This document shows positions 1 to 64,000 of a stretch of 64,000 nucleotides of DNA, one piece after another. The stretch is taken from NCBI GenBank assembly GCA_004282745.1, contig SHMT01000009.1, positions 63,039 through 127,038 of the forward strand. Direction: 5' to 3'. The DNA comes from Candidatus Scalindua sp. SCAELEC01. Its GTDB lineage: Bacteria; Planctomycetota; Brocadiia; Brocadiales; Scalinduaceae. The position numbers and the translations under genes are program-made. Each line of letters starts with the position of its first letter. The first letter of the stretch is position 1. The notes beneath the pieces are model-generated. The model was given only the letters and a program-made list of their open reading frames with translations, searched no databases and had not been told where the DNA came from.

Positions 1-543
1 ATTCCTACCTGTTTCATTGAATCCAACCTAAACCCTCAGTGCCGGATTATCCGGGTAATGCCGAATACGCCATGTCTTGTCGGTGAAACTGCTGCCGGAT
101 ACTCTTTAGGAATGCATGCAACAGAAGATGACGGAATGTTCGTATCTGAAGTCTTTAACACCGTTGGCAAAGGCTATCGAGTGGAAGAGCCCCTTCTTGA
201 TGCCGTTACCGGTCTCAGTGGTAGCGGACCCGCTTTTATCTATATTGTCATTGAAGCGCTTTCAGATGGAGGAGTAAAGATGGGTTTGCCAAGGTCCACG
301 GCAACAGCTCTTGCTGCTCAAACGGTTCTTGGTGCGGCGAAAATGGTCCTCGAATCTGGAAGGCATGCAGCTGAGCTCAAGGACTTTGTCACCTCACCTG
401 GAGGAACAACAATTGAGGGTGTGCATAAATTAGAAAAGAATGGTATCAGAAATGCTCTCATTGAAGCGGTTGAGGCGGCAACAAAAAAATCAAAAAAACT
501 GGGCAAGTCATTTTCGAAACAGAGAAAAGAATATAATGAATAA
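1..543 (+). CDS. proC: Pyrroline-5-carboxylate reductase, 3' part
   Basis: This enzyme reduces 1-pyrroline-5-carboxylate to proline with NAD(P)H, the last step of proline synthesis in the cytoplasm. The frame is open from base 1, so the N-terminal Rossmann half lies outside the window. The visible part begins just before the family signature R-V-M-P-N-T-P (codons near 52-72) and continues through the dimerisation domain, with G-L-S-G-S-G-P-A-F near residues 70-80 and the [10 protein letters not shown] motif near residue 124, both characteristic of ProC. The lysine-rich C-terminus overlaps the next gene by 8 bp, which suggests co-transcription. The family assignment is firm; only the missing 5' end is uncertain. 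Confidence 0.95.
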
Positions 544-1357
544 CACGCGATTTCATAGATTTTCCACATTTCTCCTGGTTATCGTATTAATAGCGGTTCT
601 CGGACTAGCCAATACCGGATATTCTGAAAAAACATTCCGTACCCCTACCAGCAAATTCCGAGCTCCTTCATTGAAGCCCTTTATCAGAAAAATCGACAAA
701 AACTATGGAAGTGCATATGCAACAAAGGTAAAAGAGCTTTTCGATATCTTTCTCTACGCAGAGGAAGCCAATATCCCTGAAGAAGAGACAAGTTTTTTGG
801 AATTTAACGTTTTAAAGATGAAGGTTGTTGACAATAAGACACTGGCGGTAAAAATTAATACCGGTGATGCCATACGAGTGAAGGATACTGTTAAAATTTC
901 TTTCACACCGAGAAGAGAGTGTTTTCTCTACCTTTTCAGAGTGAAGGCTACAGGCATAATCTTCCCGCTCTTTCCACGCAGAAAGTTTACTGCCCAGACA
1001 AACCCATTGAGCCCACATTTGACCTATTTTGTACCTCCAATGAAAAAATGGTTGCCTTTTGGAAGGGACTTCGGAAAAGGAGCAATTATCGTGTTTGCTT
1101 CAACACAAAGGAACCATGACATCGAAAAACTGATGGAATACTTTACCAACCCAGATACTCTGGAAAAATTAACTCGGCAAAAAGAGGTGAGTACCCTAAG
1201 CGAAATACCCATCATTAATAGAGGCATAGGAGGTGTAAAGGAGAGTGAGATTAGGAAAATTAGACTTCCGTTCGACGAATTAGGGGAATTTGTTTCAACA
1301 GAGTTTGCATGGAATGAGCCCATAGTTGTATTAACGTTATGGTATAAATGCGGATAG
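536..1357 (+). CDS. Exported DUF4384-like protein
   Basis: A 273-residue protein of unknown function. I start it at the ATG at 536, inside the end of proC, because this places a hydrophobic signal-peptide-like segment at residues 9-28 directly at the N-terminus; the open frame extends further upstream but only as a shadow of proC. Residues of about 95-195 carry a pattern seen in DUF4384 domains (a strand ending F-L-Y-L-F followed by G-I-I-F-P-L-F-P), which occur in envelope and kinase-associated proteins. There are no catalytic residues I can name. It probably sits in the periplasm or cell envelope. The role is unknown and the family call is moderate. Confidence 0.6.
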
Positions 1358-1658
1358 TTTTGATCGGCAATACCAGGTAAAACTTCAAAACCTTATCGGT
1401 TTTACGATAGTGAGATTATCGGTGACATAGTTACTTCATATTAAGATTGTTATTGACATCTTGAAGTAAGTTTGTTATTTTTCCATCAAATTTTTCTTTG
1501 TAGTTTGAAACCCTGAATCAAGCCATATGCAACTGAGGTTATTTGAACAAGGGAGAGTTGCATAACAACATTTATCCATATCTAATTTGTTGGTTTGAAA
1601 AATTATTTTGTTTTATTATAAATTTCCATAGTTTACTGTTTTGTAAGGAGGTAGGATA
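1358..1658. other. Intergenic region before the lipid cluster
   Basis: An AT-rich gap of 301 bases with no convincing gene. It contains a short A-rich/T-rich hairpin near 1387-1403 (6-bp stem), which is a weak terminator candidate for the upstream pair, and a good promoter-like sequence at 1453-1481. The last bases hold the ribosome binding site of the acyl carrier protein gene. Confidence 0.6.
1453..1481 (+). promoter_or_regulatory. Candidate sigma-70-type promoter for the lipid cluster
   Basis: TTGACA at 1453-1458, a 17-base spacer, and TATTTT at 1476-1481. It lies about 170 bases before the acyl carrier protein start, so a transcript from it would have a long AT-rich leader. This is pattern matching only. 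Confidence 0.4.
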
Positions 1659-1913
1659 TTGGCTGATGTTAATATAGAAAAAGAGGTTACATCAATTGTA
1701 GCGGAAGTCACCGAGCTTGAAGAGAGTGAGATATGGGAAAAAAGAGATGCTGATTTTTTTAAGGACTTAGAAATCGATTCTTTATTAGCATTAGAAATTT
1801 TAGCGCTTATTGAGAAAAAGTTCAAAATTCAGATTCCGGAAGAGAAGCTGGTCGACATTACCTCGCTTAATGCCACAATTGAGATGACGAAATCAACGAT
1901 TGAGGGAAAGTAA
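1659..1913 (+). CDS. Acyl carrier protein (lipid cluster)
   Basis: An 84-residue acyl carrier protein that would carry acyl intermediates on a phosphopantetheine arm. The attachment site is Ser41 in E-I-D-S-L, followed by the helix-2 pattern L-A-L-E-I-L. It starts at TTG, chosen because AAGGAGG at 1645-1651 sits 7 bases upstream and no ATG follows in the domain. Only 2 bases separate it from the FabZ-like gene, so the two are almost certainly translated together. The sequence is more divergent from housekeeping AcpP than usual (V-N-I-E-K-E-V at the N-terminus), which fits a dedicated carrier for a specialised pathway. Anammox bacteria are known to have such a dedicated carrier; assignment to ladderane synthesis is inference from context. 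Confidence 0.9.
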   Translation: MADVNIEKEVTSIVAEVTELEESEIWEKRDADFFKDLEIDSLLALEILALIEKKFKIQIPEEKLVDITSLNATIEMTKSTIEGK

Positions 1914-1915
1914 CC

Positions 1916-2365
1916 ATGTTAAACTTTGAGGAAGTGAAGGAGTTAGTTCCTCAAAAATTTCCCTTCCTATTTATTGACAGGGTTATTGAATTCCAAAAAG
2001 AGAGCAAAATTGTCTGCCTGAAGAACGTTTCCGGCAATGAGGCTTTTTTTGCAGGGCACTTTCCCGGTTTTGCAATTATGCCGGGTGTGCTCATCATAGA
2101 GGCCCTGGCACAAGCATCAATACTTCTTTTCAAGAAGAGTTTTAATACCGATAAAGAGAAGGGCAGAGTGTTTCTTTTGGCTTCGGCCAATGTTCGTTTT
2201 TCAAAACCCGTATTCCCTGGAGATCAGTTAGTATTAGAGGTAAATAGTGAGAAAATTGTTTCTAATGCTGCAATAGTAAAGGGTGTCGCAAAAGTGGGTG
2301 ACAAGATCGTTACGAAGGCAACTTTGAGTTTTGGAGTCGCAGATAAAGATTCATTAATGCTTTAA
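1916..2365 (+). CDS. FabZ-type 3-hydroxyacyl-ACP dehydratase
   Basis: A hot-dog-fold dehydratase of 149 residues that removes water from 3-hydroxyacyl-ACP. The family motif G-H-F-P-G with catalytic His48 and the downstream helix L-I-I-E-A-L-A-Q with catalytic Glu62 are both intact, and P-F-L-F-I-D-R-V near residues 16-23 matches FabZ. The length is normal for FabZ. It begins 2 bases after the acyl carrier protein gene with GAGGGA as ribosome binding site. It would work with the carrier and the ketosynthases downstream. Whether it replaces or supplements a housekeeping FabZ cannot be told from this window; its setting suggests a specialised role. Confidence 0.92.
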   Translation: MLNFEEVKELVPQKFPFLFIDRVIEFQKESKIVCLKNVSGNEAFFAGHFPGFAIMPGVLIIEALAQASILLFKKSFNTDKEKGRVFLLASANVRFSKPVFPGDQLVLEVNSEKIVSNAAIVKGVAKVGDKIVTKATLSFGVADKDSLML

Positions 2366-2516
2366 GGGTCTGATTTAATCACGCATGGATTGAATCTACT
2401 GATAAGCAGCTCCTGAAAGAGCAACAAAAAGGTTTTAATCCCTGACAACTTATTTAACGTATCTCTTCTTGTATATGTAAATACCTTGAATTTGTAAACG
2501 AAGAGTTAGAAGTTCT

Positions 2517-3737
2517 ATGAACAAAAGAATCGTAATAACTGGTGTAGGAACAATTTCTCCTATAGGATGTGGCAACGATGCATTCTGGGATGCTTTAATT
2601 TCCGGTGAATCTGGTGTATCTGAAGTAAAGTCCTTCGATACATCCATTTTTAAGGTCCACAGAGGCTGTGAAGTAAAAGAGTTCAATTATGAGGATTACG
2701 TTAGTAGTAGTCCAAACCGCAAAATTGGCAAAGGTTCTCAATTCGCAATCGCTGCTACGAAGCTTGCTTTAGATGACTCTCAATTAAATATTAACGGTAT
2801 TGACCCTGAAAATATAGGTGTCTCTATTGGCACAACTGCAGGTGAGATCCAGATCCTTGAAAGGGTAAACCTTTTAAGATATGAAAACGGGGATGATAGC
2901 GTGGACCCCTATCTGTTTTTAAGTCACCCCTGCATCAATATCCCTTCTAACGTATCTATCGAGTTTGGTTTCAAAGGACCAACTACTATCATTCCGACCG
3001 CCTGTGCAGCAGGAAATTATGCTATAGGTTATGCATGCGACTTGATACGATTAGGCAGAGCAAAGATCATGTTGGCGGGTGGCTCAGACCCTTTTTCAAA
3101 AGTTGCATATGTTGGATTTGGTAGACTTAATGCTATTGCACCGGAAATTTGTCAACCTTTTGACAAAAACAGAAAGGGCATGCTTATCGGCGAAGGCGCA
3201 GGAATGCTGGTATTGGAGTCTCTGGATGATGCCCTGGCGAGAAACGCAAATATCTACGCAGAAATCTTAGGCTACGGTTTAAGCTGTGACGGTTACCACA
3301 TTACCATTCCTCACCCGGATGGAAACGGTGTTGTATCTGCAATGGAAAAGGCTTTAAAAGACGCAAAGATAAAGCCTGAAGATGTTCAATATATAAGCGC
3401 ACATGGTACGGGTACCCTGGCAAATGATAAAGCCGAAACAATATCGATCAAAAAGGTTTTTGGAGAGCATGCAAAGCGACTGGCGGTAAGTTCTATCAAG
3501 TCGATGCTGGGACACACTATGGGAGCGGCAAGTGCGATTGAGGCTATCGCGTGTGCCTTGGCCATCAAAGGAAACGTGGTACCACCTACAATAAACTATG
3601 AAACCATGGATCCTGAATGTGATTTAGATTTTGTACCAAACGTTAAACGCGAAATGGACATTACCATAGCGCTGAATAACGCATATGCCTTTGGTGGTAA
3701 TAATAGTTGTCTCGTGTTAAAAAAGTATTCGGGGTAG
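2517..3737 (+). CDS. FabF-type beta-ketoacyl-ACP synthase, active-site triad intact
   Basis: A 406-residue condensing enzyme of the KAS II type, joining malonyl-ACP to an acyl chain. The thiolase fold runs the whole length. The nucleophile is Cys163 in T-A-C-A-A-G; the two catalytic histidines are His296 in S-A-H-G-T-G-T and His333 in G-H-T-M-G-A, and Lys328 is present. The C-terminal glycine-rich [10 protein letters not shown] is typical. A 151-base gap separates it from the FabZ-like gene, and its ribosome binding site is weak. It is the likely catalytic partner of the degenerate ketosynthase encoded next. Its natural substrate is unknown. Confidence 0.93.
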
Positions 3738-3872
3738 GCGACCTGAATACCTCTTTAACTTTTGGTAAAACCATAGCAATTATTTGGGATATCGGCATAT
3801 GTTACGTTTATATGACAATGCCACTGTTTTTGATTTTAGAAAAATTATCTTTCTAATGGATTAACGATAATT

Positions 3873-5111
3873 ATGAGCACACGCTTAGTAATAACGGGTA
3901 TCAGTATTCTCTCTCCACTTGGATTAAACAAAGACGCTTTTTGGAGCAATTTAACAAATGGCGTTTCCGGAATAAAGGATGTCACCCTCTTTGATGTTTC
4001 GCGGTATAACAGCAAAAAGGCAGGTGAGATTTCAGACTTTGACGCAAGAGAATTCCTTGGGAAAAAGGGGATCAGGCATATCGACAGAACTTCTCTATTG
4101 GCCTCTTCCGCTGCAAAATTGGTAATGAACGATGCGAAAATCACCCATGATATTTATCGAGAAGAGGATTTGGGAATCGTAATAGGCTCAACCTACGGAA
4201 GCATTGACAGCATCAGCTCATTTGATTTAGACGCGCTCAAAGAGGGCGCTAATTTTGTTAATCCCATGGAATTTCCCAATACTGTCTTGAATGCCCCCGC
4301 AAGTAGGGCTTCAATATTTTGTCATGCAACCGGCCTTAATTCCACTATTTCAACTGGTGTCACAAGCGGACTGGATGCGATAATTTACGCATCAGATTTC
4401 TTGCGTTTGAATCGAGTAAAAGCGGTATTAGCCGGCGGTGTCTACGGGTTAGCTCCGGACATCTTTTGGGGGGCCTATAGAGCTGGGATACTCTCTGGTA
4501 GTAAGGGAGAATCGGTTGAAATATCAGCTCCATTTGATAAGAGGCGAAGCGGCTTTATCATAGGGGAAACCGCAGCGCTTCTTGTTTTAGAAAGGCTAGA
4601 AGATGCGAAACAAAGAGGCGCTCATATTTACGCTGAAATAAAGGGGTACGGAAATACCTTTAATCCCAAAAAAATTGATCATAAAATATCTGATACAGAA
4701 GAGGGTCTCAGGTGTATCTCTCTGGCGATGAGAGAGGCCAAACTTAATATTGACGACATCTCCTATATTTCGGCATGTGCAAACTCCAGCAAAACCGGAG
4801 ATATAATGGAGACCAATGTTATAAAAGATTACTTTGGAAATATCGCAAAAAAAGTCCCCGTAAGTGCCATTAAATCCATGACCGGTGAATGTCTTGACGC
4901 TTCCGGAGCTATGCAGTGTATTGCGAGTATCATGGCAATTAATAATAGCATTATCCCACCTACAATAAATTATCAAGAAAAAGACGACCTGTGCGACTTA
5001 GATTATGTACCAAACAAAAGCAGAGAATTAGCCGTCAACAACGTCCTGATCAACGCTTTTTCTGACACCGGTAACATTTCATCTATAATCATCTCAAAAT
5101 ATTCAAGTTAA
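3873..5111 (+). CDS. Ketosynthase-like protein lacking all catalytic residues (chain-length-factor-like)
   Basis: A 412-residue FabF paralogue that aligns over its full length with the preceding ketosynthase but has lost the active site. The nucleophilic Cys is Val163 (T-G-V-T-S-G), the first His is Cys302 (S-A-C-A-N-S-S) and the second His is Glu339 (M-T-G-E-C); only the nearby Lys334 is kept. The fold-defining segments, for example V-L-A-G-G near residue 185 and P-F-D-K-R-R-S-G near 220, remain. Family knowledge: in type II polyketide synthases a dead KS-beta subunit pairs with an active KS to set chain length. I infer a similar heterodimer here. It follows the active gene after a 135-base gap and shows no frameshift, so it is not a decaying pseudogene. 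Confidence 0.9.
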   Translation: MSTRLVITGISILSPLGLNKDAFWSNLTNGVSGIKDVTLFDVSRYNSKKAGEISDFDAREFLGKKGIRHIDRTSLLASSAAKLVMNDAKITHDIYREEDLGIVIGSTYGSIDSISSFDLDALKEGANFVNPMEFPNTVLNAPASRASIFCHATGLNSTISTGVTSGLDAIIYASDFLRLNRVKAVLAGGVYGLAPDIFWGAYRAGILSGSKGESVEISAPFDKRRSGFIIGETAALLVLERLEDAKQRGAHIYAEIKGYGNTFNPKKIDHKISDTEEGLRCISLAMREAKLNIDDISYISACANSSKTGDIMETNVIKDYFGNIAKKVPVSAIKSMTGECLDASGAMQCIASIMAINNSIIPPTINYQEKDDLCDLDYVPNKSRELAVNNVLINAFSDTGNISSIIISKYSS

Positions 5112-5285
5112 TCATTGATGATTACCATTGGAACAAACTTTTTACAACTAGTATACCCATCTCATAATGGTTTTCGGATAAAATCCAAGATCAAAGTGAG
5201 CGAGTAAAGTCCTCGGCTTTTGTCCGGGGATAACGGCAATCAGATCTGAGTCATTTGATAAACAAAATTCAACCTGGTAAGTCCA

Positions 5286-6698
5286 ATGAGTGAGAAAGAG
5301 TCAAAATACGATGTAATCATTCTGGGTGCTGGAATTGGCGGCTTAATTTGTGGCACATTCTTGGCAAAAAGCGGGAAAAAAGTGCTGATAATTGAGCAAC
5401 ATTACCTACCCGGAGGCTATTGCACCGCTTTTAAAAGAAAGGGCTTTACTTTCGATGCTGCAGTCCACCACATTGGAGGATGTGGTACCTGGAGCATCGT
5501 TGGCAGGTGCTTCAAAGAGCTCGGAATAGAGATTGAGTTTCTACAACTTGACCCTATGGACTCTTTGAACTTCCCTACCTTTTCCATAGATGTACCCGCG
5601 AACCTTGATGATTACATAGACCTACTCAAAACAAACTTTGTCTCTGAAAGCAACACTATTTCAGCGTTCTTCAAGGAATTTGTGGGGTTGTATCGATCAA
5701 CGGTTCGTTCAAAGGCGAACGAACTATTAATGAAGTACAAAGATCTCACGTATAAAGAGATGTTAGATATGTTTTTTACTGATGAACGTCTCAAGATGGT
5801 CCTGTCCGCCCAGTGGGGCTATATTGGTTCTCCCCCTCATGAGGCTTCTGCCATCGGCATGTGCCAAATGTTGGTTAATTACCTTAAAGATGGCGCTTTC
5901 TATCCGATCGGAAGTACCCAAAATTTCGCTGATGCCATTACTCAAAAATTTATTGACTATGGTGGTCAGATTATGTTATCTTCTAAAGTCGACAGGATAT
6001 GGGCGAAAGATAAGCTTGTAAAAGGAGTTATAACGGACAGAGGAAAAGAATACCGCGCTGATATTTTCGTTTCAAATATAGATCCAGGTCAGGCATTTTT
6101 TAAGCTATTTGATAATCAAAAAATTGACGAATCGTACCTTCATAAAATAAGAGCTATGAAGGAGAGCGTATCTTTCTTCTTATTGTATTTAGGAATCGAC
6201 AACGAAATTGATTTAAAAGGATTAAAGAGAGGCTTCTATCACACATCGAAAGATTTGAGTTTTTCCGATAATGGTTGGTTCTATATATCGGTACCGACAA
6301 GATCTGATGCAACCCTTGCACCCAACGGCAAGCAGATAATTACCGTTGTGGTCTCTTTAAAAGAGCGTTTTGATGAAATAGAAGATTTTGACTCCTTTAG
6401 GGAAAAGATGACAAAATATACGATGAATTATCTTAAAACGCTTGTCCCCAATATCCAGAACCACATTGACGTAGTCGAGACTGGCACTCCCAAGACTTTA
6501 AAACGCTATACCCTTAACTCACAGGGAGCTGCCTATGGATGGGCCGTTACCGTAGACCAAACTTGGTCGAATAGGCTTCTACACACAACACCTTTCAAAA
6601 ATCTCTTTCTAGCAGGACACTGGACAAATCCTGGACCAGGGATCTGTGCCGTTGTTTCCTCAGGCTGGAGGGTGGCTAATATGATTTTAAATAATTAG
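5286..6698 (+). CDS. CrtI-like FAD-dependent desaturase/isomerase
   Basis: A 470-residue flavoprotein of the phytoene desaturase / carotenoid isomerase superfamily. The N-terminal dinucleotide-binding motif G-A-G-I-G-G is at residues 14-19, followed by the E-Q-H-Y-L-P-G-G segment typical of this family, and the C-terminal FAD motif (A-G-H-W-T-N-P-G-P-G) lies near residues 443-452. It sits between the ketosynthase pair and a radical SAM gene, so a carotenoid role is unlikely to be the whole story. CrtI-like genes are among those proposed for ladderane synthesis, where a desaturation or isomerisation of the acyl chain is expected. The reaction is not known from sequence. Confidence 0.85.
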   Translation: MSEKESKYDVIILGAGIGGLICGTFLAKSGKKVLIIEQHYLPGGYCTAFKRKGFTFDAAVHHIGGCGTWSIVGRCFKELGIEIEFLQLDPMDSLNFPTFSIDVPANLDDYIDLLKTNFVSESNTISAFFKEFVGLYRSTVRSKANELLMKYKDLTYKEMLDMFFTDERLKMVLSAQWGYIGSPPHEASAIGMCQMLVNYLKDGAFYPIGSTQNFADAITQKFIDYGGQIMLSSKVDRIWAKDKLVKGVITDRGKEYRADIFVSNIDPGQAFFKLFDNQKIDESYLHKIRAMKESVSFFLLYLGIDNEIDLKGLKRGFYHTSKDLSFSDNGWFYISVPTRSDATLAPNGKQIITVVVSLKERFDEIEDFDSFREKMTKYTMNYLKTLVPNIQNHIDVVETGTPKTLKRYTLNSQGAAYGWAVTVDQTWSNRLLHTTPFKNLFLAGHWTNPGPGICAVVSSGWRVANMILNN

Positions 6699-6710
6699 GA
6701 GGACAAGAAA

Positions 6711-8177
6711 ATGCGAAAAATGTTGCTCATCAATCCACATCCACCGGGAAGACATGGTGAAGAAAGTATTTCCGTTATCGTGCAAATGCCTTTAAATCTG
6801 GCATATATCGTAGCTTTAACTCCTGGAGATTGGGAATTTGACATAATTGATGAAAATATGGAACTCGCCCTTGATGAGAAGGGGGAAATAACATTTGAAC
6901 CCGTCGATCTGGTATGCATCACTTCTGTCACCTACCAAGTAGCAAGGGCATACCGAATCGCGGAAGCCTGTAGAAAACAGGGAATGACCGTAATCATGGG
7001 AGGAATACATGCCTCTGTTGTGCCAGACGAATCGGCCAAATATGTGGATGCGATATTCACCGGTGAAGCAGAAGCTCTCTGGCCGCAGGTAATTAAAGAT
7101 TTCGAAAACGGAGAACTCAAGAAAGTCTACAATGGAGGACTTCCAGCCTTATCAGAGATGAAACACGTGTTTCCTGACAGAGAGTTTTTGAGGAATAAAT
7201 ATGATTATAAGTTCTCTTCTATTGTGACAACGAAAGGGTGCCCAAATTACTGTGATTTTTGTAGTGTTCCCACATTCCAGGGAAAAAAGTATCGAGAAAG
7301 ACCCTATGAAGACGTCCTAGATGAGATGGAAGCCACTGATTACAAGGGACTGATGTTTGCTGAGGACAATTTTTATGGTCATAGCAAGAACTCTGCAAAC
7401 AGGGCAAAAGATCTCTGGCGTGGAATGATTGACAGAGGCATTAAAAAGGATTGGCTTGGTTTTACGGCCCTGAATATTTCACAGGATTCTGAGGCCCTGG
7501 ATCTGATGGCCAAGAGTGGGAATTTTGGATTTCTCTGCGGAATAGAATCGACGAACGAGGCAGTCCTTGAAAAGATGAATAAAAAGGTCAATCTCAGGCT
7601 CGGAACTGATAGTTATTACGATTGCATCCAAAAGGTCCATGATCACGGCCTCATTGTTTGGGGATCTATCGTATTGGGTGCTGATGGAGACAATAAAGAT
7701 TCATTTAAAACGATGACAGAATTTGTCCTCGAAAACAATATTGACGTCCTTACTTTTGGGATTAATTGCCCCTTCCCGAAAACCGCCCTTTACCAGAGAC
7801 TTGACTCGGAAAAAAGGATTTTTCGCAAAAATTATCCTGAAGACTGGAAGTATTATGATACGGCACATGTTGTACACAGGTTTGTTGATATGGAACTAGA
7901 AGACTTTATTGAAGGCATGCAGTACATGTATGATAATCTTTATGCCGGCGACAATCTGAGACTCCGTTTTAGAAAATCTGCCAAAACCATTGGTAGCACA
8001 ATGCTTGGAAAACGAAATGCTATGTTTGGTTTTAGGGTAGGGTCTGATTGGCAGCAGGTCTTTCAGCAGGTATTAGAAAACCTCCATAAACTGTATGATT
8101 CCGGGGATTATTACCGGGATTGGTATAAGAGCAGTGCGGTAACAGTACCCTCTAAAAAAGAAGTTTCCGTAAGTTAA
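6711..8177 (+). CDS. B12-binding-domain radical SAM protein
   Basis: A 488-residue radical SAM enzyme of the cobalamin-binding-domain class (BchE/HpnR-like architecture). Residues of about 1-140 form a B12-binding-like Rossmann domain ending V-I-M-G-G-I-H near 94-100, without the D-x-H-x-x-G ligand motif. The iron-sulphur cluster motif C-x3-C-x2-C is Cys177, Cys181 and Cys184. The radical SAM core extends to about residue 380, with a helical tail. A strong ribosome binding site (AGGAGG) is 7 bases before the ATG, and only 12 bases separate it from the CrtI-like gene. It would generate a 5'-deoxyadenosyl radical; a radical C-C bond-forming step has been suggested for ladderane rings, but substrate and reaction are inferred. 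Confidence 0.9.
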   Translation: MRKMLLINPHPPGRHGEESISVIVQMPLNLAYIVALTPGDWEFDIIDENMELALDEKGEITFEPVDLVCITSVTYQVARAYRIAEACRKQGMTVIMGGIHASVVPDESAKYVDAIFTGEAEALWPQVIKDFENGELKKVYNGGLPALSEMKHVFPDREFLRNKYDYKFSSIVTTKGCPNYCDFCSVPTFQGKKYRERPYEDVLDEMEATDYKGLMFAEDNFYGHSKNSANRAKDLWRGMIDRGIKKDWLGFTALNISQDSEALDLMAKSGNFGFLCGIESTNEAVLEKMNKKVNLRLGTDSYYDCIQKVHDHGLIVWGSIVLGADGDNKDSFKTMTEFVLENNIDVLTFGINCPFPKTALYQRLDSEKRIFRKNYPEDWKYYDTAHVVHRFVDMELEDFIEGMQYMYDNLYAGDNLRLRFRKSAKTIGSTMLGKRNAMFGFRVGSDWQQVFQQVLENLHKLYDSGDYYRDWYKSSAVTVPSKKEVSVS

Positions 8178-8181
8178 AGGA

Positions 8182-8208
8182 GCCCAAACCAAAACAGCGG
8201 GTTTAGGC
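8182..8208 (+). terminator. Possible terminator after the radical SAM gene
   Basis: GCCCAAACC at 8182-8190 pairs with GGTTTAGGC at 8200-8208 with one mismatch around a 9-base loop. The T-rich stretch comes only about 15 bases later, so it is a weak candidate. Confidence 0.35.
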
Positions 8209-8249
8209 ACCATTGTCTACTCTTTTTATTGAAAGGTAAATGGTATAGC

Positions 8250-8876
8250 ATGAAACCTCGATCCCGACCTCTCATATATATCATTTTTTTCGTAATTATG
8301 ATTTTTTCCTCCCATTCGATTTGTTTTGCGACGGAACACCAAACCCATTCATTTGATTTCCGGAAGACAACGTGGGGAATGACAAAAAAAGAGGTTAAAG
8401 CAAGCGAATTAAATGGCCTGCAAAGCGTGAGGAATATTGATGCGAACTACACGAGTATCTTAGCAGATGAAGTGATCATATATGTCCAAAAAGTTGCGGA
8501 AATGGACGTGCAAACCAGCTATTTTTTCCTGAACAATAGTCTTGTAGGATCTGAATACTCTTTCAGAAAGGAATATGAAACCAAGGAGGCTTATGTTGAA
8601 GCATATGATAAACTGAGAGGTATTTTGGCCCGGAAATACGGCCCTCCTATCTCAGAAAACAAGACTTGGAGAGACGAAAGATTTGAGAAACTCCCTGAGT
8701 TCCCTTCAGACCCCGGCAACTTAAGTTATGAATCGGTATGGGAAACAGATAAATCAGAAATCTATTTGTCTTTGAAATCTCTATTTGACACTCGCTATCA
8801 AGCTTCCCGTGACATGAAACAGATGATTCGCATCTTATACACCAGTAAAGCCCCTGAGTATCTTGACGATTTTTAA
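8250..8876 (+). CDS. Secreted protein of unknown function
   Basis: A 208-residue protein. I start it at the ATG at 8250 rather than the upstream TTG because the ATG puts a hydrophobic signal peptide (residues 7-27, ending F-A-T-E) at the N-terminus. After the signal comes F-D-F-R-K-T-T-W-G-M-T-K-K-E-V-K, a segment shared by many small exported bacterial proteins whose role is not known. The rest is charged and predicted soluble, with no metal ligands or catalytic motif that I can see. It lies 72 bases after the lipid cluster, beyond a possible terminator, so membership of that operon is doubtful. Confidence 0.7.
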   Translation: MKPRSRPLIYIIFFVIMIFSSHSICFATEHQTHSFDFRKTTWGMTKKEVKASELNGLQSVRNIDANYTSILADEVIIYVQKVAEMDVQTSYFFLNNSLVGSEYSFRKEYETKEAYVEAYDKLRGILARKYGPPISENKTWRDERFEKLPEFPSDPGNLSYESVWETDKSEIYLSLKSLFDTRYQASRDMKQMIRILYTSKAPEYLDDF

Positions 8877-8910
8877 TCTTACATTTCACCGGAATTCCAC
8901 AAACACCCAG

Positions 8911-8938
8911 GTAGATGAATAGTTTACGTTCAACCACT
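8911..8938 (+). repeat. Decayed end of a MITE-like element
   Basis: These 28 bases match the right end of the 147-bp element at 10025-10171 at 24 positions (bases 10144-10171 of that copy). A shorter resemblance to the element's middle (ACCGGAA) lies just upstream near 8888. It looks like a relic with an internal deletion, in the gap between two convergent genes. Confidence 0.55.
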
Positions 8939-8957
8939 CGTGGTTTTTCCTGAACCC

Positions 8958-9902
8958 TTAATACGGAACATAAGTAATCTTAACATAATCATTACTCACT
9001 GTGTTTACCGCATTCTCAATCTGGGATTTAAAATCTTTCTTTATTCTTGAAGGATTTCGTCTTTTCTGTTTGGAGTTCATCTTAGTTCTCTGAAAAAGAT
9101 TTATGGTTTTTCGGATCTTCTGCTCACAGATCTCTTCCGCTACGGCCATATCGTGTTTTATTGTGCGGCACATCACAATTATTTTTTTCATGCACTCAAA
9201 ATAGCTATTACTAACAACGTGTGCCCTCCCCTTCTCTGTCAAACGATATTCAGTAATTCCATAATGTGAACTTATCTTAAAGGAGACGTTCCCGTACGGA
9301 TTCTTTCCATAAAATTCCATGGTATTTTCTATCATATTCCCTAAATCTTGTTCTGAGGGAAAAACCCTTCTCATCAAAAAGAGGGCTCTCTCTTTTTCTC
9401 TCTCATTTGCATTCATCGCGTGACCATCTTCTCTTCGTTCATTCATATTTTCTTCTAATAAGAGGGTATAGGTAGGATGGATATGATAAACTACAAGGGA
9501 ACTGTTTTCAGTCATCAACTCTTCAAGAAACTGCACATCAAGACTCACTTTTGTGATATAACGATTATCCACTTTCTTCTCAGGTGTTTCCCCCCTCCCT
9601 ATTTCAACCCATTTTTCCTCTTCAGGCAAATATACCCAGCACTCTTCCACTCTTGAAGACTTTAAGAGTTTTCTCATATCTGCCACTCCTCTTTTTTCAT
9701 TTTTGTAGACAATTGATCGGTACTTATTCTCAGCATTAGCAATCAGCCCCTCCAAAACAACACGTTCTCGGTTCTGCTCATCCATTTCCAGAGCATTTGC
9801 AACTCGATAAAAATGACAAAAAAACGATAGACAGATCCACGAGAATATGAAAAAGTTCTTTAATAAGCGAGAAACCATACCTGACAGATTAGTTACAAAC
9901 AT
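8958..9902 (-). CDS. Secreted or membrane-anchored protein with a JAMM-like signature
   Basis: A 314-residue protein of unknown function. The start at 9902 is chosen because AAGGA lies 5 bases upstream; the frame continues 9 codons further without a binding site. A hydrophobic segment near residues 15-37 would export or anchor it. The segment V-V-Y-H-I-H-P at residues 137-143 followed by P-S-E-Q-D-L at 182-187 recalls the H-x-H-P ... P-S-x-x-D zinc site of JAB/MPN (JAMM) proteins, but with about 38 residues between the halves instead of about 7. The C-terminal third is basic and helical. It is convergent with the gene at 8250-8876. The JAMM idea is tentative. Confidence 0.6.
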   Translation of the reverse strand: MFVTNLSGMVSRLLKNFFIFSWICLSFFCHFYRVANALEMDEQNRERVVLEGLIANAENKYRSIVYKNEKRGVADMRKLLKSSRVEECWVYLPEEEKWVEIGRGETPEKKVDNRYITKVSLDVQFLEELMTENSSLVVYHIHPTYTLLLEENMNERREDGHAMNANEREKERALFLMRRVFPSEQDLGNMIENTMEFYGKNPYGNVSFKISSHYGITEYRLTEKGRAHVVSNSYFECMKKIIVMCRTIKHDMAVAEEICEQKIRKTINLFQRTKMNSKQKRRNPSRIKKDFKSQIENAVNTVSNDYVKITYVPY

Positions 9903-10024
9903 TTTATCCTTGATTTTTGTGATATCCATCTGTTATTCTGCCACAAGGTTTGGAAGTGTACAAGGAAAGATTGTTCTCTTTCTTTCATGTTTGTAAAATT
10001 TTTTTCATCTTTGCACACTTAACA

Positions 10025-10171
10025 AGTGTCTGAACGAAAACCCTGTGTTTGAATGAAAAGTGCCTAGGTACAAGGCGCGCAACAATTTCGTAACCGGAAC
10101 GTACAATTGTACTTGAGGATTTCTAAATTGTTGCAGCAACGTAGTAGATGGGTAGTTTTCGTTCAAACACT
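10025..10171 (+). mobile_element. MITE-like palindromic element, copy A
   Basis: A 147-bp element bounded by 17-bp inverted repeats: AGTGTCTGAACGAAAAC at the left and the complement of AGTGTTTGAACGAAAAC at the right. The inner part is an imperfect palindrome around GTACAATTGTAC at 10101-10112. It has no coding capacity. The right flank is TA and the left is AA, close to the TA duplication of IS630/Tc1-mariner elements and their MITEs. A second copy in opposite orientation is at 55966-56112, differing at 6 positions. It occupies most of the gap upstream of the DUF1566 gene. Confidence 0.85.
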
Positions 10172-10184
10172 AACTATCAGAACC

Positions 10185-10799
10185 ATGAATCTTCAACTAT
10201 CTGCTCACAAGTTAAAGGCGCGAGCCACCATACTCTTAACTATCTCTTTTCTTACCGCACTGCTTACCTCTCTGATTTGCAGCACTGCATCCGCAGAAAA
10301 AAAGGGAGAGCCGCAAGTAAAATTACGTTCCACCTGTGGAAACTTCGCGGATGATTCAATGGTTAAGAAATACAACTTTTACGACAAGTTCGACAATATG
10401 ACAGGCGATTTTGCTAATGATTACGAACTTAAGATCATTAGTGGGGAAAGTGTAGTCATAGACCATGCAACGGGTCTTATGTGGCACCAGTCAGGCTCAA
10501 ACCAGTGTCTCAATTGGGAAGATTCAAAGAAATGGGTCAGCGATTTAGACATTAAAGGCTATGCTGGATACAAAGATTGGAGATTACCCACTATGGAAGA
10601 GGCAGCGTCGCTTTTGGAATCAAAGCAGATGAATGGTGATTTATTTATCGACCCAATTTTCGACAAAAAACAAATATGGATTTGGACTGGAGATAGTTAT
10701 GTATCTGGAGGCGCCTGGCTTGTACATTACGGTTGTGGTTGTGTATTTTGGAGAAGTATCGGCTCACGTTACGTCCGCCCGGTACGGAGCCTCAATTAA
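10185..10799 (+). CDS. Secreted DUF1566 (Lcl C-terminal-like) protein
   Basis: A 204-residue protein. The ATG at 10185 gives a signal peptide (hydrophobic residues 15-38, ending T-A-S-A-E); the frame continues upstream only into the mobile element. The DUF1566 core lies at about residues 90-200, with A-T-G-L-M-W near 96, the signature Y-K-D-W-R-L-P-T-M-E-E near 130, and the ending Y-V-R-P-V-R-S-L. These domains are common in exported, C-type-lectin-like or FGE-like proteins with no assigned enzyme activity. Its promoter and leader lie within or next to the MITE-like element. No clear ribosome binding site is visible. Confidence 0.8.
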   Translation: MNLQLSAHKLKARATILLTISFLTALLTSLICSTASAEKKGEPQVKLRSTCGNFADDSMVKKYNFYDKFDNMTGDFANDYELKIISGESVVIDHATGLMWHQSGSNQCLNWEDSKKWVSDLDIKGYAGYKDWRLPTMEEAASLLESKQMNGDLFIDPIFDKKQIWIWTGDSYVSGGAWLVHYGCGCVFWRSIGSRYVRPVRSLN

Positions 10800-10906
10800 A
10801 GCTAGAGTTCCTGGAATATTATGTTGTTTTTTTATCGAATGAAAAAAACAAAACAGCTCGCTATTATGTTATTTCGTAATAACTTAACAGAGGGGAGGGA
10901 TGGTAA

Positions 10907-11578
10907 ATGGTATTTTCTAAGAATTGTATTGTGTACCTGTTCGCCTTATCTATTTTCCTTGTTGGATGTGGGCAAGATCAAGAGCGCCCTTCAGAGAGTT
11001 TGACAAGTGAAGAACAAAACATTACCGACCATGGAAATAAAATCTTGGAAGAGGCAAAGGAGGAAGCAGTTGAGACTAAGGAATCCGTAGTTAAGCAATC
11101 AGAAGAAACTGAAGCCGAGGGGAGTGATCTGTTAGAAAAAGTTAAATCTCAAGCAGTGGAAATAAAAGAGAAGACTTCTTCGGTTATCGGTGAGCAATTT
11201 GACAAGGCCAAAGCTGTTTTTCATAAAGACAAGGAAGAAGACTCTATTACTGCGCACGGAGATGAAGCGGTAACCAAGTTAAATCAAACGGTAGAGGAGG
11301 ATGGCACCAAAATTGAGTCATCGGAAGGTGAGTCATCTTCGATCATAAAAAAGCTTATTGAAAAGGCCAGGGAGTTACTTGACCAAGGAAAGTATAAAGA
11401 ATCCATTGACGAAGCCCAGAAGGTACTGATTCATCACGATAGCGAATCGCAGGAAGCTATGGACATTATTTCAAAGGCTAAAGAAAAATTAAGCGAACTG
11501 GTTCCCGATGAAACCAGTGAAAAAGTTGAAGATCTGAAAGAGAACATTACCGATAAATTAAAAGGTCTCGGGGAATAA
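10907..11578 (+). CDS. Lipoprotein with amphipathic helical repeats and a TPR-like tail
   Basis: A 223-residue lipoprotein. The signal peptide ends in the lipobox L-V-G-C at residues 18-21, so Cys21 would be lipidated. Residues of about 35-130 are rich in E, K, S and T, with repeated A-K-E-E-A-V-E-T-K-E-S-V type segments resembling apolipoprotein or LEA-like amphipathic helices. Residues of about 145-200 (A-R-E-L-L-D-Q-G-K-Y-K-E-S-I) resemble one TPR unit. The ribosome binding site is the purine tract GAGGGGAGGGA at 10890-10900. No function can be named; an envelope or stress role is a guess. Confidence 0.75.
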   Translation: MVFSKNCIVYLFALSIFLVGCGQDQERPSESLTSEEQNITDHGNKILEEAKEEAVETKESVVKQSEETEAEGSDLLEKVKSQAVEIKEKTSSVIGEQFDKAKAVFHKDKEEDSITAHGDEAVTKLNQTVEEDGTKIESSEGESSSIIKKLIEKARELLDQGKYKESIDEAQKVLIHHDSESQEAMDIISKAKEKLSELVPDETSEKVEDLKENITDKLKGLGE

Positions 11579-11595
11579 AAGACGATAGAAGAGAA

Positions 11596-11642
11596 ATACC
11601 AGCCCTATGAAAAATAACGATGTTTTCTCATAGGGCTGGTAT
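11596..11642. terminator. Bidirectional hairpin terminator
   Basis: A perfect 15-bp stem (11596-11610 with 11628-11642) around a 17-base AT-rich loop, placed between the convergent lipoprotein and holA genes. On the minus strand it is followed by a T-rich run; on the plus strand it has no T-tract. Confidence 0.7.
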
Positions 11643-11835
11643 TCAATACCCATATAAGAAACACACCCTTTCAAGATTGCTCCGCGCCCCCTTAAATGCG
11701 GTTATTAGGCCGATCAATGGGCAAAACTATTTTTATCATCTGGTAAACGTAGGGGTTAGAGCAGTCGCAAAAGCATCTCTCCTCATCTTGGGAATCTAAA
11801 AACATGAGTTTGGTATCCCTAATCATTTAAAAATT

Positions 11836-12969
11836 TCACCTACACAATTTTGCCGTTAACTGTTCTATTACAATAGCTGGTGACAAGTTACTTGTTTTAC
11901 ACAACAAATCTGCTTCAAGCATACTTTTCCATTTATCGGACATCTCTTCTTCAACAAAATTTCTCGCCTGTCTTATGCTCTTTTTGACAAAGATTCTCTT
12001 TTGAGAGGTTTTTTCCAAAACCTCATTCTCTCCACCACCTTTAGCTAAAACTCTCAGCGTCTTCCATAACTCTTTCATCCTTTTGTGTAAAGCACTGATC
12101 ATCGTTATGGCAATCACCTTTTCATCAAATATGACATGCTTCCGTTCGTTCTCGATGCCGGAGTTAAACATGAGGTTGACAATCTGTATAGCTGAGACAA
12201 AATTTTTTTCACCCACAGCATCAAGTAAATGATAGATCTTTTCCCTGTGTCCCACCCCCAAGACATTCCAAATATCTTCTTCCGTAATTTGCTTTCTATC
12301 GCCAACATAAAGAGATAAAACCTCTAATTGCTTATCAATGATGGCCAATTCATTTCCAGCCTTTTCTATGAGAGTGAATGCGGTTTTCTGATTTATCACC
12401 TTTTCATACTCCCTCGCCTGCAAAACGATCCATTTTGTCAACTCACTCTCATACTCTGGCCTATTCCCTTCCCACGGTGCAGGTCTATCATAAAGAGCAT
12501 GACACTCGATATGAATACCTAGATTGCCGTTTAAGGACTTTGCGATCTTTTTCCTCCTATCTAAAGAGCCTATATTCAAAACTAAGCAATTTGAATTAAA
12601 TGGGGTTTCCACAAATTCCAAAAGCTTCTGTTGGTTCACCTCCAAAAATTTATCCGCATTCTCAACAACTACTAATTTGTATTTACCAAACATGGAACTA
12701 GTTCCAAGTTCTCCAAAGATATCGCAAGTGGACACTCCAGCATTGACATCATCGATAGCCAGGCCATCAAAGCTTTCAATACTTTTTTTATTTCCGGGCT
12801 CTTTGCCATGAAACACGATCAATCCTTGCTCTTCACCGCCATTAAGGAAAAAATTTTTTTTTATTTCGGACAAGACCCTCCTCTTAAGGAAGGATTCAGA
12901 GCCGCTTATTATGTACAACGGCAATTGATTATATCTTTTAGATTTGTTGATAAATTCAGAACATTTCAT
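11836..12969 (-). CDS. holA: DNA polymerase III delta subunit
   Basis: The delta subunit opens the beta sliding clamp as part of the clamp loader. The 377-residue length is slightly above the usual 330-350. The start M-K-C-S-E-F precedes the family segment L-Y-I-I-S-G-S-E-S-F-L at residues 18-28, which corresponds to the conserved G-x-D/E-x-F/Y-L motif of HolA; delta lacks a functional Walker site, as expected. The middle helical domain (around residues 200-250) has the family's N-E-L-A-I-I-D-K-Q-L-E pattern. It stands alone between two hairpin-bounded regions, with a hypothetical secreted protein gene upstream. Confidence 0.88.
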   Translation of the reverse strand: MKCSEFINKSKRYNQLPLYIISGSESFLKRRVLSEIKKNFFLNGGEEQGLIVFHGKEPGNKKSIESFDGLAIDDVNAGVSTCDIFGELGTSSMFGKYKLVVVENADKFLEVNQQKLLEFVETPFNSNCLVLNIGSLDRRKKIAKSLNGNLGIHIECHALYDRPAPWEGNRPEYESELTKWIVLQAREYEKVINQKTAFTLIEKAGNELAIIDKQLEVLSLYVGDRKQITEEDIWNVLGVGHREKIYHLLDAVGEKNFVSAIQIVNLMFNSGIENERKHVIFDEKVIAITMISALHKRMKELWKTLRVLAKGGGENEVLEKTSQKRIFVKKSIRQARNFVEEEMSDKWKSMLEADLLCKTSNLSPAIVIEQLTAKLCR

Positions 12970-13011
12970 GTTTCATATACGACAAAAGCAATTATTTTTT
13001 AAGGAATTTGG

Positions 13012-13578
13012 TTATTTCTCCAGCTGGTTCGTCCAATCGGAAGAATTCCTGTGTGAAGAGTCTTTAGAAAATCCATGCTCAACCAAGAACCATTTAGTGC
13101 CTGATTTTTTATAGGTAATTTTGTATGAGTAATCTACCATCCTCCATCTCCAGAAAAAAAAGTGAGACAATCCGGTGACAAATATATTTATTTCCAGTGC
13201 ATACGGGTCAATATCCTCGAATAAGGCAACACCGTTTTTCGTAACTCCCGGACCAAATTCTCCCTTCATCTCATGTGCCGTCATGTATTTATTTTCCCCT
13301 TCCGTGACTGTTGAAACAACTTCCTCAATAAATATATCTGTATAATTTTTCTGAGTATCGGTTGTTAAGAAGGTCTCCACTGGTACCAAGATCTCTTTAT
13401 CCGTAGTATTTCTAATTGAGTAAAACCAAATAATGTATTCTTTCTCCTCTCCTGAATCCATTTTATATGTAATTTTTTCAGGTACGCTCCAGCTAAAATC
13501 GACTTGTGATGCCTGAGAAATAAATGGAAAAGAGATAACAGCGAGAACCAACCAGAATAGACAATAAGCTTTTTTCAT
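13012..13578 (-). CDS. Secreted protein of unknown function
   Basis: A 188-residue protein. The start at 13578 is preferred because GGAG lies 8 bases upstream and the signal peptide (M-K-K-A-Y then hydrophobic to about residue 21, F-I-S-Q-A-S-Q) follows at once; 32 further upstream codons lack these. The mature part looks like beta strands, with S-I-R-N-T-T-D-K-E-I-L-V-P-V near residues 55-68, a pattern found in exported proteins with immunoglobulin-like folds. No catalytic motif is visible. It lies 105 bases after the FHA-protease gene and could be co-transcribed with it. Confidence 0.65.
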   Translation of the reverse strand: MKKAYCLFWLVLAVISFPFISQASQVDFSWSVPEKITYKMDSGEEKEYIIWFYSIRNTTDKEILVPVETFLTTDTQKNYTDIFIEEVVSTVTEGENKYMTAHEMKGEFGPGVTKNGVALFEDIDPYALEINIFVTGLSHFFFWRWRMVDYSYKITYKKSGTKWFLVEHGFSKDSSHRNSSDWTNQLEK

Positions 13579-13683
13579 CAATTTTTCTCCAAAACTGGCC
13601 ATGACAAAACCAAAAGTGAAAATTTCTTTTATTATGCTCCAACTCAGTCTGCCTGTTACAAAAAAAGCAAACATGGCAATACG

Positions 13684-15036
13684 CTATTCACCACTTTCAG
13701 CTTCTAGCAGCAACAGAGCATGCTTGATAGGAACCCCAAAATTAGCGCCTCCAAAACCACGAAATATACCGTAGTTTATCGCAATAACTTTACCCTCATT
13801 GTTAAAAAGAGGCCCACCGCTTCCACCGACTGTTGTCTGTGCATCATAAACAATCCTGTCCTTCAGCACATCACTTATGTGGCCTTGGGTTGTCATAGGC
13901 CTGATCAAGCCCCTCACTGATAGCTCCTGCGCTGCTTCAATAAATGATAATTGTGAAATTTCCTGTGCAATCATTGGATCTGTTTTTGCGAAAAGCGCAC
14001 TCAATCCCGCAGGATAGCCTATCAAGACAACCGGCTCTCCCTCTATTGCCTCGGTATGCCCAACGTCTAATTCAAGTATCGGAATATCGATACCCCGAGG
14101 ATCAAACCTCATCAATGCGACATCAGTGTCTTCAGAAACACTCACCACTTGAAGAGGAAAAGATTTTTTCACGTTTGGGAAAAAGGCCCTAAATTCCTCA
14201 AATCTCGGCTTGAAGCCCTTCCGCATTGTAACGAATTGGGCATTTTTCCCCCACCACGGTTCTGCAATATGATGATTCGTCAATATAAGGCCATCTTTAC
14301 TGACCAAAAAACCCGTTCCCGTATAGTCGGTTGTCAGCAAACTTCCGTCACTCCAGGACTTTAATGGCTCGCCCGATACCTCATCAATCAAAGAAAAAGA
14401 GCATTGAATAAGACAGACGCCACCACTATAATTTTTAATAATTTTTTCCGCAACGGTACTCTTTAACTCTAAAACCTCTACCCTTTTCGTTGTATCGATC
14501 AACGTGGTATATATGTTGTTGAAGAGAGTAACAACACCTCCAAAAATGATCACAAAAATAATACAACTGACTATCTTAAACGAAAAAGAGGATTGGGTGT
14601 ATGTCTCCGTGAATAGTGTCTTAAAAAAGAGAGTGGATGTTGTCAGTCTCCTTCCCTTATGAGGCTCTCTAGCAAGATCCATGGAATCTGCCAACATCTC
14701 CCTAAAGGGTTTACATCTGTCCCCCTCTTCAGCCTTAATCCTAAAACGTACTCTTGGGCCATTGTCACCAAATTCAATGAGATCGCTATCCTGTAAAACA
14801 ACCTCTTTGATCGGCCTATTGTTAACAAATGTACCACCATTGCTGTCCATATCCTTAAGTATGTAGGTACATTTCTCAAAACGTATTTCGGCATGGAGAG
14901 GAGACGTATTCCTATCAAGAGACGGCTCAAATCGCACATTGCACGAAGGACCGGTACCGATATTTATCTTTGTATCGGCAAAATACTCCGTTTTACCTCT
15001 TTTACTTCCCGAAAGATGAACAAATATCGCCTTCAC
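13684..15036 (-). CDS. FHA domain - transmembrane - trypsin-like serine protease
   Basis: A 450-residue fusion. Residues 1-100 are an FHA domain (S-P-L-H-A-E-I at 45-51 and D-S-N-G-G-T-F-V-N at 64-72); the usual G-R of the first loop is G-T. One membrane segment lies at about 155-174. The periplasmic part is an S1C-like protease with His256 in L-T-N-H-H-I, Asp305 in D-T-D-V-A-L and Ser406 in G-G-S-G-G-P-L. There is no PDZ domain. The architecture suggests a cytoplasmic phosphothreonine-binding module linked to an outside protease. It starts 4 bases inside the end of the upstream duplicated-domain gene, so the two are translationally coupled. Targets are unknown. Confidence 0.88.
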   Translation of the reverse strand: MKAIFVHLSGSKRGKTEYFADTKINIGTGPSCNVRFEPSLDRNTSPLHAEIRFEKCTYILKDMDSNGGTFVNNRPIKEVVLQDSDLIEFGDNGPRVRFRIKAEEGDRCKPFREMLADSMDLAREPHKGRRLTTSTLFFKTLFTETYTQSSFSFKIVSCIIFVIIFGGVVTLFNNIYTTLIDTTKRVEVLELKSTVAEKIIKNYSGGVCLIQCSFSLIDEVSGEPLKSWSDGSLLTTDYTGTGFLVSKDGLILTNHHIAEPWWGKNAQFVTMRKGFKPRFEEFRAFFPNVKKSFPLQVVSVSEDTDVALMRFDPRGIDIPILELDVGHTEAIEGEPVVLIGYPAGLSALFAKTDPMIAQEISQLSFIEAAQELSVRGLIRPMTTQGHISDVLKDRIVYDAQTTVGGSGGPLFNNEGKVIAINYGIFRGFGGANFGVPIKHALLLLEAESGE

Positions 15037-15605
15037 GCTTCACCATCAACGAAATAGTCGTATACAGTATCAGAAAAACTCCTCAACCCTTTCATCTCGT
15101 TACCAAATTTGGAGATCTCTTTTTCTAGCTCTCTCCTACTTTTAAAAAATTTTGATACATACTCTGCAACAAAGGTTTGAGCGGTGATAAAATTCATTTC
15201 GGGTCCTTTATCATTTGAGCTCTGAGAGATTTTATATGCCACCAAATCCGTTATCGTTTTCAATAGTATATCTTTATTACTACTGATACTATCTTTTACC
15301 AAGTGAAAATTTAAATGGTCTTTTTGACAAAAGTATTGATAAATATCTTCTGCAAATACCTGAATACCTTTGATACCTTTGCCAATCTTCAATAAGCTCT
15401 CGTGAAATCCATCCATACCGCTGAACTTTTCCAAAATATATTCAGCCAAAGTCTCCTCAGCAGTCAGCATATTATTTTCAGCACCACTATCATGGGAGTC
15501 CTTTGATATCTTGAATGCCAGGATATCTATGATTGACCTCAGTCTAGCATCTTTGGTACTACGGATTTCATCCTTAACTGTTTCAACATCCAGTCTTCCA
15601 GCCAT
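15033..15605 (-). CDS. Protein of two tandem copies of an unrecognised helical domain
   Basis: A 190-residue, soluble protein with no signal or membrane segment. Residues 8-92 and 101-185 align without gaps at an offset of 93, with roughly 40% identity by hand count; shared positions include V-K-D at the start, A-x-K-I-S, T-A, A-E-Y, K-G and the ending Y-x-Y-F. The composition suggests alpha helices. I do not recognise the domain. Its stop overlaps the start of the FHA-protease gene (ATGA), so the proteins probably act together, perhaps as a partner or ligand of the cytoplasmic FHA domain. That link is inference from gene coupling only. Confidence 0.8.
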   Translation of the reverse strand: MAGRLDVETVKDEIRSTKDARLRSIIDILAFKISKDSHDSGAENNMLTAEETLAEYILEKFSGMDGFHESLLKIGKGIKGIQVFAEDIYQYFCQKDHLNFHLVKDSISSNKDILLKTITDLVAYKISQSSNDKGPEMNFITAQTFVAEYVSKFFKSRRELEKEISKFGNEMKGLRSFSDTVYDYFVDGEA

Positions 15606-15824
15606 TAAAACAATTCAATAAACAAAATTAAAAAAAGTGTTCGATTTATTGTTAAAAATAAAAAAGAGGGAAAAAGGAAACGTTCGTCCTGAAAGCAAAG
15701 AGACTAATTGTTGTTAATTGACAACAATATTGTAGCAGATATAAGCCGGGCAGGAAAGTGTTGAAATGGGTGACTTATTAGTACGCGGTATTAACTCAAG
15801 CAGGTAAATTTAAATGAGAAGCAA

Positions 15825-15861
15825 TTATGGACTTCAGGGCTATTTACCCTAAAGTCCATAA
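15825..15861 (-). terminator. Hairpin terminator after the carboxypeptidase-regulatory-like gene
   Basis: TTATGGACTT at one side pairs with AAGTCCATAA at the other, and the stem continues after one mismatch (AGGG with CCCT) around a 7-base loop. It begins 16 bases after the stop of the gene at 15878-16228 on the minus strand. The T-tract is broken (TTGCTTCTC). Confidence 0.6.
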
Positions 15862-15877
15862 TAGATACTTTTTGTAA

Positions 15878-16228
15878 TTAGTGCCCCCCAGAAGCATGAA
15901 GAGCCTCTGCACCCAAATCAAATGTTACCTGTACGATTTCACCAGGTTGCACCCGAATACTTTTGCTCGCTTCACCACCATGTGGACCGGAAGCTGAAAG
16001 ATGGTGTTCGCCTTTCCGTACTTGAAAGGTAGCAATTCCATTTTTTCCGGTAGAGCTAGAGTCTTCACCGCAAGTCACCTCAGCATCTTGTAGCGGCGAA
16101 CCGAGACCTGATACTACAACTTGGATGCTAGCAGGTTTCTCTTCATATGCAGAACCCAGATTGCTTAAACAAAAAACGAGACCGGTAGCAAGTATTGCAA
16201 CAAACAGATATTTAAACTTATTTAACAT
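15878..16228 (-). CDS. Small exported protein with a carboxypeptidase-regulatory-like fold
   Basis: A 116-residue protein with a signal peptide (residues 5-27, ending G-S-A-Y). The mature part is a single beta-sandwich of the carboxypeptidase-regulatory or PEGA type: P-L-Q-D-A-E-V near 51-57, G-K-N-G-I-A-T-F near 72-79, then a strand ending V-T-F-D-L. Such domains act as binding or structural modules outside the cytoplasm. The ribosome binding site AGGGAG is 8 bases before the ATG. It stands alone, with a terminator downstream. The C-terminal H-A-S-G-G-H is unusual and could bind metal, but that is speculation. Confidence 0.75.
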   Translation of the reverse strand: MLNKFKYLFVAILATGLVFCLSNLGSAYEEKPASIQVVVSGLGSPLQDAEVTCGEDSSSTGKNGIATFQVRKGEHHLSASGPHGGEASKSIRVQPGEIVQVTFDLGAEALHASGGH

Positions 16229-16829
16229 CGATAATCTCCCTTCCTACAAATTAAAATCTTAAACTAACAACAGTAAAATATATTTGCACCCTCTTCTATG
16301 AGCCCAACACCACCCCCTCTCACCATAAAAAACTTAATACGCATAAAGATTTTTACTGCTAGATTATATAGCAATTCGGGGTTACGTCAAGAGATTTCCT
16401 TTTTAAACAAGGCACAATGCCACTCACCAAATATATCTGAACCTATTCCCTGCAGCCAAATTGAGAGTGTCGCAGTACAAACGACATAAACATCCACGAC
16501 TGGAACCGAAGCCCCAAGGATCGCAGAATCATAGGATAAGGTATTCTATTCAACCGCTATGTGGCAAGAAAATCTGTAATAGGTACTCGGGCTAACAAAA
16601 AAGACAAGTTGGTTCAGAAAAAGCATTCCGAACCAACTGCCCCGTATTATATAAAAATTCTATAAGCAATCAAGTGTTTTTCAATTCAGGATGTTATTTA
16701 TTACTCTCAAACTACAGATTGTTCGCACATCAGCGCAAACTAAATAAAAACCCCTGAAATAAAACAGAGAAAAAATTGGTTAACTTTTACCTCAATTTTC
16801 CACAATCCCTAAACCGAATACCATCCTAT
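16229..16829. other. Intergenic region of 601 bases
   Basis: I see no credible gene; the only open frame (about 63 codons on the plus strand) has no homology signature and no good binding site. The part near 16229-16300 should hold the promoter of the small secreted protein gene. The hairpin at 16603-16642 is the only clear structure. The rest is AT-rich with no repeats that I can recognise. Confidence 0.5.
16603..16642 (-). terminator. Rho-independent terminator
   Basis: On the minus strand AGTTGGTTCGGAA pairs with TTCTGAACCAACT (13 bp, one G-T pair) around a short loop and is followed by TTGTCTTTTTTG. It lies about 190 bases downstream of the degP-like gene and is the likely end of that transcript. 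Confidence 0.75.
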
Positions 16830-18311
16830 TTATTTACGTTTGATTATCACAAATCTTGTATGCATTCCTCTTCTTACAAGAAACAAGATATCCTTTCCCT
16901 CAGTTTTCTTTAAAGCCGCCGAAAACTCCTTAACGCTGCTAATCTTTTCGCGATTAACTTCTTTAATCAAGTCACCCTCCTGTATCTCTGCTTGAGTCGC
17001 AACGCTTTCCGGCTCAACAGATGAGACAAGGACACCACTTTCTCCTTTATAACCCATGCTATCGGCCAACTCTTCTGTCAAATCCTGAACCGTTAGCCCC
17101 AAGTCATTATCCACAGGAGATAGTCCTCCGGCAAACATATCTGCAGGTTGCTCTCCAATATTGACCGTCAATATTTTCTCTTTTCCGTTTCGCAAAACTT
17201 TCACGGCTACCTCTTTACCAACCGCTGTCTGGGCAACCATATTTCGCAACTGATTCAAATCTCCTATCTCTTTACCATCATACTCAACAACAATATCACC
17301 CCGTTCGAAACCACCCTCTTTCGCCGGAGAGTTGTCCTGCACATCACCAATCAGAACCCCTTCAGTAACATCTACATCAAATTGTTTAGCGAGTGATGGG
17401 TCAAGGTTCTGGATTACAACACCCAACCAACCACGCGTAACCTTTCCCGTATTAATCAAGTCTCTCAGTACGGCCTTTGCCATATTAACAGGTATCGCAA
17501 ATCCAATTCCCTGATACCCTCCCGTACGGGTAAAGATTGCCGTATTTATTCCTACCATCTCACCCTGTATGTTCACCAAAGGTCCGCCACTATTTCCCGG
17601 ATTGATGGCTGCGTCGGTCTGAAGGAAATCCTCATACTGGGCTATCCCAACTCCGGACCTACCGGTAGCACTTATGACGCCAACTGAAACCGTATGGCTT
17701 AAACCAAAGGGGTTCCCAACCGCAATTGCCCACTGACCAGGTTTCATTTTGTCGGAATCACCCATCTTTACCGGAATTAAATTTTCAGCCTCAATTTTCA
17801 CTACTGCCAGGTCTGTTTGTGGGTCAGTACCAATTATCACGGCATCATATTCTCTTTTGTCGCCAAGCTTAACCTTTAACTCTTCCATATTCTCAACAAC
17901 ATGATTGTTCGTTAAAATATAGCCATTCAGGCCATCAACTTTCACGATCACTCCCGAACCGAGACTTTGAGCCTTAAACTCTCTTTCCGGAGGTTTCTGT
18001 TTATACCGGTCAAAATCCTTTCCAAAGAAATCATGAAACGGGTCTTTCCTCCTATCGCGTCTCTCCCCATGAAAACCTCTTGCCGGATGTTTGAACGTTT
18101 TTACTGTAGTGAGAGAAACAACCGAAGGTTTGACATATTCTGCTACGAGCGATAAAGACTCTTGCAAGGTTGTCGCGGAACTACTCAACTCTTCCAGCTT
18201 ATTAGAAAGTTTTTCCAGCTTGTCTGAATCCGTAGCAGCATTAAGACTACTAGCCAAACTCGTAAATCCGCAGATTAAGGCGACTAAAAACACAACAAAA
18301 TATCTTTTCAT
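16830..18311 (-). CDS. degP: DegP/HtrA-type periplasmic serine protease
   Basis: A 493-residue Do-type protease that degrades or refolds damaged envelope proteins. The signal peptide covers residues 1-26. The trypsin-like domain carries His137 (T-N-N-H-V-V), Asp167 (T-D-L-A-V) and Ser241 (G-N-S-G-G-P-L). PDZ1 follows at about 275-370 and PDZ2 at about 385-490, the normal DegP/DegQ layout. Residues 75-112 form a proline- and charge-rich loop (H-G-E-R-R-D-R-R-K-D) in the position of the LA loop. It is monocistronic, with a strong terminator downstream. DegQ or MucD would be equally fair names. Confidence 0.93.
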   Translation of the reverse strand: MKRYFVVFLVALICGFTSLASSLNAATDSDKLEKLSNKLEELSSSATTLQESLSLVAEYVKPSVVSLTTVKTFKHPARGFHGERRDRRKDPFHDFFGKDFDRYKQKPPEREFKAQSLGSGVIVKVDGLNGYILTNNHVVENMEELKVKLGDKREYDAVIIGTDPQTDLAVVKIEAENLIPVKMGDSDKMKPGQWAIAVGNPFGLSHTVSVGVISATGRSGVGIAQYEDFLQTDAAINPGNSGGPLVNIQGEMVGINTAIFTRTGGYQGIGFAIPVNMAKAVLRDLINTGKVTRGWLGVVIQNLDPSLAKQFDVDVTEGVLIGDVQDNSPAKEGGFERGDIVVEYDGKEIGDLNQLRNMVAQTAVGKEVAVKVLRNGKEKILTVNIGEQPADMFAGGLSPVDNDLGLTVQDLTEELADSMGYKGESGVLVSSVEPESVATQAEIQEGDLIKEVNREKISSVKEFSAALKKTEGKDILFLVRRGMHTRFVIIKRK

Positions 18312-18556
18312 ATTTAGAACTACCCCCTTTTGTTAAATGAAAGAAATTAAATCCTCTGTGCAACAGAATTTTCGAGAACTATACAAATACATAGTTGGTT
18401 TCATATGTAGAACTAGTAACACTCGCTATTCTCAATTTGTTCCTTTTTAAACTGATTTATTATAGCAAGTATCAACAGAAATAATAACCGGGACAATATA
18501 TCAAGGAAGGTTAACCCTGGGAACAACAAGATTGTAACAATACCTGAAATGTTTAC

Positions 18557-19060
18557 CTATTCTTTTTTTCCAATTCCATCATTTGAATCGGAAGGTGTCT
18601 GTTTGATCGAGACCATAAGTTCACCAACATTATCTTTAAATCCATTTGAATACAAGCCAATCAAGTCATCATTCATCGTCAGATATAGATACTCTCCTCC
18701 TTCTCCAGGTTCAATATACTGTGAACCAGACAGACCCATAGATATGATTTTCCCGCCTCCTACTCTACCGAGAAGCATACCTATATTCTCTCCCGGCAGT
18801 GCATAACTATGCAAGGCAGGAACCTCTAACCCTTCAGCACTATGTCCCTCTGGAAAGATTTCCGGATTAAAGCTCCAAGAATCATCTACATCAACGTTCC
18901 ATCGCGTGGTACATGAACCTCTCAATATAATATCAGTTCTTTGCCACCCTCTATTCGCATAAACGATAGTCGTCTCGGCAAAACCATTTCTCATGTCGTG
19001 CGCAATACCGAACAAAAAAAGTATAAACAAGAACAAGGGGATTAGCTGTCGTTTTTTCAT
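18557..19060 (-). CDS. Exported LecA (PA-IL)-like protein
   Basis: A 167-residue protein with a signal peptide (residues 6-27, ending N-G-F-A-E). I start it at 19060 so that M-K-K-R-Q opens the signal; the frame runs 19 codons further without a clear binding site. The mature part follows the PA-IL/LecA pattern: N-R-G-W near 36-39, P-G-E-N-I-G-M-L-L-G-R-V-G around 90-102, then L-Y-L-T-M-N-D-D and D-N-V-G-E-L, the last two resembling the calcium-binding loop of LecA. LecA-like domains bind galactosides in some proteins, but many homologues are uncharacterised. It stands alone. Confidence 0.7.
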   Translation of the reverse strand: MKKRQLIPLFLFILFLFGIAHDMRNGFAETTIVYANRGWQRTDIILRGSCTTRWNVDVDDSWSFNPEIFPEGHSAEGLEVPALHSYALPGENIGMLLGRVGGGKIISMGLSGSQYIEPGEGGEYLYLTMNDDLIGLYSNGFKDNVGELMVSIKQTPSDSNDGIGKKE

Positions 19061-19264
19061 AATAATCCAATGTAAAGATGATTTCATTCTACAAGTTGAA
19101 AAGTATTTTTCCTTCACGAAATTTCATATTAGTATAGGTAATCATTAAAATCAAGGAGAAAAAGAACAGATAGGATAGAAGGAGGCTTAATCCTGTAAAA
19201 GTACAAATCACTTGACTTTCGACTGTTTTCGCAATATCTTAGAGGCCGCGAGTGTGAAGATTAC

Positions 19265-19294
19265 TTGACATACTAAAAATCTTCGAGGTACTTT
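19265..19294 (+). promoter_or_regulatory. Candidate promoter of the YjbQ family gene
   Basis: TTGACA at 19265-19270, an 18-base spacer and TACTTT at 19289-19294, about 40 bases before the start codon. A second match, TTGACT-17-TATCTT, lies at 19212-19240, so the gene may have two start points. Confidence 0.4.
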
Positions 19295-19334
19295 AAGGCC
19301 ATATTGACTCAATTTGATTGAAAGGAGATTTTGC

Positions 19335-19754
19335 ATGAAAAGCTATCGCAAGGAGCTATTTTTTCACATTCCTAAAAGACGTGGCTTCCTCAATATTACA
19401 GATCAGGTAATGGCCTGCCTTAAAGAAAGTGATATTACTGAGGGTTTTGTACTTGTTAACGCAATGCACATAACCGCTTCTGTCTTTATCAATGACGATG
19501 AATCAGGGCTCCATCGTGACTATGAGAAATGGCTAGAAACATTAGCACCTCACGAACCGGTATCGCAATACCACCATAACAAAACCGGAGAAGACAATGG
19601 AGACGCACACCTCAAACGACAAGTAATGGGAAGAGAGGTAATAGTTGCAATTACTGAAGGAAAGTTGGATTTTGGGCCCTGGGAGCAGATATTTTACGGG
19701 GAGTTTGATGGGAGGAGAAAAAAGAGAGTACTCGTAAAAATTATCGGAGTATAA
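19335..19754 (+). CDS. yjbQ: YjbQ (UPF0047) family protein
   Basis: A 139-residue protein of the widespread YjbQ/UPF0047 family, whose cellular role is not well established (weak thiamine phosphate synthase activity has been reported for the E. coli member). The start at 19335 follows AAAGGAG by 8 bases. Conserved positions are visible: [12 protein letters not shown] near 49-60, [15 protein letters not shown] near 83-97, and [11 protein letters not shown] followed by E-F-D-G. The family usually has W-Q where this has W-E-Q. It is a single gene convergent with the phosphatase gene. Confidence 0.9.
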
Positions 19755-19771
19755 AATGAAATAGTATATCA

Positions 19772-19790
19772 AATCGAGGGAGCCTCGATT
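19772..19790. terminator. Bidirectional terminator
   Basis: AATCGAGG at 19772-19779 and CCTCGATT at 19783-19790 form an 8-bp stem with a 3-base loop, between the convergent yjbQ and phosphatase genes. AT-rich sequence follows on both sides. It would end the long ribosomal-protein transcript. Confidence 0.65.
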
Positions 19791-19795
19791 GAATT

Positions 19796-20248
19796 TTATA
19801 TTTCCCGACATACATCCGCATATTTATTAATTATCTTTTCCTGCTCAACGGTTTCAATTGATCCTGGCCGTTTCCGCCTAACCTCTTCGACTGCTTCTTC
19901 AGCTGTGTACCCTTTGCTGACAAGGTAACACGCTAGCATTGTTCCTGTCCTGCCGATCCCTGCGTCGCAATGCACTACTATCTTTTTCCCACTATCGTTA
20001 GCCTTCTTGGCAAAGGCAACAAAATCCTCAACCTGTCCCAGACTTGGAGTGGAAAAGTCCCTAATAGGGATATGGATCGTCTGAAAACAAAACTCACGCA
20101 GCAAATCCTGGTTTAACGGCAATTCTGAAAGTGAAACTATCACTTCCACTCCGTTATCCTTAAGAAACTCGAAATCATCTATTGAGGATGAGGGTTTTGC
20201 CATACCAGCTACCTCACCTTCTATGAGCCAACTAAAATTCCTAATCAT
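19796..20248 (-). CDS. Dual-specificity-type protein tyrosine phosphatase
   Basis: A 150-residue cysteine phosphatase with the signature H-C-D-A-G-I-G-R-T at residues 93-101 (nucleophile Cys94, phosphate-binding Arg100). Asp64 in P-I-R-D is the likely general acid. The small size and the P-I-R-D-F-S-T-P-S segment match the atypical dual-specificity / PTP-like group found in archaea and some bacteria. It begins 21 bases after rplQ on the same strand with no terminator between, so it is probably the last gene of the alpha operon transcript. Substrates could be phosphoproteins or other phosphate esters; the sequence does not say which. Confidence 0.88.
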   Translation of the reverse strand: MIRNFSWLIEGEVAGMAKPSSSIDDFEFLKDNGVEVIVSLSELPLNQDLLREFCFQTIHIPIRDFSTPSLGQVEDFVAFAKKANDSGKKIVVHCDAGIGRTGTMLACYLVSKGYTAEEAVEEVRRKRPGSIETVEQEKIINKYADVCREI

Positions 20249-20269
20249 TCTTAAGCATTTGAGTTCAAC

Positions 20270-20833
20270 TTATTTCTTCTCTTTTGAAACGGACACTTTC
20301 GGTTGTATCTCTTTTTCCTCTTCTCTGACGCCTTCTACCAGTTCAAAAACCACTTGGCTTGCATTATCTCCCAATCTGTTCCCCACCAAACGAAGCTTTC
20401 TTTGAAAACCTTCCATTTTATATTCCAATTCCGGGATGTCGCCAACACTGCTCCCAGTTAATACTCCCATCCTGCTACCCGATAGCCTTAGGATTCTCGT
20501 ATAACCTCCGCATCGTTCAATATATCTATGCCCAATGCCGCCAGTTTCACGCCATTTCCCTTCTCCGAAAAGTTTTCGAACAACCTCCTTGTTATTCAAC
20601 CGAGACAGCACCTGTCTATAATAGTGTATATACATGACCCTATCTTCTTTTTTGGAAACACCTTTTTTGGCCAGTGTAATTAGTCTCTCTACAAATGGAC
20701 GAACAAACTTGGCCTTCTCCTTAGTCGTCACAATTCTACCATACATAAAAAGGTTAATGGCCAAATTGCGTCTCAAAGCCTTCCTGTGGCTTGATGTCCT
20801 CCCAAGATGTTTTTCTCTTTTTCTATGCCTCAT
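20270..20833 (-). CDS. rplQ: Ribosomal protein bL17
   Basis: Large-subunit protein near the peptide exit tunnel. The start M-R-H-R-K-R at 20833 matches the family and has GAAAGGAA upstream; a TTG six codons earlier is ignored. The core L-G-R-T-S-S-H-R-K-A-L is at residues 11-21. At 187 residues it is longer than the roughly 120 of E. coli: there is an internal stretch after residue 70 and a charged, lysine/glutamate-rich tail from about 165. Its start overlaps the end of rpoA by 11 bp. Confidence 0.95.
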   Translation of the reverse strand: MRHRKREKHLGRTSSHRKALRRNLAINLFMYGRIVTTKEKAKFVRPFVERLITLAKKGVSKKEDRVMYIHYYRQVLSRLNNKEVVRKLFGEGKWRETGGIGHRYIERCGGYTRILRLSGSRMGVLTGSSVGDIPELEYKMEGFQRKLRLVGNRLGDNASQVVFELVEGVREEEKEIQPKVSVSKEKK

Positions 20834-21860
20834 ATGACATTTCCTTTCCAACTAGACTTGCATCTTCCATCATTTTAAATGACAACCCCATCTGTGTCAG
20901 CTTTTTTTTAATCTCATTTAACGTTGTTTTACCAAAATTTTTAAGTTCTAACAATTCATCTTCCCGCTTTTCGACAATTTCTCCAATCGTCTTAATATTT
21001 GCCATTTCCAAGCAATTTGCCGCCCTTACAGAAAGGTCTAACTCCGTTACCGAAATAGACATTTTTTGATTAACACCTTCATCAGATATTTCTACCTCCT
21101 CAGGAATATCAATTTTCTCAAGTAATTTTTCACCGGTTTGTGGCAATTCTCTCCCTATTTCAAAATAATGAATAAATGGGTTGAGATGTTTTCTGAGAAT
21201 TTTTGTGGCTTCAACCAAAGCCATCTCGGGAAGGATTGACCCGTTTGTCCAAATTTCAATTATTAGCCTGTCATAATTTGTCTTTCTACCCACTCTTGTC
21301 TCTTCAGTATATACCTTTGCTCTCCTAATTGGAGAAAATATTGCATCTATTGGAATAACATCGATTTCACGATTACTGACAGCAACTTCCTCGGATGTTT
21401 TATAACCTCTACCATTTCTCACCTCCATTTCTACCTCAAATTTTGTGTCATCATTGAGTGTAGCAATATGAAGATCACCGTTAATGATCTCAACACCTTC
21501 ATCAGTTATGATGTCTTTTGCCTGCACTACCCCTTTAGTTGTTGCTTCTATCCTAATCATCCTCGGCTTATCGGAGTGCATCTTTACAAAAACATTTTTT
21601 ATGTTAAGAATAATGTCTGTCACATCTTCAACAACTCCCGGTATAATCCCGAACTCATGCTTAATTCCCTCGATCCGGACCGATGTTATTGCACTTCCTT
21701 CTATTGATGAAAGCAGGACACGTCGTAAACTGCTACCAATCGTACTTCCAAATCCTCTCTCAAATGGCTCTACAATAAACTTTCCATACGTATCTGTATA
21801 CGACTCCTTTTCTGCAATTACCCTTGTTGGTAATTCAAAGTCCCTCCATCTTATTCGCAT
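20823..21860 (-). CDS. rpoA: RNA polymerase alpha subunit
   Basis: Alpha dimerises to nucleate RNA polymerase assembly, and its C-terminal domain contacts promoters and activators. The 345 residues include the N-terminal domain with E-R-G-F-G-S-T-I-G-S-S-L-R-R-V-L near 33-48 and the C-terminal helix-hairpin-helix domain from about 270, with L-S-V-R-A-A-N-C-L and L-K-N-F-G-K-T-T-L. The linker is acidic (E-K-I-D-I-P-E-E-V). It lies 189 bases after rpsD, a large gap for this run, which may hold an internal promoter or control site, though I see no firm motif. Confidence 0.97.
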   Translation of the reverse strand: MRIRWRDFELPTRVIAEKESYTDTYGKFIVEPFERGFGSTIGSSLRRVLLSSIEGSAITSVRIEGIKHEFGIIPGVVEDVTDIILNIKNVFVKMHSDKPRMIRIEATTKGVVQAKDIITDEGVEIINGDLHIATLNDDTKFEVEMEVRNGRGYKTSEEVAVSNREIDVIPIDAIFSPIRRAKVYTEETRVGRKTNYDRLIIEIWTNGSILPEMALVEATKILRKHLNPFIHYFEIGRELPQTGEKLLEKIDIPEEVEISDEGVNQKMSISVTELDLSVRAANCLEMANIKTIGEIVEKREDELLELKNFGKTTLNEIKKKLTQMGLSFKMMEDASLVGKEMSYEA

Positions 21861-22049
21861 ATGCAGGCCTCCTTTCCACTCAAAAATTTCTTTCTATCAG
21901 GTCTGGATATTAAAAATATTTCTTTTATTGCTCTGTGTGAATTACTTAAATCTGGATAATAACTTTTTGTATGGGTATGAAGCTTAAGGCAGGATTTCAT
22001 AAATCGTTTATACAATTAGCTTATTTTTCCCTTGAAACATTACAAAGCA

Positions 22050-22676
22050 TCATTTAGAACAAAGCTCTACAACAAGCTGTTCCTGTATCGCAATCGAAAC
22101 ATCGTCTTGAGTCGGCAAATGGAGAACTCGACCTTCCAATCCAACGTCATCAAATTCTAACCACGATGGTAGATTCCTACTCTTACGAGAATCAACATTC
22201 TGCTTAACAAATTCACTACATTTTTCACTGTTTTTTGGTTTAATCACATCTCCTGCCTTAACTAAAAAGGAAGCAATATCAACCTTCTTACCATTCACCG
22301 TAATATGACCGTGGTTTATTACCTGTCGAGTATGGCTACGCGACAAACCGTAACCGAGATGAAACAAAACGTTGTCCAGCCTTCTCTCAAGTAACACAAG
22401 CAGATTTTGACCGGTATTCCCCTCTTTTCGTTCAGACTTAGCAAAATAATTTCTAAACTGCCTCTCAAATACACCATAAAAGCGTTTTAATTTCTGTTTC
22501 TCTCTAAAATGTATTCCATATTCAGATAATTTCTTTAATCTTCGAGATTTCTGACCTGGGATCGATTTTCGTTTAACCACACTACACTTAACGGTATCAC
22601 AACGGCTACCCTTTAAGAACAGTTTAACACCTTCTCTTCTACATAATTTACATTTTGAGTCTACATATCTAGCCAT
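22050..22676 (-). CDS. rpsD: Ribosomal protein uS4, zinc-binding form
   Basis: A primary 16S rRNA-binding protein and, in many bacteria, the repressor of the alpha operon. The 208 residues begin M-A-R-Y and contain C-K-L-C near 9-12 and further cysteines near 26 and 31, the C+ (zinc) form. The S4 RNA-binding domain is at about 98-160, with R-L-D-N-V-L-F-H-L-G-Y-G. The order rpsK-rpsD-rpoA-rplQ is the standard alpha operon. Confidence 0.96.
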   Translation of the reverse strand: MARYVDSKCKLCRREGVKLFLKGSRCDTVKCSVVKRKSIPGQKSRRLKKLSEYGIHFREKQKLKRFYGVFERQFRNYFAKSERKEGNTGQNLLVLLERRLDNVLFHLGYGLSRSHTRQVINHGHITVNGKKVDIASFLVKAGDVIKPKNSEKCSEFVKQNVDSRKSRNLPSWLEFDDVGLEGRVLHLPTQDDVSIAIQEQLVVELCSK

Positions 22677-22737
22677 GTTTTAGAATTAAAACCTTTTCTT
22701 GTGCACAAACCCAACTTATTAATAAATTAAGATTATG

Positions 22738-23112
22738 CTAAACTCTCCTCTTCTTTCTAGGACGGCAACCATTATGAGGTAGAGGAGTAACATCCTCAAT
22801 TGCCTTTACTAAAAGCCCAGCTTCCTGTAACGCCGTTATAGCCGATTCCCTTCCTGGTCCCGGTCCCTTTACACGAACCTCTACCTCCTTTACACCAAAT
22901 TTACGGCGAGCTTTTTCCGCAACAGTTTTTGCCGCTCTCTGTGACGCAAATGGTGTACTCTTTCTAGACCCTTTAAAACCAACTGTACCTGCACTAGCCC
23001 AACACAAAGTTTCACCATTTGTATCCGCTATAGTTATATATGTATTATTGAAAGTTGCCTTAACATTGGCAATTGCCTTAACAACATTACGTTTTGTCTT
23101 TTTCTTTCCCAT
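22738..23112 (-). CDS. rpsK: Ribosomal protein uS11
   Basis: Small-subunit platform protein that lines the mRNA exit side. The 124 residues include the N-T-Y-I-T-I-A-D segment, [11 protein letters not shown] near 49-59 and the C-terminal [12 protein letters not shown], all typical. It lies 157 bases after the inserted methyltransferase gene instead of directly behind rpsM, so it may rely on its own promoter or on read-through. Confidence 0.97.
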
Positions 23113-23269
23113 AGTATCTACTATTTAAATAACCTTTGGAGCTCCTTAACTTAAGGACTGGCCACGAATAACATAAAAACAAATATAACAAAAACTCAAC
23201 TGAAATCAAGAAATATCCATTTACTACCTTTTTCCCAATCCAAAAAAGCAAAAACTTATCTCTCTAGCC

Positions 23270-24100
23270 TTAACCAGTTTTTAATAAAGAATCTTTCATT
23301 TGATTTTCAAAAAACAGATCCTGCAGACCAAAATGTGTATTAAACATTTTACTCAATTCAAAATAGTCATCCAGCGTCCTATTGTGCCTGTTTTTGATCT
23401 TCCTTGCTGAGATTAAAATATTTTTAGGACTTAACTTTGGTGATACAATCTCTAAAAGCTCAACAAAATACCCACTTCCTAAAAGGAACTGTGATCTCAA
23501 TGCGTCCGTTAGTAAATTTGCAAACTTATACCGCAACAGGCCAAACTGTGTAATACTACTTAAAGGATGCGGTTTTTTAATCTGCGAGCGTACCTGCCCC
23601 TGACAGCAGGGAACTACCATTATATGTTTTGCGTCGAGCATAATCCCTTTAGCAATTGCCTCATCAGTTGCCGTGTCACAAGCGTGCAGTGCAATTACGA
23701 TATCAACAGAAACAATTGGCACAAAGTCTATTGTCCTCGCTTCAATGAAATTCATATTGGTAAATTGCAACGCCAGCTGGGTTTCTTCACATTTTTGAAT
23801 TAATTCATGATTAGTATCAACTCCGTAAAAAATGGCATTAATTCCAAATTTTGATGTTAAAATGTAATTCAGAACAAATGAGAGATACGATTTTCCGCAA
23901 GAACACTCTAAGAATACCAACTTCTTATTCGGTTTAATCTTTTTTACAACATTTAATATTTTCTCACTAAATCCAATAATTTCATTGAATTTTTTTTCCA
24001 TATCCTTTTTGATGATTCCATCATTTCCTTGTAAACCAATCTCTTTAATTAAATTATTATTCTCCTTCAGGATATTCTTTATCTCGATCTTATTTAACAT
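23270..24100 (-). CDS. SAM-dependent methyltransferase inserted in the ribosomal operon
   Basis: A 276-residue protein with a class I methyltransferase fold. Motif I is F-L-E-C-S-C-G-K-S-Y-L at residues 63-73, motif II ends in V-D-T-N near 94-97, and A-L-H-A-C-D-T-A-T-D-E-A at 137-148 plus V-V-P-C-C-Q at 162-167 place it in the METTL25 / RRNAD1-like group (Methyltransf_32 type). Target RNA or protein is unknown. It sits between rpsM (19 bases upstream) and rpsK (157 bases downstream), which are normally neighbours. Its lysine- and asparagine-rich sequence is more AT-rich than the genes around it, which suggests insertion from elsewhere. Confidence 0.85.
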   Translation of the reverse strand: MLNKIEIKNILKENNNLIKEIGLQGNDGIIKKDMEKKFNEIIGFSEKILNVVKKIKPNKKLVFLECSCGKSYLSFVLNYILTSKFGINAIFYGVDTNHELIQKCEETQLALQFTNMNFIEARTIDFVPIVSVDIVIALHACDTATDEAIAKGIMLDAKHIMVVPCCQGQVRSQIKKPHPLSSITQFGLLRYKFANLLTDALRSQFLLGSGYFVELLEIVSPKLSPKNILISARKIKNRHNRTLDDYFELSKMFNTHFGLQDLFFENQMKDSLLKTG

Positions 24101-24119
24101 TTTATCAAATAGGTACCGC

Positions 24120-24506
24120 TTAACCTTTCATCTCTTTAACACTCTTTTTCCCTGCAACAGTCCTTCTTTTACCCTTCCTCGTACGAGCATTCGTTTTTGT
24201 CCTTTGACCCCTAACTGGCAATCCTACTCGATGTCGCATACCTCTATGGCACCCTATATTTTTTAGACGTGCAATATTTTGACTTTCTTGCCTTCTTAAC
24301 TGACCTTCAACAATATAGTTTTTATCTATATATGAAACTAATGATGCAAGGTCTTCTTCTGTTAAATCTTTTGCTTTAAGATTTTCGTCAATTTTTAATG
24401 ACTCTAACGCCTTATGCGACAACACCTTGCTTATACCATAGATATAAGTCAATGAGATCAAGAGTCTTTTATCATTTGGAATATCTACCCCAGCAATTCT
24501 TGGCAT
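24120..24506 (-). CDS. rpsM: Ribosomal protein uS13
   Basis: Small-subunit head protein that contacts the large subunit and P-site tRNA. The 128 residues begin [10 protein letters not shown] and contain the helix-two-turn-helix segment I-Y-G-I-S-K near 23-28 and the C-terminal [22 protein letters not shown] signature. The tail is extended with K-K-S-V-K-E-M-K. It follows rpmJ after 56 bases. Confidence 0.97.
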
Positions 24507-24562
24507 TAATTAATTCCTTTCATCAATTCAAACATCAACATTATTTACTCGAAGTACGGCTG

Positions 24563-24679
24563 TTATTTCCCTTGCCTCTGTTTATGGCGTGGATTTTCAC
24601 AAATGACCCTTACAATTTTATTTCTCCTAATTACTTTACAATTCTCACATATCCTCTTTACTGACGAACGTACCTTCAT
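24563..24679 (-). CDS. rpmJ: Ribosomal protein bL36, zinc-binding form
   Basis: A 38-residue large-subunit protein too short for most gene finders. It reads [11 protein letters not shown] and has the zinc ligands Cys11, Cys14, Cys27 and His32 (C-E-N-C ... C-E-N-P-R-H). It lies 10 bases after infA and before rpsM, the standard position in the alpha operon. Confidence 0.96.
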
Positions 24680-24689
24680 AAAGCCTCCT

Positions 24690-24908
24690 TCAACCCTGAC
24701 GATAAATAATTCTCCCTTTACTGAGATCGTAAGGTGACATTTCTATCGTAACTTTGTCACCAGGGAGTATACGAATAAAATGCATCCTCATTTTACCAGA
24801 CACATGAGCGAGAACTTCATGGCCATTCTCCAGCTTCACACGAAACATCGCATTTGGTAACGATTCTTTTACAATTGCTTCAACCTTGATTGGTTCTTCT
24901 TTTGCCAT
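24690..24908 (-). CDS. infA: Translation initiation factor IF-1
   Basis: A 72-residue OB-fold protein that binds the ribosomal A site during initiation. It has the family landmarks [12 protein letters not shown] near 19-30, L-A-H-V-S-G-K-M-R near 33-41 and P-Y-D-L-S-K-G-R-I near 58-66. It follows map after 20 bases. Confidence 0.97.
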
Positions 24909-24928
24909 TTATTTTTCCATACCCACTT

Positions 24929-25681
24929 TTATTTTGTTAGAATATCAGCACCATCATCTGTTATGACGACCGTATGTTCGTAATGTGCTGAAAATTTCCT
25001 ATCTTTTGTAACAACCGTCCAATTGTTTTTAAGCACCTCCGTAGCATACCCTCCAACGCATATCATCGGTTCAATGGCGAGTGCCATTCCTTTTAGCAAG
25101 GTTTTGTCGTTCTTTAAAAGTTCATTATTCACAAAATTGGGAATCTGTGGCTCTTCATGCATCTGCCTACCGATACCATGCCCTGTATAATCTCTTACGA
25201 CAGAAAAACCTTTAGCCTCAACATACGTTTGTATTGCCCTTGAAACGGCAGACAACTTGACCTTGGAACGCAAAACACCGATTGCTTTCAACAGTGATTC
25301 ATGGCAGACATCAAGTAGATTTTGCATCTCCTGGGAAATTTCGCCGATAGGGATGGTAATTGCGGCATCAGCAACGTAGTTGCTATACTCCACACCAATA
25401 TCAACACTCAGGATATCGCCATCATTCAGTATTCTCTGACTTGGTATACCGTGCACTATCTCTTCGTTAATAGAGGTACAAATACTTTTTGGATACCCTC
25501 TATAACCTTTAAATACTGGTTTTCCACCCTTCTGTATAACAAACTTTTCTAGCTCTGTATTCAGCGTGTCAGTCGTAACACGGCTTTTGGCAAGATCCTC
25601 AGCCATACAAAGTGCTTCCGAAACAATCCTACCGGCTTTACGCATTAATTCAATCTCACGTTCCGACTTACAATTTATCAA
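24929..25681 (-). CDS. map: Methionine aminopeptidase, type I
   Basis: Removes the initiator methionine from new proteins. The 250 residues carry the metal ligands of the pita-bread fold: Asp in V-D-I-G-V near 94, Asp in Y-V-A-D-A near 105, His in G-H-G-I-G near 168, Glu in A-I-E-P-M near 202 and Glu in Y-E-H-T-V near 233. There is no N-terminal zinc finger, which is normal for bacterial type Ia. It lies between adk and infA, 5 and 20 bases apart. Confidence 0.95.
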   Translation of the reverse strand: MINCKSEREIELMRKAGRIVSEALCMAEDLAKSRVTTDTLNTELEKFVIQKGGKPVFKGYRGYPKSICTSINEEIVHGIPSQRILNDGDILSVDIGVEYSNYVADAAITIPIGEISQEMQNLLDVCHESLLKAIGVLRSKVKLSAVSRAIQTYVEAKGFSVVRDYTGHGIGRQMHEEPQIPNFVNNELLKNDKTLLKGMALAIEPMICVGGYATEVLKNNWTVVTKDRKFSAHYEHTVVITDDGADILTK

Positions 25682-25686
25682 AAAAA

Positions 25687-26352
25687 CTACCTCATCTTAC
25701 CATTGACGAAAGAATCAAAAACACTCAGTATTTTTTCATTTATCTCTGACACAGAGCCGTTACAATTAATTTCAATCAGTTTCTTATTTCTCTTATAATA
25801 TTCAATCAAGTCCTCCGTTTGCTCATGATAAACCTTTAAACGGACCAAAACAGTTTCTGGATTATCATCTTTGCGTTGAAATATATTTGAACCGCATTTA
25901 TCGCAGATATTTTCTTTTAAAGGAGGCTTATACAATTGATGGAAATGCATATCACATGATGTACATATTCGTCGTCCGGCAATCCTTTCAATAATAACTT
26001 CCTCTGAAGCGGTAAAATAAAAGACTTTATCTATCTTTTTGTCTTGCTCGTCTAAGGTGCTATCAAGAATCTCTGCCTGTAATAGATTTCTGGGAAAACC
26101 ATCCAATATAAAACCTGAACGATATCGACTTAATCCGATCTCGTCAACCACCATTGAAACAATTAATGAATCCGGAACCAACAAGCCTTTATCAATAAAT
26201 ACCTTAGCTTTAATTCCTATCTCTGAACCTGATTTAATTGCAACTCTCAGAAGATTGCCTGAGGAAACATGAGGGATGTTTTTTTGAATACTAACATTTT
26301 CCGCCTGTGTACCCTTCCCGACACCAGGAGGACCCAAAAAAACAAATCTCAT
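25687..26352 (-). CDS. adk: Adenylate kinase, zinc-lid type
   Basis: Balances ATP, ADP and AMP. The P-loop G-P-P-G-V-G-K-G-T at residues 7-15 and the AMP-binding S-S-G-N-L-L-R near 31-37 are present, as is F-I-L-D-G-F-P-R-N near 81-89. The long-form lid carries four cysteines (C-T-S-C and C-D-K-C), so it should bind zinc. The length of 221 is normal for the long form. It is 3 bases after secY. Confidence 0.95.
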   Translation of the reverse strand: MRFVFLGPPGVGKGTQAENVSIQKNIPHVSSGNLLRVAIKSGSEIGIKAKVFIDKGLLVPDSLIVSMVVDEIGLSRYRSGFILDGFPRNLLQAEILDSTLDEQDKKIDKVFYFTASEEVIIERIAGRRICTSCDMHFHQLYKPPLKENICDKCGSNIFQRKDDNPETVLVRLKVYHEQTEDLIEYYKRNKKLIEINCNGSVSEINEKILSVFDSFVNGKMR

Positions 26353-26355
26353 TAT

Positions 26356-27738
26356 CTAACCTCTTCTTCCCCTAATTCTGGTTGAGCCACCAAGGAAACC
26401 ACTATAATGCCTCATAACCAAATGAGATTCTACCTTTTGTACTAAATCTAAGGCAACACCAACAACAATCAAAAGCCCTGTACCACCGTAAAAACTCGCA
26501 ACAGCGCGGTTAATCTCAAAACCCCCAGAAATCATCATAGGCAATATTGCAATCACTGCCAAAAACGAGGCTCCAGCAAGGGTAATTCTGCTCATAACAT
26601 TTTCAAGATATTCTGCAGTCCGATGCCCGGGTCTAATACCGGGAATAAAACTACCATAATCCTTCATGTTACTTGACATCTCTTTAGGATTAAACTGTAT
26701 CGCAGTCCAAAAGTAACAGAAGAACGCAATCAACATCACGTACATCACGACATAAACAAATCCACCTTGAAACATTTCTGTCATCCGCGAAGTAACCCAA
26801 TACCAGAACGAACCAGGTTCAAACCTAACTTGTAACCCCCTTGATATAGCAGAGGGAAGTATAAGTAACGATTGTGCAAAAATAATCGGCATAACACCTG
26901 CTTGATTTACTTTCAGTGGGAGAAAATGTTTTTGACCACCATAAACTTTTCTTCCTCTCGTATGTTTTGCCTGTTGTACCGGTATACGCCTTTGACCTTG
27001 GGTAATGAACACAACACCTGCAACAATAACGAGAAAGGCACACAATAAAATAATCAGCTTAGCAATACCGATCTGATGTTCAGCAGGAGCAATGGAGAAA
27101 GTAAAATCTTGCAAAATTTGACTAAATGCCCAAGGCAGTCGGTCTACAATACTCACCATTATGATCAATGAAATGCCACTACCTATGCCATATGTGTCTA
27201 TCTGCTCACCGATCCACATTAGAAACATTGTTCCTGTTGTTAGCAGTATCGCCGCAGTAAGTTGAAACTTGAAACCCTGCAAGTGAACGGGAACAACCGG
27301 TACGTTATTGATTTCTATAGCATATAACGTTCGCGTCATAATAAACGCCTGAAATAAGCAGAGACCAACAGTAGTAAATCTTGTATATTGATTAATCTTT
27401 TTTCTACCGGACTCGCCCTCTTTCTGCAATCTCTCAAGAAAAGGAACGACGCCAACCAAGAGCTGGAATATAATAGAGGCACTGATATATGGCATAATGC
27501 CCAAACCGAAAATGGCACCAGAACTCATTGCACCACCTGCGAACAAATCAACTAATCCCAATAATTGACCGACACCCGTTTGAGTGAATTGTTGGAAGTA
27601 CGATTTCAGTACGGTAGTATCAACTCCAGGCATAGGAATAAAAACGCCCAGTCTACATATAGCAATTAATCCCAATGTAATGAGAATTTTATTCCGTAAC
27701 TCAGGAATTTTAAACATATTGTTAAACTTTTCAATCAT
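26356..27738 (-). CDS. secY: Protein translocase channel SecY
   Basis: The pore of the Sec translocon in the cytoplasmic membrane (and in anammox cells possibly also the anammoxosome membrane). The 460 residues form ten membrane segments. Family motifs include G-L-G-I-M-P-Y-I-S-A-S-I-I in segment 2 and the cytoplasmic loop Q-A-G-V-M-P-I-I-F near 277-285. It overlaps rplO by 4 bases. Its partner SecE is encoded at 52088-52546. Confidence 0.97.
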   Translation of the reverse strand: MIEKFNNMFKIPELRNKILITLGLIAICRLGVFIPMPGVDTTVLKSYFQQFTQTGVGQLLGLVDLFAGGAMSSGAIFGLGIMPYISASIIFQLLVGVVPFLERLQKEGESGRKKINQYTRFTTVGLCLFQAFIMTRTLYAIEINNVPVVPVHLQGFKFQLTAAILLTTGTMFLMWIGEQIDTYGIGSGISLIIMVSIVDRLPWAFSQILQDFTFSIAPAEHQIGIAKLIILLCAFLVIVAGVVFITQGQRRIPVQQAKHTRGRKVYGGQKHFLPLKVNQAGVMPIIFAQSLLILPSAISRGLQVRFEPGSFWYWVTSRMTEMFQGGFVYVVMYVMLIAFFCYFWTAIQFNPKEMSSNMKDYGSFIPGIRPGHRTAEYLENVMSRITLAGASFLAVIAILPMMISGGFEINRAVASFYGGTGLLIVVGVALDLVQKVESHLVMRHYSGFLGGSTRIRGRRG

Positions 27739-28190
27739 GACAATATAGTAACTTTCCCCCCAGCCTCTTGAATTTTACTGATTGCACTCTTACTGAAGTG
27801 TTTTGCAACAACCGTAAGAGCATTAAGCGGCTTATCGTTGTGAACTTTTCCTAAAATTTTTATCTCAATTTTTGTATTCTTAAGTATACCTTTATCTTTT
27901 AATGACTGAACATCTACGGTAGCACCCTCTTCAAATCCCGCTAGATCAGCAAGATTTATCGCCTGATATTTCTTCTGGAAACGCTTATTATCAAAACCTC
28001 TTTTAGGAATCCTACGAAAAAGCGGCATCTGACCACCTTCAAACAAGAGTCGAGTCTCTGTTCCTGAACGTGAATTGGCTCCTCCGTGACCTTTACTACA
28101 GGTCTTACCACAACCAGAGCCACGCCCTCTTCCTACCCTTTTTCTTTTCAATCTCTTGTGTGTTATTGTTTTAGAATCTACCAAATTCAT
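27735..28190 (-). CDS. rplO: Ribosomal protein uL15
   Basis: Large-subunit assembly protein. The 151 residues start with a basic tail containing V-G-R-G-R-G-S-G-C-G-K-T and G-G-A-N-S-R-S-G, followed by F-E-G-G-Q-M-P-L-F-R-R-I-P-K-R-G-F, the standard N-terminal half. It overlaps the end of rpsE by 4 bases; the usual intervening rpmD (uL30) is absent. Confidence 0.96.
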   Translation of the reverse strand: MNLVDSKTITHKRLKRKRVGRGRGSGCGKTCSKGHGGANSRSGTETRLLFEGGQMPLFRRIPKRGFDNKRFQKKYQAINLADLAGFEEGATVDVQSLKDKGILKNTKIEIKILGKVHNDKPLNALTVVAKHFSKSAISKIQEAGGKVTILS

Positions 28191-28672
28191 GTTATTTTCA
28201 CACCCCTTAATTGTTCAATATCTTGCCTCGTTTTCAACAATCTCAGACCTTCTACCGTTGCTTTTACCACATTTAAAGCATTTCGAGTACCATATGACTT
28301 TGTCAAAATATCCGTTATCCCTGCTGCAACCAGAACCGATCTCGCAGAACCACCCGCTTTTATTCCGGTACCGGGAGCTGCAGGTTTCAAATAAACTCTC
28401 GCCGATTTAAAACAACCCCAAACCTCATGTGGTATGGTACCCTTCACAATCGGTATTGAAACTAGGCTCTTGTTTGCATCTTTCAAAGACTTTCCCACAG
28501 CGTTTGGCACATCCCTTGCCTTACCGAACCCATAACCGACCTTCCCATTTTTATCACCCACTACCGCCAATGCACTAAAGCTCATGCTCTTACCACCTTT
28601 AGTGACATTGGTACATCTGTTAATCTTGACTATTGTTTCATCAAGTTTTCCTGTTTTATTTTCTCTTGCCAA
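28187..28672 (-). CDS. rpsE: Ribosomal protein uS5
   Basis: Small-subunit protein involved in decoding accuracy and mRNA unwinding. The 161 residues contain the double-stranded-RNA-binding-like domain with K-G-G-K-S-M-S-F-S-A-L near 25-35 and G-Y-G-F-G-K-A near 47-53, then P-A-A-P-G-T-G-I-K-A-G-G near 97-108. It ends within the start of rplO. Confidence 0.97.
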   Translation of the reverse strand: MARENKTGKLDETIVKINRCTNVTKGGKSMSFSALAVVGDKNGKVGYGFGKARDVPNAVGKSLKDANKSLVSIPIVKGTIPHEVWGCFKSARVYLKPAAPGTGIKAGGSARSVLVAAGITDILTKSYGTRNALNVVKATVEGLRLLKTRQDIEQLRGVKIT

Positions 28673-28710
28673 AATACCTCCCCAAGCCTCTGAGACCCGA
28701 CAGTAATTCT

Positions 28711-29079
28711 TTAAAAAATAAGATCATTAGCCCTAGCACTTTCAGCCAGAGCCTTAACCCTTCCATGGAACTTATAACCACCTTTGTCGAATACAACCTT
28801 AGTAATCCCAATCTTTTTTGCCTCTTCTGCTATCTTAACCCCTACCATCTCTGCAGCCTTAGTGTTCCCACCGTATGTCAACTTCCCCTTTAAATCTTTC
28901 GACAAGGTTGACGCACTCGCAAGAGTTTTACCCGAAGAATCATCAATCAATTGACAATATAAATTCGTTAAGCTCCGAAAAACTGAGAGCCTTGGTCTGT
29001 CTTGATTGCCAATAACTTTCTTCCTTAATCCTTTATGTCTTTTCAATCTTTTTAATCTTTTTTCTTTGGTTATATTCAT
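28711..29079 (-). CDS. rplR: Ribosomal protein uL18
   Basis: Binds 5S rRNA on the large subunit. The 122 residues include R-P-R-L-S-V-F-R-S near 28-36, Y-C-Q-L-I-D-D near 41-47 and the C-terminal [16 protein letters not shown] signature. The N-terminus is short and basic. Its place between rplF and rpsE is standard. Confidence 0.97.
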
Positions 29080-29112
29080 GAGAAAATCGTTTTTAATGCG
29101 TGAATAATAAAA

Positions 29113-29673
29113 TTACTTTGCTGACGATACTGCCTTTCCAGCTTTTCGACGAATGACCTCGTCCGCATATTTAACACCCTTTCCTTTATATGGTTCAGGA
29201 GGTCGTAAACTCCTGATATTAGCTGCTATTTGTCCTACCAGCTGTTTATCAGCGCCAAAAATTGTGAGTCTACCAGGATTCGTTTGGTTTTTTATGTCTA
29301 TTTTTATACCCTCCGGAACGGACATATTAATTGGATGTGAAAATCCTAATTGAAAGACCAGCTCATTCCCCTGTAATTTAACGCTATATCCCAATCCTAT
29401 AATTTCAAGATCCTTTGAGAAGCCAACATCTACACCGTGAATATTGTTTGCTAAAAGAGTTCTCGTCAAACCATGAAGCTCTTTAGATTTTCTTTCATCT
29501 GAGGGCCGATTAACGGTAATTTGCTTTTTTTCTTTATCAAGCTCGACCTTCATCAATCCATGAGGAGTGAGGAACAATTTTCCATTTTTCCCTTCGACAC
29601 TGATTTTACCTTTTTTTAAGTCAACCTTAACCCCATCGGGTATGTTTATAGGGTTATTACCTATCCTTGACAT
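29113..29673 (-). CDS. rplF: Ribosomal protein uL6
   Basis: Large-subunit protein near the factor-binding site, made of two related domains. The 186 residues begin M-S-R-I-G-N-N-P-I and end near the C-terminal motif R-P-P-E-P-Y-K-G-K-G-V-K-Y near 156-168, which contacts the sarcin-ricin region. The tail K-A-V-S-S-A-K is slightly longer than in E. coli. Confidence 0.97.
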   Translation of the reverse strand: MSRIGNNPINIPDGVKVDLKKGKISVEGKNGKLFLTPHGLMKVELDKEKKQITVNRPSDERKSKELHGLTRTLLANNIHGVDVGFSKDLEIIGLGYSVKLQGNELVFQLGFSHPINMSVPEGIKIDIKNQTNPGRLTIFGADKQLVGQIAANIRSLRPPEPYKGKGVKYADEVIRRKAGKAVSSAK

Positions 29674-29732
29674 ATCACCATCACCTTTGAACTCCTCGAT
29701 ATTTAGAGGGCTTTAATGTTACAAAAAAATAA

Positions 29733-30131
29733 TCACCATACGGTACAGATAAGTTCACCACCTATATTTTTCTCTCTACACTCTCTATTACTTAAAATAC
29801 CGTTCGATGTTGAGTAAACAGCCATACCAATACCACTAAGCACACTTGCAACATCTTCAACCTTTTTATAGACTCGCTTTCCGGGACGACTCTCTCTTTT
29901 AATCGAGTTTATTACCTTCCGTTTCAAGGGACCATATTTAAGATACACTCTTAAGACACCCTGTTTTTCGTCGGATATTTTCTTAAAATCACAAATAAAA
30001 CCCTCTCTCTTAAAAACTTCTGCGATGTCAATTTTTATCCGAGATGATGGGATGTTTACACTTTCCTTGCCAACCATGTTTGCATTTCTTATTCTTGTTA
30101 ACATATCGGCTATAGGGTCCGTCATAGACAT
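29733..30131 (-). CDS. rpsH: Ribosomal protein uS8
   Basis: Primary 16S-binding protein and, in E. coli, the translational repressor of the spc operon. The 132 residues begin with T-D-P-I-A-D-M-L-T-R-I-R-N-A and end with the signature S-T-S-N-G-I-L-S-N-R-E-C-R and G-G-E-L-I-C. It follows rpsN after 32 bases. Confidence 0.97.
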   Translation of the reverse strand: MSMTDPIADMLTRIRNANMVGKESVNIPSSRIKIDIAEVFKREGFICDFKKISDEKQGVLRVYLKYGPLKRKVINSIKRESRPGKRVYKKVEDVASVLSGIGMAVYSTSNGILSNRECREKNIGGELICTVW

Positions 30132-30163
30132 TTGATACTCCTTTTTGTTAAGAACTACTTTAC

Positions 30164-30349
30164 TTACCAGCTTGCTTTTTTTACACCTGGGATCTCAGCC
30201 TTTGAGGCAAGACTCCTAAAACATATCCTGCAAATTTGAAATTTCCTATAATACGCTCGAACTCTACCGCATAGCTGGCAACGATTGTATCTTCGAGTTT
30301 TGTATTTAGGTTCCTTGGAACATTTTACTTTTAACGCTTTCCTCGCCAT
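30164..30349 (-). CDS. rpsN: Ribosomal protein uS14, zinc-binding short form
   Basis: A 61-residue, type Z S14 with zinc ligands in C-Q-L-C-G-R and C-R-I-C-F-R near residues 24-27 and 40-43. The short form is usual in Gram-positives, Planctomycetes and many other lineages, while Proteobacteria keep a longer cysteine-free form. It lies between rplE and rpsH. Confidence 0.96.
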
Positions 30350-30384
30350 ATAATCTCCATAGTCACATTACGACAAGATGTTTA

Positions 30385-30942
30385 CTAATTTACAAAGTTA
30401 GCATCTTGCTTAAAAGGCATACCAAATAACTTTAGCAACTCATATGATTGTACATCTTTTTTCCCCGATACCACCAAGGTAATATCCATCCCCTGAGAAT
30501 AGAGAACATCATCGATATCAATCTCAGGAAACTCCGAAAGCTCACTAATTCCCAAGGTATAATTACCATTCCCATCAAACGAACGAGAAGATACACCACG
30601 GAAATCTTTAATCCTTGGCAATACGACACTTACCAGTCTATCGAGAAATTCATAAGCTCGCTTACCCCTAAGGGTTACTTTGCAACCGACAATGTCACCT
30701 TTCCTAATCTTAAAACCAGCAACGGCCTTTCTTGCCTTTGTAATTGCCGGCTTTTGACCCGTAATTGTGGCAAGATGTTTTACCGCATCATCAATTCTTT
30801 TTTTTTCTTCTTTAGCCTTCCCCAAACCCATATTAATTACAATCTTGAGAAGTTTTGGAACCTCTAAATGGTTTTTATATTGGAAACGCTCCATGAGTTC
30901 TTTAATATATTCGTCTTTATATTTTTCTAGTAAACGTGCCAT
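30385..30942 (-). CDS. rplE: Ribosomal protein uL5
   Basis: Binds 5S rRNA and contacts P-site tRNA. The 185 residues include V-I-N-M-G-L-G near 32-38, the segment G-Q-K-P-A-I-T-K-A-R-K-A-V-A-G-F near 57-72, and G-V-S-S-R-S-F-D-G-N-G-N-Y near 115-127. It follows rplX after 27 bases. Confidence 0.97.
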   Translation of the reverse strand: MARLLEKYKDEYIKELMERFQYKNHLEVPKLLKIVINMGLGKAKEEKKRIDDAVKHLATITGQKPAITKARKAVAGFKIRKGDIVGCKVTLRGKRAYEFLDRLVSVVLPRIKDFRGVSSRSFDGNGNYTLGISELSEFPEIDIDDVLYSQGMDITLVVSGKKDVQSYELLKLFGMPFKQDANFVN

Positions 30943-30969
30943 AATATTTAATTCTCTTTAAATGATAAA

Positions 30970-31305
30970 CTATTCTCCAACTACTATCTCACTTCCACAT
31001 TTATAACAGACTCTTATTTTTTCACCATTATCAAGAAACTTCCGCCTTACCCTTACACCTTTTCCTGATTTTTCGCAGCTTTTGTTTTGACAAACCACTA
31101 ACACATTTGACCATGATATCGAAGCTTCCATCTGCATACGGCCACCTTGAGGGTTTTTCTCACTTTTACGGATATGTTTCTGAACATAATTCACCCCCTC
31201 AACAATCACTCTTCTCTTAGAGGAGAGTATGCTGAGAATTTTACCCGTCTTCCCAGAATCATCACCTGCCATCACCTGAACAAAATCATTTTTCCTAACA
31301 TGCAT
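30970..31305 (-). CDS. rplX: Ribosomal protein uL24 with a cysteine-bearing C-terminus
   Basis: Starts large-subunit assembly. The KOW motif occupies residues 1-35 (V-M-A-G-D-D-S-G-K-T-G-K-I). After I-R-K-S-E-K-N-P-Q-G-G the C-terminal half contains C-Q-N-K-S-C and C-Y-K-C-G, four cysteines that could bind zinc, as in some other bacterial uL24 proteins. Length 111. Confidence 0.95.
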   Translation of the reverse strand: MHVRKNDFVQVMAGDDSGKTGKILSILSSKRRVIVEGVNYVQKHIRKSEKNPQGGRMQMEASISWSNVLVVCQNKSCEKSGKGVRVRRKFLDNGEKIRVCYKCGSEIVVGE

Positions 31306-31347
31306 TTACCAATTTATCCTTTTACACAAATTGACTATATAGTATGC

Positions 31348-31716
31348 TTATACAACTTCTGGAGCCAAAGAAATTATTTTCATAAAATTTCTTTGCCTCA
31401 ATTCCTTGGCCACAGCACCGAAAATACGTGTCCCTTTTGGATTCCCATCTTCGTCAACTATTACAATTGCATTGGTATCAAAACGAAGATATGAACCATC
31501 TCCACGCCTAACATTCCTTTTCGTCCGCACCACAACACCTTTTACCACATCACCTTTTTTCACGACACCGTCAGGTAAAGCCTTTTTGACGGCAACAACT
31601 ATAACGTCACCGATCGAGGCATAGATTCGGCGTGAACCTCCAAGGACTTTAATACACTTTGCCTTTTTAGCACCCGAGTTATCAGCTACATCAACCTTAG
31701 TTTGCTCCATTATCAT
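31348..31716 (-). CDS. rplN: Ribosomal protein uL14
   Basis: Large-subunit protein at the inter-subunit face. All 122 residues match the family: D-V-A-D-N-S-G-A-K near 10-18, [10 protein letters not shown] near 36-45, and the C-terminal [13 protein letters not shown]. It is followed by rplX after 42 bases. Confidence 0.97.
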
Positions 31717-31733
31717 TTCTTACATTCCCAAAA

Positions 31734-31988
31734 TCATTTAATAATACGCACCAACTCCCAGCGCTTTGTCTTGCTTAAAGGTCTTGTCTCTACGATTTCG
31801 ACTTTATCCTTACATTTTGCCTCATTGGCCTCATCATGAACCTTATACTTCGTGGTCCTTTTAACAAATTTACCGTATCTCGGATGTTGCACGCGCTTTT
31901 CAAATGCAACAACTACGGTTTTAAACATTTTATCACTCACTACTATACCAACAACTCTTTTTCTTTTTCTCTTTTCCTTGGTCTCCAT
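31734..31988 (-). CDS. rpsQ: Ribosomal protein uS17
   Basis: A 16S-binding OB-fold protein of 84 residues. It has a basic N-terminus, [11 protein letters not shown] near 14-24 and [11 protein letters not shown] near 67-77. Its ATG shares one base with the stop of rpmC. Confidence 0.96.
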
Positions 31989-32218
31989 TACACCCTATCT
32001 TCCGTTTTCTGGAATAGGTCTTTGTTAATACCCAAATCCATCTCTTTCATAATTGTTTTTATTCGCGCTATCTCTTTCCTTGTCTGCCTGTATTGTGCAG
32101 TATTCCTCTGTTCCCCAGCCTGCCATTGAAATCTTAGATTCAATAACTCTCTTTTAAATGAATCAAGCTCTTCCAGCATTTCTGCCCGTAATTTCTCACG
32201 AATCTCAATCGGTTTCAA
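31988..32218 (-). CDS. rpmC: Ribosomal protein uL29
   Basis: Small helical protein at the tunnel exit, docking site for signal recognition particle and trigger factor. The 76 residues show [11 protein letters not shown] near 26-36 and R-K-E-I-A-R-I-K-T near 47-55. It overlaps rplP by 4 bases and rpsQ by one base. Confidence 0.95.
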
Positions 32219-32634
32219 ACTGACTGCCTCCTATGAATAAACCTTACCTTAATTGGCATTTTATATGCGACTCTAGTAAATGCCTGCCTGGCAATATCTT
32301 CAGGGATTCCACCAATTTCGTACAGGATTGTACCAGGCTTCACGACAGCAACCCAATTTTCTGGCTCACCTTTCCCTTTTCCCATCCTTGTTTCAATAGG
32401 TTTGGCCGTAACTGATTTGTGTGGAAAAACCCTAATAATAAGCTTACCTTCTCTCGATACATAACGCGTAGCTGCTATCCTACCAGACTCAAGCTGTTGA
32501 GCGGTAACCCAGCAATGCTCTAATGCCTGCAATCCATATTCCCCAAAACTTACGGTATTACCCCTCGTTGCATTCCCTTCATTTCTCTGTCTTTGAGATT
32601 TTCTAAACTTAACTCTTTTTGGCATTAAGCGCAT
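32215..32634 (-). CDS. rplP: Ribosomal protein uL16
   Basis: Located at the A and P sites of the large subunit. The start at 32634 (M-R-L-M-P-K-R-V) is chosen because a GGGGG tract lies 5 bases upstream and the family begins M-x-x-P-K-R; the frame is open for 8 more codons. It overlaps rpsC by 26 bases. The 139 residues include G-R-I-A-A-T-R near 50-56 and the loop R-M-G-K-G-K-G near 82-88. Confidence 0.95.
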   Translation of the reverse strand: MRLMPKRVKFRKSQRQRNEGNATRGNTVSFGEYGLQALEHCWVTAQQLESGRIAATRYVSREGKLIIRVFPHKSVTAKPIETRMGKGKGEPENWVAVVKPGTILYEIGGIPEDIARQAFTRVAYKMPIKVRFIHRRQSV

Positions 32635-33280
32635 AGTTACCCCCTTTTCCAGCCTCACTCAGCCCTTTGTAGATCCACACTTTCACACCAATCGTACCAT
32701 AACTGGTAAACGACTCTGCAAATCCATAATCAATATTCGCCCTCAATGTGTGCAACGGAATGCTACCTGCTGTAGCACCTTCTGTCCTCGCTATCTCTGC
32801 ACCACCTAAACGTCCTGATATCTGAACCTTTACACCGAGGGCTCCCATATTAAAAGTAGTATCTACAGACTTCTTTATCGTTCTCCTAAAAGCCGCTCTT
32901 TTTTTTAGCTGCTCAGCTATTCCCTCTGCGACCAATTGGGCCTCTAACTCAGGTTTGTCGATCTCCTGTATTTTGATGTCGACACCTTTTCCAATAACTT
33001 TTTCTATCCGCTCTTTCAGTTTCTCGATCTCCGCCCCTTTGCGACCAATCAATAAACCTGGTCGCGATGTATGCAAAATCAACCTGGCTTCTTCATCACG
33101 AGTTCGCTCTATTTCGATCTTAGAGATCCCAGCAAATCGATAATTAGCCTTAATGAACTTACGAATTTTTTGATCCTCTACAAGCAACTTTCCAAAATCT
33201 TTCTTGCCCGCATACCATCGAGATCTCCACTTTTCTGTAATCCCTATCCTAAACCCGATTGGACACACTTTCTGTCCCAT
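32609..33280 (-). CDS. rpsC: Ribosomal protein uS3
   Basis: Forms the mRNA entry channel. The 223 residues begin M-G-Q-K-V-C-P-I-G-F-R and contain a KH domain with G-L-L-I-G-R-K-G-A-E-I near 74-84 and the C-terminal G-A-L-G-V-K-V-Q-I-S-G-R-L-G-G-A-E-I-A-R signature near 147-166. A 142-base gap separates it from rplV, which is unusually wide for this operon; I see no gene in it. Confidence 0.97.
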   Translation of the reverse strand: MGQKVCPIGFRIGITEKWRSRWYAGKKDFGKLLVEDQKIRKFIKANYRFAGISKIEIERTRDEEARLILHTSRPGLLIGRKGAEIEKLKERIEKVIGKGVDIKIQEIDKPELEAQLVAEGIAEQLKKRAAFRRTIKKSVDTTFNMGALGVKVQISGRLGGAEIARTEGATAGSIPLHTLRANIDYGFAESFTSYGTIGVKVWIYKGLSEAGKGGNYALNAKKS

Positions 33281-33422
33281 TTTATCACCTTAAAAATTTA
33301 CCGTGCACCAAAGAACTATATGCTAAAATTCTAATAAGCCTTGTTATCCGAAACAATCCTACAAACTAAACAAAGTATAATGCTACGAATTTAAGGCAGT
33401 GAACCCAAAACACACAAAGCAC

Positions 33423-33761
33423 TTACTTCGCAGCACTTGTTAATACAAGTGAAATATGACTCGTGCGCCTCTTAATCATAGTAGAAACACCTCTAGCACG
33501 AGGACGATGCCATTTCCTCACTGGCCCCTCATCTACACGGATTTCTTTGACAAATAGTGAATCCGCCTCAATTTCACCATTTTCAAGCACACTGGCTATC
33601 GCTGCCCTTAAAATTTTATCCAACATTGAGGAAGCCCTCTTATTGGTAAATCTTAAAATACCCAAAGCCCCATTGACCGATTTACCTCGAATTAAATCAG
33701 CAACATATCTAGCTTTTCTTGGAGAGGTTTTTGCGAACCTATATTTTGATTTAAATTCCAT
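33423..33761 (-). CDS. rplV: Ribosomal protein uL22
   Basis: Lines the exit tunnel and shapes the macrolide-binding constriction. The 112 residues include S-P-R-K-A-R-Y-V-A-D-L-I-R-G near 13-26 and the tip-loop region R-K-W-H-R-P-R-A-R-G near 81-90. It follows rpsS after 47 bases. Confidence 0.97.
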   Translation of the reverse strand: MEFKSKYRFAKTSPRKARYVADLIRGKSVNGALGILRFTNKRASSMLDKILRAAIASVLENGEIEADSLFVKEIRVDEGPVRKWHRPRARGVSTMIKRRTSHISLVLTSAAK

Positions 33762-33808
33762 ATCTAACCATTCAAACTATTAAAATTAACTCATTAAACA
33801 ATGCGTAA

Positions 33809-34078
33809 CTATTTTTTCTTTCTTGCGGTATGGCCTCTAAAAGTCCTCGTTGGCGCAAATTCACCCAACTTGTGACCAACAAGGTCCTCAACAACAAAGA
33901 CCTTATTGAAACTTTTACCATTGTGCACAAGAAATGTATGCGATACAAACTCAGGGAGAATTGTACTACTTCTCGACCAGGTTCGTATTGGTTCTTTATC
34001 TCCAGATTCCTTCTGCTTCAATACCTTTTTCATTAATTTTAATTCAACAAACGGTCCCTTTTTTATCGAACGTCCCAT
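33809..34078 (-). CDS. rpsS: Ribosomal protein uS19
   Basis: Small-subunit head protein. The 89 residues begin [10 protein letters not shown] and carry the standard [13 protein letters not shown] near 33-45 and [11 protein letters not shown] near 68-78. Confidence 0.97.
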
Positions 34079-34132
34079 AGCTTTTTTTCTTTTCAGTACA
34101 AATTATTAATAATTTAAGAGAGTAGATATAAA

Positions 34133-34960
34133 TTATTTCTTTCTCTTCCTCACAATAAATTTATTACTCAGCGCCTTCCTTTTTCGTGTTTTCCCACCTT
34201 TTGCAAGAACACCGGTCGGTGAACACGGATGCCTACCACCATGGCTCCGACCCTCACCACCACCTAAAGGATGGGCGACAGGGTTCATTGCCACACCTCT
34301 AACATGCGGCCTTTTCCCCTTCCATCTATTTCTCCCCGCCTTACCGATAGTACAACCCATGTGGTCAATATTTCCAACTTGACCAATTGTTGCCTTACAC
34401 TTATGAAATACCTTACGAACCTCTCCGGACGGAAGAACAATTTGCGCGTAAGTACCCTCTTTCGCCACAATTCTCGCTGCATTACCCGCAGACCTGACAA
34501 TCTTACCACCACCACCAACTTTTAATTCAATATTATGGACTTCCAAGCCAAGGGGTATGTTTTCCAAAGGCATCGCATTACCCAATTGAGGATCCACCTT
34601 AATACCAGAAAGGAGGCGCTGCCCGACTTCCAATCCTTTTGGTGCTAAAATATACCGTTTTTCACCATCAAGATAATGAAGCAAAGCTATGTTTGCAGAA
34701 CGATTTGGATCGTACTCCACACTGGCTACTACAGCAGGAATATCGTTTTTATCTCTTTTGAAATCTATTATCCGGTATTTCCTCTTACTACCACCACCCC
34801 TGTGTCGAGTTGTAATCTTACCGCTATTATTTCTCCCACCGGTCTTCTTAAGTGGTTTCAAGAGACTTTTTTCTGGAGTCTTCTTTGTTATCTCAGAAAA
34901 ATCTGATACACTTCCAAATCTTCTCCCACTGGTAGTGGGTTTGTAACGTTTTATTCCCAA
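34133..34960 (-). CDS. rplB: Ribosomal protein uL2
   Basis: Needed for subunit joining and close to the peptidyl transferase centre. The 275 residues include the N-terminal [17 protein letters not shown] near 53-61, and the C-terminal signature [18 protein letters not shown], which holds the conserved histidine near 229. Confidence 0.97.
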
Positions 34961-34992
34961 TTAATACCAACCTCCAATTCCTGCGTGTCTTG

Positions 34993-35274
34993 TTAGTAGC
35001 CAAAATCTATAGTACTACCCTCTTTCAAGGTCACAATCGCTTTCTTCCAACTACTCGTTTTATAGACCTTATTCCGGTAACTTCGCTTCTTACCACTCCT
35101 GTTAAGTGTTCGCACATTATCCACTTTCACTTCAAACAACTTTTCAATTGCCTCTTTTATCTGAATTTTGTTAGCTTTTCTATTTACTTCAAAGTGAAAC
35201 GAATTGGTCAATTCCCTATCAGCAACACTTTTTTCTGAATTTAAGGGTCTTTTAATAATCTGATAATAATCCAT
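34993..35274 (-). CDS. rplW: Ribosomal protein uL23
   Basis: Tunnel-exit protein that docks trigger factor. The 93 residues show I-I-K-R-P-L-N-S-E-K-S near 6-16, then F-E-V-N-R-K-A-N-K-I-Q-I-K near 28-40. It follows rplD after 41 bases. Confidence 0.96.
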   Translation of the reverse strand: MDYYQIIKRPLNSEKSVADRELTNSFHFEVNRKANKIQIKEAIEKLFEVKVDNVRTLNRSGKKRSYRNKVYKTSSWKKAIVTLKEGSTIDFGY

Positions 35275-35315
35275 AATAAAATCTTAATTACAAAAAAAAT
35301 TTAACAGACAAACAA

Positions 35316-35933
35316 TCACTTTTTCTTTAGCCATTCAAAGGCTTCGACAGTCATTACGATGTGTTGATACTTGACAACATCATAAGCGCATAACTGTGAA
35401 GATAATTTCAAACGCATATCGTAGATATTCTGCGTTGATTTCCATACCATTTCATCTTTGTCCTGCATGACGAGAAGACAGCTACCCTGAATACCGAGAG
35501 ACCTGATCAAAGTTATCATTTTTTTCGTACTTGGCCGTTCAAAAACAAGCTCCTCTATCAACATAACTTCGTTCTCTTTTAGCTTCCCTAAAATAGCTGA
35601 ATAGAGAGCTACCTTTTTTGCTTTTCGAGGCATGGTATAGCGATAATCTCTTGGCCTCGGCCCAAAAATAATCCCCCCGCCTTTCCACAAAGGGGAACGA
35701 ATTGTTCCCGCTCGTGCCCTTCCAGTATGTTTTTGCGCCCACGGTTTACGACCGCCACCACTCACTTCAGACCGGGTCTTCGAAGATGCTATACAATCTC
35801 TTAAGTTCGCCTCATACATAAGCACGGCATCTCTCAAAAGAGCCTTATGAACAGTCCCGCCAAATCCATCCTCAGAAACCGATACCGGTTTTTCTAATAC
35901 TCCGTTTTTATCAAATACTTGTACTTCCAACAT
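35316..35933 (-). CDS. rplD: Ribosomal protein uL4
   Basis: Tunnel protein; in E. coli also a repressor of the S10 operon. The 205 residues contain the extended loop with S-G-G-G-R-K-P-W-A-Q-K-H-T-G-R-A-R near 58-74 and F-G-P-R-P-R-D-Y near 90-97. It starts 17 bases after rplC. Confidence 0.96.
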   Translation of the reverse strand: MLEVQVFDKNGVLEKPVSVSEDGFGGTVHKALLRDAVLMYEANLRDCIASSKTRSEVSGGGRKPWAQKHTGRARAGTIRSPLWKGGGIIFGPRPRDYRYTMPRKAKKVALYSAILGKLKENEVMLIEELVFERPSTKKMITLIRSLGIQGSCLLVMQDKDEMVWKSTQNIYDMRLKLSSQLCAYDVVKYQHIVMTVEAFEWLKKK

Positions 35934-35950
35934 ACGGTTAACGGCCTTTC

Positions 35951-36574
35951 TTATTTACACTTTTTCAAAGTAACATAACCACCTTTGGGCCCTGGTACGG
36001 CACCTTTAACACAAATGAGATTAGCACTCTCATCAACCTTCACTACCTCTAAATTCCTTACCGTCGTCCGGTCACCACCCATCCTACCTGACATTTTCCG
36101 CCCTTTCAGGACACGACCCGGATCAGTACCAGCACCAACCGAGCCAGAACCTCTGGGTCTTGTTGAGCCATGTGTTTCGGGACCACCTCGGAACCCCCAT
36201 CTCTTCATAACCCCGGCAAAACCTTTCCCTTTACTCGTTCCTGAAATATCGAGCTTATCAACACCCTCAAAAATCTTAACGGTTAACCTTTGACCAATCT
36301 CATATTGATCTCCTGATCCAACACTCAATTCTCTAATAAATCTTTTTGGACTCATGTTTGCTTTCTTGCAATGCCCAATCTCTGCCTTAGTTGAGACTTT
36401 CTCCTTTTTATCATCGAACCCGATTTGAATGGCAGTATATCCATCAACCTGCGCAGTTTTTATTTGTAAAATATCGCACGGCCCTGCTTCAATCAATGTA
36501 ATTGGAACAATCTCTCCCTGTTCGTTGTAAACCTGTGACATGCCTAGCTTTTTTCCCAGTAATCCATTTGCCAT
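35951..36574 (-). CDS. rplC: Ribosomal protein uL3
   Basis: Assembly protein near the peptidyl transferase centre. The 207 residues begin with G-L-L-G-K-K-L-G-M-S-Q-V and contain G-T-S-K-G-K-G-F-A-G-V-M-K-R-W near 116-130, then G-S-T-R-P-R-G-S-G-S-V-G, all standard. Confidence 0.97.
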   Translation of the reverse strand: MANGLLGKKLGMSQVYNEQGEIVPITLIEAGPCDILQIKTAQVDGYTAIQIGFDDKKEKVSTKAEIGHCKKANMSPKRFIRELSVGSGDQYEIGQRLTVKIFEGVDKLDISGTSKGKGFAGVMKRWGFRGGPETHGSTRPRGSGSVGAGTDPGRVLKGRKMSGRMGGDRTTVRNLEVVKVDESANLICVKGAVPGPKGGYVTLKKCK

Positions 36575-36651
36575 TTTATGTAAACCTACTATCCTATCAA
36601 TTTTAAATAACCACTAACAATAAAAAGTAAACGTTAAAGCCAGACACTCAA

Positions 36652-36969
36652 TTAAGCTTTAATTTTTATCTCAATACCAGCAGGCATGTTTAGCTTATTT
36701 AAGGCATCAACAGTTTTACCGGTTGGTTCAACTATATCAATTAACCGTTTATGAGTTCTAATCTCAAACTGTTCACGTGATTTTTTATCAACATGTGGGG
36801 AACGCAAGACCGTAAACCTCTCTATCCGTGTTGGTAAAGGTATCGGTCCACACACTTTCGCTCCGGTTCTTTTCGCAGTTTCAACTATATCAGCTGCTGA
36901 CAGGTCAAGATTCCTATGATCAAATGATTCCATTCTAATACGTATTTTAAAGTCCACTTCGTTAACCAT
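36652..36969 (-). CDS. rpsJ: Ribosomal protein uS10
   Basis: Small-subunit head protein that also joins NusB/NusG antitermination complexes. The 105 residues include F-D-H-R-N-L-D near 15-21, G-P-I-P-L-P-T-R near 41-48 and [13 protein letters not shown] near 57-69. It is 16 bases after the first tuf gene and opens the S10 operon. Confidence 0.97.
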
Positions 36970-36985
36970 AACTTATCCCAATATC

Positions 36986-38188
36986 TTATGTAATAATTTT
37001 AGTAACAACACCCGCACCCACGGTCTTTCCACCTTCCCGTATCGCAAACCGCAACTCCTGCTCCATCGCTATTGGCGTCACCAGCTCTATCTCCAGTTTC
37101 GCATTGTCGCCCGGCATCACCATCTCCGCACCCCCAAGCAAATTAACTGAACCGGTCACATCCGTAGTCCTAAAATAAAACTGAGGCCTATAACCATTGA
37201 AAAACGGTGTATGTCTTCCACCCTCCTCTTTTGTCAATATATATGCCTCCGCTTCAAATTTCGTATGCGGCGTTATGCTCTTCGGAACTGCCAATACCTG
37301 CCCACGTTCCAAATCATCCTTCTCCACACCCCTCAGCAACACACCTAAATTATCACCCGCCTGACCCTGATCCAGTGTCTTATTAAACATCTCTACCCCG
37401 GTTACCACTGTCTTGCGAATCTCATCCGTCATCCCCACTATCTCAACCTCATCACCAACCTTCACTATTCCCCGCTCTACTCGCCCTGTACCAACGGTAC
37501 CTCGACCTTTGATACTAAAGACGTCCTCCAACGACATCAAAAGAGGTTTGTCAATCTCTCTTACCGGTTCCGGCAGGTAGCTATCCAACGCATCCATCAA
37601 CTGCAGTATTGGCCCGCAATTCTCACACTCTGTCTTTGCACAGCCACAACCAGCGGCCTTCAACGCCGAACCCTTTATCACAGGAATATCATCCCCGGGG
37701 TAATCATACTTACTCAACAGCTCTCGAACCTCAAGCTCTACCAACTCAAGCAACTCAGGATCTTCCATCTGGTCTAATTTATTCAGAAATACGACTATAC
37801 GGGGAACACCCACCTGCCTCGCAAGGAGGATGTGCTCACGCGTCTGCGGCATCGGACCATCCGGCGCGCTCACCACCAGAATCGCACCATCCATCTGGGC
37901 CGCACCCGTTATCATATTTTTCACATAATCAGCATGCCCGGGGCAATCCACATGTGCATAATGCCTCGTATCAGTCTCATACTCCACATGTGCTATCGCT
38001 ATCGTTATTCCACGATCTCGCTCCTCAGGTGCATTGTCTATCGAATCAAATGCCCTCGCTTTGGCATTACCCTTTACTGCCAATGTGTTTGTTATCACCG
38101 ATGTCAACGTTGTCTTACCGTGATCCACATGCCCTATCGTCCCCACATTTACATGCGGTTTCGTTCTTTGAAATACCTCCTTAGCCAT
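36986..38188 (-). CDS. tuf: Elongation factor Tu, copy in the str operon
   Basis: Delivers aminoacyl-tRNA to the ribosome using GTP. The 400 residues include the P-loop G-H-V-D-H-G-K-T-T at 19-27, switch regions R-G-I-T-I (59-63) and D-C-P-G-H (81-85), and N-K-L-D at 136-139. A cysteine-rich stretch replaces the usual acidic loop at residues 181-191 (C-x-C-x4-C-x2-C). Domains 2 and 3 follow normally. The protein is identical to the copy at 52822-54024, and the DNA is nearly so, with identity ending about 9 bases past the stop and at the start codon. It lies between fusA and rpsJ, the usual tufA position. Confidence 0.98.
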
Positions 38189-38266
38189 TTAACTTTACTC
38201 CTCCAATGATAATTTTTAATAATTCACATGCATCATGATAAAACACTAAACAAAATCAATTTACCA

Positions 38267-40333
38267 TTATGTTGCCGCACTATGGACTTTAGCCGGCATC
38301 GGTTTATATTCTAGCGGTTCAGCAGTATACGATCCCCTGCCCTGAGTTATTGACCTCAAAACTGTTGTATATCCAAAAGTCTCAGCCAACGGAATTTTAC
38401 CCTTTATTATCCTCAAATCCCCCACAGTCAGCAACTCAACGATATCTGCACGGCGGCTGTGAAGTTCGCCAAGCACATCACCCAGAAAGGTCTCTGGGAT
38501 CGTAACCTCTATCTTCATTATTGGCTCAAGAATAACTGATTTAGCTTTATCAACACCATCTTTCAAAGCCATACTTGCAGCATTATAAAAAGCAATTTCA
38601 GATGAATCTACTTGATGCATCGACCCATCTATCAATGTCACTTTTATGTTTATAAGAGGATGCCCGCCCGACAAACCTGTCTCCGCAGTATCTCTAATAC
38701 CCTTTTCAACGGCCTTAATATATGGTTTCGATATTGCACCACCCACAATTTTATTAACGAATTCAACAGACTTTTCACCTTCGTACGGTTCTAGGATAAT
38801 CTCAACATGACCATATTGACCCCGACCACCTGTCTGTTTAATAAATTTTGCCTCGATTTCCACCTTTTTCTTGATCGTTTCACGATATGAGACCCGAGGT
38901 GAACCAACATTCGCATTAATGTTAAACTCTGAAAGCATCCTATTTTTTAACACTTCAAGATGCAATTCTCCCATGCCTGCAATAATCATCTGTCCAGTTT
39001 CTTTATCATTTGTAACCTTAAAAGTGGGGTCCTCTTTTGCCAATCTGCCCAAAACAATACCCAATTTCTCCTTTTCAGCCTCAGACTTTGGCTCAATCGC
39101 CATCGAGATAACCGTTTCGGGAAAATCAATCTGTTCTAAAACAATCGGTTTTTCTTCTTCACACAAGGTATCTCCGGTTGCCACTTGCTTAAGACCGATT
39201 ACGGCAACAATCTCACCAACTGAAGCACTATCCAGCTGCTCACGATTATTAGCATGCATCCGATAAATCCTGCTTACAAGCTCTTTATTCCCTCCTCTGG
39301 GATTTAAGTACCTTTTCCCCGATTCCACCTTTCCAGAATATATCCGTATATAGGTGAGATCACCATGCTTATCAGAGGCTATTTTGAATGCCAAAGCACT
39401 AAAAGGTTCCCCAACAGAAGGTTTTCTCTCTACGGCAGATTCATCTTTTGGATGAATTCCCTTTACTGGTGGCACATCCAATGGAGAAGGTAAATAAGCA
39501 CCAACAGCGTCCAATAATTGCTGAACACCTTTATTCTTAAATGCGGAACCACACAAAACTGGTATTAAGTTGTCTGAAACAACCCCTTCACGAATAGCTT
39601 TTATAATGTCAGACTCAGTAATCTCACTCTCATTGAGGTACTTATCCATAAACCAGTCAACCTTATCGGCAATCCCCTCGATCATCAACTCTCGATACTT
39701 TTTATAAAGCGCTACCATATCTTCGGGAATATCTACTACTTCATAATTCTCTCCAGCAGCATCGTCCGCTTTCCCATAGACATATGCCTTCCCCTTTACC
39801 AAATCAACAACTCCCACAAAATCCGCTTCTTTCCCAAGTGGCAGCTGTATTGGAATTGCCTTTTTACTGAGTTTACCCTTAATATCATCAACGACTTTTA
39901 TAAAATCGGAACCAACCCTATCCATCTTATTCACAAAGCAAATCCTCGGCACCTTGTATCTATCAGCCTGCCTCCACACCGTCTCCGATTGGGCCTCCAC
40001 ACCACTAACCGCACAAAACACACATATTGCCCCATCCAAAACACGAAGCGATCGCTCCACCTCCATGGTAAAGTCGACATGACCCGGTGTATCGATTAAG
40101 TTTACATGATAATCACCCCACTCACAAGAAGTGGCTGCTGCGGTTATTGTAATTCCACGCTTTTGCTCCTCCTCCATCCAGTCCATAACCGCGGTTCCCT
40201 CATGAACCTCCCCAAGTTTAAAGTTTCTCCCGGTATAATAGAGGATTCTCTCAGAAACTGTTGTTTTGCCGGCATCTATATGAGCCGCGATACCTATATT
40301 TCTTAAACTTTCCAGCCTATCCTTCTTCTTCAT
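38267..40333 (-). CDS. fusA: Elongation factor G
   Basis: GTPase that drives ribosomal translocation. The 688 residues show G1 as A-H-I-D-A-G-K-T-T near 17-25, D-T-P-G-H-V-D-F near 81-88 and N-K-M-D near 135-138, then domains II-V. Domain IV contains G-G-R-G-Q-Y-G-H-V and G-L-S-G-G-H-P. It abuts rpsG with no gap and is followed by tuf after 78 bases, the classic str operon. Confidence 0.97.
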
Positions 40334-40816
40334 TTAGTATCTACTCCACCCAAAATGCGCAAAGGCCTTATTTGCTTCTGCCATTTTATGGGTATTTTCT
40401 CTCTGTGTTATCGAAACACCCTGTTTTTTATATGCATCTGATATTTCATCTGCAAATTTTATATACGAAGCCTTACCTTTTTTGTTTCGTACAGCATTAA
40501 TAATCCACCTCATCGCCAATGACAGCTGCCGTTTTCTTGACACCTCAATAGGAACCTGGTATGTGGCACCACCAACACGCCGAGACTTGACTTCCACCAA
40601 TGGTTTAACATTATTAATTGCAGTTTCTAAAATTTCCAATGGTTCTTTATCTTCAAATCGGGTTCTTAGATGCTCCATCGCCCGATAGACAAGCTTCTCT
40701 GCAACACTTTTTTTCCCCTTGTGCATTAAGCAATTTACAATCTTTGAAACTAACTGGCTTTGATAACGGACATCAGGCTTCAAATATGTCTCGGTACTCT
40801 TAAATTGCAACGACAT
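40334..40816 (-). CDS. rpsG: Ribosomal protein uS7
   Basis: Nucleates assembly of the small-subunit head and, in E. coli, represses the str operon. The 160 residues include V-S-K-I-V-N-C-L-M-H-K-G-K-K near 23-36, P-L-V-E-V-K-S-R-R-V-G-G-A-T-Y-Q-V-P near 72-89 and the C-terminal A-H-F-G-W-S-R-Y. Its stop is directly followed by the fusA start. Confidence 0.97.
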   Translation of the reverse strand: MSLQFKSTETYLKPDVRYQSQLVSKIVNCLMHKGKKSVAEKLVYRAMEHLRTRFEDKEPLEILETAINNVKPLVEVKSRRVGGATYQVPIEVSRKRQLSLAMRWIINAVRNKKGKASYIKFADEISDAYKKQGVSITQRENTHKMAEANKAFAHFGWSRY

Positions 40817-40859
40817 AAAACACTACTCCAAAAATATAAAAATACGAATGATAAAAATA

Positions 40860-41228
40860 TCAGGAACGCTTCGTTCCATATTTAGACCTACCTCTTTTCC
40901 TACCGTCGACTCCGGCCGTATCTAGCTTACCTCGGATTATATGATACTTTATCCCTGGAAGATCACGCACTCTCCCTCCCCTCAACAGTACGATCGAATG
41001 CTCTTGAAGATTATGTCCCTCACCCGGAATATAAGCGTTAACCTCCTTGCCATTCGTCAAGCGAACCCTTGCCGCTTTTCTTAAAGCCGAATTAGGCTTT
41101 TTAGGTGTCCTCGTCATTACCTGAAGACACACACCCTTTTTTTGAGGACATCTGTCCAAATCGACACTTTTGCTCTTCTTTACAATCTTTTTTCTACCTT
41201 TTCTCACAAGCTGATTAATTGTTGGCAT
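40860..41228 (-). CDS. rpsL: Ribosomal protein uS12
   Basis: Decoding-site protein. The 122 residues begin [11 protein letters not shown] and contain the two loops where streptomycin resistance arises, [11 protein letters not shown] near 41-51 and G-G-R-V-R-D-L-P-G near 83-91; both are wild type (Lys and Lys/Arg at the usual positions). It follows rpoC after 20 bases. Confidence 0.97.
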
Positions 41229-41248
41229 ATGTTAGATTACCTTCCCGT

Positions 41249-44200
41249 TTAACTCGACAAAGACAACTGGTCTTCCTCAACCTCTTCATCTTCAGATTGT
41301 TCAACCTTTGTACTCTCCGCCGACAATTTATGGTAAAACTTGGCCCCGGTACCAGTTGGTACCAGATGCCCCAAAATTACATTTTCCTTTAATCCGACAA
41401 GCTCGTCTCTCTTCCCTTCCAAAGCAGCCTTTGTTAACACTTTTGTTGTCTCTTGGAACGAGGCTGCAGATATGAAGCTATCAGACTGAATCGAGGCCTT
41501 CGTTATTCCCAAAAGCAGGGAATTAGCGGTTGCAGGTTTCTCGTTTTTCTCTTTTGCCTTACGGTTAATTTCTTTAAATTGATACCTGTCAATAATGGCA
41601 TTGGGTAACAACATTGTGTCGTTAGGATCCTCTACTTGCACTTTTCGCAACATCTGTGAAACAATTATCTCTACATGCTTATCATCAATTGGCACATTTT
41701 GAGAACGATACACATTCTGAACTTCCTTAATTGTGTACTCCTGCAATTCCTCTTCTCCACAAATCCGTAGGATATCTTGCAAAACAAGTGGACCCTCAAC
41801 CAATGGGTCCCCCGATTTTACCCTATCACCGCGATGAACCCTTAAATGCTTACCACGAGGAACCAGATGCTCGATTTCTAAACCTGATTCACCTTTCACA
41901 ATGATTGTCCTCTTTCCCCTTCTCTTTTCTCCCAGCTCTACTATTCCATCTATCTCACTCATTACGGCTGGATCTTTTGGTCTTCGTGCCTCAAGAATCT
42001 CGGAAACCCTCGGTAGCCCCCCTGTAATATCTTCTGTTCTTGTAATCTCCCGCGGTGTTTTAGCAAGGAGTGTTCCCGCCGTAACGACCTCTTCATTTTC
42101 AACCTCTATGTGAGCCTTTTCTGGTATGGGATAAAGACCCTGAATTTTACCATCCTCAGTTTCCAGAATAATCTGGGGATGCAAATCACCCTTATGCTCA
42201 ATAATCACACTTCTATTAATGTTGGTAACCGCATCGTACTCTTTTCTCATCGTCTTGTTTTCTATTATATCCTCAAAGCGTACCACTCCACCCATCTCTG
42301 CCAAGATTGGAGTCATGTGAGGGTCCCACTTAATTATTGCCTTATTCAAGGCAACCTTTTCCCCCTCCTTTATTTGAACAATCGCGCCAAGAGGAACCAC
42401 ATGCCTCTCAATTTGCCTCCCCTTTTCATCAAGAATGCAAATTTCACCTTTCCCGTCCAGCGCTATTTGTTCCCCCTCAGGATTCTCAACAATATTCAAT
42501 TCGCTATATTTAACGCGACCAGCCCTTTTAACCCTAATCTCGTTTTCTTCAATAGAGCGAGTTGCGGTACCTCCAATATGAAAAGTCTTCATCGTTAGCT
42601 GTGTTCCCGGTTCCCCTATTGACTGTGCAGCTATCATCCCGACCGCGCTACCGTTCTCCACCATCTTACCTTTAGAAAGATCAAGACCATAACATTTAAC
42701 ACACAACCCAGTTGGCAATTCACAGGTTAAAGGGGAACGAACCCGAATCTTTTCATAACCCAAAGCCTCTATCTTTTTCGCCTTCTCCTCTGTAATCAAC
42801 TCGTTCTCACGTACGATTTCCTCATCCTTAACCAAATCAACAATATTATTCAGGGAAACCCTTCCACGTATAATTTTTGAAAGTGATACCTCTACACGGT
42901 CACCACGATAAACCGCACTTTTACAAATTCCGTTCAGAGTTCCACAATCAACGGCGTTGATTATAACATTTTGGGCAACATCTGCAAGTTTTCTTGTTAA
43001 ATAACCCGAGTCTGCAGTTTTTAATGCGGTATCAGCTAGACCTTTACGGGCTCCATGGGTCGAGCTAAAATATTCCAGAACATTTAATCCTTCCCTAAAG
43101 TTTGCCTTAATCGGTGTTTCAATAATTTTACCAGAAGGCTTTGCCATTAATCCTCTCATCCCTGCCAGCTGCCTAAGCTGCTGTGTGCTTCCTCGTGCAC
43201 CGGAAGCGGACATCAGATAAACGGGATTGAGATAGGGAGTGCCATCTCTCACATCATTTTTAATCGCCTCAATCATCTCTTCCGCTACAAGTTCACCTGC
43301 ATAGGTCCACTCATCAATAATTTGATTATATCTCTCACCTTCGGTAATAATACCTTTCCTATACAATTTTTGCGTTTTTTCCACTTGCTTTTGCGTCTTA
43401 TCCAAAATTTCCTGTTTCTTAACTGGCATTTTCAAATCGGTTATCGATATTGAAAGTCCAGCCTTCGTGCTCTCCTTAAAACCAATTTCCTTTATTTTAT
43501 CCAACAAATCAATGGTACTTTTTTTCCCCAAAATTTTGTAACAATCTTGAATTAAATTATTAATCAACCGGTTATCTAGCGGGTAATTATAGAATGGTAA
43601 GCCATCAGGAAGAACATCATTGAAGATAACACGTCCAACCGTCGTCGTGCACAAGAGCCCCTTCATTGGTTCCTCTCCTTCGGCTCCCAAAACAACTTTA
43701 CCGGGTGCCATCCGAATACCAATTTGTGTATGAATTCCAACCTTTTTGTCAGCATATGCCATCAAAAGCTCATCGATACTTCCGAAATTTTTTGGCTTAA
43801 CTTTAGAATCCTTGCCTACCCCATCTGTAGTAAGAAAAAAACAACCCAAAACAATGTCCTGAGAGGGAGAAATAATCGGCTCACCGGAAGCAGGCGAAAA
43901 GATATTGTGTACCGAAAGCATAAGCGTATGCGCCTCAATCTGTGCTTCGACTGATAGTGGTAAATGTACTGCCATTTGGTCACCATCAAAATCGGCATTA
44001 AAGCCCCGGCACACCAACGGATGCAATTTTATTGCGTTACCTTCAACGAGTACTGGTTCAAATGCCTGAATACCCATACGATGTAAAGTTGGTGCACGAT
44101 TGAGGAGTACTAAATGCTTGTGAATAACATCATCAAGAATATCCCAAACCTCCTCCTCTTGTCTCGAAAGCATTTTTTTGGCACTCTTGATGGTATCAGC

Positions 44201-45346
44201 CAATCCAATTTCTCTTAAACGTCGTATGATAAACGGTTGAAACAATTCAAGTGCTATTTTCTTGGGGATACCACACTGTCTCAACTTCAAATCGGGACCA
44301 ACAACAATTACCGAACGAGCAGAATAATCAACACGCTTTCCGAGAAGATTTTCCCTAAAACGTCCCTGTTTACCCTTAATCATATCAGTTAATGACTTCA
44401 AAGGCCTATTGTTACTTCCAAGAATAGGGCGTTTACTTCTACTATTATCAAAAAGAGCGTCTACCGCCTGTTGTAGCATCCTCTTTTCATTCCTTATTAT
44501 CACATCGGGTGCATTAAGATCAATCAGTTTTTTAAGACGGTTATTACGATTGATAATTCTCCGATAAAGATCATTAAGATCGGAACTTGCGAAATCTCCG
44601 CTCTCCAATAACACCAAAGGCCTTAAATCCGGAGGAATTACCGATACCACATCCATCACCATCCACTCCGGTTCGTTATCTGAACCAATAAAGGCCTCAA
44701 CAATCTCCAATCTCTTTGTAATATCTTTAGCTCTCTGTTTTGACTTTGTCTCTTTCAACTCACGCCTCAAGTCCTCAGACAACTGCGGCAAATCCAAATT
44801 CGCAAGCAATTTCCTAATCGCCTCTGCCCCCATATCTGCCTTAAAGCTAGACTCTCCAAATGTCTCCTTAGCCGACCGATACTCATCTTCAGTCAAAACG
44901 TCCCCTACCTTTAGTTCTGTGTTCCCAGGATCAATCACAACATAATCTTGAAAGTATACAATCCTTTCAAGCACGCGAGTTTTAATACTGAGTAGGGTAC
45001 CTATCCTCGTTGGCATCGCCTTAAAAAACCAAATATGAACAACTGGTGTTGCCAGATTAATATGGCCCATTCTCTTCCTTCTCACACGAGAATGAGTTAC
45101 CTTGACGCCGCATCTATCACAAACAATCCCTTTATGTTTAATACCCTTATACTTACCACAAAAACATTCCCAATTACGTTCTGGTCCAAAAATACGCTCA
45201 CAAAATAGACCGTCCTTTTCCGCTCGGTATGTCCGGTAGTTAATAGTTTCCGGTTTTTTAACCTCGCCATACGATTTATTTCTTATCTCTTCTGCTGAAG
45301 TCAATGTTATCCTGGCAGAACTATACTCATTTATTTTTTCATACAT
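41249..45346 (-). CDS. rpoC: RNA polymerase beta' subunit
   Basis: Catalytic large subunit. I start it at the ATG at 45346 (M-Y-E-K-I-N-E-Y) with AAGG about 9 bases upstream; the open frame runs 19 codons further into the end of rpoB from a TTG. The 1365 residues contain the zinc ribbon C-F-C-G-K-Y and C-D-R-C-G near 60-80, the catalytic Mg site N-A-D-F-D-G-D near 450-456, the bridge-helix and trigger-loop region with the [12 protein letters not shown] motif near 905, and an acidic tail rich in E and D. No large lineage insertion is obvious. Confidence 0.97.
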
Positions 45347-45380
45347 AACACAAGCCTTGGTTAAGTGTTCGCCAAATATT

Positions 45381-48300
45381 CTATAGAGTAGTTTCCTTCT
45401 CAAGCTTTAATGAGAGACCAAGACCTTCTATCTCCTTAGAAAGCACTTCAAACGAAGCCGGAGTACCCGCCTCCAATGTATTATTACCCTTGATCATAGA
45501 TTCATAAATCCTTGTTCGCCCTTCAACATCATCACTCTTCACCGTGAGAAGTTCTTGCAAGTTATAAGCAGCACCATAAGCTTCTAAAGCCCACACCTCC
45601 ATTTCACCAAAACGCTGTCCACCAAAACGTGCCTTCCCCCCTAAAGGTTGTTGAGTTATTAAGGAATAAGGTCCAGTAGCCCTGGCATGCACCTTTTCAT
45701 CAACTAGATGGTGTAGTTTTAACATATACATATATCCTACGGTAACTTTTTGTTGAAATGGTTCTCCCGTACGCCCATCAAACAAAGTAGCTTTACCATC
45801 AGTTGGTAACCCTGCCTCCTGTAACGCACTAATGACATCAGCCTCTTTTGCACCATCGAAGATTGGTGTGACAGATTGAAATCCCAGTTTTTTTGAGGCC
45901 CAACCTAAATGCGTTTCAAGAAGCTGGCCAAGATTCATCCTGGAAGGGACACCCAATGGATTTAACACCATTTCGACCGGTGTACCATCCTCCAAAAAAG
46001 GCATGTCTTCAACCGGCAATATTTTGGCAATTACCCCTTTGTTACCATGCCTTCCGGCCATCTTATCACCGACAGACAACCTTCTCTTAGTCGCAATAGA
46101 TACTTTTGCCACTTCCAACACACCGCTTGGTAACTCATCTCCCCGTTTTAATTGACTTATTTTAATGTTTGCTTCTTCTTTCAAAGAATTAAATTTTGCC
46201 TGATACTGTTCACAAACTTCAGTTATTTCGGCACTTATAGCCAAGTTAGACCCTAAATCAAATTTTTTCAGATCAAATTTCCCTTGTAAAGCAAGAACAC
46301 TCTCAACGTCTGTCTCATCAGAGATTCGTAACGGTTGACCGGTCCCTAAATCGGTAAGTGGACCACCAAGTATATCCGTAATTTCCTGAACCATTTTAAT
46401 AAACTCTGGTGCTACCAAATCTCCCAATGTAGATTCCACCTCTTTTATATCATTTACTATTTTCTGTCTCTTATCTTCAGAAAGATGTGCACGCCTTGAA
46501 AAAAGTTTTGTGTCAATCACAACACCTTCAATACCTGAAGGTACCTCCAGAGAAACGTTTTTCACATCCTCACCCGCTCTACCAAAAATTGCATGCAACA
46601 GTTTTTCCTCGGGAGACAGCTCACTTCGACTTTTCGGAGCTATCTTACCGACAAGAATATCTGATGGTTTTACTTTTGTTCCAACTCGAATTATACCGTT
46701 TTCATCAAGATTACTCAACGCTCGCTCAGAAACATTTGGTATATCTCTCGTAAACTCCTCTCGCCCAAGTGTTGTTTCCCTCACTTCAACCTCAAACTCA
46801 TCCCTATGTACTGAAGTATATTTATCACCCCTCAATAAACTCTCACTTACTACGATAGCATCTTCAAAGTTATAACCATCCCAAGTCATAAAGGCAACCA
46901 AAACATTCTTACCCAGACTTAATTCACCATCAAACGTAGCCGCACCATCCGCAATAACTTCTCCTTTTTTTACCTTCTGCCCCTCTTTAACAATTGGCTT
47001 ATGATTCAAACAGGTTCCCTCGTTTAAACCCACGTTCTTCCTCAAGGTATAAAGCTCATTTCCATTAAGCTCAATCTGCCTGGCATCAACCCGTGAAACC
47101 ACCCCGTTATTTTTCGCACAGACAACCATACTCGAATTACGCGCCACGACCTTCTCCATTCCCGTTGCAATGAGCGGCGGTTCAGTCTGAAGCAAAGGTA
47201 CTGCTTGACGTTGCATATTTGCACCCATTAAAGCCCTATTAGCATCACTATGTTCCAAAAAAGGTATCAAACTTGTAGACACACCAACCAACTGCTTCGG
47301 AGACACGTCGATATAATCAACATCGGTTGTTTTAACAAGAAGAAAATCACCATTACACCGTGCAAGCAACTCTTTATCTGATCCTTTTTCAACAAAAGGA
47401 TCTTGTGAATCAGCAGGGGCAAGAACCTTGTTCTCTTCCTCGTCAGCCCGTAAACTAACAAACTCATTCGTCAATTTCCCCTTTTCAACTTTCATATACG
47501 GGGTAGTCAAGAAACCATAACTATCCACTGTTGCAAAAATTGTTAATGAAGCAATCAACCCGATATTTGTTCCTTCTGGCGTTTCAATTGGACAAATCCT
47601 CCCATAATGGGACAAATGAACATCTCGCACATCAAACCCTGCCCTCTTCCTATTAAGCCCACCCGGTCCCAATGCACTTAACCGTCTCTCGTGCGTAAGT
47701 TGCGCAAGAGGATTCGTCTGATCCAAAACCTGGGATAATTCACCTCGACTGAAAAAGTACTCTATGGTTGAAAAAATTGTTCTTGAATTTATGAGAATTC
47801 TCGGAGTCAGTTGGTCATGGTCTTTAACATTCATTCTCTCTTGCACAGTCCTTCTTAACTTCAAAAATCCCTTTCTCAATTCCTCACCGAACAATTCATC
47901 GATCGTTCTTAATCTCCTGTTACCCAAGTGATCAATATCATCAACGCTTCCCTTACCATTTCGCAGGCCAATTATGTACTTAATCGAATTAATAAAATCT
48001 TCAGAACAGAGCGCCATTTCATCGGCCTTTAAATCCTGATTAAGCTTTCTGTTCAACCGAAATCTTCCCACGAGGCCAAGTCGATACCTCTTATAATCAA
48101 AAAATTTGTCGTAAAACAATTGCTTTGCTTTATCGAGGTGCTGGGGATTGCCCGGCCGGAACCTTGAATAGATCTTTAACAGCGCGTCTTCATGTGAATC
48201 TGTATAATCGGTTTCTAATGTATTTAAAATCAAAGGATCATCCATATCCTTTATAACCTGAAACTCCTCAACGCCCAAATCAATAACCAGCTTCACAACA

Positions 48301-49058
48301 CTTTCCGTAATTTGCTTACCTGCATCAAGCAAAACCTCACCTGTTTGCGGATCGATAAGCTGAGAAACAGCGAATCTCCCAATGAGCTTTGCAGCAGAAC
48401 CAGCCGTACCACAAGGAATAGTCTCCGTCTCGTAAAAGAGCCTGATGATATCAGCATCGTCGGAAAAGTCTTCTGACATAGCCCGCAAAAAACAGGTGGC
48501 CGGAAACTTTCCGCTTTGATCTACCCTAATGTTCAAAACATCCTTTTTGCCGACCTCAATCTCAATCCAGCTTCCTCGTTCAGGGATAATTCGACACGAA
48601 TGCATCCTCTTCTCCGCCAACATCTCTTCTGAAAAGTCTACTCCCGGCGATCTATGGAGCTGGTTTACAATGACCCTTTCAGTACCGTTGATCACAAATT
48701 CACCCCCGCCAATCATGACGGGAATCTCACCAAGATACACCTCTTCTTCAACAGGACTCTCCCTGTTTAGGCGAAGCCAAACCCTCAGTGGTTTTCCATA
48801 AATCAACTTCAATTGTCTGCACTCATCAGCGCTATATCGTGGCTTACCTAGCTCATACTTTATATATTCCAAAGACAGTGTTTCGTCGTAGTTTTTAATA
48901 GGAAACGCTTCACGCAAGATAGCTTCTAGCCCCTGATCCTTCCGTTTACCCGGAGGAACATCTTCTTGGAGAAAAGCGGAGTAAGAGTTTGTTTGAATCT
49001 CAACGAGATTCGGCATCTCAAACGCTTCGACGATCTTACCAAAATTTCTTATTTTCAT
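45381..49058 (-). CDS. rpoB: RNA polymerase beta subunit
   Basis: Second catalytic subunit, target of rifampicin. The 1225 residues include the rifampicin-region segment [15 protein letters not shown], the downstream [22 protein letters not shown] and the C-terminal [18 protein letters not shown]. The rifampicin-cluster positions that I can match look wild type. It is followed by rpoC after 34 bases. Confidence 0.97.
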
Positions 49059-49110
49059 AATACGACCCTTTGACCTTCAAGCAAAAAAAACACTTAACAC
49101 CACAACAATT

Positions 49111-49530
49111 CTAAACCAACTCTACCACTGCACCGGCTTCTTCGACGGTTTTCTTTATCTTTTCCGCGTCCTCTTTAGACACACCCTCCTTAATAGGTTT
49201 GGGAGCGTTATCAACAAGGGCTTTCGCCTCTTTCAATCCAAGATCTGTTTCGGCACGAACCGCCTTAATTACCTGAATTTTGTTAGGACCGATCTCTTTT
49301 AACACAACATCAAAACTTGTTTTCTCTTCACTAGCAGCCGCGCCTTGCCCGGGAGCAGGAGCCATTCCACCAGCAGGAAAAGCCATTGCTGCTGAAGCGG
49401 AAACATTAAATTTCTTCTCAAAAGCCTTCACCAATTGAGAAGCCTCAAGCAAACTCATTCCCTCAACTATTTCCAAAACCTCTGCAATTTTTCCCGTCGG
49501 CTCAACATTCTCGACTTCAGTTTCTGTCAC
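49111..49530 (-). CDS. rplL: Ribosomal protein bL12
   Basis: Stalk protein that recruits translation factors. The 139 residues have an N-terminal dimerisation helix, a hinge rich in A, G and P near 55-70 and the C-terminal domain with K-I-Q-V-I-K-A-V-R near 83-91 and [10 protein letters not shown] near 96-105. It is somewhat longer than E. coli bL12 because of an extra N-terminal stretch (E-T-E-V-E-N-V-E-P). Confidence 0.97.
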
Positions 49531-49561
49531 AATAATTACCCCCTTTTTGCATTTTTCAAAA

Positions 49562-50095
49562 TTACTTTATTTCGGTATCTTTTTTCTTCTGCTCAATTGA
49601 CACCAATACAAGATATATATTACTCACCACAGCATTAAAAACATTAGCCAATTGCATCAATGGCGCATTAATACCAAAGAGAATTTGCGCAAAAACATCC
49701 TGTCTAGACGGAATCGTAGCCAAAGTCTCTACATCATCTAGCGACAACAGCTTACCATCAACCAATCCACCCAATATCTTCAATTCTGCAATCTTCTTAG
49801 ACCATTTATCCAATAATTTTATCAATTCTACTGGATCATGATTAGTCGTAGCAACCACGGAGGGCCCATCAAGGACCTGCCCTAATTCTGAGATCCCTAT
49901 TTCCTTAAAAGCTATAGAAGCCAAAGTATTTTTTACAACCCTCACTTTAACCTCTTTATCGGTCAAATCCCTTCGAAACGAATCAGCCTGTTGAGCATTC
50001 ACCCCTTTATAACCAAGAACAACAAAACCGTTGGCATTTACTTTGTAATCCTTAACTAGCTCTTCAACAATCAAGCTTTTCATCTTTTTCGACAT
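49562..50095 (-). CDS. rplJ: Ribosomal protein uL10
   Basis: Stalk base that holds bL12 dimers. The 177 residues contain V-R-V-V-K-N-T-L near 51-58, G-P-S-V-V-A-T near 78-84 and a C-terminal helix for bL12 (F-N-A-V-V-S-N-I-Y). Only 54 bases separate it from rplA, too short to hold a long L10 leader of the E. coli kind. Confidence 0.95.
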
Positions 50096-50149
50096 TTGAA
50101 CAGTTCCCTATTTATTAAAATGTATCGAACCCAAAAAACAGAAATTGCA

Positions 50150-50836
50150 TTATTTCACCAGTTGGATCTTCACACTTGGACCCATTGTTGACGAAATAAA
50201 TACCTTTTGAATAAACACACCTTTTGCTGCTGGCGGCTTACTATTTTTAATATGTTTCATGAAGGACTGAATGTTTTCAACCAGATCCTCCTCGGAAAAC
50301 GACAACTTTCCGACTGGAGCATGAACGTTTCCACCCGCATCACACCGAAACTCAACCTTACCTTCCTTAAATTCTTTCGTAACGTTATAGACATCATCAG
50401 TAACCGTTCCGGATTTCGGAGACGGCATTTTGCCTTGGGGACCTAACGTTTTACCCAACTTCCCAACTTTACGCATCATGTCCGGCGTAGAAATTGCGAC
50501 ATCAAAATCGGACCAGCCCGAAACAATCTTCTCGATCAATTCATCACTACCAACCTCAACCGCCCCAGCCTTACGGGCCAAATCTGCTTTATCGTCAGCA
50601 GCAAAAACAACCACCCTCAACTCCTTACCGATACCCTTCGGCAGCGAAACAGCACCACGAACAAGCTGATCTGAGCGCTTAGGATCAACACCAAGTTTCA
50701 TAACGATATCCACCGATTCATCAAATTTTGGTTTTTCAGATCCCTTTAAAATTGAGACCCCCTCTTCCAGGCCGTATTCACTTTTTTTCACAAAATTTTT
50801 CTTTGACGCAACATAACGCTTGCTTCTCGACTTCAT
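50150..50836 (-). CDS. rplA: Ribosomal protein uL1
   Basis: Moves the deacylated tRNA out through the L1 stalk and represses its own operon in E. coli. The start at 50836 (M-K-S-R-S-K-R-Y) has AAGGGAACGG upstream; the frame extends 16 codons further. The 228 residues include [14 protein letters not shown] near 37-50 and [17 protein letters not shown] near 119-135. Confidence 0.96.
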
Positions 50837-50880
50837 ATGTACCGTTCCCTTAAACAAAAAAAAGACCTTATCGGCCAATA

Positions 50881-51306
50881 TCAACCCTCAACTTCCAATC
50901 CCATCGATCGCGCAGTACCCTCAATAATCCTTACCGCCATATCCAGGTTCTTTGCGTTAAGATCTGCCAGTTTCGTCTTCGCTATCTCTTCAACCTGCTC
51001 CCGGGTCACCTTACCAACCTTAGTCCTATTCGGCTCAGACGCCCCTTTTGCTACCCCTGCAGATTTTTTCAGTAAAACAGCCGCTGGAGGCGACTTAATT
51101 ATGAAAGTAAATGATTTATCTTTATAAACACTAATTTCAACGGGTGTTACCATCCCCTGCAAATTTTTAGTTTGCTCATTAAACTGAGAAACAAATTGGC
51201 CAATATTAACACCATGCTGACCCAGTGCAGGGCCTACGGGCGGCGCAGGCGTAGCTTGCCCAGCTGTAACTTGTAATTTTATTTTAGCTATAATCTCTTT
51301 TGACAT
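50881..51306 (-). CDS. rplK: Ribosomal protein uL11
   Basis: Part of the GTPase-associated centre. The 141 residues include [18 protein letters not shown] near 18-35 and, in the C-terminal half, [10 protein letters not shown] near 96-105. It follows nusG after 34 bases, as in most bacteria. Confidence 0.97.
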
Positions 51307-51340
51307 GATTTTTTTAAATAATAAATTTACCTACTTTAAA

Positions 51341-51889
51341 TTACACTACCTCTGCCTGCCAATATTCCAACTCAACCGGTGTCGGCCTTCCAAAAATAGT
51401 AAGAATTATCTTCACACATCCACTTGCAGGGAAAACCTCTTCCACAACACCATCGTAATTTTCAAAAGGTCCCTCTTTAATACGAACCTTATCCCCTTTA
51501 CAGAACCCAATTTCAGTTCGAGGCTTCTCCTCTTCAGCCTCGGCGGTCTGCAACAACATTTCAACCTCCCTATCTGTCATTGCAATGGGCTTTCGCTTAC
51601 CACCGACAAAATCACTCGCACCGTAAGTCTCCCTTACAACAAAGCAGACCTTGTCCGGTATCTGTCCCTCTTCATCCACCTCCAGCTCCATTATCACATA
51701 ACCGGGATAAATCTTACGCTCTACCACCCTTTTTTTACCACCCTTGATCTCAGTAACCTTTTCACTCGGCACCAGAACACTCGAAACAAGATCTCCCAAA
51801 TCCTGAAGCTTAATAACCCTATCCAACTCCCTCTTAACCCTGTCTTCCTTATTACTTTGGACCCGAAGAACAAACCATTTTTTACCCAT
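51341..51889 (-). CDS. nusG: Transcription elongation factor NusG
   Basis: Binds RNA polymerase and couples it to ribosomes or Rho. The 182 residues consist of the NGN domain (W-F-V-L-R-V-Q-S at residues 5-12, P-G-Y-V-I-M-E near 64-70) and a C-terminal KOW domain with G-D-K-V-R-I-K-E-G-P-F near 130-140. It comes 198 bases after secE, a wide gap in which I see no gene. Confidence 0.96.
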   Translation of the reverse strand: MGKKWFVLRVQSNKEDRVKRELDRVIKLQDLGDLVSSVLVPSEKVTEIKGGKKRVVERKIYPGYVIMELEVDEEGQIPDKVCFVVRETYGASDFVGGKRKPIAMTDREVEMLLQTAEAEEEKPRTEIGFCKGDKVRIKEGPFENYDGVVEEVFPASGCVKIILTIFGRPTPVELEYWQAEVV

Positions 51890-52087
51890 GAATTAACTCT
51901 GTATGTATTTAGCAAAACTATAAAGCACACGACCTTAGACGAGACTTTTACTTCACAAGAATGTTCTCTATTTCCTCAAGTGAAAATGGCTGGATATACA
52001 ACCGTGCATATCTGAATTGGTAGCGTTTGAAGTGATTTAACCAATACAACCCAACGAAACGACCCTCATCACATTTCTCTTCTTACA

Positions 52088-52546
52088 TCACAAAAGACCT
52101 ATAGATTCCATAGCAGTCGATACCACCCAGTCGACACCGAAAATGTAGAGAGACATGAGCAGCAAAAAGACTATAACCACAACCGTCGACCCAACCAACT
52201 CGTTCTTAGTAGGCCACGAGACCTTCTGAAGTTCACCCTGAGTGTCTATAAAAAACTCAACAGCCCTTTTCGACTTACCATCAAGCCAACCAAGCCCAAC
52301 CTCAAAACCTGTCGTAAAAAGAAAAATCAAACACCCGCAAACCAAAAAGAGAACAAACGAACAGACAAGCCCCCACGTCAGATCGACACCCAACAATGGT
52401 ATTTTAGCACCTACGAACAATGCAGGCAGATTCACCAAAACACCATAAAGCGAATATGAGGCAAAAAGCGAAGCAAGCCCAAACAGCCCGGCTACAGCAC
52501 TCCTCGAATACACACCCATTCCCTTTTTATATATCCCTACACTCAT
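52088..52546 (-). CDS. secE: SecE with extra N-terminal membrane segments
   Basis: The clamp subunit of the Sec translocon. The conserved part is the C-terminal 50 residues: the amphipathic helix with Q-K-V-S-W-P-T-K-N-E-L near 107-117 and the membrane helix that follows. Before it are two further hydrophobic segments at about residues 17-40 and 55-80, so this 152-residue protein has three membrane helices instead of the usual single one. This resembles E. coli (three helices) and planctomycete SecE rather than the minimal form. It lies between tRNA-Trp and nusG. Confidence 0.92.
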   Translation of the reverse strand: MSVGIYKKGMGVYSRSAVAGLFGLASLFASYSLYGVLVNLPALFVGAKIPLLGVDLTWGLVCSFVLFLVCGCLIFLFTTGFEVGLGWLDGKSKRAVEFFIDTQGELQKVSWPTKNELVGSTVVVIVFLLLMSLYIFGVDWVVSTAMESIGLL

Positions 52547-52565
52547 TTTTATCTCAATTACAATT

Positions 52566-52643
52566 TGGCAGGTCTGGAGGGACTCGAACCCCCAACACCC
52601 GGATTTGGAATCCGGTGCTCTAGCCGATTGGAGCTACAGACCT
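52566..52643 (-). tRNA. tRNA-Trp (CCA)
   Basis: The acceptor stem AGGTCTG pairs perfectly with CAGACCT, followed by discriminator G and an encoded CCA. The anticodon loop is TTCCAAA with anticodon CCA. It lies between rpmG and secE, a common position. Confidence 0.95.
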
Positions 52644-52648
52644 TCTTC

Positions 52649-52798
52649 TTATTTTTTCTGTTCTTTGTGCAATGTATGCTTCCTACAATGCCTACAAAAC
52701 TTTTGCAACTCCAACCGAACGGCCTGTTTTAACTCTTTACTTGTCCTATAATTTCTATTCTTACATTCCGTACAGGCCAATGTTATATAGTCTCTCAT
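52649..52798 (-). CDS. rpmG: Ribosomal protein bL33, zinc-binding form
   Basis: A 49-residue large-subunit protein, short enough to be missed. It reads [12 protein letters not shown] with the second pair C-R-H-C near 35-38, so it is the C+ type. It lies 23 bases after the second tuf and just before tRNA-Trp, the standard neighbourhood. Confidence 0.95.
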
Positions 52799-52821
52799 GA
52801 TCCAACTTTCAACCCAATATC

Positions 52822-54024
52822 TTATGTAATAATTTTAGTAACAACACCCGCACCCACGGTCTTTCCACCTTCCCGTATCGCAAACCGCAACTCCTGCTCC
52901 ATCGCTATTGGCGTCACCAGCTCTATCTCCAGTTTCGCATTGTCGCCCGGCATCACCATCTCCGCACCCCCAAGCAAATTAACTGAACCGGTCACATCCG
53001 TAGTCCTAAAATAAAACTGAGGCCTATAACCATTGAAAAACGGTGTATGTCTTCCACCCTCCTCTTTTGTCAATATATATGCCTCCGCTTCAAATTTCGT
53101 ATGCGGCGTTATGCTCTTCGGAACTGCCAATACCTGCCCACGTTCCAAATCATCCTTCTCCACACCCCTCAGCAACACACCTAAATTATCACCCGCCTGA
53201 CCCTGATCCAGTGTCTTATTAAACATCTCTACCCCGGTTACCACTGTCTTGCGAATCTCATCCGTCATCCCCACTATCTCAACCTCATCACCAACCTTCA
53301 CTATTCCCCGCTCTACTCGCCCTGTACCAACGGTACCTCGACCTTTGATACTAAAGACGTCCTCCAACGACATCAAAAGAGGTTTGTCAATCTCTCTTAC
53401 CGGTTCCGGCAGGTAGCTATCCAACGCATCCATCAACTGCAGTATTGGCCCGCAATTCTCACACTCTGTCTTTGCACAGCCACAACCAGCGGCCTTCAAC
53501 GCCGAACCCTTTATCACAGGAATATCATCCCCGGGGTAATCATACTTACTCAACAGCTCTCGAACCTCAAGCTCTACCAACTCAAGCAACTCAGGATCTT
53601 CCATCTGGTCTAATTTATTCAGAAATACGACTATACGGGGAACACCCACCTGCCTCGCAAGGAGGATGTGCTCACGCGTCTGCGGCATCGGACCATCCGG
53701 CGCGCTCACCACCAGAATCGCACCATCCATCTGGGCCGCACCCGTTATCATATTTTTCACATAATCAGCATGCCCGGGGCAATCCACATGTGCATAATGC
53801 CTCGTATCAGTCTCATACTCCACATGTGCTATCGCTATCGTTATTCCACGATCTCGCTCCTCAGGTGCATTGTCTATCGAATCAAATGCCCTCGCTTTGG
53901 CATTACCCTTTACTGCCAATGTGTTTGTTATCACCGATGTCAACGTTGTCTTACCGTGATCCACATGCCCTATCGTCCCCACATTTACATGCGGTTTCGT
54001 TCTCTGAAATACCTCCTTAGCCAT
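52822..54024 (-). CDS. tuf: Elongation factor Tu, copy in the tRNA-tufB-secE operon
   Basis: Same 400-residue protein as the copy at 36986-38188, with the same GTPase motifs and the four-cysteine stretch at residues 181-191. I found one silent difference near the start (codon 7, TTT at this end against TTC in the complement reading) and none elsewhere in the parts compared. The flanks diverge at once upstream of the ATG and about 9 bases after the stop, as expected from gene conversion between two copies. It follows tRNA-Thr (GGT) and precedes rpmG, the tufB position. Confidence 0.98.
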
Positions 54025-54136
54025 AGATAAAGACTCCCATAATCTCGTAAATTAGCTCATACTGAGAATTGTATATTACCAGCCAGCAAAAATATTATTC
54101 AAACATGGTCTTACAGGTAAATCGTTGCAAATATGA

Positions 54137-54208
54137 AGCTGCTGATGGGATTTGAACCCATGACCTCGTCCTTACCAAGGACGTGCTCTACCCCTGAGCC
54201 ACAGCAGC
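54137..54208 (-). tRNA. tRNA-Thr (GGT)
   Basis: The acceptor stem GCTGCTG pairs with CAGCAGC. The anticodon stem is CGTCC/GGACG and the loop TTGGTAA, giving anticodon GGT. The 3' CCA is not encoded. It is the tRNA closest to tuf. Confidence 0.95.
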
Positions 54209-54346
54209 ATAATGCCTTGGCCCAGAAATACAGGCAAATGCAGTACCAAACAAACAATTCTGTAAGGCTCGATAATGTAACATTTATTTAAAAAAAGTCA
54301 AAACTTTTTTTAAAAATAATAAATTCCTTAGAATTGTACGTTAAAT

Positions 54347-54417
54347 AGCGGGCGACGGGAATCGAACCCACATCACTAGCTTGGAAGGCTAGGGCTTTAC
54401 CATTAAGCTACGCCCGC
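54347..54417 (-). tRNA. tRNA-Gly (TCC)
   Basis: The acceptor stem GCGGGCG pairs with CGCCCGC. The anticodon loop is CTTCCAA, anticodon TCC. The CCA end is not encoded. Confidence 0.95.
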
Positions 54418-54442
54418 ACGTTTCAAAAAATTCAAACAAAAA

Positions 54443-54527
54443 TGGTGGGGAGAGGAGGATTCGAACCTCCGAAGGCTACGCCAACAGATTTACAGTCTGT
54501 CCCCTTTGGCCACTCGGGTACCTCCCC
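54443..54527 (-). tRNA. tRNA-Tyr (GTA)
   Basis: A class II tRNA with a long variable arm (about 14 bases). The acceptor stem is GGGGAGG with TCTCCCC (one G-T pair), the anticodon loop is CTGTAAA (anticodon GTA), and CCA is encoded. Confidence 0.94.
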
Positions 54528-54569
54528 ACAACGCTTAAGCTTCGATAGCTTAGTGGATATACAAAAATA

Positions 54570-54641
54570 AGCTAGCGGTGGGATTCGAACCCACAACCTG
54601 CTGTTTACAAGACAGCTACTCTGCCATTGAGCCACGCTAGC
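54570..54641 (-). tRNA. tRNA-Thr (TGT)
   Basis: The acceptor stem GCTAGCG pairs with CGCTAGC. The anticodon stem is GCTGT/ACAGC and the loop CTTGTAA, anticodon TGT. It is the first gene of the tRNA-tuf transcript. Confidence 0.95.
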
Positions 54642-54660
54642 TTGAAAATGCAATGCGCAA

Positions 54661-54689
54661 TATATATCAAAAACAGATATTTTTTTCAA
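54661..54689 (-). promoter_or_regulatory. Strong candidate promoter for the tRNA-tuf operon
   Basis: On the minus strand TTGAAA (54684-54689), a 17-base spacer and TATATA (54661-54666). The predicted start of transcription would fall about 10-15 bases before the first tRNA-Thr, just after the end of aroC. Confidence 0.65.
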
Positions 54690-54709
54690 GCCAAAACCTT
54701 ATTTCCATT

Positions 54710-55855
54710 CTACATTTTACGAATTTGCCTCAAATAGCCATGGTAGTTTCGCGTAATTTCGCAAAGGCTATCACCACCAAATTTTTCTAAAAAAGAGCGG
54801 GCAATTTCAAACGAAACCACCGATTCTGCCACAATTGATGCAGCAGGAACCGCACAGGTATCGGAACGTTCGGTCGATGCGTCGGTTGGCTCTTTCGAAA
54901 GGATGTCTATCGATTTTAACGGTTTCATCAACGTTGGAATCGGCTTCATAACTGCTCTTGAAATGAGGACCTCACCATTGGACATACCGCCCTCAATTCC
55001 CCCAGCATTATTAGACGACCTCCCAAATCCTCCGGAAAGAGAACTCTCTTTAGCCTGCGGATCATAAGTGATTTCATCATGTACCTGTGAACCAAATTTT
55101 CCAGCAAACTGAAACCCCAAACCGAATTCTACCCCCTTAATCCCCTGAATAGACATCAAGGCCCGAGCTATTGCCCCATCCAACCGTAAATCCCAGTGCA
55201 CATGATCCCCCAATCCTGTTGGCAAACCAAATGAAACCACCTCAATAATCCCACCAAGAGAATCGCCACTCTTCTTCGCCACATCAATTTTTTCAATAAT
55301 TTCCTTTTCTATCGATTCATCCAAACAATATACACGACTTTTATCCCTTCTCTTCCGAATCTCTTCCTTATCTGTTAACGTTTTACAAGAATCGACACCA
55401 CCAATCCCTTTGACGTAACCCAAAACACTTATGCCGAATTTTGAAAGCAACACTTTAGCCAAGGAACCGGCAGCCACTCGAGCGGCAGTCTCTCTTGCAC
55501 TCGCCCGCTCAAGGATGTTTCTTATATCATCCTGACCATACTTCATCACCCCTGACAAATCTGCGTGACCGGGCCTCGGCTTTGTCACGTTAGGCAGTAT
55601 ATCAATCTTGTAATCCCTATTTTCAATTTTAAGACATACTGGACTGCCTATTGTTGTTTTCTTTCTTATACCAGACAAAACAGACACGCGATCACTTTCA
55701 ATCTGCATTCTGCCGCCCCTACCATATCCCCCTTGCCGCATCTTCAAATCTTCATTGATGACAGATTCGTCCAGCAATACCCCTGCAGGAAAACCGCTTA
55801 CGATAACCACAAGACACGGTCCATGCGATTCACCTGCAGTTGTCAAAGTCAGCAT
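54710..55855 (-). CDS. aroC: Chorismate synthase
   Basis: Converts 5-enolpyruvylshikimate-3-phosphate to chorismate with reduced FMN, the last common step to aromatic amino acids. I start it at the ATG at 55855 (M-L-T-L-T-T-A-G-E-S-H-G) because GAGG is about 11 bases upstream; a GTG three codons earlier is too close to it. The 381 residues contain G-E-S-H-G near 8-12, K-P-R-P-G-H-A-D near 90-97, and the R-S-D-T-C-A-V-P-A near 335-343, all family signatures. It precedes the tRNA-tuf promoter and does not seem linked to it in function. Confidence 0.95.
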   Translation of the reverse strand: MLTLTTAGESHGPCLVVIVSGFPAGVLLDESVINEDLKMRQGGYGRGGRMQIESDRVSVLSGIRKKTTIGSPVCLKIENRDYKIDILPNVTKPRPGHADLSGVMKYGQDDIRNILERASARETAARVAAGSLAKVLLSKFGISVLGYVKGIGGVDSCKTLTDKEEIRKRRDKSRVYCLDESIEKEIIEKIDVAKKSGDSLGGIIEVVSFGLPTGLGDHVHWDLRLDGAIARALMSIQGIKGVEFGLGFQFAGKFGSQVHDEITYDPQAKESSLSGGFGRSSNNAGGIEGGMSNGEVLISRAVMKPIPTLMKPLKSIDILSKEPTDASTERSDTCAVPAASIVAESVVSFEIARSFLEKFGGDSLCEITRNYHGYLRQIRKM

Positions 55856-55965
55856 AATAAGCACATCCTCAATAAATAAATTTTCGCATATTCCGCCTCA
55901 AACAGGAAGAGCACGCTGCCTGAAGAGATAACGTTAACCTGTTGCCCCACACTACAACAGTAAAT

Positions 55966-56112
55966 AGTGTTTGAACGAAAACTACCCATCTACTGCGTTG
56001 CTGCAATAATTTCGCAATCCTCAAGTACAATTGTACGTTCCGGTTACGAAATTATTACGCGCCTTGTACCTAGGCACTTTTCATTCAAACACAGGGTTTT
56101 CGTTCAGACACT
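55966..56112 (-). mobile_element. MITE-like palindromic element, copy B
   Basis: A 147-bp element, the inverted counterpart of the copy at 10025-10171, matching it at 141 positions. The ends are AGTGTTTGAACGAAAAC at the low-coordinate side and the complement of AGTGTCTGAACGAAAAC at the other. TA flanks both ends at 55965-55966 and 56112-56113, fitting a TA target duplication. The central palindrome GTACAATTGTAC is at 56025-56036. It lies in the gap between aroC and the LolC/E-type gene. Confidence 0.88.
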
Positions 56113-56435
56113 AAATAACAGTACAAAAAGCGCTTAAAATAGCTACAACAAATTTACCATTCCCAAGCGACAAAATCTCTCTTTTTTTGCTTTTAAATCA
56201 ATATAACTGTTTTAATATGTTTTTTCTAGAAAATATTATATGATTTTTCATTGCTTATGCTTATCTCCTTATGATACTATTTTTCTCTTTATCGAGTGAC
56301 TGGCATGCTGCCCACACCAATACTGCGATTGAACACCCGTACCCAACAGAAAAAATGAAAAAGAGACACAGCAACCTAATTTTGTCGATACTCAAATAAT
56401 GAGTACTCCTCGTGACCCTGTTCACAAAAAAAATC
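56113..56435. other. AT-rich gap upstream of the permease gene
   Basis: About 320 bases with no convincing gene; the minus-strand open frame across its right half is a shadow of the permease gene's 5' end. It is very AT-rich (long T runs near 56180 and 56220) and must contain the promoter of the permease, but no clear -35/-10 pair stands out. Confidence 0.45.
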
Positions 56436-57692
56436 ATGTACAAACTGTTCATAAGCTTTAGATATTTACAAAGAAAAAAAATTGCCTTTTTTGCAGTTGC
56501 TGGGGTCGCTGTTGGCGTCATGACCCTCATTGTGGTACTATCGGTGATGAGTGGTTTTGACAAGGAGTTACGATCAAAAATCAGAGGTACATTAGCCCAT
56601 ATCATTGTGTCGAAAATGGGTATGTATGGACTAAATAATTACGAAGAGGTCTTAAAAAAAATTCAATCGTTTGAACATGTGCAGGCGTGTTCACCCTACA
56701 TCGAAGGCCCAGCGCTCATTAACATTCGGGGCACAAAAGAGTTTGTCTATTTCAGAGGCATAGACCCTATCTTAGAATCAAAAGTTAGCGACCTGGAACA
56801 GTATCTGAAGGAGTCCAATAACAAGCCAGAAGATCTATTGCTCCTCCATGGTGATAAAAAAACCCCCAGTGCTTTTGGTGGAATCGAACTCTTACGAACA
56901 AATGTTGGCGATTATAAAAACCATCCTGAAAGTTTTGTAAACAATGGAGAAAAAATAGTCCTGGTTGCAATCAAGGGATGGGACAAAATAAACGTAAAGG
57001 CATTTATTCTTACAGGAAAAGTTAAATCCGGCATGTATGATGTTGATAAAAATTACCTCTACATACCGCTAAAAATCGCCCAGGGATTAGCCGGAGCGGA
57101 AGATTCTGTTACCGCAATTAGCGTACGGTTAGACGACTACAAAAATGCACCTTTGGTGAGCGAACGTATCAAGAAAGAGCTTGGCTTCGGTTTCCATGTA
57201 CAGACTTGGGAAGAGGCACGCGGAACATTCCTTAAGGCAGTCGCTTTGGAGAAACGGGTGATGGCATTTATTCTGTTTTTTATCATTATCGTGGCAGGTT
57301 TCAACATTCTCGCAATTCTCACAATGATTGTCTTTGAAAAAACGAAAGATATAGGCACTCTCAAGGCCCTCGGGGCCACTACCTGGGGCATTATGCAAAT
57401 ATTCCTCCTGAACGGGCTCTTTATCGGCATCTTCGGTGCAGCAATCGGCACCGGCCTAGGCCTTGCCTTCATAAATAGAATCAATTGGATAGAAACTACC
57501 GTATACAAATACTCGGGATGGAGACCCTTTCCACCGGAAGTGTACTATTTCGATGAAATTCCGACTTCTATTGACCCAAAAAGCATTATCATTATTGCCA
57601 GCATCTCAATTACCTGTAGCCTCCTCTTTAGCATATATCCGGCACAAAAAGCTGCTCGATTAGACCCTGTCCAAACACTGAGATATGAATAG
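56436..57692 (+). CDS. LolC/LolE-family ABC transporter permease
   Basis: An inner-membrane permease of the type that releases lipoproteins to the outer-membrane route. I take the ATG at 56436, which starts M-Y-K-L-F-I-S-F-R-Y-L as in the family; a GTG 8 codons upstream is possible, and neither has a strong binding site. The 418 residues comprise one N-terminal membrane helix (about 20-44), a large periplasmic MacB-like domain, and three helices in the FtsX domain from about residue 275, with K-D-I-G-T-L-K-A-L-G-A near 306-316. No LolD ATPase gene is adjacent, so the ATPase must be elsewhere. Confidence 0.88.
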   Translation: MYKLFISFRYLQRKKIAFFAVAGVAVGVMTLIVVLSVMSGFDKELRSKIRGTLAHIIVSKMGMYGLNNYEEVLKKIQSFEHVQACSPYIEGPALINIRGTKEFVYFRGIDPILESKVSDLEQYLKESNNKPEDLLLLHGDKKTPSAFGGIELLRTNVGDYKNHPESFVNNGEKIVLVAIKGWDKINVKAFILTGKVKSGMYDVDKNYLYIPLKIAQGLAGAEDSVTAISVRLDDYKNAPLVSERIKKELGFGFHVQTWEEARGTFLKAVALEKRVMAFILFFIIIVAGFNILAILTMIVFEKTKDIGTLKALGATTWGIMQIFLLNGLFIGIFGAAIGTGLGLAFINRINWIETTVYKYSGWRPFPPEVYYFDEIPTSIDPKSIIIIASISITCSLLFSIYPAQKAARLDPVQTLRYE

Positions 57693-57945
57693 CGACTGGC
57701 TTGAACAAAAAACAAACATTTCTGACTTATGCTTGAATATTTATCTTTTAGTTATTATGATAAGCGGTCGTTATCGTTATTTTGTTGCGATTCAACCGAA
57801 GTAAAGAGGCGTCCTATTTACGAAACAGCAAAAAACGTAAACGCCGAAATCCCCTTAGGGCCCAGGAAAGAATAACTTTTCCGAGGACCGGAAAAATGCC
57901 TTGTTGGGTTATCCGTCCATCGCTTTTATGTAAAATTGATAGAGT

Positions 57946-58827
57946 ATGATTCCAAAGGAAATATTAAAAAAAGTAAAACAGATACAGATACGTTCAAGCC
58001 GCCTGGTTAATGATGTATTGGCTGGTGAATATGTAAGTGTCTTCAAAGGCCGAGGAATGGAATTTGAGGAGGTCAGAGAGTATCAAATGGGTGATGACAT
58101 CAGATCAATTGATTGGAATGTTACCGCCCGTCTTGGCCATCCCTATATAAAGAGATTCTCAGAAGAGAGGGAATTGACCATAATGTTTTTGGTAGACCTG
58201 AGCTCTTCCGGAAAATTCGGAAGCGTGACCCAATTTAAGAATGAAATTGCAACTGAGGCGTGTGCACTCCTTGCTCTATCCGCTGTCAGGAATAACGACA
58301 AGGTCGGTCTCATACTATTCACTGATAGAATTGAGAAATTTGTGCCACCAAAGAAAGGAAAAACCCATGTACTCCGTCTCATAAGGGAAGTACTCTATTT
58401 TAAGCCGGAAAGGAAGGGGACTGATATTTCGGTAGCCCTTGAATATCTCATTAAAATTACCAAACGTAAGACTGTCAGCTTTCTCATGTCTGATTTTCTC
58501 ACATCGGACTTTGAACGCACACTACGCATTACAAACAAGAGACATGACATGATTGCAGTTTCCATAACAGACCCTCGGGAACTTGAACTTCCGAATGTTG
58601 GTTTTATTAAACTGAAAGATGCGGAAACAGGAGAGATAAAACTCGTCGATACATCTGACCAAAAGTTAAGGAGAGAATTTTGTAGACAAAACGCAAAAAA
58701 CAGAGAAGAGAGAAAAAAAATGTTCAGGGGCGTTGGCGTTGACATGATTGACCTGAGAACGGATAGCTCTTACGTTGAACCAATAATGAATTTTTTCAGG
58801 ATGAGGGAGAGAAGACTCAAATACTGA
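57946..58827 (+). CDS. DUF58 domain protein of the Bat operon
   Basis: A 293-residue protein with the DUF58 signature G-R-G-M-E-F-E-E-V-R-E-Y-Q-M-G-D-D-I-R near 35-53, then S-I-D-W-N-V-T-A-R near 54-62. The later part resembles a von Willebrand A fold (F-L-V-D-L-S-S-S near 76-83). It has no membrane segment. DUF58 proteins are almost always encoded with a MoxR AAA ATPase and Bat proteins. Here the Bat genes follow, but no MoxR is present upstream. A chaperone-like role in assembling periplasmic enzymes is the usual suggestion. Confidence 0.92.
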   Translation: MIPKEILKKVKQIQIRSSRLVNDVLAGEYVSVFKGRGMEFEEVREYQMGDDIRSIDWNVTARLGHPYIKRFSEERELTIMFLVDLSSSGKFGSVTQFKNEIATEACALLALSAVRNNDKVGLILFTDRIEKFVPPKKGKTHVLRLIREVLYFKPERKGTDISVALEYLIKITKRKTVSFLMSDFLTSDFERTLRITNKRHDMIAVSITDPRELELPNVGFIKLKDAETGEIKLVDTSDQKLRREFCRQNAKNREERKKMFRGVGVDMIDLRTDSSYVEPIMNFFRMRERRLKY

Positions 58828-59015
58828 TATTTGTGCGTTTCAGGAAAAGTATCTATTTTTTTACAATAAACGAAAACATATCAAGCTCCATCCGCGTAAT
58901 TTTACCGAAGAAAAAGTATCTTTTGCAGCCTCTCAAACAAGATGACTTATAAATCCTGAGCACTTGCCATTTTATATTTTCTGTTTTTTCCTACCGGAAC
59001 AAAACGTTGGTTATT

Positions 59016-59999
59016 ATGAGAAATATTTTAGATTATACACTATGCATCTTAATTTGCTTATCTTTTACAGGTACCCTTTGTCGTGCCGAAGAGGCGGGCA
59101 AACAAGATGCGTTATACGGCACCCCCGAGCCGCCTGTCAAAGTCAACGCATCAGTTGACAAGGCAAAGGCGACCATTGGGGAGAGAATAAAATATAGTGT
59201 AACTGCCGATTCCCCAGAGGGCACAAACATTCTCTTCCCGGAAATGAGGGAAGAGCTTGCAGGGTTTGACGTAATCGACTCAGGCACCCAACTACTGAGC
59301 AGGAAAGAGGGGCGGGTAATTGAAGAGAGGTGGTTCTTGCTGGAAACATTTAAGCCCGGATCTTACATTATTCCCGCAGTTACGATACATTTCAAGCTCA
59401 AAGAGGCACAGGAAGAGGGCGAAACCTCAACACCTGAAATATATATCGCAATTGCCAGCACATTAGATGAAAAATCCTCAGATATACGGGACATAAAACC
59501 TCCCGTATTCTTAAGAAAGGACTATGACAGGCTCTATATTCTCCTCGCTGCTATTTTTGGTATTTTGGCTCTTATTGGTATCCCCCTGTTTATCTTCTAC
59601 AGAAAAAAACGGGGAAAAGCAGCTCCTCTCCCGCCACCCCTGTCCGCTCATGAGATCGCATATAAAGAGCTGGAAAGGCTGCGGTCCCTTGACTTAAACG
59701 CTAATGGTCAGACCAAAGAGTACTATTACCATCTCTCTAATATCGTACGGCATTATATTGAAAATCGGTTTCAACTTATGGCCCCGGAAAGAACAACTGA
59801 AGAATTTTTAACGGAAATGACTACCTCGAATAAATTAGACGAAACACACAAAGAGCTTATTGAAAATTTCCTTGAGCATAGTGATTTGGTAAAATTTGCA
59901 GCATACGCCCCTCAAGATCAGGAAATAGAGAGCTCTTACTCCTCAGCAAAGAGACTTGTTGATGAAACAAAAGAGGTTTTAAAGAAAACACTATCATGA
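59016..59999 (+). CDS. BatD-like beta-sandwich membrane protein
   Basis: A 327-residue protein. The start at 59016 is an ATG immediately before a signal peptide (residues 1-23, ending C-R-A-E-E); a TTG three codons upstream has no better binding site. Residues 35-150 look like the N-terminal strand-rich domain of BatD (V-N-A-S-V-D-K-A-K-A-T-I-G-E). One membrane helix lies near 173-195, followed by a cytoplasmic helical part with Y-Y-H-L-S-N-I-V-R-H-Y, a pattern seen in DUF4381-type proteins of the same operons. Its stop overlaps the start of the next gene by 4 bases. Confidence 0.8.
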   Translation: MRNILDYTLCILICLSFTGTLCRAEEAGKQDALYGTPEPPVKVNASVDKAKATIGERIKYSVTADSPEGTNILFPEMREELAGFDVIDSGTQLLSRKEGRVIEERWFLLETFKPGSYIIPAVTIHFKLKEAQEEGETSTPEIYIAIASTLDEKSSDIRDIKPPVFLRKDYDRLYILLAAIFGILALIGIPLFIFYRKKRGKAAPLPPPLSAHEIAYKELERLRSLDLNANGQTKEYYYHLSNIVRHYIENRFQLMAPERTTEEFLTEMTTSNKLDETHKELIENFLEHSDLVKFAAYAPQDQEIESSYSSAKRLVDETKEVLKKTLS

Positions 60000-60997
60000 T
60001 ATTTTTAAAAGACCCACTTATCCTTATCTTAATCTTTATCCTGATACCCCTTATACTCGCCAACTATCTCTTCAGAAAAGAGAGCGGCAATATAAGGTTT
60101 TCATCACTCAGCCTTTTTAAAGATATTACGCCTGGTAATACTTCCCGATTAAAACACACTCTGATAGCCTTACGGATCATCGTTATTATCCTTCTGGTCT
60201 TCGCTCTTGCACGACCACAATCAGGAAAAGCCCACTCCAAAGTAAAAACAGAAGGTATCGACATAGTCTTGGCACTGGATGTTTCCGGCAGCATGCTTGC
60301 AGAAGACTTTGTCGTCAAAGAAAAACGACACAATAGACTGCATGTTGCAAAGGATGTAGTGAAAGATTTTATCAAGTGGCGTGAAAATGATCGCCTTGGT
60401 ATGGTTGTATTTGCAGGACAGGCTTATACCCAATGTCCACTTACACTTGACTACGATATCCTGTTACAGTTTCTGGAAAAAGTGGATATTGGAATGGTGG
60501 AGGATGGAACAGCAATAGGGTCCGCAATAGGCGTTTGCGTAAATAGATTAAAGTCCTCTAAGGCCAAAAGCAAGGTCATAATCCTCTTAACCGATGGCCG
60601 TAACAATAGCGGTGAGATCGACCCTTTAACGGCAGCTGAATTAGCTAAGGCCTTTGATATTAAGATATACACGGTTGGCGCAGGAACAAAAGGTCTTGCA
60701 CCCTATCCAACCAAAGGTGCTTTTGGATTCACCGTTTACAAATCGATACAGATTGACATTGATGACGAAGGATTGACTGAAATCGCGAAGATTACGGGCG
60801 GAAAGTATTTCAGGGCAACAGACACCGAATCCCTAAAGGAGGTTTACAGACAGATTAACAGCTTGGAAAAGACGGAAATGGAAATCGCCAAATATACCGA
60901 GTACAATGAGCTCTTCTACTTTCTGGTGATTCCCGCTTTAGGAATATTTATTTGTGAAATCGTTCTTGCAAACACTCGGTTTAGAAAGATTCCCTGA
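59996..60997 (+). CDS. batA: BatA-type von Willebrand A membrane protein
   Basis: A 333-residue inner-membrane protein. Two N-terminal helices (about 5-24 and 58-74) precede a von Willebrand A domain with the metal site D-V-S-G-S at 95-99 and L-T-D-G-R near 197-201. A C-terminal helix lies near 304-324. In Bacteroides and Leptospira, BatA-type genes belong to aerotolerance operons; here a role in envelope protein assembly is inferred. It overlaps the preceding gene and is followed after 142 bases by the second VWA gene. Confidence 0.9.
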   Translation: MIFLKDPLILILIFILIPLILANYLFRKESGNIRFSSLSLFKDITPGNTSRLKHTLIALRIIVIILLVFALARPQSGKAHSKVKTEGIDIVLALDVSGSMLAEDFVVKEKRHNRLHVAKDVVKDFIKWRENDRLGMVVFAGQAYTQCPLTLDYDILLQFLEKVDIGMVEDGTAIGSAIGVCVNRLKSSKAKSKVIILLTDGRNNSGEIDPLTAAELAKAFDIKIYTVGAGTKGLAPYPTKGAFGFTVYKSIQIDIDDEGLTEIAKITGGKYFRATDTESLKEVYRQINSLEKTEMEIAKYTEYNELFYFLVIPALGIFICEIVLANTRFRKIP

Positions 60998-61139
60998 TCT
61001 TCGTGATATCTCTTACAATGAAATAAAAATGTACAAAGTACAGACATTATTGTTTTTTTTAATGAATAATAGGAATAAATCTCTGTTTCCTTTTTGCGGA
61101 AGCAAAAGATCTAAATTAGTTAACGAAGTGTACTAATTT

Positions 61140-62162
61140 ATGAAATACGAAAACATCAACTATCTCTACTTACTGCCACTCGTCTTCATTGTGACTGCGG
61201 CCTATGTGGTTTTCTTTAAAAACAGACAAAGGGCGTTGACAAAATTTGTGCAGGCAGAATTACTAGATACTCTGGTTCAATCGGTTAGTAAAACGACGCA
61301 AATCATAAAAGCGGCCTTTGCGGTCACAGCAATACTTTTTATCATATTCTCTTTAATTCAGCCAATGTGGGGATATCGCTGGGAGGAAGTAGAGAGGAGA
61401 GGCATCGATATTGTGGTCGCCGTGGATACATCGCGGAGCATGTTGGCAGACGATATTAAACCAAACAGACTTGAGGCCGCAAAAAGGGAAATCAAAGATC
61501 TTTTGTCGATTGTAGACGGTGACAGGGTTGGCCTGGTAGCGTTTGCGGGAAGCGTATTTATTCAATGCCCATTGACCCTTGATTACGGGGCCTTTAACCT
61601 TTTCCTCGACGACCTGAATACAAACCTCATCCCGGTAGGGGGTACTGCTATTGGCGATGCGATAAAGAGAAGCATGACCGCTTTTAGTGACAAATCAAAA
61701 AAGCACAAGGCTATCGTCTTAATCACCGATGGCGAAGATCATCGTGGTAATGCAGTGGAAATGGCAAAGGCCGCAAAAGAGCAAGGCATAATCATCTACA
61801 CGATTGGGGTGGGAAAAAAAGAGGGGGCCTACATCAAAATAAGAGATAAAGACAACAATGAAGTCCTACTGAAGGATAAAGAGGGAAATGTCATCAAGTC
61901 ACATCTTGATGAAGTGACCCTCAATAAGATTGCACTAGAAACAGGAGGAGCATATTCACCTGCATATGGTACCAAATGGGGCTTAGCCAACATTTACAAA
62001 AATATTATTGCCAAGATGGAAGAGAAACAACTCAGCAGCAAAAAGATAAAATTATATGAAAACCGATTCCAGATTCCACTATTTATCGCCCTTATCTTTA
62101 TACTATTAGAATCGTTGTGGGGTATGGGGGCGAAGAAGAAAAAGAGAGAAGAAAATGTGTAA
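61140..62162 (+). CDS. batB: BatB-type von Willebrand A membrane protein
   Basis: A 340-residue paralogue of the preceding gene with the same layout: two N-terminal helices (about 9-26 and 57-76), a von Willebrand A domain with D-T-S-R-S at 96-100 and I-T-D-G-E near 199-203, and a C-terminal helix near 308-330. The pairing of BatA and BatB is usual. Its 3' end overlaps the TPR gene by 8 bases. The metal site is intact, so divalent-cation-dependent binding is likely. Confidence 0.9.
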   Translation: MKYENINYLYLLPLVFIVTAAYVVFFKNRQRALTKFVQAELLDTLVQSVSKTTQIIKAAFAVTAILFIIFSLIQPMWGYRWEEVERRGIDIVVAVDTSRSMLADDIKPNRLEAAKREIKDLLSIVDGDRVGLVAFAGSVFIQCPLTLDYGAFNLFLDDLNTNLIPVGGTAIGDAIKRSMTAFSDKSKKHKAIVLITDGEDHRGNAVEMAKAAKEQGIIIYTIGVGKKEGAYIKIRDKDNNEVLLKDKEGNVIKSHLDEVTLNKIALETGGAYSPAYGTKWGLANIYKNIIAKMEEKQLSSKKIKLYENRFQIPLFIALIFILLESLWGMGAKKKKREENV

Positions 62163-63033
62163 GACGAAACTCAAAACAGTAACCGTTTTCATCATTTCCC
62201 TGCTATCAATAGGGTGGATTGATCCCGCCTCTGAACGGAATGAAGAGGGGATCAACCTCTACAACGAAGAGAAGCTTGATGAAGCAATCGGTAAATTTAC
62301 AGACGCACAATCCCTTGTACCCGAATCGGACCAATTACAGTTTAATATCGCAAATACCCATTTTAAAAAAGGTAAATTCCCAGAAGCTGAAAAATCTTAT
62401 CTTGATGTCATAAAGAGCGACGACGTAATCCTGAAGGCAAAAGGAAACTACAATATGGGGAACACCCTCTATAAACAGGGTAAACTCAAAGAATCTCTCG
62501 ACTTTTACAAACAGGCAATTGGTGTATCAGAAGAACATCAACATCTCCACGATGAAGAGCTTGATGCATTGAGAGAAGACGCAAAATACAATTACGAATT
62601 TGTAGAGAAAAAGATAGAGGAGATGCAGAAAGAGCAGAAGGAGAGAGAAGAACAAGAGGAGAAAGAGGAGAAGGAGGATCAGGAGCAGAAGCAAGATCAA
62701 AAGGACGAGGACAAAGAAGAGAACAGAGACAAGCAGGAACAAGAGCAGAAACAGGATGAAGCGGAAGAGGAAGAGAAGGAGCAACAGCAACAGCAACAGA
62801 ACAGAGAAGAAGAGCAGGAGAAGAGAGAGGGAGAGCAAAAGAGTGAACCAAAACCTTCAGAAGAGGAGAAGAAGGACCCCCCCCCTGCTTCGCAACCACA
62901 GGAAAAAAGAGAGATGAAGAAGGAAGAGGCAGAAAGAATTCTGGACGCCATGAAACAGGCAGAAAAGAGTGCCCGTGATTTACAGGAAAAGGAGAAAAAG
63001 TCGGCAACGTACGGTATTCTCAAAGATTGGTAA
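62155..63033 (+). CDS. batC: BatC-type TPR protein with a charged low-complexity tail
   Basis: A 292-residue protein. Residues 1-26 form a signal peptide. TPR units occupy about 28-130 (for example N-L-Y-N-E-E-K-L-D-E-A-I-G-K-F near 37-51 and N-M-G-N-T-L-Y-K-Q-G-K-L near 101-112). Residues of about 155-270 are almost only E, K, Q, D and R, including a run of Q, and are probably a long charged helix or disordered. The TPR part is the functional core; the tail is encoded by imperfect GAG/CAG/AAG repeats. It is the usual third member of the Bat group, and the ATG lies within the end of batB. Confidence 0.88.
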   Translation: MCKTKLKTVTVFIISLLSIGWIDPASERNEEGINLYNEEKLDEAIGKFTDAQSLVPESDQLQFNIANTHFKKGKFPEAEKSYLDVIKSDDVILKAKGNYNMGNTLYKQGKLKESLDFYKQAIGVSEEHQHLHDEELDALREDAKYNYEFVEKKIEEMQKEQKEREEQEEKEEKEDQEQKQDQKDEDKEENRDKQEQEQKQDEAEEEEKEQQQQQQNREEEQEKREGEQKSEPKPSEEEKKDPPPASQPQEKREMKKEEAERILDAMKQAEKSARDLQEKEKKSATYGILKDW

Positions 63034-63150
63034 GCGCTACCGATAAGAGATCATTTTCGATATGCTTTTAGGAATTTCGGGACAGAAGTTTGCACAAAAT
63101 TTGATATTCAAATTTACTTTTCAGCTTTCTCGTTTATAATTCAACTTAAT

Positions 63151-63171
63151 AGTATCTTAACGAAAACTACC
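63151..63171 (+). repeat. Possible relic of a MITE end
   Basis: The 21 bases match AGTGTTTGAACGAAAACTACC, the outer end of the element copies, at 18 positions, and TA precedes them. No other part of the element is visible nearby. It lies just before the BatD gene. It could be a chance match. Confidence 0.35.
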
Positions 63172-63189
63172 TGGTAAAAACTTTATATT

Positions 63190-64000
63190 ATGAAACTATT
63201 TTTTACATTTGTTATCTCCCTTTTACTCCTCACTGGATACTCAGGGAGGGCGTTTGCAGAAGAGATAAGGCTGACGGCAAGCGTTGATAATGCCATGATT
63301 GAAGTAGGCAATTACGTCCGCCTAACGATTGAAATCCATGGTGCATTTGACACTGACCAACCCAAGCTGCCAGAGCTTGAAGGTTTTTCAAAACAGTACG
63401 GACCCAGTATTACCACCCAGACGAGAATAATCAATAACGCTGTCTCCATTAATCGCGGGTTCACCTACATGCTCGTACCAAATGGGATCGGCAAATACTC
63501 GATACCCCCTGCTACACTGAAATATAAAGGTAAAACCTACACAACAGATCCAATAGAAATTGAAGTAGTCGAAAGAAAACCTTTTGAGAAAAAACGAGAG
63601 AAACCAGACATGGATATCAACAAAAAGTTATTCATCGAGCTCACAACGGACAAAAATGAGGCCTACATTTACGAGCAAATTATCCTCTCTTTCAAATTCT
63701 TTTTCCAGAAAGGTTTGCCCGTTGAAGACCTCAACTACGTCCCACCCTCAACCAAAAGCTTTCTTGCGGAAAGGCTTGGAGATGAGAGACGCTATGAGGA
63801 GGTTCGAGAGGGAATACTGTACAGTGTAATAGAATTGCAAACGGCCCTTTTCCCCGTCGTTTCAGGCACCTTGGAGATACCTCCAGCAAATTTCAAATGT
63901 AATATTATCGTAAGGCAGCAATCATCTCGCAGGAACCCCTTTGGAGAGTCGCTGTTTGATGAGTTTCTTGGTAGAAATGACTATAGATATCCGGTGGAGA
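63190..64000 (+). CDS. batD: BatD family protein, 5' part
   Basis: The frame is open from the ATG at 63190 to the window end, giving 270 codons of an incomplete protein. Residues 1-23 are a signal peptide (ending A-F-A-E-E). The BatD domain follows: I-R-L-T-A-S-V-D-N-A-M-I-E-V-G-N near 26-41, L-P-E-L-E-G-F near 64-70 and I-P-P-A near 112-115; a second similar beta-domain begins near 145. It is probably anchored by a membrane helix beyond the window. It completes the DUF58-Bat operon 156 bases after batC. Confidence 0.88.
   Translation, partial: MKLFFTFVISLLLLTGYSGRAFAEEIRLTASVDNAMIEVGNYVRLTIEIHGAFDTDQPKLPELEGFSKQYGPSITTQTRIINNAVSINRGFTYMLVPNGIGKYSIPPATLKYKGKTYTTDPIEIEVVERKPFEKKREKPDMDINKKLFIELTTDKNEAYIYEQIILSFKFFFQKGLPVEDLNYVPPSTKSFLAERLGDERRYEEVREGILYSVIELQTALFPVVSGTLEIPPANFKCNIIVRQQSSRRNPFGESLFDEFLGRNDYRYPVE

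Follow-up and report, generated by a model that had tools for sequence, protein, structure and literature searches.

What is the role of a ketosynthase-like protein that lacks all three catalytic residues and is nevertheless kept beside an intact ketosynthase (KS) in an anammox bacterium? Ladderanes are fused cyclobutane lipids unique to anammox bacteria, and to our knowledge their biosynthesis in bacteria is unsolved. The window, meaning the whole stretch of 64,000 nucleotides that was analysed, belongs to a genome of the order Brocadiales with a match to hydrazine synthase alpha. An operon of six genes was found at positions 1659-8177:

1659..1913, + strand: acyl carrier protein (ACP); PF00550, 51 bits; kuste3603 orthologue by operon position
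1916..2365, + strand: FabZ-type 3-hydroxyacyl-ACP dehydratase; NF000582, 148.9 bits, exceeding the cut-off of 113
2517..3737, + strand: intact ketosynthase KS1, the partner subunit; C163/H296/H333; closest PDB chain 9s5h_B (E 1.9e-206); groups with Iga11
3873..5111, + strand: pseudo-ketosynthase PS1, resembling a chain-length factor (CLF); V163/C302/E339; closest PDB chain 9s5h_C (E 6.4e-172); groups with Iga12
5286..6698, + strand: phytoene-desaturase-like flavoprotein; PF01593; TIGR02734, 153.8 bits, under the cut-off; kuste3607 orthologue by operon position
6711..8177, + strand: B12-binding radical SAM protein; PF04055 and PF02310; TIGR04072, 83.5 bits, under the cut-off; kuste3608 orthologue by operon position

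In PMC4790861, genes kuste3603-3608 of Kuenenia stuttgartiensis have this order, which is repeated in the Brocadiales genome G013. A FabZ dehydratase was present, but no ketoreductase (KR) was found in the window operon with the open reading frame list and family profiles. When the operon ACP was searched against PDB sequences, 7qv0_D and 7auf_A came top, followed by 9s5i_E.

The pseudo-KS reading frame starts with ATG and encodes 412 amino acids without an internal stop, and Pfam detected both KS domains in it (PF00109, 119.5 bits; PF02801, 83.9 bits). Its V163, C302 and E339 (own numbering) align with C163, H296 and H333 of the neighbouring KS and lie in the motifs STGVTSG, SACANSS and TGECLDAS. 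The first-pass annotation, which had read Cys to Val, His to Cys and His to Glu replacements in a full-length frame beside an intact KS, was thus exact; displaced catalytic residues near the three sites were looked for in the alignment to the neighbouring KS, and none was found. The predicted monomer was a confident KS fold (pLDDT 93) when 55 homologues were aligned, and pLDDT was only 30 without an alignment. The protein is not a FabF, because it scored 346.6 bits against the FabF equivalog TIGR03150, below the cut-off of 493.75, and the Cys-His-His triad is missing. In fact, the replacement was published in 2009 for the Kuenenia orthologue, so the core of the observation is not new: Kuste3606 has Val163, Asn298, Glu333 and Gln342, which were considered incompatible with normal FabF chain elongation (Rattray 2009, PMC2649909). 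At the first His site the window protein has Cys where Kuste3606 has Asn, and the 2009 paper did not term Kuste3606 a CLF or part of a heterodimer. Kuste3606 was later put into synthetic operons as a "non-canonical FabF" (Javidpour 2016, PMC4790861); E. coli expressing kuste genes produced no ladderanes, and protein insolubility was one suggested reason (PMC4790861). Moreover, kuste2805, 3603 and 3605-3606 appear in a figure on genes tied to the origin of anammox, and four ladderane candidates were potentially acquired at that origin (PMC9387917).

A pseudo-KS orthologue was found in 56 of 59 Brocadiales genomes with an identity of at least 62%, the remaining three being draft assemblies, and the counterpart in Ca. 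Scalindua rubra was 84% identical. All three residues were absent in each of the 51 orthologues aligned and retained in each of the 46 partner KSs aligned, so the loss is not due to chance or sequencing error. The residues that replace them were variable: Val (35), Glu (8), Thr (7) or Ile (1) at the Cys site (163), Asn (36) or Cys (15) at the first His site, and Glu (45) or Asp (6) at the second. Therefore, the absence of the triad is conserved and the Val/Cys/Glu set is not, although the first-pass annotation had raised its conservation across anammox genomes. The same annotation had named two signs that would together speak against its reading. Variable residues in relatives do occur as far as the replacing residues are concerned, while the absence of the triad is constant; relaxed selection, with dN/dS near 1, was not seen. 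Codon models (iqtree) in two families gave omega values of 0.085 and 0.053 for the pseudo-KS and of 0.054 and 0.034 for the partner KS, and values of 0.05-0.09 indicate that the pseudo-KS is kept by selection and is not decaying. Invariant in all 51 orthologues (KS numbering) were the Gly before the Cys site, Lys328, Asp304, Glu307 and the Gln that replaces Glu342.

The KS and the pseudo-KS also stay together. Wherever the two genes could be read over their whole length (46 loci), the tandem order was the same, with an intergenic gap of -1 to 147 nt. Two PDB entries, 9s5h and 9s5i, known here only through sequence matches, contain orthologues of the KS (chain B) and the pseudo-KS (chain C), with eight chains of each over the two entries, and an ACP related to that of the window operon is chain E of 9s5i. 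Chain C of 9s5h was 94% identical to the pseudo-KS of another Brocadiales genome (G030). The entry was outside the best 50 Foldseek matches in a PDB copy up to 2026-04-08, which suggests a later release, and a literature search found no paper on either entry. Kuste3605 and Kuste3606 are the orthologous pair in the same operon, whose orthologues were thus solved together with an ACP. The equal chain numbers, the low omega values and the tandem order agree with the suggestion of the first-pass annotation that the protein is a CLF-like partner of the adjacent KS and not a decaying copy. These points support the KS-CLF-like reading of the pair, in which the two subunits would form one complex.

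A second KS/pseudo-KS pair was found in the source genome (contig C18, L056:6935-13074). Its pseudo-KS2 has Phe, Asn and Glu at the catalytic sites and Gln at site 342. Since kuste2805-type sites are Phe163, Asn298 and Glu333 (Rattray 2009, PMC2649909), KS2 and pseudo-KS2 correspond, by residues and position, to kuste2804/2805. The second pair adjoins a radical SAM paralogue (53% identity to the radical SAM protein of the window) and lies beside an FMN/pyridine-nucleotide oxidoreductase (PF00724 and PF07992).

Outside anammox, a pseudo-KS profile scan over genomes detected relatives in Omnitrophota and in an Acidobacterium. In the sample of 285 Omnitrophota genomes, with the search centred on G060, about 60 had a match above 427 bits, which was taken as the carrier cut-off; the next scores were 412. 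Cys/His/His were absent in 30 of 30 Omnitrophota loci read, where the pattern was Gly-Phe, then Asn at the Thr305 site, Lys, and Glu or Asp. Several operons contained a pseudo-KS, FabG, ACP, FabZ and KS (L182, L183, L184, L187, L080 and L081), with a FabG-like SDR in L183, and three loci (L182, L183 and L187) had a phytoene-desaturase-like gene in addition. These operons look like the anammox ladderane candidate operon. Of 16 pseudo-KS carriers among the Omnitrophota, 12 also had a partner KS (identity of at least 60%), which in 10 cases lay no more than 6 kb away on the contig of the pseudo-KS. A close partner was not found in the other four (G250, G210, G240 and G278), perhaps owing to draft gaps or to a different partner. 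An Acidobacteria locus (L139:3881-6420) has a KS and an overlapping pseudo-KS, and in the tree these two lay closest to Iga11 and Iga12. In what is available of their texts, a type II PKS catalogue lists Planctomycetes and Omnitrophica among the phyla with KS-CLF hits (PMC10132072), and antiSMASH "ladderane" clusters are reported in Omnitrophota MAGs (PMC9902471); those parts of the two papers do not describe the present pair. Omnitrophota thus carry a sister system that is open to comparative study.

The trees separated the two kinds of subunit. The pseudo-KSs of both anammox pairs and of Omnitrophota formed one clade (100/100), and the KSs of both pairs and of Omnitrophota formed another (100/100). 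After the enzymes of ishigamide synthesis and Streptomyces clusters resembling that of Iga11 had been added, the KSs together with Iga11 and the highly reducing (HR) KSs were split from all other rows with support of 100/99 (99/97 in an earlier tree with Iga11 inside), and so were the pseudo-KSs together with Iga12 and the HR-CLFs (100/99; 100/100 in another tree). Both groups stood apart from FabF and from aromatic KS/CLF. The Iga11 and Iga12 sequences were copied from printed alignments, and several rows, including Iga12 and the CLFs, were of unusual composition, with some long branches. A duplication private to anammox, Omnitrophota and Acidobacteria, without the Iga-type rows, was rejected (p-AU 0.0058). 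A single origin of dead KSs shared with aromatic CLF was neither shown nor rejected (p-AU 0.23), and the p-AU of a tree with the CLFs as a clade excluding the pseudo-KS was 0.069. Consistently, a PDB search with a CLF of the Iga12 type, encoded on a Streptomyces plasmid, ranked 6kxd_B and then 9s5h_C above every FabF, and the motif GT[TL]xGE is common to KS1, KS2 and Iga11, where FabF has GSGIGG. The sequence comparison supports a common pseudo-KS lineage for the dead subunit and Iga12, and a descent of the adjacent KS from the lineage of Iga11. Because both are highly reducing type II PKS lineages, the idea of the first-pass annotation that the condensing enzyme acts outside polyketide synthesis is probably wrong.

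How close is this pair to the known systems? In the Iga11-Iga12 system (ishigamide, 6kxd), with which each anammox subunit groups, an ACP and a dehydratase are likewise present. ACP, FabZ, KS and CLF are the highly reducing type II PKS set as described in PMC10698177, minus the KR. Unlike the Iga11-Iga12 system, the anammox pair has Val, Glu, Thr or Ile at the Cys site, no KR in the operon and presumably another product. KS1 and KS2 both carry Ala where Iga11 has its repulsive Asp113, a column that corresponds to the FabF pocket position I108, so the release mechanism of Iga11 is not simply transferable. Aromatic type II PKSs (KS-alpha/CLF of the actinorhodin type) also have a tandem of a KS and a dead KS, and the anammox pair would function in a similar way. 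However, the aromatic CLF signature is D/E162, mostly Q163, D303, A305, R340 and D349, and the anammox pseudo-KS has G, V, C/N, N/Y, E and Q at these sites; none of the 51 orthologues has the Gln at the Cys position, and the intact anammox KS groups apart from aromatic KS-alpha. The aryl polyene enzyme ApeO-ApeC (PMC8358021) is a heterodimeric KS-CLF of a highly reducing pathway, as the anammox pair would be, but ApeC, with a single thiolase fold, amounts to roughly half a KS, whereas the anammox pseudo-KS has both KS domains. AmcF-AmcG of cispentacin biosynthesis (PMC10698177) likewise combine an HR-type KS with a partner without functional motifs; the AmcF model gave the window KS 238.9 bits, below its cut-off of 325, and AmcG is likened by description only.

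Taken as a whole, the explanation that we consider quite probable is a catalytically inert CLF-like subunit of Iga11/Iga12 descent, acting in a polyene-to-ladderane route. Its heterodimer part is well supported, and for the polyene and ladderane part we hypothesize the following. The KS would transfer and condense the chain, and the dead subunit may shape the shared acyl pocket, help ACP docking and, in the manner of a CLF, determine the length of the chain. Aided by FabZ and by a ketoreductase presumably encoded elsewhere, the pair would elongate the ACP-bound chain without enoyl reduction to a polyenoyl-ACP, which the neighbouring redox and radical SAM enzymes may turn into the ladderane skeleton. 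Points that weigh against this explanation are the failure of kuste genes to yield ladderanes in E. coli, the Ala in the Asp113 column, the operon without a ketoreductase, the unusual composition and long branches in the trees, and the four Omnitrophota genomes without a close partner KS. Another scenario is that the dead subunit aids one elongation and a ring closure, in the manner of AmcF-AmcG. Cispentacin provides a precedent (PMC10698177), ladderanes need ring closures and the AmcF model does match the window KS. Yet this match is under the cut-off, the AmcG family was not among the pseudo-KS matches, and in the trees the dead subunit goes with CLFs of the Iga12 type, which makes a cyclisation factor quite unlikely.

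An alternative, put forward by Rattray (2009), is that the pseudo-KS works on its own with a novel chemistry and supplies fatty acid synthesis with a ladderane moiety formed elsewhere. An active site strongly unlike FabF in a retained fold would fit it, as would the maintenance of Lys328, Asp304 and Glu307 and the conserved Glu or Asp at the second His site. On the other hand, variation such as that at site 163 and the first His site is unlike a conserved new active site, an independent catalytic triad was rejected, the protein adjoins an intact KS wherever both are readable in anammox, and an orthologue occurs in crystal entries with KS and ACP; we regard this alternative as very unlikely. 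That the pseudo-KS is a decaying or functionless duplicate has next to no probability: all catalytic residues are gone, but the gene is full-length, widespread in Brocadiales and under strong constraint, an orthologue was crystallised with the KS, and conservation together with omega rules out a pseudogene. A further possibility accepts the heteromer but assigns it to the elongation of common anammox lipids, saturated or branched, that have no link with ladderanes. Related pairs do exist in Omnitrophota, where ladderanes are not established, and ladderanes are only a candidate product of the anammox pair. However, the pairs are spread over the whole anammox order and occur in every family in which hydrazine synthase alpha was detected, the gene is a candidate gained at the anammox origin (PMC9387917), and the same operon carries radical SAM and desaturase-like genes, so we consider ordinary lipids a rather unlikely product.

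The gene (Kuenenia kuste3606) and the co-crystal (9s5h/9s5i) are already known; what is new is the placement in highly reducing type II PKS, the presence of a second pair in each genome that was checked, and the relatives in Omnitrophota. Since both subunits would lie in a polyene-making type II PKS lineage, the placement gives a concrete proposal for the first stage, in which cycles of condensation, ketoreduction and dehydration lead to an ACP-bound polyene. That ladderanes begin as polyenes from two HR type II PKS-like KS-CLF pairs, shared by descent with a large and so far unstudied set of Omnitrophota operons, is a tentative proposal that we hold to be possible. If it is true, the Omnitrophota operons (pseudo-KS, FabG, ACP, FabZ and KS, at times joined by the phytoene-desaturase-like gene) would make related unusual lipids. 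The KS inventory narrows the ladderane candidates. Two KS/pseudo-KS pairs were present in all 12 Brocadiales genomes fully searched (PF00109); besides these pairs and FabF, no KS was shared by the 12. A KS trio like kuste3346/3348/3349 was recognised among them in G013 only (L185, G013:C1:835000-852000); the kuste3346-3349-like cluster was not recognised in the other genomes searched, including G028 of the same genus, and is thus unlikely to be required for ladderanes. The KS domains numbered 28 to 33 per genome in two members of family f4 (G004 and G007), where many of them belong to large frames that resemble type I PKSs, and 5 to 8 in the remaining Brocadiales genomes checked.
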